From contig JAKIUE010000011.1 in the NCBI GenBank assembly GCA_021647715.1, positions 1 through 37,456 of the forward strand: a stretch of 37,456 nucleotides of DNA. The letters are read 5' to 3'. Source of the DNA: Sulfurovum sp. (GTDB lineage: Bacteria > Campylobacterota > Campylobacteria > Campylobacterales > Sulfurovaceae). This document shows, piece by piece, positions 1-37,456 of this stretch. A program made the position numbers and the translations under genes. The notes beneath the pieces were generated by a model. The model saw nothing but the letters and a program-made list of their open reading frames with translations. It had not been told where the DNA came from and ran no database searches. The first letter of the stretch is position 1; each line of letters opens with the position of its first letter.

Positions 1-1598
1 TACCCTTTACTTAACTCATCTAGAACTAATACCCAGTCATTCCCACTCTTAATGAATTCAAATATATGTTCAGGAATTGCTGTTTCTTCTCCTGGAGTCT
101 CAAAAATATGTGTACCACTATTTTCAAAGGTTCCTATCTCTGTGGCTTTCCCTGTTTTTGTGTTATACCACCATGCTTTCACTTCATCTCCAGATATTTT
201 TCCTAATTGAACATTAATATCTTTTCCGTGAGGTGTATATATCATTGCATAGCCGTCACCTCTGGTTCCGATGATACCTTCTGGAGCAAATGCTGATGGA
301 GTACCTACGATAATTGACTGGTCAGATACTCTTGTAGATTGTGGTCTACTTTGCATAAGTTCTGTCACATATTGCATTTGTGTTCCACCCTTTGCATTGA
401 GTGCTTTTCTCCATGTCATATTTGGGAAACATGCCCAAGTACATGGAGGAGGTGCTTTTGTTTCTTCCCAAAACCAAAATATAGAGCCATGCCCATAGGT
501 ATTCCCAAAGGCACCTGCAAATATTTGACTATAAGCATCATCTCTTATTTGATACGCATTACGTCTATCTTTCTCTCCACCATAATCACCTAGACCAAAA
601 TCTTCATAGAGGGATTCTCCATCTACTACAGCAAGTCCTTCTTTAGCTGCTCTTTGTACTATTTCTACAGAATCCCAAGTAGAACGTCGTCCAGATTGGA
701 GCATATTAAAATCTAACCATTTAGCTTTACCAAATATTTGACTAGGGATAGTAAGTAGGGGATGAAAGGTAATGAGTTGCGTATCGCCTACAACTTTATC
801 GATTGCACTTCCGAGTCCATTCCATATGGCTTTTTCTTCTTTAACTGTCATACCCTTTGGTGCACGATTTACATAAGGAGGCTTAGCATCTACAGGTGTA
901 TCCCCACCTACTGCCCAAATAATATTTTTCTTATCTTTATATCTATTTGCTATCCATGTTCCAAACTTTTCAGATTCTGCTGGGTTCATAAAGGTTTTAT
1001 TTACTACTGCGTGATGCCATACAGGGAAGAAAGCAATATATAGACCTTTCTCAGCTGCTTTATCTATCATATAATCTATATGTTTCCAATATATCTCATT
1101 GGGTGCTGTAGTTCTTCCACCACCAACAAAAGGATACTGGTTATCATGAGGATGTGACCAATGGCTATGCATGCCTACAGCTTGTATCACTGTAAACTTT
1201 TTACTAGCACGGTCACTCAAATAGGTATCTATATCGGCTTTACTTTTCATATATAAATCCCACGCTGTATCTGCCATCCAGAAGAAATCACTTCCATCAG
1301 CATGTTGTAACATTTTATTGGATGAGATTTGAAGTGCACCACACTCCCATGGCTTGTTTTTTGTACAAACAAAGGTATCTGGAGCTACAATTGGTTTTTC
1401 CACTGTAGTGTTTTTATCTACTGTAGTGTTTTTGTCTACTGTAGTGTTTTTGTCTACAATTGGAGCTGTTGGACTTGATACAATGTTATTGTTATCCGAA
1501 ATAGGCTTTTCAGAACCTCCTCCACATCCAGCTAATGCCGTGATGATAGAAAAAGAAACTATATATTTTTTTGTATTTTTTTGTGTAAATTGTTTCAT
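1..1598 (-). CDS. GH140/DUF4038-like glycoside hydrolase lipoprotein (3' end cut by window edge)
   Basis: Open frame of 532 codons running off the left edge with no stop; the ATG at 1598 has an AAGGAT ribosome site upstream. The N-terminus is a lipoprotein signal with lipobox LAGC (Cys25), then a Ser/Asn/Thr linker containing three DKNTTV-type repeats. The following domain reads like the DUF4038 / GH140 apiosidase-like TIM barrel: FFWMADTAWDLY at its start, FTVIQAVGMHSHW, IIWAVGGDTP, and VVDGESLYED, where the family keeps acidic catalytic residues. The visible C-terminal part (YAMIYTPHGKDINVQL, VKAWWYNTKTG, DWVLVLD) resembles the collagen-binding-like beta domain that often follows DUF4038. 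It probably acts on a glycan at the cell surface or in the periplasm. It lies downstream of a polysaccharide cluster, so cleaving or trimming that polymer is plausible (inference). Substrate is unknown; GH140 members characterised elsewhere act on pectin apiose, an unlikely substrate here. Confidence 0.8.
   Translation of the reverse strand, partial: MKQFTQKNTKKYIVSFSIITALAGCGGGSEKPISDNNNIVSSPTAPIVDKNTTVDKNTTVDKNTTVEKPIVAPDTFVCTKNKPWECGALQISSNKMLQHADGSDFFWMADTAWDLYMKSKADIDTYLSDRASKKFTVIQAVGMHSHWSHPHDNQYPFVGGGRTTAPNEIYWKHIDYMIDKAAEKGLYIAFFPVWHHAVVNKTFMNPAESEKFGTWIANRYKDKKNIIWAVGGDTPVDAKPPYVNRAPKGMTVKEEKAIWNGLGSAIDKVVGDTQLITFHPLLTIPSQIFGKAKWLDFNMLQSGRRSTWDSVEIVQRAAKEGLAVVDGESLYEDFGLGDYGGEKDRRNAYQIRDDAYSQIFAGAFGNTYGHGSIFWFWEETKAPPPCTWACFPNMTWRKALNAKGGTQMQYVTELMQSRPQSTRVSDQSIIVGTPSAFAPEGIIGTRGDGYAMIYTPHGKDINVQLGKISGDEVKAWWYNTKTGKATEIGTFENSGTHIFETPGEETAIPEHIFEFIKSGNDWVLVLDELSKG
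1402..1455 (-). repeat. Three tandem 18-bp repeats in lipoprotein linker
   Basis: Three adjacent 18-bp units starting ACTGTAGTGTTTTT differ at one base. Read on the minus strand they encode a six-residue unit of DKNTTV type in the linker between lipidated cysteine and catalytic domain. Copy number could vary by slippage, changing only linker length because 18 is a multiple of three. Confidence 0.9.
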
Positions 1599-1731
1599 GG
1601 ATTGCATCCTTACTTTCGATTCGGGTATCTAATATCTTAAATACCTAATTGGCATTGATTCTACTTAATAATAGTTAAAAATAGCTTATACTGCCTATAG
1701 AAATAAAATCATCCATAAAACTAGTTTTAAC

Positions 1732-3126
1732 TTAATTTGTTTTCCATAGATTCATATCCCAATATTCACTTTGTATACATTTAGCCTGATTGGAAGTGAT
1801 TTCTTTTAAGTCTGGGTGCCACTTTTTCATCTCTTCAGGACTTGCATATGTTAATCTCATAGGGGTTTTCTCTAAAAGAACATCATGTACTCGAGGGACA
1901 TTAAGAATAGCTAGGTTAATAATGATTTGCGCAGTACCTTTTGGAATATAGATGAATTCGTAACGCCCTGTTTCAAGATTAGAGGCTTTTGTTCTCAGTA
2001 GTGAGCTATCTAGTCTAGAGTTTGTCAAACTATTGCCATCAATACCTTTATCATTTTTATCTACTGCTATGATTCCTTCTATCTTCACTGGTGATTCTAT
2101 TTTTAATATGGAACCTCCAATGACAGGCACTGTCAGGCTTCTATATTTTTCACCTTTGGTAGCTTCTTCATCGCTAGCTCTTATTTCTTTTTGAAGCTTT
2201 ATCCCTTTTGCAATATTTTGACCTTGTTTTGATGTGGTATCCGAGTATAATGATTCATTTACCTTAGCACGTAATTTCCCTTTTTTCTCTTTTGGAAGTA
2301 TACAATTTAAGTCTGCATAAAGTGTACTTAGCATCCCTGCATAAGAGGGATGGGTATTGTCTTTAAGATACTTAAATCCTTCTGGGCCATTTTTAGGTTT
2401 CTTTGGGTCTTGCTCCATATATTTTTCTATAGGAGAGTCTACAAGAAGCAGATTAAACTCTTTTGCTAACCTTTCATATATTTCTTTTAACCTAGGTTTT
2501 GCAGCCAATGCTGGTCTAGATAGATATATAGAAGCACTTGGGAGTGCAGTTTGAATAGCGGTAATTCCAGTTTTTAAACTTTCAAAAACGATATTTTTAC
2601 ACTCTTTTTCGATCACCTCAACTTGTACTTTATCCTTATTTCTAATAGCATTTATACGCTCTTGACTCTTACAGTGATCTATATCATTTGTACCTAATTC
2701 ATAAGCTATAATAACATTTTCACCATCTGAGCCATACTCTTTTGCTTTCTCTACAATACGAGGTAATTGTGCTTTTACAATGCTTTGTTTACCATTTGTC
2801 CAAGTATGAGACTCTATACTTGTTACCGCCGTATGAAGGTAGTCAACATTAAATTCTTTCAGCCATCTTGAATAAAAGATTTCTTCCTGTGCTGCGTCAT
2901 CAGCTCGTTTGCTGTCTCCTGCTATGGCAAAAAGTATCTTTTTTTTCTTTGAAGCAGTAAGTGTGGGAGCATTAGTAAGATGTTCCGCATCTTGAGTATC
3001 TGTATTTTTCACACTAGCTGGGGTGTCATTGGTTTTTCCTGAGTATTCACATCCTACTAGAGAAACAATAATAAAGGTTGAGAGTAAATATGTAATGTGT
3101 TTATTTGATACACGATATAGCTTCAA
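1732..3126 (-). CDS. SGNH/GDSL-like hydrolase lipoprotein of polysaccharide cluster
   Basis: 464 residues from the TTG at 3126. That start is preferred over an ATG at 3216 because AAAGGA lies 6 nt upstream, it gives a proper lipoprotein signal (lipobox LVGC, Cys26), and it removes the overlap with the upstream gene. After a linker, IAGDSKRADD (Ser72) matches the block I nucleophile of SGNH hydrolases, ELGTND resembles block III (G-x-N-D), and KDNTHPSYAG resembles the block V Asp-x-x-His. So the catalytic set appears present. The C-terminal third (from about residue 330) looks beta-rich and is not recognised. SGNH enzymes in such clusters usually remove or transfer acetyl groups on polysaccharide. 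This one follows an acetyltransferase gene by 67 bp, so de-esterification at the outer envelope is a fair guess. Family call moderately sure, substrate unknown. Confidence 0.7.
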   Translation of the reverse strand: MKLYRVSNKHITYLLSTFIIVSLVGCEYSGKTNDTPASVKNTDTQDAEHLTNAPTLTASKKKKILFAIAGDSKRADDAAQEEIFYSRWLKEFNVDYLHTAVTSIESHTWTNGKQSIVKAQLPRIVEKAKEYGSDGENVIIAYELGTNDIDHCKSQERINAIRNKDKVQVEVIEKECKNIVFESLKTGITAIQTALPSASIYLSRPALAAKPRLKEIYERLAKEFNLLLVDSPIEKYMEQDPKKPKNGPEGFKYLKDNTHPSYAGMLSTLYADLNCILPKEKKGKLRAKVNESLYSDTTSKQGQNIAKGIKLQKEIRASDEEATKGEKYRSLTVPVIGGSILKIESPVKIEGIIAVDKNDKGIDGNSLTNSRLDSSLLRTKASNLETGRYEFIYIPKGTAQIIINLAILNVPRVHDVLLEKTPMRLTYASPEEMKKWHPDLKEITSNQAKCIQSEYWDMNLWKTN

Positions 3127-3193
3127 TATAAATCCTTTTGTGTATAATTTAAAAATTTTTGCATTATATCTGTAGACTATTATCCTATCGTTA

Positions 3194-3826
3194 CTATAAG
3201 TCTTTTTGCCAATCAAAATTTTCTTTTTTCATAACTGCTGGAGCCCCTGCAATCATAATGTTTTCTTTTTTGAATTTTTTAGTCACAACACTCCCCATGC
3301 CCACCAAACTATTATTGGCTAACATACTTCCAGGTGCAAAACGAACTGCACTACCTAAATAACAATTTTTACCTATAATAATGTCATTGTCTGATTTTTC
3401 ACCGCCATGTGTCCAAAACTGCGATGCATATCCAGCAACCCAAGAGCCATCACCTATATCAATTAATCCTGCTAGATCAAAATAGTGCTTGTTCGTTATA
3501 GTCACTGCTTTGCCAATGTGCATAGTATGCAGAAAGTTTATATGTGTTGCGTTTGTATCTGTGACCCATTTCCCGCAGCGAAAGACATTGCCCGATCCGA
3601 TACTTGTTCCTTCTTTTATTGTTAGGGAAAAAGGTCCAGTGAAAAGGTTGAAATTTCCAATAAGCGTACCATCCATATCGCATGCTTCAATATCTAAAAT
3701 AGTTCCAAAACCTATCTTTGAGCTATTTATTTTATATTTTAATATATGTCTATACAAAAAAATTCTTATACCACTCATAGGCATAAGCGAAATCACTATA
3801 GCAAATAAAAATCTAATTTTTCGCAT
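3194..3826 (-). CDS. Left-handed beta-helix (hexapeptide) acyltransferase
   Basis: 210 residues; ATG at 3826 with AAGGAG just upstream, overlapping the end of the polymerase gene by 14 nt (translational coupling likely). The protein has a short hydrophobic N-terminus and then imperfect hexapeptide turns, for example IGFGTILDIE, IGSGNVF and, near the end, IIIGKNCYLGSAVRFAPGSMLANNSLVGMGSVVTKKF (quoted here only by its start, IIIGKNCYLGSA, and end, VGMGSVVTKKF). A His in HGGEKSDN is in the place where such enzymes often hold the catalytic base. These enzymes transfer acetyl from acetyl-CoA to sugar hydroxyl or amino groups. Position between polymerase and SGNH genes suggests O-acetylation of the polysaccharide repeat unit (inference). 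Confidence 0.85.
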   Translation of the reverse strand: MRKIRFLFAIVISLMPMSGIRIFLYRHILKYKINSSKIGFGTILDIEACDMDGTLIGNFNLFTGPFSLTIKEGTSIGSGNVFRCGKWVTDTNATHINFLHTMHIGKAVTITNKHYFDLAGLIDIGDGSWVAGYASQFWTHGGEKSDNDIIIGKNCYLGSAVRFAPGSMLANNSLVGMGSVVTKKFKKENIMIAGAPAVMKKENFDWQKDL

Positions 3827-4976
3827 CTTTCTGCTCCTTTTTTATCTGTGCCTTTTCTTTTTCCAGAATAACAACCAAAATTGCCAAATAGGCAAACATT
3901 GGGTTCAGTTCAAGAAAAAGCGACGACAAAGTAAATATTAGGAAACTTTGATAGAGATAATAACGTTGTTTTCGTATTTTATAAAACCAAGTTCCAATGT
4001 AAAAATATATAAGGATACCAAAGATACCCGTTCTTAAAAAAAGATCCAATAGATTTGATCTTGCCGTCGCTGTATATTCTTCAATCACCTTATTTGTCTC
4101 GGGGTTATCTATACCTGTCTCCGGCATATTTTGAGAAAACCAAATGTTATATGCAGTCCCAATACCAAAAGGATATTCATATAAACAACGTACAGCTCCT
4201 TCTATTCCACTCACTCTTGTTACATATGTTCCCCAAATACGATTTTCTTCCTTAAACTCTTTCAGTCCCCCTTCAAGATAGGTTTCTAATACATATTTAT
4301 TATATATGACTGCCGAATTACTAAGAATCTTATCTTTAAAACCAAAGAAGAGTGCCGAGATGATAAGTAAAAATGCGACCATCCCTCTAATCGTACTATA
4401 CTTTAACAACCCTACAAAAATAAGTAATGCATATTGTGCTTTTGAACCTATGGCAAGTCCCAAGACCAAAAAAAATCTTGATATATAAAATTTCTTATTG
4501 CCTGTATAATGATGCAGGATAATAAAAAAAACAAACAGATAATAATATCCAGCAGAACTAGGCTCAGGAAAAAGCATTGAGAGCCTATGTGTAGGATCCA
4601 TAGCCAATTCGACTATACCCATAATAATATTAGAGACAATGCCTAAAAAAATAATATCTATCGTATAAGACAAAGGCTTGACACGCAAGTACAGATAAAG
4701 TGCTATTGCAAAAGTAATTTCAATAAAATATTTTCGTGTATTTAATATGGTTACAGATAAACCTTCTTGAGGAATAATCCCATTTAGTCCCACATATAAA
4801 AATGTATTAAATAGCGTTATAAGTAGTAATATACCAAGCAATAATGTAAACTTAGGAAGGGTCTTTGTCTCTCCATGCTCTGATCTCTTTTTCAAATAAA
4901 ACAAAACTGTGTATGCCGTAAAAAGAAGATAAAGGGGTCCTACTGTGAAAATAAGCCCTGTTCCGACAAGAAGCAC
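3813..4976 (-). CDS. O-antigen polymerase/ligase-like (Wzy-type) membrane protein
   Basis: 387 residues, almost wholly hydrophobic with about ten predicted membrane segments and one large periplasmic loop around residues 220-310. That loop contains GTAYNIWFSQNMPETG and ends in a segment reading ARSNLLDLFLRTGIFGIL, the usual pattern of Wzy polymerases and WaaL ligases. The C-terminal tail is lysine-rich and cytoplasmic. Start taken at GTG 4976; no good ribosome site is visible and the frame stays open a little further upstream into the end of the glycosyltransferase gene, so the start is uncertain. Together with the flippase it would polymerise lipid-linked repeat units at the periplasmic face. 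Wzy and WaaL cannot be told apart by sequence reading alone; polymerase is favoured by the cluster. Confidence 0.75.
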   Translation of the reverse strand: MLLVGTGLIFTVGPLYLLFTAYTVLFYLKKRSEHGETKTLPKFTLLLGILLLITLFNTFLYVGLNGIIPQEGLSVTILNTRKYFIEITFAIALYLYLRVKPLSYTIDIIFLGIVSNIIMGIVELAMDPTHRLSMLFPEPSSAGYYYLFVFFIILHHYTGNKKFYISRFFLVLGLAIGSKAQYALLIFVGLLKYSTIRGMVAFLLIISALFFGFKDKILSNSAVIYNKYVLETYLEGGLKEFKEENRIWGTYVTRVSGIEGAVRCLYEYPFGIGTAYNIWFSQNMPETGIDNPETNKVIEEYTATARSNLLDLFLRTGIFGILIYFYIGTWFYKIRKQRYYLYQSFLIFTLSSLFLELNPMFAYLAILVVILEKEKAQIKKEQKDAKN

Positions 4977-4990
4977 AAGGTAATATTTAA

Positions 4991-6025
4991 CTATAATATT
5001 GATTGATAGTCCTTCACTAAGTTCTCTTCTGAAAATGTTTTATCATACAATTTTAATGCATTAGTTACACTTGATGAAAAATCTTTTAACTTTTTTATGT
5101 CTTCAACATTTTCAACCATTATACCAGCCCCTGCATTTTCAACTTCTTGGGCATAACTAGTTAAAGCACTACTTATAATGACATTTACCCCTGTACTTAA
5201 ATACTCTGCAAGTTTTATAGGGGAAGCAACATTGTTTACGATATCATCTTCTCTAATAAGAAAACCATACTCTTTTGTATTTAAAAAGTCACTCATTTCC
5301 TCTCTTGTCTCTATATTTTGAAGAGTGACGTGTCCTTGAGCTTCCTTTGTTAAATATTCAACAAAAAGTCTCCTTGCTTGTTGTGTCTCACCTGTAGCGA
5401 TATAAAGCTTAGCATTTTTATTTTCTTCTATGATTTTATTAAACATTAATAGTATCTGGTCGAATTTTTGCCAGGCAGATAATCCACCCACATATACATA
5501 GCTATCTTTCTCTTTTTTGCTTTCCATGTACTGAAGATCTGAAGTACATGGAACAATGATGCTGTTAAAATTCATTCTATATTTTTCTCCAAGAAATTCT
5601 TTCATATACGTTGAAACTAAAATTTGGTAACTGGAAAACTTCAAGCCAATATACTCCACGCTTGAAAGTATTTTTTTACGTATTTTGGACTCATGTCTCA
5701 TATAGCTCTCTTCTGGAACAGCCCCTTGTACCCAATAGTAAACTTTTTTTCGTTTTAAAAGTACGGCTAAAGACATACTTGATGCACTAAATATATCTGG
5801 GGAGAAAATCTTATTATCTGGATGAGTAACCACTATATTTAAAAATTCAAATATATTTTTATATGTCAGTATTGTATGTTTTTCAAAAGAAGATTTAGCG
5901 ATATCCATATGCTCTTTATCTACCACAAATATCACAGGTTCGCCTGCATTTCTTATGAATTCAGCATGTATCCTCATCGCATTCCATACTGCTCTATTTT
6001 GTATACCATTTGTGTGAAATAACAT
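4991..6025 (-). CDS. Glycosyltransferase, GT4-like GT-B fold
   Basis: 344 residues; ATG at 6025 with AGAGGGG upstream. The N-terminal half holds FHTNGIQNRAVWNAM and an acceptor-binding Rossmann-like domain. The C-terminal half has YVYVGGLSAWQKFDQIL (start of the donor domain) and FLIREDDIVNNVASPIKLAEY, where the E-x7-E style donor site of GT4 enzymes is expected (VASPIKLAEYLSTG). It would add a sugar from a nucleotide-sugar donor to the lipid-linked repeat unit in the cytoplasm. It is the only recognisable glycosyltransferase in this part of the cluster, so other transferases and the initiating enzyme must lie elsewhere, probably beyond the left edge. Confidence 0.8.
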   Translation of the reverse strand: MLFHTNGIQNRAVWNAMRIHAEFIRNAGEPVIFVVDKEHMDIAKSSFEKHTILTYKNIFEFLNIVVTHPDNKIFSPDIFSASSMSLAVLLKRKKVYYWVQGAVPEESYMRHESKIRKKILSSVEYIGLKFSSYQILVSTYMKEFLGEKYRMNFNSIIVPCTSDLQYMESKKEKDSYVYVGGLSAWQKFDQILLMFNKIIEENKNAKLYIATGETQQARRLFVEYLTKEAQGHVTLQNIETREEMSDFLNTKEYGFLIREDDIVNNVASPIKLAEYLSTGVNVIISSALTSYAQEVENAGAGIMVENVEDIKKLKDFSSSVTNALKLYDKTFSEENLVKDYQSIL

Positions 6026-6078
6026 TTTATCCCCTCTTCTATGCCTAATTTTACTTATTCTTAATTATATCAAATTAT

Positions 6079-7140
6079 CTATAATCTAGCTTCCCATTTT
6101 GACTGTAAAGAAACAATCACTTTATACATCATTAAACTAGTCACTATAGTAAGCAGGAAAAGTGATATAAAGCCGCTTATCCCTCCTATGCCATAATGCA
6201 TCAGAATAATCGCGTAAACCACGATCCATAAATGATGGACTAAGTATATAATATATGATGCATTTCCATTTACAATAGAAAAATAATTTCTTTTTACTAA
6301 ATAGTTTCTTGAAAATTTAAAAAAAAGTGCGACAGCAAACCATTTGACTAAAAAATTAACATAAATCATCAATGTTAATGCGACTATATTTAGCGATTCT
6401 TCTCTAAATATATCAACTAGAACACTACCAAATATGATAATTGGCAAGGATACTTTTAGAGAAATTTTTTCAAATTTATTTAAAATTGATTGATTATTTT
6501 TAACCAATATCCCCAATAAGAAAAATGGTAAATACATTAAGAAGTCAGACGAATTTACAACACCATCAAATCTAAATATTTTACCTATAATTAAAGCAAT
6601 GACGGTCAATAACGGTAAAATAAATAAAATAGCTACTCCTGAAACATTTGTCAACTTTTTTGCCAGTTTTGAATCTAAATCAAATATATATTTTTTAAAT
6701 ATTGCTATAAAAACCCCATAAATAATAAGATTGATTAAAAACCATAAATGGTGTTTCCACTCACCTTGCATAATATATTTATATAAATCAAATGTCTCTA
6801 CCCAGCCTGACTTTACAAGAATCCATTCTTGTATACTATTTAGGGTGATTGCTGTAATAATCAGTGGTATACCTATCCGTATAAATCGTTTCTTTAAAAA
6901 AACTTTCGAGGGGTATTTCTCCAATGTTATCATGGCAAAATAACCAGAAATGACAAAAAACCCTGCAACAGCAAATGATTCTGAAAATATGAAACTTATA
7001 TTTGCCAACCATGTAGTATCTGGACTTCTAATAACTGTCCAATACCCCTTTGTTGCAAAGACACATGAGACATGGAGAAGTACTATCGCAAGCATTAATA
7101 CTGTTCTAATATTGTCAAAATATACTATTCTATTTGTCAT
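6079..7140 (-). CDS. Acyltransferase family 3 membrane protein (OafA-like)
   Basis: 353 residues, with an N-terminus YFDNIRTVLMLAIVLLHV containing the conserved His of acyltransferase-3 proteins, followed by about ten membrane segments (for example FAVAGFFVISGYFA and IIYLVHHLWIVVY). The ATG at 7140 is immediately downstream of the flippase stop codon (7141-7143), so the two are co-translated. Members of this family move acetyl or other acyl groups across the membrane and O-acylate surface polysaccharide. With the hexapeptide acyltransferase this gives two acylation enzymes in one cluster. Confidence 0.85.
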   Translation of the reverse strand: MTNRIVYFDNIRTVLMLAIVLLHVSCVFATKGYWTVIRSPDTTWLANISFIFSESFAVAGFFVISGYFAMITLEKYPSKVFLKKRFIRIGIPLIITAITLNSIQEWILVKSGWVETFDLYKYIMQGEWKHHLWFLINLIIYGVFIAIFKKYIFDLDSKLAKKLTNVSGVAILFILPLLTVIALIIGKIFRFDGVVNSSDFLMYLPFFLLGILVKNNQSILNKFEKISLKVSLPIIIFGSVLVDIFREESLNIVALTLMIYVNFLVKWFAVALFFKFSRNYLVKRNYFSIVNGNASYIIYLVHHLWIVVYAIILMHYGIGGISGFISLFLLTIVTSLMMYKVIVSLQSKWEARL

Positions 7141-8499
7141 TTAATTTCTTTTGTGGGTTAAAAAAGGGATATATAGTATATGAAACCCAAATATTTTTTT
7201 AATATAGAATGCTGTTCCCATTTTCCATATAATAACACTTATTAAACTTGCAAGTGCTGCTCCCTCAATACCATAATAGGGAATAAGTATGTAGTTCATC
7301 ACTATATTCACCCCTCCTGCAAGGAGTACAATATTCCTAAATTGTTTTTGATATCCCGTCATATCAAGCATATAACCTGCTGGTCCTACCATTGCACTAA
7401 CTATTTGTCCAGCGAGCAATATAAGTAAAGGCAGATATCCGCCCGTAAATGCTTCTCCATAAATAGAGAGTACCCATTTACCCAATAACATCAAAATAAG
7501 AATAAGAGGCAAGCTTATAAAAAAAGAAAGTTTCGCTGATTTTTTAGCAACATATTCTAATTCATCCATCTTTTTCTCTGAAAATAATTTAGCAAACTTT
7601 GGCCCAGCAATCATCTCTATAGAACTGATTACAAAGGTAATCAACAATAGAAGTGCCAATACTATACTATATACACCAACCTCCTTGGTACTTCTATACA
7701 TCCCTAGCATGATAATATCAGTCTGTGCGATTACAAGAAACATACCTGTACTTATAAGCATAGGAAAGGCAACGCTAAGTATTGTTTTATTTTTAGGCAA
7801 TGAAGCTTTTTGGATATATTGATTCAAGTGATTTTTTTGCTTATATCTCAGTAAATACCATGATGAAGCAATGGTCATAAGTACAGGAGCACTAAAGACA
7901 ATGTAAATCAAATTATATGGGTTATAAAATAAAGAGGTTAACAACAATAGCAACAAGAGGGATGTTATCTTTGGTAAAAGTTGGAAAAATGCATATACTT
8001 TCATCTCGCCTAAAAGTCTTATTTTCGCTGAATTGAGGTCATATACTGCACGAAAAACCAAAACAAACGCGGATAATGCTAAAAAAAAAGCAAGTTCAGG
8101 CTTATGGAAAACTGTATTTGCGATTAAATTTGCTGAAAAATAGTATATTACTGAAGTTAAAAACGAAATACTTAGCATCAGATAAAGCACTTTTTTATAG
8201 ACAGCCCAACCTGCATCATTATTATTCGATTTCACAATAGAATCAGGAACAAGCTGAAGCATTGCTGTGCTTAAGCCAAAAGTAGAGAGTATCGCCCCTA
8301 TTCCAAGTATGGAGCTAATAATCATTGAGAATCCTACCATCTCTGGACCATAATATCTTGCACCAATAATACTAGTAATTATCCCTAACAACATTGCAAC
8401 TATTTTTGCAATAGTTGTATAAAAACTTCCAAATAATATCTCTTTAAATTTTGGGTCATTGACAAATGTCAAAACTTTATTTTTTATTTTTTGAATCAC
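7141..8499 (-). CDS. Polysaccharide flippase, Wzx/MOP superfamily
   Basis: 452 residues starting from a GTG at 8499, with a TGAGAT-type ribosome site upstream. The protein has 12-14 hydrophobic segments. Its N-terminal region (GSFYTTIAKIVAMLLGIITS, then RYYGPEMVGFSMI) is typical of RfbX/Wzx flippases, and the C-terminal part contains GGVNIVMNYILIPYYGIEGAA, quoted in part (NYILIPYYGIEGAA), a near-universal motif of this family. It would move the undecaprenyl-linked repeat unit from cytoplasmic to periplasmic face. It lies between wecC (48-bp gap holding a weak terminator-like hairpin) and the acyltransferase. The base composition is more AT-rich than dapF or nrdA, common for polysaccharide genes that move horizontally. 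Confidence 0.9.
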   Translation of the reverse strand: MIQKIKNKVLTFVNDPKFKEILFGSFYTTIAKIVAMLLGIITSIIGARYYGPEMVGFSMIISSILGIGAILSTFGLSTAMLQLVPDSIVKSNNNDAGWAVYKKVLYLMLSISFLTSVIYYFSANLIANTVFHKPELAFFLALSAFVLVFRAVYDLNSAKIRLLGEMKVYAFFQLLPKITSLLLLLLLTSLFYNPYNLIYIVFSAPVLMTIASSWYLLRYKQKNHLNQYIQKASLPKNKTILSVAFPMLISTGMFLVIAQTDIIMLGMYRSTKEVGVYSIVLALLLLITFVISSIEMIAGPKFAKLFSEKKMDELEYVAKKSAKLSFFISLPLILILMLLGKWVLSIYGEAFTGGYLPLLILLAGQIVSAMVGPAGYMLDMTGYQKQFRNIVLLAGGVNIVMNYILIPYYGIEGAALASLISVIIWKMGTAFYIKKIFGFHILYIPFLTHKRN

Positions 8500-8535
8500 C
8501 TAAAATCTCATATATCTGTAAATATTTTATTTCAA

Positions 8536-8558
8536 TCAAAAAATAGTCTAAACTATTT
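8536..8558 (-). terminator. Weak hairpin with T-run at end of wecC
   Basis: On the minus strand AATAGT, a TTAG loop and ACTATT are followed by TTTT, directly over the wecC stop codon (8548-8550). The six-base stem has only one G-C pair, so if it works it would only attenuate transcription between wecBC and the flippase gene. Confidence 0.3.
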
Positions 8559-9810
8559 CTGATTTATTTAATACACCACAAAAGTCAAGATCACTTTTAA
8601 TCTTTGTAGTTTTAAATTCATTATGCGCAACAAGCATTACAAAAATATCAGATGTTTCTAGTGCATCACTTAGTGACTTAAGTGCAAAATTTACATTTTT
8701 AATTTTTAATTTTTCTGGTGAAGTATCTAAAGGGATATTCGGTTCTACTGCAACTACATTATCTAGTTGTTCCGTGAGTTTTTGCGTAATATATAGTGCT
8801 GGAGACTCCCTAAGGTCATCTATGTCAGGCTTAAATGCTAGACCCATACAGGCTATATTTGCTTTTCTTCCATTTTGCTTTTCAAACTCAAGTGCCGCAT
8901 TTTTTATTTTTTCTATAGCCCACTCTGTTTTATAATTATTCACTTCTCTCGCTGTTCGAATAATTTTCGCATCCTTACCTCCAGCATGCACGATAAACCA
9001 AGGATCAACGGCTATACAGTGACCTCCTACCCCAGCACCTGGCTGTAAGATATTTACACGTGGATGGCGGTTAGCAAGTGCAATTAGTTCCCACACATCT
9101 ATTTCAAACTTATCACATAAAATAGAAAGTTCATTGGCAAAAGCGATATTGACATCTCTAAAAGAATTTTCTGTAAGCTTGGCCATTTCCGCAGTTTTTG
9201 CATCTGTTGAAAGTACTTTCCCCTCTACAAATGTTTCATAAAACTCTACTGTTCGCTCTGTAGCTTTAGGAGTTGTTCCCCCGACAATTCTATCATTTTC
9301 TACAAGCTCAATCATTATCCTACCAGGAAGGACACGCTCAGGACAATGTGCTGTAAAAACCTTAGGCTCTTTATTTTCAGGGAAAAGCTCTGGACGTTCC
9401 TTCTTAAGTAACGCTTCAACTTTATCTGTAGTTCCCACAGGGGAAGTAGACTCCAATATAACAATATCACCCTCTTTAATGTATGGCGCTATAGCATTTG
9501 TTGCAGAGAGAACATAGTCTATATTTGGAACATAATTATCATAAAAAGGGGTAGGTACTGCAATGATAAAGATATCTGCTTCTTTTGGTACAGTACTTGC
9601 TTTTAGTTTTCCACTTAATACGGAAGACTGAACAAACGTGTCCAACCCTGGCTCAACGATATGAATTTTTCCATCATTTATTATATCTACTGTACTTTGC
9701 ACAACATCTACGCCATGAACCTCATACCCTCTATTTGCCAACAAAGCTGCTGTTGGCAGTCCTATATAACCAAGTCCTATAACACAAACTGTTGGAATAT
9801 GTTTATTCAT
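8548..9810 (-). CDS. wecC: UDP-N-acetyl-D-mannosamine dehydrogenase
   Basis: 420 residues. Oxidises UDP-ManNAc with two NAD+ to UDP-N-acetyl-mannosaminuronate, a precursor of acidic surface polysaccharides. The N-terminus has the NAD-binding loop VIGLGYIGLP, the middle carries FIIAVPTPF, ESTSPVGTT and CPERVLPG, and the catalytic Cys lies in GVGGHCIAVDPWF (about residue 260). LAFKPDIDDLRESPA marks the C-terminal UDP-binding domain. The ATG at 9810 overlaps the end of wecB by 8 nt and is preceded by AAGGAGAG. With wecB it forms the UDP-ManNAcA module at the head of the cluster. Related UDP-sugar dehydrogenases (UDP-Glc, UDP-GlcNAc) are the alternative, but the wecB neighbour favours this call. 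Confidence 0.93.
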   Translation of the reverse strand: MNKHIPTVCVIGLGYIGLPTAALLANRGYEVHGVDVVQSTVDIINDGKIHIVEPGLDTFVQSSVLSGKLKASTVPKEADIFIIAVPTPFYDNYVPNIDYVLSATNAIAPYIKEGDIVILESTSPVGTTDKVEALLKKERPELFPENKEPKVFTAHCPERVLPGRIMIELVENDRIVGGTTPKATERTVEFYETFVEGKVLSTDAKTAEMAKLTENSFRDVNIAFANELSILCDKFEIDVWELIALANRHPRVNILQPGAGVGGHCIAVDPWFIVHAGGKDAKIIRTAREVNNYKTEWAIEKIKNAALEFEKQNGRKANIACMGLAFKPDIDDLRESPALYITQKLTEQLDNVVAVEPNIPLDTSPEKLKIKNVNFALKSLSDALETSDIFVMLVAHNEFKTTKIKSDLDFCGVLNKSEIV

Positions 9811-10975
9811 TTAACTCTCCTTTTACATGTGCAACTATTTTTTCACTTGCATGTCCATCCCCGTAAGGATTACTTGCTTTACTCATCTTCTCATATGATT
9901 GCTTATCGTCTAACAGTTTTTGTGCTTCAGCAATAATAAGTTCTGTGTCAGTTCCCACTAACTTTACTGTTCCCGCTTCCAATGCTTCAGGGCGCTCTGT
10001 AGTATCTCTCATTACCAATACAGGCTTACCTAAAGAAGGTGCCTCTTCTTGTACTCCCCCACTATCTGTAATAATAAAGTATGATTTATCCATCATATAG
10101 ATAAACTGTTCATATTGTAAGGGGTCAATAAGATGTATATTCTCTGTATCTGATAAAAGTTCTTTGACTGGCTTTTGTACATTAGGATTTAGATGTACAG
10201 GATAGACAATATCAAAGTCTTTATTATTTTCAGCAATAGTCTTAAGTGCTTTACAAATATTAATAAATCCTTGTCCATGATTTTCTCTACGATGCCCTGT
10301 CACAAGAATAAATTTTGAATCTGAAATACTAAATACCTCATCTCTGTTTGTATTATTATTTATAGCGTCTTCTAATGACGCAATAATAGTTGTTTCAAGT
10401 TTTTGATTCGTTTTAATCTTGTCTAGTGCCAAGAAAAGTGCATCTATAACAGTATTACCCGTGATAATTACTTCTGTATCATTTACATTTTCTTTTAGTA
10501 AATTTTCTTTACTTGTTTGGGTGGGTGCAAAATGATATTTAGTAATTTGTGTGGTAAGCTGTCTATTTGCTTCTTCTGGCCAAGGAGAATATATGTCACC
10601 GGTTCTTAATCCTGCTTCTATATGTGCTACTTTTATCTTTTGATAATATGCTGCTAATGCTGTTGCAAAAGTTGTTGAAGTATCTCCATGTACAAAAACA
10701 ATATCTGGATTAAAATCAATCAAAACATCTTTCATACCAAGAAGTACATTTGACGTTACGTCATAGAGGTCTTGTCCGGGTTTCATAATATCTAAATCAT
10801 ACGCGGGTGTTATATCAAAAAGGTCTAATACCTGATCTAGCATTTCTCTATGCTGTGCTGTAACACATACCTTAGTCTCAAATGCATCTGATACTTTTTC
10901 AAATTCTTTTACAAGAGGTGCCATTTTAATGGCCTCTGGTCGTGTTCCAAAGACAATCAATATCTTTTTTTTCAT
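9803..10975 (-). CDS. wecB: UDP-N-acetylglucosamine 2-epimerase (non-hydrolysing)
   Basis: 390 residues from ATG 10975, which has AAGGAG about ten bases upstream; an in-frame ATG at 11041 lacks such a site and would add 22 residues not seen in the family. It interconverts UDP-GlcNAc and UDP-ManNAc in the cytoplasm. Family landmarks are VFGTRPEAIKMAP at the N-terminus, FVHGDTSTTFA, AHIEAGLRTGD, VTGHRRENHG and ITDSGGVQEEAPSLG followed by RDTTERPEA. It is the first gene of the polysaccharide cluster, with a -10 box about 40 bp upstream (11015-11020), and it overlaps wecC by 8 nt. Confidence 0.95.
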   Translation of the reverse strand: MKKKILIVFGTRPEAIKMAPLVKEFEKVSDAFETKVCVTAQHREMLDQVLDLFDITPAYDLDIMKPGQDLYDVTSNVLLGMKDVLIDFNPDIVFVHGDTSTTFATALAAYYQKIKVAHIEAGLRTGDIYSPWPEEANRQLTTQITKYHFAPTQTSKENLLKENVNDTEVIITGNTVIDALFLALDKIKTNQKLETTIIASLEDAINNNTNRDEVFSISDSKFILVTGHRRENHGQGFINICKALKTIAENNKDFDIVYPVHLNPNVQKPVKELLSDTENIHLIDPLQYEQFIYMMDKSYFIITDSGGVQEEAPSLGKPVLVMRDTTERPEALEAGTVKLVGTDTELIIAEAQKLLDDKQSYEKMSKASNPYGDGHASEKIVAHVKGELNE

Positions 10976-11014
10976 ACTAAAATACTCCTTTTTTATACTA
11001 TTAAAATAAAATGT

Positions 11015-11020
11015 ATTATA
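11015..11020 (-). promoter_or_regulatory. -10 box for wecB cluster
   Basis: TATAAT on the minus strand, 40 bases upstream of the wecB ATG. No convincing -35 box is visible, which is usual for sigma-70 promoters of Campylobacterota. It probably drives the polysaccharide genes. Confidence 0.55.
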
Positions 11021-11259
11021 CTTTTTACTTTTAGATGGCATAAATAAATGACTTATATTTGCAACTCAGCCATCTCTTCTTAATTACGAAGGTATAAAAG
11101 GAGACCTGTACTAGTTTTCTGCCCTACTCTCATAAGTAGTTTAGCTTAACGCGTACTATAACTTGATATTTCTTAATTTCAACTTAATAAATGTTCTTTT
11201 TGCCTACATATCTATCTAGTGTACCCATCCCTAATAGCAATTACTTAAGTATCTCACGG

Positions 11260-11265
11260 TATAAT
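11260..11265 (+). promoter_or_regulatory. -10 box for tRNA-Val
   Basis: TATAAT ending 20 bases before the tRNA 5' end, preceded by GG; no clear -35 box. Spacing predicts a transcript start near 11272, giving a short 5' leader for RNase P to remove. Confidence 0.6.
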
Positions 11266-11285
11266 TTCACTCTTTTAGTACCATT

Positions 11286-11360
11286 GCTCGATTAACTCAG
11301 CGGTAGAGTGCCTCCATGACATGGAGGTGGTCACAAGTTCGAATCTTGTATCGAGCACCA
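11286..11360 (+). tRNA. tRNA-Val (anticodon GAC)
   Basis: A complete 75-base cloverleaf can be folded by hand. The acceptor stem pairs GCTCGAT with ATCGAGC, followed by discriminator A and an encoded CCA. The D arm pairs ACTC with GAGT. The anticodon stem CCTCC/GGAGG encloses loop ATGACAT, with T33 and anticodon GAC. The T arm pairs ACAAG with CTTGT around TTCGAAT. GAC reads GUC (and GUU) valine codons. It stands alone between oppositely directed neighbours wecB and dapF; dapF ends 3 bases beyond it. Confidence 0.95.
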
Positions 11361-11363
11361 TCC

Positions 11364-12113
11364 TTATACTATAAATGTCTCAGCCTCAAAAGTCTTAGTC
11401 ACTTGTCCCCCAAAACGATATATGCCATTTTCGTAACTCACATAAAGCTCATCTTTACTGATTGGCTGCACTTTTAATTGTCCTGAAACATGACCTTCAA
11501 TATGATTACGTATATAGCATGCTACCATTCCTGTACCACAAGCAAGTGTTTCATCTTCTACGCCACGTTCATAGGTTCTAACGTACATTACATCACCCTC
11601 AAGTTTACAAATGTTTACATTGCAGTTATATTTTTGTCGTAACTTTCTTGCTTCTTCTAAGTCAAAGTTATCAAGGCTCTCACGTATTGCCACTAAATGA
11701 GGGACACCTGAGTTTATAAGCCACCAATTTTCACCAGACTCTTCGATATCTTTACGAATAATATCGGGTTCAACCATATCACTAACGACATATAGTCCAT
11801 TAATACTAGCACGTATCAGACCTGCTCCCGTTAAGAATTCTGCATTATTGTCTTTGCTGATACCTTTTTCATGTGCAAAATGAGCTACACATCGTGAAGC
11901 ATTGCCACACATATCTGCAACAGAACCATCTGAATTATAAAATTCCCACTCAAAATCATATTTTTTATGTGGCAATAATACAACTAAACCATCTGCCCCC
12001 ACTCCATTTTGTCTATGACACAAAGTACGAGCAAGCTCTGATCTATCTTCTTTTTTTTGTGCAATAAATAATATAAAATCATTGCCATTACCAGAATATT
12101 TTGTAACAGTCAT
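11364..12113 (-). CDS. dapF: Diaminopimelate epimerase
   Basis: 249 residues. Converts LL- to meso-diaminopimelate for lysine and peptidoglycan synthesis. The two catalytic cysteines are visible: Cys69 in DMCGNASRC and Cys192 in ACGTGMVA. The N-terminus MTVTKYSGNGNDFIL and NGVGADGL are family hallmarks. It is slightly shorter than the roughly 270 residues common in other phyla, as is typical of Campylobacterota. Its ATG overlaps the coaE stop by 4 nt (ATGA), so coaE and dapF are co-translated. Confidence 0.95.
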   Translation of the reverse strand: MTVTKYSGNGNDFILFIAQKKEDRSELARTLCHRQNGVGADGLVVLLPHKKYDFEWEFYNSDGSVADMCGNASRCVAHFAHEKGISKDNNAEFLTGAGLIRASINGLYVVSDMVEPDIIRKDIEESGENWWLINSGVPHLVAIRESLDNFDLEEARKLRQKYNCNVNICKLEGDVMYVRTYERGVEDETLACGTGMVACYIRNHIEGHVSGQLKVQPISKDELYVSYENGIYRFGGQVTKTFEAETFIV

Positions 12114-12703
12114 CTAAAATCTCCTAGAATTTCTTCTTTTACTTTTTGACATTCATGTATCAACTGATGCAAGTCTCCACTGTTATCTATCACATAGGTT
12201 GCACGTTTTCGTTTCTCTTCTATATTTACTTGGGTATCTATGCGAATCATTGCATCTTCCACTGTATAACCATCTCTTTTTATTAGTCTTTCTATTTGTT
12301 TATCTTTAGGGGTATAGACAACCAAATGTCTCTTGATAGGGTAATGTTCCTTCTCAAAAAAAAGTGGAATATCTATAAAATAAGGCTTTTTTACCATATC
12401 TTCTTCATGAGAAAGTTGTTTAATTTCATCAAAAATGAGAGGATGCAGCAAGGACTCCAAAAATAATCTTTCTTTTTTATCATTAAAGACAATACCCCCA
12501 AGTATTTTACGATTTACCTTTTTTTCTTTTACACAATCGTTTCCAAAATGTGCTTTAATCTCAAGATGTTGCTCATCTAGTATCTTATGTGCTATTTTAT
12601 CTGCATCTATAATTGTAAATCCATTTGTTTCAAAAAACTTTGCAGCAGTACTTTTGCCTGTAGCAATACTTCCCGTTAACACAATAGCAAATTCAAACGC
12701 CAT
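12110..12703 (-). CDS. coaE: Dephospho-CoA kinase
   Basis: 197 residues. Phosphorylates the 3'-OH of dephospho-CoA, the last step of coenzyme A synthesis. The P-loop GSIATGKS is at residues 11-18, followed by the substrate-binding segment IIDADKIAHKIL, the CoA-domain stretch ESLLHPLIFDEI, and the lid-region motif YTPKDKQIERLIKRDG with RIDTQ. The length matches the family. It sits 18 bp from the L,D-transpeptidase gene and overlaps dapF by 4 nt. Confidence 0.93.
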   Translation of the reverse strand: MAFEFAIVLTGSIATGKSTAAKFFETNGFTIIDADKIAHKILDEQHLEIKAHFGNDCVKEKKVNRKILGGIVFNDKKERLFLESLLHPLIFDEIKQLSHEEDMVKKPYFIDIPLFFEKEHYPIKRHLVVYTPKDKQIERLIKRDGYTVEDAMIRIDTQVNIEEKRKRATYVIDNSGDLHQLIHECQKVKEEILGDFR

Positions 12704-12721
12704 ACTAAGTACCTTAAGTTT

Positions 12722-14398
12722 TTACCATTTTCTAAAAGACTTCAGCTGCATTTTGTCATATCCGTAGATATCATCTCTAAATTGTAACTTTCCGTCATAG
12801 TCTACCCATGCTGTTAAATATATGACATCAATAGGCACTTTTTCTTCAAGTGTGATATCTACTCTATCTTTCCCTTTAAGTGTCTCCTGTGACTCTTTAA
12901 AATTAATATTTTTATTGAATTTAGAAAAGGTTTCTAATAATTTTCTTGGTTTGTGCAAACGAATACACCCATGTGAAAATGCTCTCTTGTTTCTATTGAA
13001 TAATTTTTTAGCTGGTGTATCGTGCATATACACTGCATATTTATTTGGAAAAAGGAACTTCACTTTTCCTAGTGCATTTCTAGGCCCAGGTAACTGTGCA
13101 AAACGAAAAGGCATATGTTCACTGTAAAGATATTCAACCCAATCAATGGAACGCGGATTTACTTTTTCCGCATCTTCCCCCCATCCTGACCGTATTTCTA
13201 TACCTCTTTTTGCCATAGCATTTGGATTTCTAAGAAGCTTGGGTATCATCTCTTTTTGTATAATGCTTTTAGGTAAATTCCAATAAGGGTTTAAAACAAT
13301 CGTTTTTACTTTATTTGAAAAAATAGGTGTTGGGTTCTTTGGTTTACCTACTACTGTACGCATTTCTTGTATCAAGGTTCCATTTTCTTCAAAATAGAGC
13401 ATAAAATCTGGAATATTCATGACAATATGTAAACGTGATGTATGTTTTGGTAACCACTTTATACGGTCAAGATTTAGTAAAATAATTTCAATACGTTTAT
13501 TTACTGTTGTGTTTAAAAGTCTGAGTGTTCTTGAACCTACTACCCCATCAGCTTTCATACCATTTCTTTTTTGAAATATTTTTACCGCTTTTTGTAAGCA
13601 CTTATCATAAGTATTATCTTCTAAACTATTTTCACAAGAAACATAATCTTCCGTAGCACGTAAACGCTCGCGTAAACTGCCCACACCAACAATTTGTCTT
13701 AATTTCTTATATGGCTTTAATTTACCTAAGAGTTCTATTTTCGGCCACCCTCCATTGGCTTGTATCGCTCTATACTTTACAAGTTTCTTCTGTAATGCCT
13801 TATAACGATACTGCGTTGGTACTGCATTTTCTAACTGCTTAGATAAGCTTCCACCCAGTACAGCATCCTCAAGCATCATAATTGGGTCTGCATTTGGTCT
13901 ATTAAGTTCCCATTCTGTATTCACATCATTCACCATAAGATTAGAAATACGCGCTTGAAACGCACCCCAGTTAATACTACCAAAGTATGCATAATTTGTG
14001 TATGCATAATAAAGTTGTGATATCTTAAATTCTAGTTCTACTTTTTGTGTTAAAGTTCCACCTTCTGCATACAGTGTCCTAACAGTACTTTCTAATGCTA
14101 AGGTATTGTTATATAGTTTTCCTTTTACATTAAGTGTATCATCATTCTTAATTTTGGCAAATAAATCTTTTGCCCTGATGGAGACATTCCCTTCATTCAT
14201 CCATATAGGTACGAAAAAGAGCTGAGTATATAGTCGTCTTAAAAAGCTTTTCTTAGGCTGAGCCTGAAGTGAATTTATAATTATATCCGATGCTTCTTCT
14301 TTATATTCTACTTTTGCGGCACATAACTGTGTAGAACTTACATACCCCATTAAAAACAATACTGTACACAACTGTATTATCTTTTTTTTAAATTTCAT
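12722..14398 (-). CDS. L,D-transpeptidase with scaffold and peptidoglycan-binding domains (YcbB-like)
   Basis: 558 residues with a cleavable signal peptide (about residues 1-28, ending LCAAK). A helical scaffold region follows. Residues about 250-295 form a PG_binding_1 repeat (NTYDKCLQKAVKIFQKRNGM and DGVVGSRTL mark it), and the YkuD catalytic domain occupies about 320-520, with the active Cys478 in SHGCIRLHKP and an upstream YAVYMHDTP carrying the conserved His. The architecture matches LdtD/YcbB enzymes, which form 3-3 cross-links in periplasmic peptidoglycan or attach peptides. In curved Campylobacterota related enzymes affect cell shape. The start is supported by AGGAAAA upstream of the ATG. 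The dapF gene in the same run supplies the DAP on which the cross-links are made. Confidence 0.9.
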   Translation of the reverse strand: MKFKKKIIQLCTVLFLMGYVSSTQLCAAKVEYKEEASDIIINSLQAQPKKSFLRRLYTQLFFVPIWMNEGNVSIRAKDLFAKIKNDDTLNVKGKLYNNTLALESTVRTLYAEGGTLTQKVELEFKISQLYYAYTNYAYFGSINWGAFQARISNLMVNDVNTEWELNRPNADPIMMLEDAVLGGSLSKQLENAVPTQYRYKALQKKLVKYRAIQANGGWPKIELLGKLKPYKKLRQIVGVGSLRERLRATEDYVSCENSLEDNTYDKCLQKAVKIFQKRNGMKADGVVGSRTLRLLNTTVNKRIEIILLNLDRIKWLPKHTSRLHIVMNIPDFMLYFEENGTLIQEMRTVVGKPKNPTPIFSNKVKTIVLNPYWNLPKSIIQKEMIPKLLRNPNAMAKRGIEIRSGWGEDAEKVNPRSIDWVEYLYSEHMPFRFAQLPGPRNALGKVKFLFPNKYAVYMHDTPAKKLFNRNKRAFSHGCIRLHKPRKLLETFSKFNKNINFKESQETLKGKDRVDITLEEKVPIDVIYLTAWVDYDGKLQFRDDIYGYDKMQLKSFRKW

Positions 14399-14472
14399 TC
14401 ATTTTTCCTAAATATAAATTAATTATTATTTGCTTTTCTCTTAATTATATCGTAAACTTATCAGACTAGTGT

Positions 14473-14478
14473 TAAAAT
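14473..14478 (+). promoter_or_regulatory. -10-like box directly before the Bat operon
   Basis: TAAAAT ends only six bases before the ATG of the first VWA gene, and no ribosome site is seen before that ATG. If functional it would give a leaderless transcript. A further upstream TTATAT (about 14443-14448) is an alternative. Confidence 0.35.
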
Positions 14479-14484
14479 AGTTGT

Positions 14485-15393
14485 ATGCATTTTGAACTAG
14501 GCTCTTTTTGGTATCTTATTTTATTACTTTTTTTACCTTGTTTTTTCTGGTGCAAAGAATATACTATTCCCTATTATTTTCCAAAACTATCTTGGGTTAC
14601 ACAAAAAAGTATTTTCATATCTTGGGAGCTTTTACTAAAAATGTTTCTTTACACACTTATGGTATTTGCACTCACCAAACCTTTTATCTATAATAGTTCT
14701 ACGCTAAGTCATAAAAAAGGTCGTGACCTTATTATAGTGCTTGATGCTTCTGGTTCTATGGCGCAAAGTGGATTTAATCCTGATGATAGACTTGCAAGTA
14801 AGTTTAATACAAATATAGCCTTAGCATCAAACTTCATTTCTAACCGTTATGATGATAATGTAGGTGTAGTTCTTTTTGGTACTTTTGCTTATACCGCTTC
14901 ACCATTAACCTATGACTTGGACTCCCTCATATATGTTTTAGGCATGACCAATGTCGGTATAGCAGGAGAGAGTACCGCCTTAGGTGATGCCATCATGCAG
15001 GCAATACGTACACTCTCCTTTGGTGAAGCCAAAAGTAAAGCCATTATTTTACTCACTGATGGATACCATAATGCTGGGGAAACCTCTCCTAAAGTTGCTG
15101 TTACACAAGCAAAAAAACTAGGTATAAAAGTCTATACTATTGGGCTAGGTAAAGGTTCAAACTTTGATGCTAGCCTCCTGAAAACAATTGCAAGTGAGAC
15201 TAAAGCAAAGAGTTACATTGCTTTAGATACAAAAAAACTTCAGGATATCTACAAAGAGATAAACAAACTTGAGCCTTCCAATATACGAAGTGAACAGTAC
15301 CTTCAACAGGATTTACTAATCTCCTTCCCGCTTCTACTTAGTTTCATTCTGTTATTAGGGTGGACATATTGGATGCAGAGGAGAGATACATGA
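14485..15393 (+). CDS. BatA-like VWA-domain membrane protein
   Basis: 302 residues. A membrane segment near the N-terminus (residues 8-22) and another at 48-66 precede a von Willebrand A domain whose MIDAS metal site DASGS is at residues 87-91. The domain also shows ESTALGDAI (MIDAS Thr) and ILLTDGYHNAG (MIDAS Asp). A last membrane helix lies at about 278-296. This is the BatA arrangement: a metal-dependent protein-binding domain held at the membrane. It is the first gene of a five-gene operon and overlaps the next gene by 4 nt. Bat proteins with MoxR ATPases are linked to envelope stress resistance and, in some bacteria, aerotolerance; the exact job here is unknown. Confidence 0.85.
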   Translation: MHFELGSFWYLILLLFLPCFFWCKEYTIPYYFPKLSWVTQKSIFISWELLLKMFLYTLMVFALTKPFIYNSSTLSHKKGRDLIIVLDASGSMAQSGFNPDDRLASKFNTNIALASNFISNRYDDNVGVVLFGTFAYTASPLTYDLDSLIYVLGMTNVGIAGESTALGDAIMQAIRTLSFGEAKSKAIILLTDGYHNAGETSPKVAVTQAKKLGIKVYTIGLGKGSNFDASLLKTIASETKAKSYIALDTKKLQDIYKEINKLEPSNIRSEQYLQQDLLISFPLLLSFILLLGWTYWMQRRDT

Positions 15394-16922
15394 GCTTTTT
15401 AATGCCTATCTTTTTATGGCTACTTATTCCTTTTGTTATCTTTTTTATAAAAAGTACAAATAGTATTGTTGTGAAGACCCATGTTCTTATTCTTATTTTA
15501 CTCATAATCACCCTCGCACGTCCTGTACAAGAAGAGGTTGTACAGAAAAGTGATGTAGACGCAAAACAGATTATTATTGCTATTGATATCTCATATTCTA
15601 TGCATGCTAAGGACATATCTCCTACACGCTATATTTTTGCAAAAGAAACCATCAAGCACTTACTTTCACACAATATTACAGATAATATCATGCTCATTGC
15701 GTTTACAAGTAACCCCCTTTTACTCTCTCCCTTTAGCACAGATCATACCCTTGTTAGCATTGCATTAGATACGCTCAATCCAGAGTTTATTCTCACAAAA
15801 GGGACTTCTCTAAAAAAACTCTTTACCAAGCTCACTACTCTACCACAGACCCCCCAAACACTCATCCTTATGACTGATGGAGGAGAAGAAAATAACACTG
15901 AGTTGTTAACAGATATTTTACAAAAGAGTAACATTTCACTTATTACACTTGCTTTAGGTACGACACAAGGCACAACTGTCTCCAAAAAGGATGGCACTCT
16001 TGTCAAAGATAAAGAAGGAAATCTTGTCGTTTCTCGTATCAACCCTATCCTAGCAACACTCACTCATAAAATCGGAGGTAAGTATCTATCCGTGGCTTCT
16101 ACGCCAAAAGAAACTGCATCTATCATTCATTCAGAACTGAAGGAAAATAAAAATACACAACAGATACAAAAAGATCAACATTCATACAAAGAATTTTATC
16201 AATTCCCTTTATTGCTAGCTACGCTTTTGTTTTTATTTCTACATACGCGCGCTGTTAAATACGTCATCCTCTTTTTTGTTTTTTTAGGTCTCCCTTTACA
16301 AGGCTCACTTCTTGACAATTATTATCTCTATAAATCGTACCAATCCTATACACATAAAAACTACAAAGCTACACATCAAACGCTCAGAAAACTAGACAGA
16401 ATCTCTTTACAAAGTCAGTTTCTTCTAGCCAACTCCGCATACAAAATGGGCAAGTATAAAAAAGCTATAGAACTATATACTTCGCTGCAATCTACATCCA
16501 TTCCTATCAAACAACAACTCTACTATAATACGGCAAATGCTTATGTACAGTTACATAAATATACTAAGGCCAAGATATACTATATCAAGGCTCTACAGTT
16601 AGGATTTGATAAAGATGCATTACATAATCTCAAGCTTTGTGTGTCTTTAAAAGATAAGAAATCTTCGGCACTTGGTATAGCGCATCCTAAATCTCAAAGT
16701 CCGCACTCAACTAAAAGTGAATCTGCGCATAAAAAAGCCGATGAGAAAAGAGAAGAAGACCAACCTAGCTCATCATCAGGCATGGGCGAAAAAGAACGGA
16801 CAAAAGAAACAGAAAAACAAAGTAAACTCATCTCATATGAAGCACCTCAAAAACAACCCCTAAGTTCAAAAGTATATGAACTGATCAATAAAGGATATAT
16901 ATATGAAACACAGCCTTGGTAG
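15390..16922 (+). CDS. BatB-BatC-like fusion: VWA domain plus TPR repeats
   Basis: 510 residues from ATG 15390, preceded by AGGAGA and overlapping the BatA-like stop as ATGA; an in-frame ATG at 15360 lies inside the previous gene and lacks a site. Residues 1-45 hold two membrane helices. The VWA domain starts with DISYS at 66-70 and has KGTSLKKL and LILMTDGGEEN. A third membrane helix lies near 275-300. TPR-like repeats follow (LANSAYKMGKYKKAIELY, YYNTANAYVQLHKYTKAKIYY), then about 80 residues of Ser/Lys/Glu-rich, probably disordered tail. In many Bacteroidetes BatB and BatC are separate proteins; here one frame carries both. Confidence 0.85.
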   Translation: MSFLMPIFLWLLIPFVIFFIKSTNSIVVKTHVLILILLIITLARPVQEEVVQKSDVDAKQIIIAIDISYSMHAKDISPTRYIFAKETIKHLLSHNITDNIMLIAFTSNPLLLSPFSTDHTLVSIALDTLNPEFILTKGTSLKKLFTKLTTLPQTPQTLILMTDGGEENNTELLTDILQKSNISLITLALGTTQGTTVSKKDGTLVKDKEGNLVVSRINPILATLTHKIGGKYLSVASTPKETASIIHSELKENKNTQQIQKDQHSYKEFYQFPLLLATLLFLFLHTRAVKYVILFFVFLGLPLQGSLLDNYYLYKSYQSYTHKNYKATHQTLRKLDRISLQSQFLLANSAYKMGKYKKAIELYTSLQSTSIPIKQQLYYNTANAYVQLHKYTKAKIYYIKALQLGFDKDALHNLKLCVSLKDKKSSALGIAHPKSQSPHSTKSESAHKKADEKREEDQPSSSSGMGEKERTKETEKQSKLISYEAPQKQPLSSKVYELINKGYIYETQPW

Positions 16923-18051
16923 ATTCTTTTTACTATTATTCATACTTTTCTTGCCTGCAATGCATATAGAAGCAGAAGATTTCAGCTATCATTTTAATGT
17001 AGACAAAAATGATCCTTATGTCAAAGAGTCTGTCCTTCTAACTTTTGATATCAATCAAACCAACCATGATGTTATTTTACTTTTTGACTTCGATCTCATC
17101 AAAAATAAAAACTATACTTATCAAAGAGTGAATATACAAGAGTCAAGTAGTTCACATGCATTACAAATACGTTACACCTATCTTATTTATCCACTTCATA
17201 ATGGGAACATAGACATTGAATTTAAACTCAGAAAAAAGGTTACTACTGATGATTCTGTGGCTTATAGTTTTTCAGGTGACAGAGACAATGTCAAAGGTCT
17301 TGTTACCAAAAACTATACCATCGAGTTACCTCCTTTGACACTCCTTGTCAAGTCATTACCAAAAGATACACAGATTGTTGGTGATTTTACTTTAGAGCAT
17401 ATCATTAAAAAGTATCATGCCAAAGTATATGAATCGCTCCCTGTTACACTGATTATCAAAGGAAAAGGCTATACTCCACTACTCAATCAAATACTCCCCG
17501 CAGATATCAATTTTACGTCTTTTAAAGAAAAACCTATAGTGCATATCCTATCCACGATGCATGGCTCTAAAAATACTGTACGTTACAATATGGCACTCTC
17601 GCATAACAAGAATTTCACACTACCATCTATAAAAATACAGGCATTTAACCCTCTAACTGAAAAAGTCTATACACTCAAAGTACCTTCCCAAAAATTCACA
17701 ATTACAGACATAAATAAAAGCGCATTGGTTGATAAAGTTGACGCACCTCCTGTTCTCAAAGAGGACTGGAGTTGGCTTAAGACATTTTTATCCTACCTCC
17801 TAATATTTGTCTCAGGTTTTTTTACAGCAAAGGTATTCCGAGTGCAGACAAGAAACAAATACACGAAAACACCTCACCCAATTTTTGGAAAGATAAAACA
17901 ATCAAAAAATAAAAAAGAACTTCTCCAAACCCTTATGGCATATGATACTCAACGTTTTGCTGTGTGTATTGATAAGTTAGAGAACTCTTTGTATGCAAAT
18001 GGTAAAATGAATCTAGAAAAAGTAAAAAAAGAGGCACTAGATTTACTATGA
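16903..18051 (+). CDS. BatD-like envelope protein
   Basis: 382 residues with a signal peptide (about 1-23, ending HIEAED), a beta-rich extracytoplasmic part, and one membrane helix near residues 290-310 (FLSYLLIFVSGFFTAKVF) followed by a lysine-rich cytoplasmic tail. The sequence opening YVKESVLLTFDI and a second immunoglobulin-like domain with YESLPVTLIIKGKG are as expected for BatD (oxygen tolerance) proteins. The start overlaps the VWA-TPR gene by 20 nt and has AAAGGA seven bases upstream. Shorter than typical BatD proteins. Role: presumed partner of the VWA proteins in the envelope. Confidence 0.75.
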   Translation: MKHSLGRFFLLLFILFLPAMHIEAEDFSYHFNVDKNDPYVKESVLLTFDINQTNHDVILLFDFDLIKNKNYTYQRVNIQESSSSHALQIRYTYLIYPLHNGNIDIEFKLRKKVTTDDSVAYSFSGDRDNVKGLVTKNYTIELPPLTLLVKSLPKDTQIVGDFTLEHIIKKYHAKVYESLPVTLIIKGKGYTPLLNQILPADINFTSFKEKPIVHILSTMHGSKNTVRYNMALSHNKNFTLPSIKIQAFNPLTEKVYTLKVPSQKFTITDINKSALVDKVDAPPVLKEDWSWLKTFLSYLLIFVSGFFTAKVFRVQTRNKYTKTPHPIFGKIKQSKNKKELLQTLMAYDTQRFAVCIDKLENSLYANGKMNLEKVKKEALDLL

Positions 18052-18995
18052 ATAAAATAATAGAAAGATTAAAACAAGAGATTTCCAAGGCTGTTATAGG
18101 ACAAGAAGAGATGATAAATGCTCTTCTTATTGGGCTTCTTTGTAATGGGCATATATTAATAGAAGGGGTTCCTGGGCTTGCCAAAACCACAACCATTAAT
18201 GCCTTAAGCAATGCTATAGAGCTTGATGCTAAACGCATACAGTTTACTCCCGACTTACTGCCCTCAGATATTATAGGGACACAAATATATAACCCAAAAA
18301 ATCATGATTTTAGTATCAAGAAAGGTCCTATTTTTACCCATCTTCTCTTAGCTGATGAGATCAACAGAGCTCCAGCTAAAGTGCAATCAGCCTTACTAGA
18401 AGCAATGCAAGAAAGACAAGTGACAATAGGTGATGAAAGTTTTAATCTTGAAGCTCCATTTCTTGTCATGGCAACACAAAACCCCATCGAACAAGAAGGT
18501 GTATACCGTCTTCCAGAAGCACAACTAGACAGATTTATGATGAAAATCATCGTCAAACATAATAGCGAAGAAGAAGAATTGCATATTATGAGAAAGAGTG
18601 CTCAAAAAGGTTTTGACAGGGTAGAAAAGGTATTGTCTATTGAAGATTTATTCTCTTTACAAAAAGAACTGGATAATATACATATAGATGAAGAACTAGA
18701 AAGATACATGGTACAACTTATTTCTGCCACCCGAGACCCTAAACATTATGGACTATCAAATATCTCCGAATCTATCATGTTTGGAGTTAGCCCAAGAGGC
18801 TCCATAGATCTCTATAAGGCAAGTCGAGCACAAGCATTTTTAAAAGATAAGAGTTTTGTAAGTCCTTCAGACATTTCAGAGGTAATTCATAAAGTTTTAC
18901 GTCACCGTATTGTCCTTTCTTATGAAGCAAGAGCAGAGGGTATCACAAGTGATGAACTCATATCCACTCTCGTCGAGACGTTACCTATACCCTAA
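18048..18995 (+). CDS. MoxR-family AAA+ ATPase
   Basis: 315 residues. The Walker A motif GVPGLAKT is at 40-47, Walker B is LLADEINRAPAK, sensor 1 is MATQNPIEQEG, and the arginine finger / lid region shows PEAQLDRFM and SPRGSIDLYKA. The C-terminal lid domain completes the AAA_3 plus lid pattern. MoxR ATPases act as chaperones, often inserting metal or activating VWA partners. It overlaps BatD by 4 nt (ATGA) and the DUF58 gene by 1 nt (TAATG), so all products are likely made in fixed proportion. Confidence 0.93.
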   Translation: MNKIIERLKQEISKAVIGQEEMINALLIGLLCNGHILIEGVPGLAKTTTINALSNAIELDAKRIQFTPDLLPSDIIGTQIYNPKNHDFSIKKGPIFTHLLLADEINRAPAKVQSALLEAMQERQVTIGDESFNLEAPFLVMATQNPIEQEGVYRLPEAQLDRFMMKIIVKHNSEEEELHIMRKSAQKGFDRVEKVLSIEDLFSLQKELDNIHIDEELERYMVQLISATRDPKHYGLSNISESIMFGVSPRGSIDLYKASRAQAFLKDKSFVSPSDISEVIHKVLRHRIVLSYEARAEGITSDELISTLVETLPIP

Positions 18996-19822
18996 TGAAA
19001 AATGCGTTAAAAGTTTTACAACTTAAAGCCAGACATCAAGTATATACTTCTCTTAGTGGACATAATCTTTCTTTATTACATGGAGAAGGGTATGATTTTT
19101 CAGCACTTAGGGAGTACCAAATTGGTGATGATATTCGTAAAATACACTGGATTATTAGTGCTAAACAATCAAAACCATATATAAAAGAGCTACATGTATC
19201 TCGTGAACTTTCTGTAGTTGTAGCTGCCCTTATGGATGGTAATCTTTATTTTGCAAAGGGGAATGACAAACAAAAAAAGATTGCAGAGATTGCTGCTATT
19301 TTAGGCTATACTTGTGAAGAACAAGGAGATCTTTTTTCAGGATTTTGTTATGCTCAAGAGAAAAACACATATACACCCCCTACCAAACAGTTATATTCTA
19401 TTGAAAAGTTTGTAAAAACCTTATTTGAGACGACCTTGCTGCATACCAGTATAGACTATCAAGCTTCTGTCAAAAATCTATTTAACCGTATTCATAAGCC
19501 GTCACTACTCTTTATACTTAGTGATTTTTTAGAAGATATAGATTTATCCTATCTTGCGCAAAAACATGAACTCATAGCCATTGTAGTAAGAGATAAAGAG
19601 GAAGATAGTCCCAAACAACTAGGAGAAGTCACTCTGACAAGTCCTAAATATTCGGGAGTAACCGAAACATATTTTGGTAAACACTCCAAAGCGAAGTATC
19701 TAGATAACCTTCAAGCACATGATTTAAAACTTTTAAAACATTTTGCAAAGCATAACATTCGTCATATAAAGATACGTACTGATGACAATGTCATTAGTAA
19801 ATTATTACTGCTATTTACTTAA
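18995..19822 (+). CDS. DUF58 domain protein
   Basis: 275 residues. The DUF58 core is recognisable from GHNLSLLHGEGYDFSALREY and QIGDDIRKIHWIISAKQSKP, the hallmark D-[DI]-R-x-I-x-W pattern. The C-terminal half is VWA-like, with FILSDFLEDID near residue 180. No membrane helix is obvious, in contrast with many DUF58 proteins. It is the last gene of the Bat operon and is usually found next to MoxR. Biochemical function is unknown. It ends 3 bp from the converging DUF3972-like gene. Confidence 0.88.
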   Translation: MKNALKVLQLKARHQVYTSLSGHNLSLLHGEGYDFSALREYQIGDDIRKIHWIISAKQSKPYIKELHVSRELSVVVAALMDGNLYFAKGNDKQKKIAEIAAILGYTCEEQGDLFSGFCYAQEKNTYTPPTKQLYSIEKFVKTLFETTLLHTSIDYQASVKNLFNRIHKPSLLFILSDFLEDIDLSYLAQKHELIAIVVRDKEEDSPKQLGEVTLTSPKYSGVTETYFGKHSKAKYLDNLQAHDLKLLKHFAKHNIRHIKIRTDDNVISKLLLLFT

Positions 19823-19825
19823 ATA

Positions 19826-20452
19826 TTATTTTAGTAAATCTTTATAATCTTCTTCAATATTTATTTTTAATTTTCCCTCTATTTTCATCAGTCTTATGTC
19901 ACCATCTTTATACGCTTTCTTTAAACGCTTGGTTACTTTGTTTTTCTGTTTTTCTTTTGTAATATTTTCATGTTTCATAAATTTCTTGAGTCCTACCCAG
20001 CTACTGATGTCCTCTTCTTCTGTGTATACATCAATCATCTCAGAAGGTCTCTTTTGTTCCAATTGATGGGTGTAGAGAGTACGCATTTCGTGAAAAGCTT
20101 CTTTAAGTAAGTCAATCTCCCCACGTAGGGTCTTTGAAATTTGTTTATTTGATTGCTTAAGGTCTTTGACTGTTCCTTTTAAAACAGAAATTGTTTCATC
20201 TTTTGCCTGTAACAATGCTAGATAATCTTTACTTTCGTTTGTACTAGGAGATGCCGTTTTTAGAGGAGGATTTACGGTTGATTCTTTTTTAGACTTTTGT
20301 GTTTCTTTATTTTCATTTGTGTCAGCAACAATGTAAAGTTTACCATCAACATTTTTAGCTGTCAAGATACCCCGTTTTATTTTAGCATACACTGCTTGTC
20401 TTGAAATGCCTAGTTCCTTAGCATATTCAACAGGTTTCATCAATTTTTCCAT
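19826..20452 (-). CDS. HTH protein resembling DUF3972 family
   Basis: 208 residues from ATG 20452, preceded by AGGGG at good distance; an ATG five codons earlier (20467) is possible but has no ribosome site. The N-terminus MEKLMKPVEYAKELGISRQAVYAKIKRGIL is a helix-turn-helix (core quoted: ELGISRQAVYAKIKRG), followed by VDGKLYIV, a small beta wing as in excisionase/MerR-like folds. Residues about 55-90 are Lys/Ser/Thr-rich linker, 85-140 form a coiled coil, and the C-terminal 60 residues (WVGLKKFMKHENIT, KRLKKAYKDGDIRLMKIEGKLKI) look like a second small domain. It resembles uncharacterised DUF3972 proteins of Campylobacterota. DNA binding is inferred; target unknown. Confidence 0.65.
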   Translation of the reverse strand: MEKLMKPVEYAKELGISRQAVYAKIKRGILTAKNVDGKLYIVADTNENKETQKSKKESTVNPPLKTASPSTNESKDYLALLQAKDETISVLKGTVKDLKQSNKQISKTLRGEIDLLKEAFHEMRTLYTHQLEQKRPSEMIDVYTEEEDISSWVGLKKFMKHENITKEKQKNKVTKRLKKAYKDGDIRLMKIEGKLKINIEEDYKDLLK

Positions 20453-20479
20453 ACACTTTCCCCTCATCTATTTACAATA

Positions 20480-20517
20480 TTGTCAATCATAACATAAATA
20501 TAATGAAAAGTTGACAA
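20480..20517 (-). promoter_or_regulatory. Promoter and possible operator of the DUF3972-like gene
   Basis: On the minus strand TTGTCA (20512-20517) lies 17 bases before TGTTAT (20489-20494), a sigma-70 spacing. The same region holds inverted heptamers, TTGTCAA at 20480-20486 and TTGACAA at 20511-20517 on the plus strand, which would bracket the promoter and could be an operator for the HTH product (inference). Confidence 0.4.
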
Positions 20518-20530
20518 AACAACTCCTAAT

Positions 20531-21166
20531 TTACTTTTGTGTACCATCCAGGACAGGGACAAATAGGCACTGTTCGATAGTCTCTGATGTAATCCGTCCA
20601 CTTTTTTTATAAAAACGTGTGATAATGTGATAGTTCTCTGTCTCCTCAATCGGTGCAACGAGTATGCCTCCCTCTGCTAACTGTTCAAATAGTATTTCTG
20701 GAATCTCTTTAGCTGTTGCAGAGAATAAAATACGTTCAAAGGGTGCATACTGTTTCCAACCTCTTTGTCCATCATCAAAACGGGCAAAAATATTATGCAT
20801 TTCAAGAAGTGAAAATCTATTTTTTGCTTCTTTTAACAATTCATCTATACGTTCTATGGTAAATACTCGACGACATATTTTGGAGAGGATAGCTGCTTGA
20901 TACCCTGATCCACACCCTACTTCCAATACAGAGTCAACACCTTTCAATTCAAGATGTTGTGTCATTTTTGCCACAGTTAGAGGGGAAGATATCCATTGAC
21001 TTGCGGCCAAAGGGAGTGCATCTAATTTGTACGAAAGATGTTTAAATTCATTGGGGACAAATATTTCTCTGTCTACTGTTAAAAATGCCTCTTTAACATG
21101 CTCATCTAATTCAAAATGTTTTTCTATTTCTTGTACAAGATTTTGTCTGTTTCTTGTTTTGATCAT
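20531..21166 (-). CDS. pcm: Protein-L-isoaspartate O-methyltransferase
   Basis: 211 residues. Methylates isoaspartyl residues in damaged proteins with S-adenosylmethionine, starting their repair. SAM motif I is VLEVGCGSGYQAAIL at about 80-94, motif II region LFSATAKEIPE, and motif III EGGILVAPI. Upstream, LPLAASQWISSPLTVAKMTQ matches the family substrate-binding loop (usually GQTISQP; here ASQWISSP). Length fits. A weak ribosome site (AGAAG) precedes the ATG. The neighbours share no evident pathway. Confidence 0.9.
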   Translation of the reverse strand: MIKTRNRQNLVQEIEKHFELDEHVKEAFLTVDREIFVPNEFKHLSYKLDALPLAASQWISSPLTVAKMTQHLELKGVDSVLEVGCGSGYQAAILSKICRRVFTIERIDELLKEAKNRFSLLEMHNIFARFDDGQRGWKQYAPFERILFSATAKEIPEILFEQLAEGGILVAPIEETENYHIITRFYKKSGRITSETIEQCLFVPVLDGTQK

Positions 21167-21237
21167 CTACTTCTACGTCCCCCATCCCTATTTATTGGGT
21201 GAATTTTATCTAAAATCTAATTAAATAGGGTTTTTAT

Positions 21238-21969
21238 TTAATCCATCACTATATAACGACGTATTTTTTTAATTTCTCTAAAATCTATACTGCCTTCTAT
21301 CACATCCGAATCATCATCCATAATATATACACCTGCAGGAGATACAATAGAAGAAGAACTTGCCATATCTGTATCAGCAGAGTTTGCCAAAACAATATAA
21401 CACTGATTCATCACAGCTAAGGCACGGACAAGTATCTCCAAATGGTTTTTTCGAGCTTTTCCCCACCTAGAAGGTATAAGTACTACGTCTGCTCCTTCTA
21501 TTTGCTTCCATAATTCCTTAAAGCGTAATTCAAAACAAATAAGTAACGCATACTTCACTCCCTCTATCTCAAAACACTTAATTTTCTTTTTTCTACCTGC
21601 TTGAAAATACAAATCTTCATCACCAAGTTTAAAAAGTTTTACTTTATTTTGTCTGTATATGACCTTATGTTTATGAATGACAACAGCTTGGTTTATAAAG
21701 CTATCTCCCTCTTCTAGGATTAATGTTAAAACCACTATTTGTTCATTTACTTCTTTTTTAAGTATTTTGAGTGCATTCGTAGAAAACTTAGCGGCAGTTG
21801 CCATATGTTCATAATCAAACGCGGTTAAAAACACTTCTGGTATGACTATAATATGTTTATCTTGGTATGCTTTTAAATGAAAGAGTAAATGATCTAGGTT
21901 TTCTTGGTAACGTGCAGATGTAGAAAGTTGTAATGCCACAACTTCCAATTTTTTTTGTTTAGACTGCAT
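21238..21969 (-). CDS. Carbon-nitrogen hydrolase (nitrilase superfamily)
   Basis: 243 residues with the full Glu-Lys-Cys catalytic set of the family: Glu in VIPEVFLTAF (near residue 44), Lys in RQNKVKLFKLGD, and Cys in ALLICFELRFKELW. These are amidases or nitrilases acting on small C-N bonds, including omega-amidase and the deaminated-glutathione amidase group, so the substrate cannot be named. The ATG lies one base beyond the nrdB stop codon, with no good ribosome site of its own, so it is probably translated by coupling to nrdB. Confidence 0.85.
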   Translation of the reverse strand: MQSKQKKLEVVALQLSTSARYQENLDHLLFHLKAYQDKHIIVIPEVFLTAFDYEHMATAAKFSTNALKILKKEVNEQIVVLTLILEEGDSFINQAVVIHKHKVIYRQNKVKLFKLGDEDLYFQAGRKKKIKCFEIEGVKYALLICFELRFKELWKQIEGADVVLIPSRWGKARKNHLEILVRALAVMNQCYIVLANSADTDMASSSSIVSPAGVYIMDDDSDVIEGSIDFREIKKIRRYIVMD

Positions 21970-21970
21970 C

Positions 21971-22990
21971 TTAAAAATCGTCTAAGTCTAGACTACCTTT
22001 AGAATAATTTGTTACGTTTCCTTCAAAAAAGTTTGTTTTTTGGTCATTAAACTGTGAAAAGTTATCTACCCATTTAATAGGATGTTCTACATTATAAAGA
22101 GGCTCCATGCCCACTGCTTTCAATCTTTTATCTGCAAGGTGTTCAATATACTGCGCGATGATATCATCAGTTAGCCCCAAAATTTGTCCTTGAGTAATGT
22201 ATGCTCCCCACTCAGATTCAAGCTTTACGGCATCTCTAAACATCTCATACACATCGTCTTCAAGTTCTTTAGTAAAAAGCTCTGGTCTCTCTTTTTTGGT
22301 TGCATTTATCATGTTTTGGAAAAGTAATAAATGTGTGACCTCATCACGCTGAATAAAGCGTATCATCTGTGCTGAACCTAACATTTTATCTGAACGTGCG
22401 AGGGTATAAAGATATGCAAATCCACTATAAAAATATATCCCTTCAAGTATTTGATTGGCAAACATCGCTTTTACAATGTTAGTATCTGACGGATTTTGGG
22501 AAAGTTCATCATACACTTTGGCGATAGCATCATTTTTAGTCTTAAGCATCATGTCTGTTCTCCAAAGCTCGTAAATCTCTTTAGAATTTGTAGAAATACT
22601 ATCTACCATAACTGCATAAGATTGAGAATGTAACGCTTCCTCAAAAGCCTGTCGTACTAAAATGAGGTTAATCTCAGGGGAAGTGATGAAGGGGTTAAGA
22701 TTATCTATAATATTATTAGTCTGCAAGGAGTCCATAAAAATCAATTGTGCTAACACTTTGTCATAGGCAGACTTCTCTGCATCGGTGAGATGCTTATAGT
22801 CATTGACATCGCGTGTCATATCTACTTCTTTTGGGTACCAAGAATTATTAAGCATCATTTCCCAAAGATTATATGCCCATTGATATTTTATATCATTTAG
22901 TTCAAAAATACCAGTAGGATTTCCCCCAAATATTTTACGGTCAGCGGTTTTCTCATCTGATTCGGGATTGTATATTTTTTTACGTTCCAT
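21971..22990 (-). CDS. nrdB: Class Ia ribonucleotide reductase, beta subunit
   Basis: 339 residues starting at ATG 22990, which has AAGGG eight bases upstream; the in-frame ATG at 22996 is too close to that site. The subunit holds the di-iron tyrosyl-radical cofactor that starts ribonucleotide reduction in NrdA. Iron-ligand motifs are visible: the acidic residue in [21 protein letters not shown] (E-x-x-H followed by the presumed radical Tyr), and [10 protein letters not shown]. The C-terminus ends [11 protein letters not shown], the tail that docks to NrdA. Unlike in many bacteria, nrdA is not adjacent but about 4.6 kb away (27578-29947) on the same strand. A -10 box lies at 23044-23049. Confidence 0.95.
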
Positions 22991-23043
22991 TTTCATACCC
23001 TTAAAGCGAAGTCTCTCTTTTCTTGGAGAGTTATATGAAAAAC

Positions 23044-23049
23044 ATTATA
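23044..23049 (-). promoter_or_regulatory. -10 box for nrdB
   Basis: TATAAT on the minus strand, about 54 bases upstream of the chosen nrdB start. The predicted leader contains a small hairpin, CTCTC/GAGAG on the plus strand at 23013-23030. No NrdR box pair was recognised. Confidence 0.55.
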
Positions 23050-23092
23050 CACATTCTGGCTGATTTCTAGGTAGTTTTCAAGATGAAATAAA

Positions 23093-23223
23093 GGCAACTT
23101 TTTATATTAAGAAGTAATTAAAAGGAGTGGACTTTGATTAAAATCAAAATCCACGTATAAAGTTAAAAAGTTGCCTAGAAAGCCAAGGAGTTGATTGGGA
23201 GGGAGACTCCATATTTGGCTTTC
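23093..23223 (-). ncRNA. Candidate structured RNA between YfiM-like gene and nrdB
   Basis: Three nested or adjacent inverted repeats fill this non-coding stretch. An outer stem pairs GGCAACTTTTT (23093-23103) with AAAAAGTTGCC (23165-23175). Inside it GTGGACTTTGAT (23127-23138) pairs with ATCAAAATCCAC (23143-23154) around a 4-base loop. Next to it GAAAGCCAA plus GGAGT (23178-23191) pairs with ACTCC (23206-23210) and TTGGCTTTC (23215-23223) with a 4-base bulge. The single imperfect pair of the inner stem is C-A on the plus strand but G-U on the minus strand, so a minus-strand RNA is favoured. The minus-strand 3' end runs into TTTATTT, terminator-like. No known RNA family was recognised. Confidence 0.45.
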
Positions 23224-23261
23224 ATGTTTGGAGTATAGACTACTTTTGTGTATCTATTGTG

Positions 23262-23279
23262 AAGTATATTTATATACTT
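23262..23279 (-). terminator. A/T-rich perfect hairpin at end of the YfiM-like gene
   Basis: AAGTATAT and ATATACTT form a perfect 8-base stem with a 2-base centre, overlapping the stop codon at 23278-23280. With no T-run and few G-C pairs, it may mark the transcript end or protect it rather than terminate. Confidence 0.3.
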
Positions 23280-23622
23280 AAAATTTCCATTCAAACTGTG
23301 CAGAAATCAAAGCACCGGCTGTTGCTCCTATGACATCTGCACCTATGTCAGCCCACTCTCTTGTACTATCATCATTATGCCCATCAAGTCCTTCTTTCAG
23401 TATACCTAAAGCGATAGCAGCACCTGCTCCATAAAAAAATGATTCTACTTTTGAAGCCCCTCTATTTCTTGCGAAGCCTGTAACTGTAAAAGCAACCACC
23501 GCACTGACTACAGCATGTTTTTGCTTATCTCTTTGGGATACAAATATAATTTCTTCTGCCATAAGTGTTTGTCCCAGCATAAAAAAGATTAATATCTTAC
23601 CAATGATTATTTTTAAATTCAA
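23278..23622 (-). CDS. Small YfiM/DUF2279-like exported protein
   Basis: 114 residues from a TTG at 23622; AAGGGG seven bases upstream supports this start. A signal peptide covers about residues 1-22 (ending LMAEE), and the mature part has two glycine/alanine-rich hydrophobic segments. The pattern DKQKHAVVSAVVAF, GILKEGLDG and WADIGADVIGATAG matches the D-K-x-x-H ... K-E-x-x-D ... D-x-x-x-D-x-x-G layout of YfiM/DUF2279-type small envelope proteins, which are uncharacterised. It is followed by the structured region and then nrdB. Not lipidated in this version (no lipobox Cys). Confidence 0.65.
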   Translation of the reverse strand: MNLKIIIGKILIFFMLGQTLMAEEIIFVSQRDKQKHAVVSAVVAFTVTGFARNRGASKVESFFYGAGAAIALGILKEGLDGHNDDSTREWADIGADVIGATAGALISAQFEWKF

Positions 23623-23667
23623 AGTTCTACCCCTTATTTATAATTCTAACGAAATATTACACTAGAT

Positions 23668-23979
23668 TTATATATAAGAACAGCAGTAATCTGTGATTTT
23701 TTTGACATTTACTTGAAACTTGCTGTTACTAGGCACGTTAAAAGTGTCCCCTCCGTTAATGGACGTCCACTCGTTACTATTTGGAAGTTTTACCTCTAGT
23801 TCTCCAGAGGTGATTTCCATGAGTTCCGCTGCTTCCGTACCAAATTCATACTCACCTGGAAGCATAAAGCCTAATGTTTTTTTGCTTCCATCTGCAAAAT
23901 TTACTGTACGGCTAGTCACTGCTCCATCAAAATAACTGTTTCCTTCAAGTCTTACTGTTACATTTTCAAATTGTTTCAC
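23668..23979 (-). CDS. ppnP: Pyrimidine/purine nucleoside phosphorylase PpnP
   Basis: 103 residues from GTG 23979, with AGAGGTG just upstream. A single small cupin domain: YFDGAVTSRTVNFADGSKKT (quoted in part, GAVTSRTVNFADGSKKTLG), FMLPGEYEFGTEAAELMEI, SGELEVKLP and FNVPSNSKFQV match the YaiE/DUF1255 family, shown in E. coli to phosphorolyse several nucleosides to free base and pentose-1-phosphate. The length is normal (about 94-105). The C-terminal Cys-Cys (DYCCSYI) is also usual in the family. It stands alone between two envelope genes. Confidence 0.9.
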   Translation of the reverse strand: MKQFENVTVRLEGNSYFDGAVTSRTVNFADGSKKTLGFMLPGEYEFGTEAAELMEITSGELEVKLPNSNEWTSINGGDTFNVPSNSKFQVNVKKITDYCCSYI

Positions 23980-24047
23980 ATTACACCTCTAAATATTTTA
24001 GCTAATTATAACCTAAATAGTAAAAATATAATTGTATATTTAAAAAA

Positions 24048-24383
24048 TTAATCCCATCTATAATACATGCTTATTCGTAATGCACCAGTGTTTAGCCCTA
24101 TATTTTGTTCTTGCACAATTTTCTCGTATTTGTACAAATAAACATCATTAGTTAATGCTAATGAAAGTTCATCAGAAATCCTGTATCCTATATTTAGTAC
24201 AGTATTTGCCGTATCTAAACTTTCATTTGCCCCAACTCTTTTGTCCTCTACACTTGAATCAGTTTCAAAAGTCTTTTCTTCTCCCACACTCATCAGAAAG
24301 CCTTTTACTGGTTCTTCTGATGCATCTACTGCACCTATCATCATTGCTACAACAATAAATACTGAAGCTATTATTTTTTTCAT
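24048..24383 (-). CDS. Short exported protein, internally shortened relative of the adjacent barrel
   Basis: 111 residues; ATG 24383 with AAAGGA upstream. The signal peptide spans about 1-21 (ending VDASEE). It aligns by eye with the gene immediately upstream: KGFLMSVG against KGFLLSYG, NIGYRISDELSLALTNDVY against KVGYGFTNQFALYYMNDIS, and NTGALRISMYYRWD against STDALKITVNYMLY. The region corresponding to residues about 95-160 of the longer protein is absent. It therefore keeps the first and last strands only, too few for a monomeric 8-strand barrel. It may form a smaller or oligomeric barrel, or be a decaying copy. Forms an operon with the full-size protein (46-bp gap). Confidence 0.7.
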   Translation of the reverse strand: MKKIIASVFIVVAMMIGAVDASEEPVKGFLMSVGEEKTFETDSSVEDKRVGANESLDTANTVLNIGYRISDELSLALTNDVYLYKYEKIVQEQNIGLNTGALRISMYYRWD

Positions 24384-24429
24384 TATTTTCCTTTTAGCTA
24401 TCGGGGAAACCCATACCTTAGATTAATAG

Positions 24430-24978
24430 TTAATACAACATATAATTTACAGTTATTTTAAGTGCATCTGTACTTAAATCAACATTTTTTTCTTCAATGG
24501 TATTTGAATGATAGGTTGCTTCAACTTGTACATGTGGTGAAAACTCATATCCTGCACCTAAAAGGTAAGACTCGCCTGTTTCTACTTTTAATTCAGAAAA
24601 ATTAGAAAAAGTCCCTATACCTACACCAGCTGTTACATAAATAGGACTACTTTCTGTTATATAATAACTTCCCGATATACCTGAAAATCCACTTGAATGC
24701 GTATGTCCATATGGATCATTTTCTGACTCAAACCATGATATGTCGTTCATGTAGTAGAGTGCAAATTGATTTGTGAAACCATACCCTACCTTAAATGATG
24801 TTGCAAGACCAAAAGTACTTCCATCTGTACCAACTTTCCCAGTTTTGACTTTGGTATCAATAAAAGATGCACCTGCACCATAACTCAGTAAAAACCCTTT
24901 TTTTTGCTCATCAAATGCACTTAAAGAAGATACACTTAAAACACTCGCTAGTATTGTTGAAATTAATATTCTTTTCAT
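24430..24978 (-). CDS. Outer-membrane beta-barrel protein (OmpA/OmpX-like size)
   Basis: 182 residues; ATG 24978 with AAGGAAT upstream. The signal peptide spans about 1-21 (ending SLSAFDE). The mature protein alternates hydrophobic and polar residues with turns rich in Gly, Asn and Ser, as an 8-stranded barrel would: KGFLLSYGAGASF, LATSFKVGYGF, FALYYMNDISWF, SGISGSYYI, IYVTAGVGIGTF, YLLGAGYEF, VQVEATYHSN, LKITVNYMLY. It ends in an aromatic residue, Tyr, as outer-membrane barrels commonly do. Function unknown. The downstream short gene is its truncated relative. Confidence 0.75.
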   Translation of the reverse strand: MKRILISTILASVLSVSSLSAFDEQKKGFLLSYGAGASFIDTKVKTGKVGTDGSTFGLATSFKVGYGFTNQFALYYMNDISWFESENDPYGHTHSSGFSGISGSYYITESSPIYVTAGVGIGTFSNFSELKVETGESYLLGAGYEFSPHVQVEATYHSNTIEEKNVDLSTDALKITVNYMLY

Positions 24979-25010
24979 TCTTTATTCCTTTTAAACTTAA
25001 TTTATAAAAA

Positions 25011-25016
25011 ATTATA
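25011..25016 (-). promoter_or_regulatory. -10 box for the barrel-protein operon
   Basis: TATAAT on the minus strand. A TTGACA is present at 19 bases and again at 9 bases upstream, because the 10-mer AAAAATGTCA (plus strand) is repeated twice; the 19-base spacing is longer than ideal. The tandem decamers could also be a regulator site. Confidence 0.5.
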
Positions 25017-25054
25017 TTTTAAAAATGTCAAAAAATGTCAAAAGACACAAGATT

Positions 25055-25155
25055 AATAAGCGTTTTTATTTTCTTTTCTATACTTGAAAGCTTAAAAAAG
25101 GATTTAATATTGGTTATTTTTGTCTGTTAGGTATGTTATTCTGGATTTTTCGTAG
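25055..25155 (+). repeat. Copy A of a ~90-bp element flanking gltA
   Basis: This stretch opens AATAAGCGTTTTTATT and continues through TTGGTTATTTTTGTCTG and TTAGGT. It resembles 26739-26828 over its whole length at roughly 70% by eye, in the same orientation. Both copies run into a TTTTCGTAG heptamer-like junction that begins a palindrome. The copy lies upstream of gltA, the other downstream. Origin unknown. Confidence 0.5.
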
Positions 25156-25198
25156 GGTTTTGATAGCGTATTGTATCAATAAAATATCAAACCTAGAG
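25151..25198 (+). repeat. GTAG-headed imperfect palindrome upstream of gltA
   Basis: CGTAGGGTTTTGATA near 25151 pairs imperfectly with TATCAAACCTAG ending about 25195. The head GTAG matches the other REP-like units around gltA, but the stem is longer and weaker. It may be a diverged member of the same family. Confidence 0.4.
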
Positions 25199-25323
25199 GG
25201 GTCTGGTGATTTGTCGTGAAACGATGGATCATGAATAACCTGACCTCTTGGTGCTCCTTAAAATCTGGATTGCACACATACTCAACACAAGTAAGTTACA
25301 CTTAAACCAAAAGGAGCTTTATC
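25196..25323 (+). promoter_or_regulatory. Structured 5' leader of gltA with possible SD-sequestering stem
   Basis: GCTCCTT at 25251-25257 is a perfect reverse complement of AAGGAGC at 25311-25317, which is the gltA ribosome site. A further partial stem is GAGGGGTC (about 25195-25202) with GACCTC (about 25240-25245). Pairing of the first two would hide the ribosome site. This suggests translational control of citrate synthase; it could equally be chance. Confidence 0.35.
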
Positions 25324-26607
25324 ATGAAAAAGAGTACTGTTACCTTAACCAATAACCAAACAGGAGATAGCTACGAATATAGCATATTGGAAAGCACAAG
25401 GGGTTCAAAGGTACTAGATATACGTACTTTCTTTTCAGACTCGGGTATGTTTACCTATGACCCAGGATTTACTTCCACTGCAGCTTGTGAATCTACCATT
25501 ACTTTCATAGATGGTAAAAAAGGAGAGCTACGATATAGAGGCATTGACATTGAAGCGTTAGCTAACAAGCATAGCTATCTTGAAACCTGTTTTCTGCTCC
25601 TTAACAGTCGCTTACCCTCAGAAAAAGAGTTACATAACTTTGACCTAGAGATACGCCACCGTGCCTACCTCCATAGAGGACTGCAAAAACTCTTTGATGC
25701 CTTTCCCGATAACGCTCACCCTATGGCAACACTCTCTGCAGCTGTTACCTCTCTAGCCTCTTTTTATGACGAGCATATAGACATGGAAAATGAAGACGAA
25801 TACCTAGAGATGGCACATCGTATCATCTCAAAGATTCCTACTTTAGCTGCTTTTGCATACAGACACTCACTAGGCATCCCTTTCGTAGAGCCAGACATTG
25901 ATTTAGGCTTTACTAAAAACTTCCTAACTATGATGCGTGCCTACCCTGGAGGTAAAATGCACCTCAGTGTTGAAGGACATGAAGATATCAAAGATGTGGA
26001 AATACGTGCACTAGATACCATCTTTACTCTACATGCAGACCATGAACAAAATGCTTCTACCACAGTGGTACGTGGTGTAGCCTCCACAGGAGCACACCCT
26101 TATGTTGCTATTAGTTCTGGTATCTCGGCACTTTGGGGACGAGCACATGGAGGAGCTAATGAGTCTGTCATAGCACAGATAGAATACATAGGCTCCGTAG
26201 ACAAAGTAAAAGCCTTCATAGAAAAAGCCAAAGACCCAGATGATGACTTTAGACTTATGGGCTTTGGACATAGGGTTTATAAAAACTTTGACCCTCGTGC
26301 CAAAATCTTAAAGGGCTTACAAGATGAGTTACGTGATGAACTAGGCTTAGATACCGAACTTATGAAAATCGCAAGAAAGATAGAAGAAATTGCTTTAAGT
26401 GATGACTATTTTGTTTCACGTAATCTTTATCCAAATATAGATTTTTATACGGGAATCATTTTAACCGCTTTAAAAATACCGAAGTCTATGTTCACTCCCA
26501 TTTTTGTAATTGGGAGAACAGTGGGATGGATAACCCAATGGATAGAATTTAAAAAAGATGAGACATCGAAGATTGCTAGACCTAGACAACTATACTCAGG
26601 AAAATAA
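25324..26607 (+). CDS. gltA: Citrate synthase
   Basis: 427 residues. Condenses oxaloacetate and acetyl-CoA to citrate; in autotrophic Campylobacterota it sits beside a reductive TCA cycle, in heterotrophic ones in the oxidative cycle. Catalytic and binding motifs are present: ISALWGRAHGGANE (His), GFGHRVYKNFDPRA (His and Arg), and DFYTGIIL. The end RPRQLYSGK matches type II hexameric enzymes. AAGGAGC is seven bases before ATG 25324. The gene is a single transcription unit flanked by repeated elements and followed 4 bases later by REP-like hairpins that may stabilise or end the transcript. Confidence 0.96.
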   Translation: MKKSTVTLTNNQTGDSYEYSILESTRGSKVLDIRTFFSDSGMFTYDPGFTSTAACESTITFIDGKKGELRYRGIDIEALANKHSYLETCFLLLNSRLPSEKELHNFDLEIRHRAYLHRGLQKLFDAFPDNAHPMATLSAAVTSLASFYDEHIDMENEDEYLEMAHRIISKIPTLAAFAYRHSLGIPFVEPDIDLGFTKNFLTMMRAYPGGKMHLSVEGHEDIKDVEIRALDTIFTLHADHEQNASTTVVRGVASTGAHPYVAISSGISALWGRAHGGANESVIAQIEYIGSVDKVKAFIEKAKDPDDDFRLMGFGHRVYKNFDPRAKILKGLQDELRDELGLDTELMKIARKIEEIALSDDYFVSRNLYPNIDFYTGIILTALKIPKSMFTPIFVIGRTVGWITQWIEFKKDETSKIARPRQLYSGK

Positions 26608-26611
26608 ATCC

Positions 26612-26714
26612 GTAGGGTGTTGTCCCACGACAACACCGAAACTTGAAATTTTGAAAATGTTCATATTTTTATCTCAGTTTGTATTTTTGGTGTTGTGAGG
26701 GCACAACACCCTAC
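26612..26714. repeat. Pair of GTAG-headed REP-like hairpins, tail to tail
   Basis: Left unit: GTAG then GGTGTTGTC, loop CCAC, GACAACACC (stem 26616-26637, perfect 9 bp). Right unit is inverted: GGTGTTGTG, loop AGGG, CACAACACC (26689-26710, perfect 9 bp) then CTAC. The two heads GTAGGGTGTTGT and ACAACACCCTAC are exact reverse complements at the outer edges, with 51 bases between hairpins. The layout GTAG plus stem-loop, in inverted pairs, matches REP units mobilised by RAYT transposases, though no RAYT gene is in this window. May act as bidirectional terminator. Confidence 0.65.
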
Positions 26715-26738
26715 AAAACACTCCATTTTATAAGCCAA

Positions 26739-26828
26739 AATAAGCATTTTTATTATTTTTTCCATACTAGGTATTGGAAAAGGGTTTAAAGTGGGTTATT
26801 TTAGGTGTTAGGTGGTTTAATATAGATT
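26739..26828 (+). repeat. Copy B of the ~90-bp element flanking gltA
   Basis: Opens AATAAGCATTTTTATT, continues through TTTAAAGTGGGTTATTTT and GTGTTAGGTGG. It aligns by eye with 25055-25150 in the same orientation, about 1.7 kb apart, and like copy A it is followed shortly by TTTTCGTAG and a palindrome. Confidence 0.5.
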
Positions 26829-26851
26829 TTATGCTATATCTGTTGTTTTCG

Positions 26852-26874
26852 TAGAGTGCGGTTGCTACCGCACC
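26852..26874 (+). repeat. Third GTAG-headed REP-like hairpin
   Basis: TTTTCGTAG is followed by GTGCGGT, loop TGCT, ACCGCAC, a perfect 7-bp stem. The head GTAG and 4-base loop match the pair after gltA, while the stem sequence differs, as expected for a different REP subgroup. Confidence 0.5.
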
Positions 26875-26965
26875 TTGAATTTGTATGAAGTTTTTGATTT
26901 CCTGGTTATAAAACTGAGGCGTTGAAGTTCTCTTTCATTTTTTAGAAAAAACGAAACAAAAAATA

Positions 26966-27011
26966 GTCACTCCTCTCGAATCGCTTTGCTTATTCGGTCG
27001 TTCGGAGTGAC
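26966..27011. repeat. 46-bp palindromic element GTCACTCC...GGAGTGAC
   Basis: Outer arms GTCACTCC (26966-26973) and GGAGTGAC (27004-27011) are exact reverse complements. Inner arms CGAAT (26977-26981) and ATTCG (26992-26996) pair too. The local GC content is higher than around it. Looks like a dispersed palindromic repeat; no second copy is in the window. Confidence 0.5.
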
Positions 27012-27051
27012 AGCTCTTTTAATTGATGGATGGGCTATCGCCAACTTCAAA

Positions 27052-27342
27052 CTATTCAATACATCTAAATTGTAAAGTAACTCTTGGATATTTACCTAAA
27101 ATATAAGGACCCTCATTCTCATCCATCTTAATAACTTTAAAATCTTTACCTTTTTGCCTACAATAAGCTGCAGCTTCTTTATATGCATTTGTTCTAATAT
27201 CTTGTTTTCCTGATAAACCTGTAGCTGCTTGATTTGTAATAGAATGAGTACCACTTCCCGAAGCATAGACCCCTGACTTTTCAGAACATCCACTTATGAC
27301 TAAGGCTACAAATCCAATTAATACTAATATTTTTTTCTTCAT
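27052..27342 (-). CDS. Small hypothetical lipoprotein
   Basis: 96 residues. A classical lipoprotein signal ends in lipobox VISGC (Cys19). The mature part is short and polar, with a Gly/Ser/Thr-rich linker (GVYASGSGTHSIT) and a basic segment ending VTLQFRCIE; Cys residues at about 61 and 94 may form a disulphide. EAAAYCRQKGKDFKVI resembles small lipoproteins with a YdcA/DUF-type fold but no family is claimed. It follows the small HTH-like gene by 11 bp and is probably in the nrdA operon. Confidence 0.6.
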   Translation of the reverse strand: MKKKILVLIGFVALVISGCSEKSGVYASGSGTHSITNQAATGLSGKQDIRTNAYKEAAAYCRQKGKDFKVIKMDENEGPYILGKYPRVTLQFRCIE

Positions 27343-27353
27343 TTTTAATTTTC

Positions 27354-27578
27354 CTACTTTACCCTTACATATTGTGATAAGCGAATACCTTTACTAATCT
27401 CAGCATGATAATTAATACCTATTTCTGCTAATTCTGCAATATCACTCATCGAAGAAGTACAATTTTTTAATTCATTTGCATACTTAATTCCAAATAATCT
27501 TATCATGGTTGTACTATCTCCTTTAGGTGCATTATTATACATATCTTTTAATTTTTTAGCTAATTCTATACTAGTCAT
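27354..27578 (-). CDS. Small HTH-like protein coupled to nrdA
   Basis: 74 residues from ATG 27578, which shares one base with the nrdA stop (TAATG); an in-frame ATG at 27596 would lie inside nrdA. The sequence MTSIELAKKLKDMYNNAP, MIRLFGIKYANEL, IAELAEIGINYHAEISKGIRL has three short helices of HTH type, with the last two resembling a recognition unit. Similar small proteins are annotated as HTH-like in other bacteria (from memory, family not certain). The tight coupling to nrdA suggests co-regulation, but a regulatory role is not shown. Confidence 0.6.
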   Translation of the reverse strand: MTSIELAKKLKDMYNNAPKGDSTTMIRLFGIKYANELKNCTSSMSDIAELAEIGINYHAEISKGIRLSQYVRVK

Positions 27579-29947
27579 TACTGACACCCAACACATTCTT
27601 GGCTTCTGTCTTCTATATCTCCAGAACTTTCAGGCGACTGACTTCTCAAATAATAAGTACTCTTCAATCCAAACTTCCAAGCATTCATATAAATCTCATT
27701 GAGGTATTTACCCGAAGCTTTGTCAAGCGTGATAAAGATATTTAAACTCTGTCCTTGGTCTAACCACTTCTGACGAATGGCTCCTGCTTTTATGAGGAGG
27801 TTTTGGTCTAGGTCGTAGGCTGGGGTGTAGTACTGCCATGTGTCAGCTGACAAGTTGGGAGCAACTACTGGAATGAGCCCTGAGAGGTTTTCTTCAAACC
27901 ATTTACGTTTGTACACAGGCTCAATTGCTTGCGTCGTACCTGTCAAGATAGAAATGGAAGACGTAGGTGCTATAGCCATCAAGTAGCCATTACGCATACC
28001 ATCTGTTTTTACTTTTTCTTTTAGCGCTTGCCAATCATGGCTATATCCAAAAAGTCCACCTCTGTCAACAAGTTTACATGCTTCCTCATTTGCCTTGTCT
28101 ATGGGGAAAATACCTTTAGACCAATCTGAGCCTTCAAATGTCGGGTAAGCACCTTTTTCTAATGCTAAATTACTTGACTCTTTAATGATATGATAAGAGA
28201 ACGATTCCATCACTTCATCTATTTTCATAAAATGCTCATTGCTTCCCCACTCGATGCTTTGCTCTGCTAACATCTGTGCTTCACCCATCACGCCAAGGCC
28301 AATGGAGCGTGACTTTTCATTTGTCTTTTTCACTTTTGCAAGTGGATAGAAGTTTAGGTCTATCACATTGTCAAGCATACGCGTGGCAATGGGTACTACC
28401 CTTGCCATATCTTCTTCTGTATTTACTTTTGAGAGGTTTACAGATGCCAAGTTACATACTGCTGTGTCTCCATCTGTTTTCTCTTTGTCTACTATCCAAA
28501 TTTGTTTTCCATTAAGGCTGTCAAGTGCGGTTACTTTTTTTGCTGGTTTTGTTGTGCCGTTGTCAACTGTGAGCATTTCATTTTCATCATATGCTTCTAC
28601 ACTCCCATCATCAAAGGTGAACTGTGTTTTGTATGTGTTTGGACCTGTGTTTTGGAAAATCTCTGTACAAAGATTGGTTGAGCGTATCACCCCTACATGT
28701 TTATTCGGGTTTGCTCTGTTAGCTGTGTCTTTAAATGTAAGGAATGGATTACCCGTCTCAAAGTAAGAACGTAGCATCTCTTTCCAAAGCCCTTTTGCAG
28801 AGACTTTATCCCGTGTGATTTTATCGTCGTTGTTTTCAAGTTCTATGTAACGCTTTTCAAAATCTTCACCATAAAGACTTGTTAGTTCAGTTACTTCAAA
28901 AGGGTCAAACAGTGTCCACATTTCATCTGCTGCTACTCTTGACATAAAGAGGTCATTTAGCCAAATAGCAGGGAAAAGGTCATGTGCTCTACGACGCTCT
29001 TCTCCCGAGTTTTTCTTTAAGTCGAGGAAGTCTTTAATGTCAACATGCCAAGGTTCTACATACACAGCTATAGCACCTTTACGTGTGCCTAGTTGGTCAA
29101 CAGCTATAGCTACGTCATTGGCAATTTTCAAAAATGGCACTATGCCTCCTGCCGCATGTTTGTGCCCATCGATGAAAGAGCCCATACCACGAACCAAAGA
29201 CCAGTCCCAGCCGATACCACCACCAAATTTAGAAAGTAATGCCATTTCTTTATACGCGTCAAAAATACCTTCTATGTTGTCAGGTGTAGAACCGATGTAA
29301 CAAGAACTTAACTGGTGCCTAGGCGTACGTGCATTTGACAACGTAGGTGTAGCAGCCATAACTTCAAATTTTGACAATATGTCATAAAACTTTTTTGCCC
29401 ATGTCTGACAATCAAACTCATTTTGAGCTAAGAACATTGCGACACCCATAAAGAGCTGTTGAGGAAGTTCTATAGGTACACCCTCACGGTCTTTTAACAA
29501 GTATCTGTCATAGAGTGTTCTAATACCTAAGTAAGTAAATTGTAAATCACGTTCAGGTTTAAGATAAGCACCAAGGTCATCTAAATCATACTTTTCTTTG
29601 AGACCAAGAACGATGCGTCCTTCTTTTTCTCCACGTTCTAGATGCTCTTTAAAATTGTTATAGCCTGTAAATCCTGTTACTTTATGATAAAGGTCATAAA
29701 TGAAAAGACGTGCAGCCACAAAGGTCCAGTCAGGTCTGTCTATGTCTATCTTATCAACCGCTGTCTTAATGAGAGTCGTTTGTATCTCTTCTGAGCTTAT
29801 CATGTCACGGAACTGTAGCTTTGCATCTACTTCAAGTTCACTTTGACTCACACGTACAAGACCTTCTACTGCTTCAGAGGTATATTTTTGTATCTTTGAG
29901 ACATCTAAAGTTTCTACTCGTCCATTTCGCTTCACTACTCTTATCAT
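27578..29947 (-). CDS. nrdA: Class Ia ribonucleotide reductase, alpha subunit
   Basis: 789 residues. Reduces ribonucleoside diphosphates to deoxy forms with the NrdB radical. The N-terminal ATP-cone is VVKRNGRVETLDVSKIQKY. Active-site parts include SSCYIG (one cysteine of the redox pair), NLCTEI (the cysteine that carries the thiyl radical) and AVCNLASVNL (the pair partner). The glycyl-free class I C-terminus ends QECVGCQ, the flexible CxxC that re-reduces the site. The ATG has a TGGAGT ribosome site. Followed by the coupled small HTH-like gene. Separated from nrdB by about 4.6 kb, with gltA on the opposite strand between them. Confidence 0.96.
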   Translation of the reverse strand: MIRVVKRNGRVETLDVSKIQKYTSEAVEGLVRVSQSELEVDAKLQFRDMISSEEIQTTLIKTAVDKIDIDRPDWTFVAARLFIYDLYHKVTGFTGYNNFKEHLERGEKEGRIVLGLKEKYDLDDLGAYLKPERDLQFTYLGIRTLYDRYLLKDREGVPIELPQQLFMGVAMFLAQNEFDCQTWAKKFYDILSKFEVMAATPTLSNARTPRHQLSSCYIGSTPDNIEGIFDAYKEMALLSKFGGGIGWDWSLVRGMGSFIDGHKHAAGGIVPFLKIANDVAIAVDQLGTRKGAIAVYVEPWHVDIKDFLDLKKNSGEERRRAHDLFPAIWLNDLFMSRVAADEMWTLFDPFEVTELTSLYGEDFEKRYIELENNDDKITRDKVSAKGLWKEMLRSYFETGNPFLTFKDTANRANPNKHVGVIRSTNLCTEIFQNTGPNTYKTQFTFDDGSVEAYDENEMLTVDNGTTKPAKKVTALDSLNGKQIWIVDKEKTDGDTAVCNLASVNLSKVNTEEDMARVVPIATRMLDNVIDLNFYPLAKVKKTNEKSRSIGLGVMGEAQMLAEQSIEWGSNEHFMKIDEVMESFSYHIIKESSNLALEKGAYPTFEGSDWSKGIFPIDKANEEACKLVDRGGLFGYSHDWQALKEKVKTDGMRNGYLMAIAPTSSISILTGTTQAIEPVYKRKWFEENLSGLIPVVAPNLSADTWQYYTPAYDLDQNLLIKAGAIRQKWLDQGQSLNIFITLDKASGKYLNEIYMNAWKFGLKSTYYLRSQSPESSGDIEDRSQECVGCQ

Positions 29948-30206
29948 TCAAACTCCAAAACTTATCACTAATTTTGTGACAATTATTAATCCGATTCTAC
30001 TCAAATTTACCTTGTATATTTGTGAATTTGTCTATCATTTTTAGGTAATTTATTTATAAGACTTAGTGATAGGTTTGAAAGGATGTATAGGTGGGATGTT
30101 ATGGGGTTTATTTATTTTGTCTATAAAAAATTTTAGGGAAAATACACTTTAAGTAGATAGTTAAAATAACCTATAGATCTGGGATAAAGACCCCAAAACT
30201 ATAAAA

Positions 30207-31535
30207 TTATTTAAATACCCTTGAGAAGATAGCATCAACATTTTTCGTATAGTAGCCAAAATTAAAACACTCACGTATCTGCTTCTCAGAAAGAGATTCT
30301 CTAAGTTCATCATCTGCTAGTAGGTACTGAAGATAGAGGGACTCTCCATTCTCATTAGTGGACGATTTCCCTTGCTGTATCTCTTCCCAAACCTTCATCG
30401 CGTTACCTTGTACTATGCGGTAAGCATCTTCACGGCTCACACCGGCTAGAGGAAGCTCTAGAAGCACTCTTTGTGAAAAGACCAACCCACCAGTAAGGTT
30501 AAGGTTTTTCATCATATTCTCGGGCATGACAGTGAGATTAGCGATAACATTATTCATACGGTGTAACATAAAGTCAGTGGTAATAAATGCATCAGGTAAC
30601 CAAAACCTTTCAGTTGAAGAATGAGATATATCTCTCTCGTGCCAGAGTGCCACATTTTCCATAGCAGGCGTCACACACGTTCTAATGATACGTGCAAGCC
30701 CTGTAATGTTTTCTGTAAGTATCGGGTTTCTTTTATGAGGCATAGCAGAAGATCCTTTCTGCCCTTTCGCGAAAAATTCTTCTGCCTCATACACTTCTGT
30801 TCGTTGTAAATGTCTTACTTGTATAGCGAACTTTTCAACCGAAGAAGCCATAAGTGCCAAGGTAGTTGCAAGTCTTGCATAACGGTCACGATGTACTACT
30901 TGGTTTGAGCAAGGTTCAGGTTTTAAACCTAGTTCCTCCATAGCATACTCTTCTAGCTCAAGAGGAGCGTGAGCGAAGTTACCCATAGCTCCAGATATCT
31001 GACCAACTGCTATAACTTCCATCGTTTGCTCTAGATTTGTTAAGTGACGAGCCATTTCATCATACCAAACAGCAAGCGTCAAACCAAAGGTGATAGGCTC
31101 TCCATGTATACCATGTGAACGTCCTACCATCAATGTCATTTTATGCTCAATTGCTCTTTTCTTAATGGATTCCATTAGCATCTTTGTATCTGCTATTATA
31201 ATCTCTAATGATGCTTTCATTTGAAGTGCCACACCAGTGTCAACTGCATCAGAACTTGTCATACCATAATGAAACCATCTTGACTCTTCACCAAGACTTT
31301 CACTCACTGATGTGTTAAATGCAATAAGATCGTGTCTTGTAATCGCTTCTATCTCTTCTATACGTTCTACTGAAAAAGTTGCATTTTTCACAATCTTATC
31401 TGCATCATCTTGAGGTATCTTCCCAAGTTTTGCCCAAGCTTTTACCGCTGCTTTTTCTACTTCAAGCCATGCCGCATATCTTGCATGTTGTGTCCAGTGT
31501 TGTGTCATCTCTTCTCTTGTGTATCTTTCTACCAT
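30207..31535 (-). CDS. purB: Adenylosuccinate lyase
   Basis: 442 residues. Splits adenylosuccinate and SAICAR to fumarate plus AMP or AICAR in purine synthesis. The signature GSSAMPHKRNP (about residue 262-272) and the upstream TSSDAVDTGVALQ and GRSHGIHGEPITFG (catalytic His) are clear. The C-terminal part carries FSQRVLLELPLAGVSREDAY. ATG 31535 has AAAGG seven bases upstream and starts near a -10 (TAGAAT) shared with the divergent pseudouridine synthase gene. Stop lies 259 bp from nrdA. Confidence 0.96.
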   Translation of the reverse strand: MVERYTREEMTQHWTQHARYAAWLEVEKAAVKAWAKLGKIPQDDADKIVKNATFSVERIEEIEAITRHDLIAFNTSVSESLGEESRWFHYGMTSSDAVDTGVALQMKASLEIIIADTKMLMESIKKRAIEHKMTLMVGRSHGIHGEPITFGLTLAVWYDEMARHLTNLEQTMEVIAVGQISGAMGNFAHAPLELEEYAMEELGLKPEPCSNQVVHRDRYARLATTLALMASSVEKFAIQVRHLQRTEVYEAEEFFAKGQKGSSAMPHKRNPILTENITGLARIIRTCVTPAMENVALWHERDISHSSTERFWLPDAFITTDFMLHRMNNVIANLTVMPENMMKNLNLTGGLVFSQRVLLELPLAGVSREDAYRIVQGNAMKVWEEIQQGKSSTNENGESLYLQYLLADDELRESLSEKQIRECFNFGYYTKNVDAIFSRVFK

Positions 31536-31564
31536 GGTGAGCCTTTACAATCATATTTTTATGC

Positions 31565-31574
31565 TAGAATTCTA
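31565..31574. promoter_or_regulatory. Palindromic shared -10 for purB and the pseudouridine synthase gene
   Basis: TAGAATTCTA reads TAGAAT on both strands: 31565-31570 on the plus strand and 31569-31574 on the minus strand. Expected starts fall near 31577 (plus) and 31562 (minus), before both chosen start codons (31609 and 31535). No -35 boxes are seen. Confidence 0.5.
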
Positions 31575-31608
31575 TCCAAATAGCAGTTATATAAAGGTAA
31601 ATAAACTT

Positions 31609-32541
31609 ATGCCATTCGTTAAAGAAAAGTTCTATATTAAAGAAGAAACCATTGCCTTTCTTTACGTGATGCGTACGCTTGACTATACCCAAGGTCAAGC
31701 ACAAAGACATATCGCTAAAGGTCGTCTTCTTATAAATGGTGTATCCATGACACATACAGGACACAAAGTACAAGGTGATATTGAGATGGTTTTCTTTCGT
31801 CCTAAAGGTACAGGTCTTCCCCCTACTTTTCAAAACAATGACTTCATGGTTTTCGAAAAACCCTCTGGTGTTTTAGTACACCCAAACACCATGGCTACTC
31901 CTTACTCCATGCTAGATGAAGTACGCACACTTGCAGGAGACAATGCTAACTCTACCCATCGCATAGACATGGAAACCTCTGGACTTCTACTGGCTTCTAA
32001 ACACAAAAAAGCAGAGAGGCACCTCAAAGGTTCTTTTGAAAACAGGACTATAAAGAAGAGTTATTTGGCATGGGTAGACGGTAAATTAACAGAGCCTTTT
32101 AGCTCAACTGAGTGTATCAAAGTGAACAAAGAAGGGTATGATGAGACTAAACATAAAGTCTTCATAGCAGAGGATGGGAAAGCTTCTCATACAGACTTCA
32201 TCCCTTTAGAATTTGATGAAGTATTGGACGCGTCTTTAGTAGCCTGCTACCCACACACAGGACGTACACATCAGATACGTGTGCATTTGTTTCACGTGAA
32301 ACATCCTATCTTGGGTGACCCTATCTATGGGGCTACTTATGCTGCTGCTGATGACTACTTGGACATGAGACAAAGTGAAGAAGACAGACTCATATTCCAT
32401 GGAGCACCACGATTAATGTTGCATGCACAGAGTCTTACATTTACCTATAAAAGCAAATTTCATATAGAGAGTAAAGAGGATTTTGTATCTCAAAAAAGAC
32501 TGATACACCCCAAAGGGTTGAGGGTTTTTAATGCACAGTGA
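31609..32541 (+). CDS. RluA-family 23S/tRNA pseudouridine synthase
   Basis: 310 residues from ATG 31609, favoured over ATGs at 31519 and 31561 because AAAGG precedes it and a shared -10 lies upstream; the earlier ATG would start inside purB. An S4 RNA-binding domain comes first (LDYTQGQAQRHIAKGRLLINGVSMTHTGHKVQ, seen from QGQAQRHIAKGRLLING). The catalytic Asp lies in HRIDMETSGLLLAS. Its C-terminal GDPIYGATYAA matches the family. It isomerises uridine in rRNA or tRNA; the exact site (RluA, RluC or RluD type) cannot be told. A parS site is embedded at 32288-32303, where the protein reads LFHVKH instead of the usual LAHxGH. Confidence 0.92.
   Translation: MPFVKEKFYIKEETIAFLYVMRTLDYTQGQAQRHIAKGRLLINGVSMTHTGHKVQGDIEMVFFRPKGTGLPPTFQNNDFMVFEKPSGVLVHPNTMATPYSMLDEVRTLAGDNANSTHRIDMETSGLLLASKHKKAERHLKGSFENRTIKKSYLAWVDGKLTEPFSSTECIKVNKEGYDETKHKVFIAEDGKASHTDFIPLEFDEVLDASLVACYPHTGRTHQIRVHLFHVKHPILGDPIYGATYAAADDYLDMRQSEEDRLIFHGAPRLMLHAQSLTFTYKSKFHIESKEDFVSQKRLIHPKGLRVFNAQ
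32288..32303. promoter_or_regulatory. parS site 1 (inside pseudouridine synthase gene)
   Basis: TGTTTCACGTGAAACA, a perfect 16-bp palindrome identical to the B. subtilis ParB (Spo0J) binding site consensus. It lies in frame as L-F-H-V-K-H codons. Chance occurrence of one exact copy in a 37-kb A/T-rich sequence is unlikely; three copies very much so. Confidence 0.9.
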
Positions 32542-32550
32542 TGTAGCTAT

Positions 32551-32566
32551 TGTTTCACGTGAAACA
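32551..32566. promoter_or_regulatory. parS site 2 (intergenic)
   Basis: TGTTTCACGTGAAACA, exact. It lies 10 bases beyond the pseudouridine synthase stop and 8 bases before the stop of the small membrane-protein gene on the other strand, so it occupies the space between converging genes. Confidence 0.92.
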
Positions 32567-32573
32567 ATACATA

Positions 32574-32675
32574 CTACTTCTCCTCATCTGAACGAGACTC
32601 AAGTATAATCCACGCAACACCCGCAATAGCGACCAAAACCAAAAATCCCAACATAAACATATCTAACATAGGCAT
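32574..32675 (-). CDS. 33-residue single-pass membrane protein downstream of rlmN
   Basis: Too short for typical ORF callers. It starts ATG at 32675-32673, sharing one base with the rlmN stop (TAATG); GGAGGTG within the last rlmN codons gives a strong ribosome site. The product MPMLDMFMLGF... has one hydrophobic helix (about residues 5-26, including GFLVLVAIAGVAWIIL) and a charged C-tail ending SRSDEEK. The pattern of one helix plus an acidic tail is like many small membrane proteins. Function unknown. Strong site and tight coupling argue for real translation. It ends 8 bases from a parS site. Confidence 0.7.
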   Translation of the reverse strand: MPMLDMFMLGFLVLVAIAGVAWIILESRSDEEK

Positions 32676-33748
32676 TATTCACCTCCTTCAATTTCTTGTT
32701 CTCTTAACTGTCCACATGCTGCAGAGATATCTAGTCCTTTAGATTCACGTATAGTACAGTGGAGGCCACGAGAAGTCAAATACTCTTGAAACTTCTTCAT
32801 ATCCATTTCGCTTGGACGTTTAAATTCTGTCCCACCATAAGGGTTAAAATAGATTAAATTTACTTTTGATTTTATGCCATCTAAAAGTGAGAGTAATTTC
32901 TTTGCTGCAGAGATATCATCATTGACATTTTTGATGACAAGGTACTCAAACATCACCCTCTTTCTATCGTTGACAGGAAAGTCTTTAACCGCATCTATAA
33001 TAGACTGTATATTGTATGCTTTGTTAATAGGCATGAGCGTTTCTCTTAGTGTATCATCAACAGCATGTAAAGAGATAGCCAAATTTACACCAAGTTCTTC
33101 TTTACCAAGCTTTACAATCTTTGAGGAAAGCCCTGAAGTTGAGATGGTTTGTCTGTGTGTTGCTATAGCCATACCTTCTTCATCTGAAAATATTTTGACA
33201 GACTGTACCACTTCTTTTAAGTTGTCAAGTGGCTCACCCATACCCATATAGACTAAGTTGACACGTCGGTTGCTAGCGATGTCATTGTCTTTCTTTATCA
33301 GACGTACCTGCTCTACTATTTCACCTGCTGTCAAATTACGCATAAACCCGCCCTTTGCAGTCAAGCAGAAGGCACAGCCTACCTTGCACCCTACTTGAGA
33401 AGAGATACAGACTGTATACCGCTCCTGATGCTTTATAGAGCCATCTTCATGATACTCTTTATCCCTCATAAGTAGTAGTACAGCTTCTACCGTATGCCCA
33501 TCATGTAATTCATATAAATACTTACGACTTCCGTCTTTAGAGTTTTGTACCATTATTTGTTTTAATGGAGAAACAGTATATTCATTTTCAAGATTTTCTC
33601 TCATCTCTTTAGGAAGATTTTTCATCTCCTCAAAAGAACTTACATACTTATGATACATCCAATGATAAATTTGTTTTGCTCTAAATGCTGGTGTGATACG
33701 CTGAGACAATTCTTCTTTCATGAAGTCTTGAATGATTTGTTTAGCCAT
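32675..33748 (-). CDS. rlmN: 23S rRNA/tRNA (adenine-C2)-methyltransferase RlmN
   Basis: 357 residues. A radical-SAM enzyme that methylates C2 of A2503 in 23S rRNA and A37 in certain tRNAs. The 4Fe-4S ligands are Cys121, Cys125 and Cys128 in VGCKVGCAFC. MGMGEPLDN follows (SAM binding) and the second catalytic Cys is in ISAACGQLR near the end. The start at 33748 lies 3 bases past the stop of the phosphorylase-like gene. The final codons supply the ribosome site of the small membrane-protein gene that overlaps by one base. Confidence 0.95.
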   Translation of the reverse strand: MAKQIIQDFMKEELSQRITPAFRAKQIYHWMYHKYVSSFEEMKNLPKEMRENLENEYTVSPLKQIMVQNSKDGSRKYLYELHDGHTVEAVLLLMRDKEYHEDGSIKHQERYTVCISSQVGCKVGCAFCLTAKGGFMRNLTAGEIVEQVRLIKKDNDIASNRRVNLVYMGMGEPLDNLKEVVQSVKIFSDEEGMAIATHRQTISTSGLSSKIVKLGKEELGVNLAISLHAVDDTLRETLMPINKAYNIQSIIDAVKDFPVNDRKRVMFEYLVIKNVNDDISAAKKLLSLLDGIKSKVNLIYFNPYGGTEFKRPSEMDMKKFQEYLTSRGLHCTIRESKGLDISAACGQLREQEIEGGE

Positions 33749-33751
33749 CCA

Positions 33752-34270
33752 TTATTTCTTTATAAAAGCAGCAAGTTTTTCCATCGCTTCTTTTTGATTT
33801 TTCAAAAAGTCTTCATGTGCATTTTCATCACAATAATTTGTTATAGCAAATACTCCACCTGCAGGAATACCAAAAGATTGTGCAACTTTAAGCACTGCAA
33901 AATATTCCATATTTTCTAAATGGATATTTTTTTCCAAGTAATGTTTACCGATGTCTTTATTCTTTGTGATATAGTTAGATGAATTCACAAGTGTTTCACG
34001 TGAAACATCTTCTGCTGCAGAGACAAGGTTATCTATGGGGGTATAGGAACCTCCTATAAAAAAACTATTTTCTATATTTGTCGCTGCTTTTGATTCAATA
34101 ATATCAAATATCTTCTTTTCTCCATACGACCCTGCTGTTCCTATAAAGAGTAAGTACTTTGGTGTCTCTGCCATACATAATTTTGTCAAATTCATCGCCA
34201 CATCAACCATGCCTATACCTACGGGTACGGCAAAATCAAACTGCTCACTTTTTCCTGCACAAATAATCAT
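33752..34270 (-). CDS. Short nucleoside-phosphorylase superfamily protein
   Basis: 172 residues, shorter than the 230-250 usual in this superfamily. It keeps PVGIGMVDVAMNLTKL, FIGTAGSYG, and NMEYFAVLKVAQSFGIPAGGVFAITN. The Met-Glu pair of the ribose site is present; the catalytic Asp at the family's usual S-D appears as Asn (ITNYCD). The N-terminal strand region is missing, so activity may be changed (purine phosphorylase, MTA/SAH nucleosidase or futalosine hydrolase types are possible; none is claimed). SD AAGGA lies in the end of hisF and the start is 1 base from the hisF stop, so it is translationally coupled. A parS site is embedded at 33992-34007. Confidence 0.75.
   Translation of the reverse strand: MIICAGKSEQFDFAVPVGIGMVDVAMNLTKLCMAETPKYLLFIGTAGSYGEKKIFDIIESKAATNIENSFFIGGSYTPIDNLVSAAEDVSRETLVNSSNYITKNKDIGKHYLEKNIHLENMEYFAVLKVAQSFGIPAGGVFAITNYCDENAHEDFLKNQKEAMEKLAAFIKK
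33992..34007. promoter_or_regulatory. parS site 3 (inside phosphorylase-like gene)
   Basis: TGTTTCACGTGAAACA, exact, 1.44 kb from site 2. In the gene it is read on the minus strand as V-S-R-E-T within AAEDVSRETLVN, a different frame from site 1. Confidence 0.9.
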
Positions 34271-34271
34271 T

Positions 34272-35036
34272 TTAAATCCTTACTGCTATATTTTTTTTGC
34301 GAAGATACTCTTTTAATTCTAAAATGTCAATCTCTTTAAAATGAAAAATGGAAGCTGCCAATGCTGCATCTGCATCTCCAAGAGTAAATGCTTCTTCTAT
34401 ATGTTTCATAGTTCCAGCTCCACCTGAGGCGATAACTGGGATATTAACAAGCTCTGATATCTTTTTATTTAAGGTATTATCAAACCCTGCTTTTGTACCA
34501 TCTGCGTCCATAGAAGTGACAAGTAATTCTCCAGCACCTCTGTCGAATGCTTCTTTTGCCCAAGCCAGTGCATCTATGCCTGTGTCCTTCCGTCCACCAT
34601 GCGTAAAGATATGCCATTGATTATTAGAAACCTTCTTTGCATCGATAGCCACTACTATACACTGAGAACCAAAACGTTTTGCACCCTCTTCAATAAATGT
34701 TGGTCTATTAATAGCCGCAGAATTTATACTTACTTTATCGCATCCTACATTTAAAAGATTATAAATATCTGAAAGTTCGCGAATTCCTCCACCCACAGTA
34801 AGGGGAATAAATACTTCTTTAGCCACTTGTTTTACGACATCAACGATGGTGTCACGTCCTTCATGTGTAGCTCCTATATCTAAGAAGGTAATCTCATCTG
34901 CACCTTCTTCGTTATACCGGTACGCTACTTCTACAGGGTCTCCAGCATCACGTAAGCCCACAAAATTTATACCTTTTACCACACGTCCGTTGTCTACATC
35001 TAAACAGGGTATGATTCTTTTTGCAAAATAGTCCAT
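34272..35036 (-). CDS. hisF: Imidazole glycerol phosphate synthase, cyclase subunit
   Basis: 254 residues from ATG 35036, which matches the family N-terminus (M[13 protein letters not shown]) and has AAAGAG upstream; the in-frame ATG three codons earlier is possible. It cyclises PRFAR with ammonia from HisH to imidazole glycerol phosphate and AICAR. Motifs [12 protein letters not shown] (catalytic Asp), [18 protein letters not shown] and [13 protein letters not shown] (second Asp) and IASGGAGTM, the phosphate site, are present. It heads a leftward run hisF, phosphorylase-like gene, rlmN, small membrane protein. No hisH is adjacent. Confidence 0.95.
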
Positions 35037-35071
35037 ATCAAGCATCTCTTTTCGTTTTAAATTATGGTAGA

Positions 35072-35077
35072 ATTATA
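35072..35077 (-). promoter_or_regulatory. -10 box for the hisF operon
   Basis: TATAAT on the minus strand, about 36 bases before the chosen hisF start; no -35 box is seen. The 86-bp gap also has TATAAA and TAGAAT (about 35113-35120) on the plus strand that could serve ksgA. Confidence 0.5.
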
Positions 35078-35131
35078 CAAAAATTATCCCAAATTGAGGA
35101 TGAGTATTAGAATATAAAGGATATTTATAGT

Positions 35132-36007
35132 ATGATTATTGATAACTTGTCCGAATTTGCTTCTAAAAAGTTTGGTCAAAACTTTTTAAAGAATGACTAT
35201 ATCTTACAAAAAATCGTCCAAGCGATGCCCCATGACAACCTAAAGGTTGCAGAAATTGGGCCTGGCTTAGGTGATTTAACCAAAGAACTTGTGAAAGTTC
35301 GTAATGTCACAGCATTTGAGGTTGATAAAAGATTATGTGAGCATCTAACGTCAGAGTTTGAAACACCCATAAATGAAGGGCGTTTTGAGTTACGATGTGG
35401 AGATGTGCTTGAGCGTTGGGAGTCAGGAAGCCTACTGGATGAGTCATATCATCTAGTAGCTAACCTGCCCTATTATATCGCGACCAATATCATCTTAAAA
35501 GCATTTAAGGATGAACATTGCCAAAGTATTTTGGTCATGGTTCAAAAAGAAGTAGCTGTTAAATTTGCAGCGACTGTCAAACAGAAAGAGTTTTCAGCTC
35601 TATCTGTTTTGGCAAGCTCTGTAGGAAAAGCGACACTGTGTTTTGAGGTTGAACCTGAAGCATTTGTCCCACCTCCAAACGTTACTTCTGCCGTGCTTTT
35701 AATAGAGAAAAACCAGTCACGAGATGACCAGAGATTTGAAGCGTTTTTGAAGATAGCTTTTCAACAACCACGTAAAAAGCTCTCTAAAAATCTCATGGTT
35801 ATTTTTTCTAAAGATAGGGTCAATCAACTTTTTTCAAAGCTAGAGCTAGACTCTAATCTTCGACCTCATGAAGCTGCGACATCAACTTATCATCAATTAT
35901 ATAATGAATTAAAGGATAATTTAGATGGAAAACAACAATCCAACACCAAACAAACCAGTAAGCGAAAACTCTCCAAGTCAAGGGCAAAAAACGCCAAGCA
36001 ACAATAA
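35132..36007 (+). CDS. rsmA: 16S rRNA (adenine1518/1519-N6)-dimethyltransferase
   Basis: 291 residues (KsgA). Dimethylates two adjacent adenines near the 3' end of 16S rRNA in late small-subunit assembly. The N-terminal FGQNFLKNDYIL, SAM motif I VAEIGPGLGDLTKELV and catalytic NLPYYIATN (the N-L-P-Y/F motif) are present; FQQPRKKLSKNL marks the C-terminal domain. The C-tail beyond about residue 265 is a basic, Ser/Lys-rich extension (TSKRKLSKSRAKNAKQQ), encoded in the stretch that overlaps the RNase J gene by 83 nt. AAAGGA precedes the ATG. Confidence 0.95.
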   Translation: MIIDNLSEFASKKFGQNFLKNDYILQKIVQAMPHDNLKVAEIGPGLGDLTKELVKVRNVTAFEVDKRLCEHLTSEFETPINEGRFELRCGDVLERWESGSLLDESYHLVANLPYYIATNIILKAFKDEHCQSILVMVQKEVAVKFAATVKQKEFSALSVLASSVGKATLCFEVEPEAFVPPPNVTSAVLLIEKNQSRDDQRFEAFLKIAFQQPRKKLSKNLMVIFSKDRVNQLFSKLELDSNLRPHEAATSTYHQLYNELKDNLDGKQQSNTKQTSKRKLSKSRAKNAKQQ

Positions 36008-37456
36008 TACCCCCAGAGAAAGACGCCCAAACCCACACAGACAAAATAACAATATTCCAAGAAGCAGTAGCCAAGGCGATAATGCTAACCGCCCTAATCC
36101 CAACAGGAAACCTAACCCTAATGGAAATAGAGTACCTGCCCCAAAACAAGAAGTAAATGGCAATGTTCAGGATAGACCTGCACCAAACGGAAATAGAAAA
36201 CCAAATCCTAATCAAAACAAAAACCGTAATAGTAACAATCAAAACAAAAATACGGGAGATAACAGAAATAACAATAAGCCAAACCATAGCAATAAGCCTG
36301 GAGGCAAGCCCAACAACAAACGTCAAGGGGGAAACAATAAAGGTAGGGGTAAACGCAGAAATATAACGACTGTCAATGATGAGATGAGAAAGTATCTTGA
36401 ACTAAATGACAGCATAAAAGATGCAACTATGAACCCATGGAGAAATGGTGACATGTCTGCAACAGCAAAAATCCGTTTCACTCCACTAGGTGGTCTTGGT
36501 GAAATTGGTGGCAACATGGCAGTTCTTGAGACTGAAACTACAGCCATTATCATTGATGTAGGTATGTCTTTCCCTGATGAGACAATGCATGGTGTAGATA
36601 TTTTAGTACCTAACTTTTCTTACTTGCACGCACTCAAAGAAAGTGGGAAAGAAGTCTTTTGTATCATCACACATGGTCACGAAGACCACATCGGTGCGAT
36701 GCCTTACCTCTTTAAAGAATTACAGTTTCCTATCTATGCAACGCCACTTGCACTTGCTATGATAGAAAACAAGTTTAATGAACATGGACTTTCGCAGTAC
36801 ACAAAAAACTTTAACTATGTTACCATGAGAAAACAACACCAAATTGGTGATATGAAAATCGAATGGATGCACAATACCCACTCAATCATTGATGCCTGTT
36901 CTTTAGCTATAGAGACACCTGCAGGAACCATTATCCATACAGCTGACTTTAAAGTAGACCATACCCCTGTAGACAACTATACTATGGACTTACGCCGTTT
37001 TGCACACTATGGTGAGAAAGGTGTACTTTGCCTCTTCTCCGACTCAACAAATTCGCACAACCCAGGAGCCACTAAGTCTGAAAAAGTTGTGGGTAAAACT
37101 TTTGATACACTCTTTGAACTAGCAAAAGGAAGAATCCTTATGTCTACTTTCTCTTCTAATGTTCACCGTATTGTGCAAGCGATGGAAAGAGGCGTAAAAC
37201 ACGGAAGAAAGATTTGTGTTATCGGACGTTCAATGGAACGTAACATTGAAACAAATAGAGCTTTAGGGTTTGTAGATATAGAAGATAAAAATTTTATTGA
37301 AGTACATGAAGTACCAAAGTATGCTGATCATGAAGTTCTCATTGTGACCACTGGCTCACAAGGGGAAGCTATGGCTGCACTTAACCGTATGGCAACAGAT
37401 GAGCATAGACACATCAAGCTCAAACCTTCAGATACTGTCATTATCTCCGCCTCAGC
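35925..37456 (+). CDS. rnj: Ribonuclease J with disordered N-terminal extension (3' end cut by window edge)
   Basis: 510 codons open to the right edge, starting ATG 35925 with AAAGGA eight bases upstream. It starts inside rsmA and overlaps it by 83 nt in a different frame. About 145 residues at the N-terminus are Asn/Pro/Gln/Lys/Arg-rich (for example NRPNPNRKPNPNGN), followed by a basic stretch and the metallo-beta-lactamase core from about residue 182: FTPLGGLGEIGGNM, the metal site THGHEDHIGA (249-258), THSIIDAC and FSDSTN; the beta-CASP part continues with STFSSNVHRIVQ. RNase J is a 5'-3' exo/endoribonuclease for rRNA and mRNA turnover. An N-terminal extension of this type is known in Helicobacter pylori RNase J, which pairs with helicase RhpA. 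Confidence 0.95.
   Translation, partial: MENNNPTPNKPVSENSPSQGQKTPSNNNTPRERRPNPHRQNNNIPRSSSQGDNANRPNPNRKPNPNGNRVPAPKQEVNGNVQDRPAPNGNRKPNPNQNKNRNSNNQNKNTGDNRNNNKPNHSNKPGGKPNNKRQGGNNKGRGKRRNITTVNDEMRKYLELNDSIKDATMNPWRNGDMSATAKIRFTPLGGLGEIGGNMAVLETETTAIIIDVGMSFPDETMHGVDILVPNFSYLHALKESGKEVFCIITHGHEDHIGAMPYLFKELQFPIYATPLALAMIENKFNEHGLSQYTKNFNYVTMRKQHQIGDMKIEWMHNTHSIIDACSLAIETPAGTIIHTADFKVDHTPVDNYTMDLRRFAHYGEKGVLCLFSDSTNSHNPGATKSEKVVGKTFDTLFELAKGRILMSTFSSNVHRIVQAMERGVKHGRKICVIGRSMERNIETNRALGFVDIEDKNFIEVHEVPKYADHEVLIVTTGSQGEAMAALNRMATDEHRHIKLKPSDTVIISAS

Follow-up and report, generated by a model that had tools for sequence, protein, structure and literature searches.

A probable GTAG-type REPIN behind gltA in Sulfurovum and the whereabouts of its transposase

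What kind of element stands directly behind the citrate synthase gene of this Sulfurovum genome, and what put it there? The window, meaning the whole 37,456-nucleotide stretch analysed here, is contig C115 of a 2.15-Mb draft genome (G000; 166 contigs, 97.5% complete). Its gltA gene (25324..26607, forward strand, with an NCBIfam citrate synthase match) has a stop codon ending at 26607 and is followed by two 26-nt units of one type: GTAG + GGTGTTGTC-CCAC-GACAACACC on the forward strand at 26612-26637, and GTAG + GGTGTTGTG-CCCT-CACAACACC on the reverse strand at 26689-26714, the heads facing outward and a 51-nt spacer lying between. The next open reading frame (ORF) downstream is convergent. Both stems are perfect over 9 bp and are preceded immediately by GTAG, the GTAG/GTRG form by which GTAG REPs (repetitive extragenic palindromic units) are recognised, and their sole difference is the ninth pair (C-G in one, G-C in the other). 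The first-pass annotation, which described two near-identical 9-bp stem-loops with 4-base loops and GTAG heads, pointing in opposite directions after the gltA stop, was exact in its coordinates. A repeat search reports the pair as a 46-nt inverted repeat, 74% complementary, and the 103-nt head-to-head doublet (26612-26714) folds to -24.6 kcal/mol as DNA (z -5.85) and to -43.5 kcal/mol as RNA (z -6.55), with none of 200 shuffles reaching either value. The Rfam scan of the window returned tRNA only and no REP-like family. A sequence and hairpin search also finds a single, weaker REP-like GTAG hairpin of another type at 26851-26873 (forward strand); the matching position in a relative, G022 (L242), reads GTAGGGTGCTGTTGCCACAGCACC. 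We read the doublet as a GTAG-type REPIN, very probably a non-autonomous miniature mobile element whose cognate REP-associated tyrosine transposase (RAYT) sits by recQ in sister species and whose copies in the window's own genome look orphaned.

The repeats are numerous in that genome. The motif GTAGGGTGTTGTnnnnnnACAACACC occurs as 26 exact units and 4 with one mismatch, 30 in all (tens, not hundreds), while the reversed pattern used as a control occurs nowhere in it, a comparison that excludes chance. The units fall at 18 loci, as 12 head-to-head pairs, 1 tail-to-tail pair and 5 single recognised units, with doublet spacers of 19-84 nt. Measured against ORFs of at least 150 aa, 12 of the 18 loci overlap a stop codon or lie no more than 16 nt from one, and one is inside an ORF, priA. 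A genome-wide stem-loop search thus bears out the REP identity that the first-pass annotation had proposed, the copies being many, mostly paired and mostly intergenic. Among the 14 distinct units, five of the nine stem pairs are invariant and three vary by unpaired cells only; the ninth alone varies with compensation, in 7 of the 14 units on both sides (A-U, C-G, G-C), a level reached by 1 of 500 shuffles, while between types in relatives whole stems differ. By manual count, 10 of the 12 head-to-head pairs carry a CCCAYG loop in exactly one arm. Spacer likeness among the doublets is partial (12 of 66 pairs above z 3), and with homology this weak we do not claim descent of all doublets from one ancestor. 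Other REP types are present at low copy, for example at C133:19799, C138:16585 and C87:6727.

The transposase that would match these repeats is found in relatives. In six genomes (G015, G053, G031, G008, G058 and G024), and as a broken copy in a seventh (G050), a RAYT gene is flanked by REPs of exactly the window's type, and in 7 of 7 cases, the pseudogene included, it adjoins recQ. The RAYT of G015 scores 144.9 bits against NCBIfam model NF047646 (cut-off 80) and has one match among solved structures, E. coli TnpA-REP 4ER8 (E 1.4e-19); the HUH and tyrosine stretches, which hold the catalytic residues, align. RAYT-family matches occur in 52 of 61 same-genus genomes, the window's own included, and pass the cut-off in 34 of the 61. 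Most of the short RAYTs (~150-175 aa) have GTAG hairpins on their flanks, and each of these genes has its own stem type. A tree was built from 36 of 47 RAYT matches, leaving out seven fragments or pseudogenes (G043:C15, two in G040:C39, G052:C57, G052:C125, G043:C58, G015:C49) and four weak matches of a second type (G024:1050195, G018:C24, G053:C41, G019:C59). On this tree the 14 REP stem types, assigned by eye to 32 rows (the other 4 have no flanking GTAG hairpin, and the REPs of L192 lie ~0.6 kb from the RAYT), need 13 changes, the minimum, against a mean of 23.3 for shuffled labels, none of 200 shuffles being as low. The RAYTs of the GGTGTTGT type form a single clade (support 99/95). Stem type and RAYT are thus associated, as excerpts of PMC2817692 report for other bacteria, and the association here repeats that report in another phylum.

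Copy number follows the enzyme loosely. Exact REPs number 14-66 (median 27) in the seven genomes with a cognate RAYT, one of them broken, against a median of 0 in the 54 genomes without it (Mann-Whitney p 5e-5). Within those 54, 29 genomes have none, 13 have 1-9 and 12 have at least 10, so the link between REP and RAYT is not strict. In a sample of the whole phylum the exact type is found in 7 of 397 genomes, all in the window's family.

By the mechanism that we favour, the cognate RAYT, a TnpA-REP-family HUH/tyrosine nuclease, would act on single-stranded DNA, binding, cutting and rejoining each hairpin along with the GTAG that guides it, and would copy or move the doublet into intergenic gaps, mostly behind stop codons. 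Loss of the RAYT from the window's genome would have left doublets and singles immobile, and transcription through gltA would probably give its mRNA the doublet as a 3' hairpin. The own-genome search agrees with such a loss. The first-pass expectation of a RAYT gene held only in relatives; the window's own genome yields five Y1_Tnp matches, none of which reaches the NCBIfam RAYT cut-off of 80 (the best score 68-70 bits) and none of which has a REP beside it. With the G015 RAYT as query, the best own-genome hit scores only 19.6 bits. The recQ end was located at the end of contig C38 (query residues 363-431, 69 aligned, 84% identical), and the order behind it is an HTH gene, a restriction-modification cassette (named by eye from its sequence) and rnhB, with no RAYT on this assembled 3' side. 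The stretch between recQ and rnhB that holds the HTH gene and the restriction-modification-like cassette is L331:3672-7933 (G000:C38), and just behind recQ there is an apparent decayed copy of the rnhB start. An earlier guess that the RAYT site fell in a gap, made when a recQ match was absent at E 1e-60, was dropped once the recQ end was found on C38 with other genes behind it.

Two alternatives would give the window's REPs a living transposase. The cognate RAYT might still be present in an unassembled gap elsewhere in the draft, the REPs then forming an active population. In favour of this, the assembly is broken into 166 contigs, with a REP unit just 10 bases from an end of C133 and recQ truncated where C38 ends, and the 26 exact copies seem little decayed. 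A RAYT in such a gap is possible, yet all seven window-type RAYTs stand beside recQ while the window's own recQ has its 3' side assembled without one, and G051, a complete single-contig genome, carries 10 exact REPs, no cognate RAYT and a lone REPIN at recQ, the site that in G024 holds REPIN and RAYT together. G051 demonstrates that orphan REP sets exist, and we consider an undetected RAYT unlikely. The other alternative assigns the REPs to the genome's own long Y1 transposases (C1:16852 and C141:4261, with a C-terminal HTH), which are among its best Y1_Tnp matches (weak, 68 bits against NF047646); contig C1 also carries two REP doublets, one of them ~2.2 kb from the long gene. Against it, neither gene has an adjoining REP, only 1 of 11 long-type genes in relatives lies near a GTAG REP pair (~0.4 kb off, and of another stem type), and excerpts of PMC6006769 describe subclasses with a large C-terminal domain as lacking REP association. 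Genes of the long type (257 aa, HTH-like C-terminus) occur commonly across the genus and lack flanking REPs (L036:4814-5587, L038:3847-4620), and transposases of ~257 aa were rejected as REP movers on that ground; that they serve the window's REPs is very unlikely. The REPs at about 18 loci of the window's genome thus seem to be a population that was inherited and no longer moves, and vertical inheritance of the REPs with repeated loss of the RAYT is the simplest reading.

The gltA end was compared across relatives. A gltA match was obtained in 30 of 61 genomes, and 29 loci were compared (the incomplete L266 was omitted, and the gene end was not found in G042). A GTAG REP lies just behind the gltA stop in 10 of the 29: window-type doublets in G000, G022, G013, G053, G051 (one head reading GCAG) and G009, a single unit in G020, and other types in G012 (GGTCGGGG), G060 (GGTGTGAC) and G010 (GCGTTTTC). 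Some relatives lack the element. In five REP-free genomes (G007, G054, G039, G059, G033) a GCCTC-stem hairpin (-7.4 to -11.0 kcal/mol) stands directly before a conserved AAATAAGC; this native hairpin appears at none of the 10 REP-bearing loci. A different palindrome, AGGGGTCTGGTGATTTGTGATG...CACCTGACCTCT, which is not a GTAG REP, occupies the site in G005, G018 and G008 (L245, L246, L239), another sequence is found in G014, seven loci have unrelated downstream sequence, and G046 and G058 carry neither REP nor hairpin.

On the gltA tree G007, which has the hairpin, is sister to G010, which has a REPIN (support 100/99), so the site has switched recently at least once; the tree is poorly resolved (6 of 24 inner branches starred), which makes the count of at least four changes in REP presence soft. 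The spacer of the window's doublet matches those of G013, G022 and G053 only as the reverse complement (z 5.7, 4.4 and 3.9; forward at most 0.3), so simple orthology with those REPINs fails, which points to an independent arrival or to inversion at the site. Nor is the site a clean insertion, since genomes with and without the element do not share one left flank. The gltA end would on this evidence be a tolerated site of repeated REP landing, the REPs perhaps taking over a 3' hairpin role. A bolder version, less likely than not, makes it a replaceable socket for hairpins: at least four stem types would have landed, once in opposite orientation, each replacing the native 3' hairpin in its function and leaving it to decay. 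If so, REPINs would have been exapted repeatedly as mRNA 3' ends and kept after loss of the transposase. The two gltA ends with neither REP nor hairpin count against this idea.

Could the pair then be nothing but a transcription terminator or mRNA 3' hairpin, with no mobile origin? Its strong RNA fold, its place directly after the stop, the convergent ORF beyond it and the other hairpin near the gltA end of five REP-free relatives would suit that reading. The same 26-mer, however, recurs at 18 loci of the same genome and beside RAYTs in relatives, and the only terminator-like match inside the pair is on the other strand. The genome-wide copies refute a terminator as the sole explanation, whose probability is close to nil. 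We give even less credence to the reading of the pair as the ends of a small IS200/IS605-type element or other MITE. Excerpts of PMC8266576 do describe hairpin ends and tetranucleotide guides in the same enzyme superfamily, but the outward GTAG heads, the inverted doublets with 19-84-nt spacers and the tie between stem type and RAYT clade speak otherwise, and this linkage to RAYTs disfavours it.

A GTAG-type REPIN, the preferred reading, has published counterparts. Excerpts of Di Nocera et al. 2013 (PMC3733652) define a GTAG REP super-family of 24 families, record GTAG repeats from every division of the proteobacteria, epsilon among them, and list Sulfurovum NBC37-1 as having CGTC repeats as well as GTAG ones. 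The units described there are alike in having a GTAG head, a 6-9 bp stem and a short loop, in lying downstream of genes as head-to-head dimers, for the most part with 20-100 bp between the units, in lending the TAG of GTAG as a stop codon and inserting in replication genes, and in a heterodimer habit comparable to the CCCAYG loop in one arm seen here; the many stem types tied to their own RAYTs within one genus are a difference from those excerpts. The inverted doublet is the proposed mobile unit of the REPINs of Bertels and Rainey 2011 (PMC3116915, in excerpt), although here the RAYT was not found in the window's genome and mobility is inferred from sequence. With the E. coli TnpA-REP system, or REPtron (4ER8; PMC8266576, in excerpt), the relatives share a homologous RAYT (E 1.4e-19) flanked by its own REPs; the stem here is a perfect 9-bp one with no bulge, in contrast to E. 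coli REPs. The REPtron arrangement of a RAYT flanked by same-type REPs is present at seven loci in relatives (one a pseudogene) and not in the window's draft genome. RAYT loss leaving REP relics was proposed for Pseudomonas in the excerpted part of PMC3686654; in this work and PMC2817692, as here, REPs outlast the RAYT and REP type pairs with RAYT, the organisms being Pseudomonas, Stenotrophomonas and other gammaproteobacteria.

A search of one open-access library for Sulfurovum with repetitive extragenic palindromic returned PMC3733652 alone, and nothing was returned for REP-associated tyrosine transposase in Sulfurimonas or for TnpAREP in epsilonproteobacteria. The initial remark that REP systems are little described in Campylobacterota is therefore fair, but the Sulfurovum NBC37-1 repeats were already in print in 2013, so the gltA element is not the first of its kind. 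Sulfurovum is useful for REP research on several counts. Over a dozen REP stem types occur within this one genus, and each goes with a RAYT clade; the cognate RAYT keeps a constant place, by recQ, and complete genomes exist that have it and that lack it; and a single gene end, that of gltA, carries REPs of various types in some species and a native hairpin in others. With this variety, comparison can address both the REP specificity of the RAYT and the persistence of REPs after the transposase is lost.

Some smaller observations belong here. A same-type REPIN lies in frame within priA (L001:1501-1571 = G000:C1:2959-3029), where it accounts for ~24 residues before the helicase domain, in agreement with the published bias of intragenic REPs toward replication and repair genes. 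The TAG of the GTAG head is the stop codon of the upstream gene at L006:1501-1504, L044:1501-1504 and L009:1578-1581, and the stop codon of recQ in L288, L289 and L290. Further stem types, each with its own RAYT, include GGGTCGAT, GGTTTGG and GGTGTGAC (L272 = G014:C45, L069, L072, L073, L271, L092), and such pairs are a possible data set for the residues that determine RAYT specificity.
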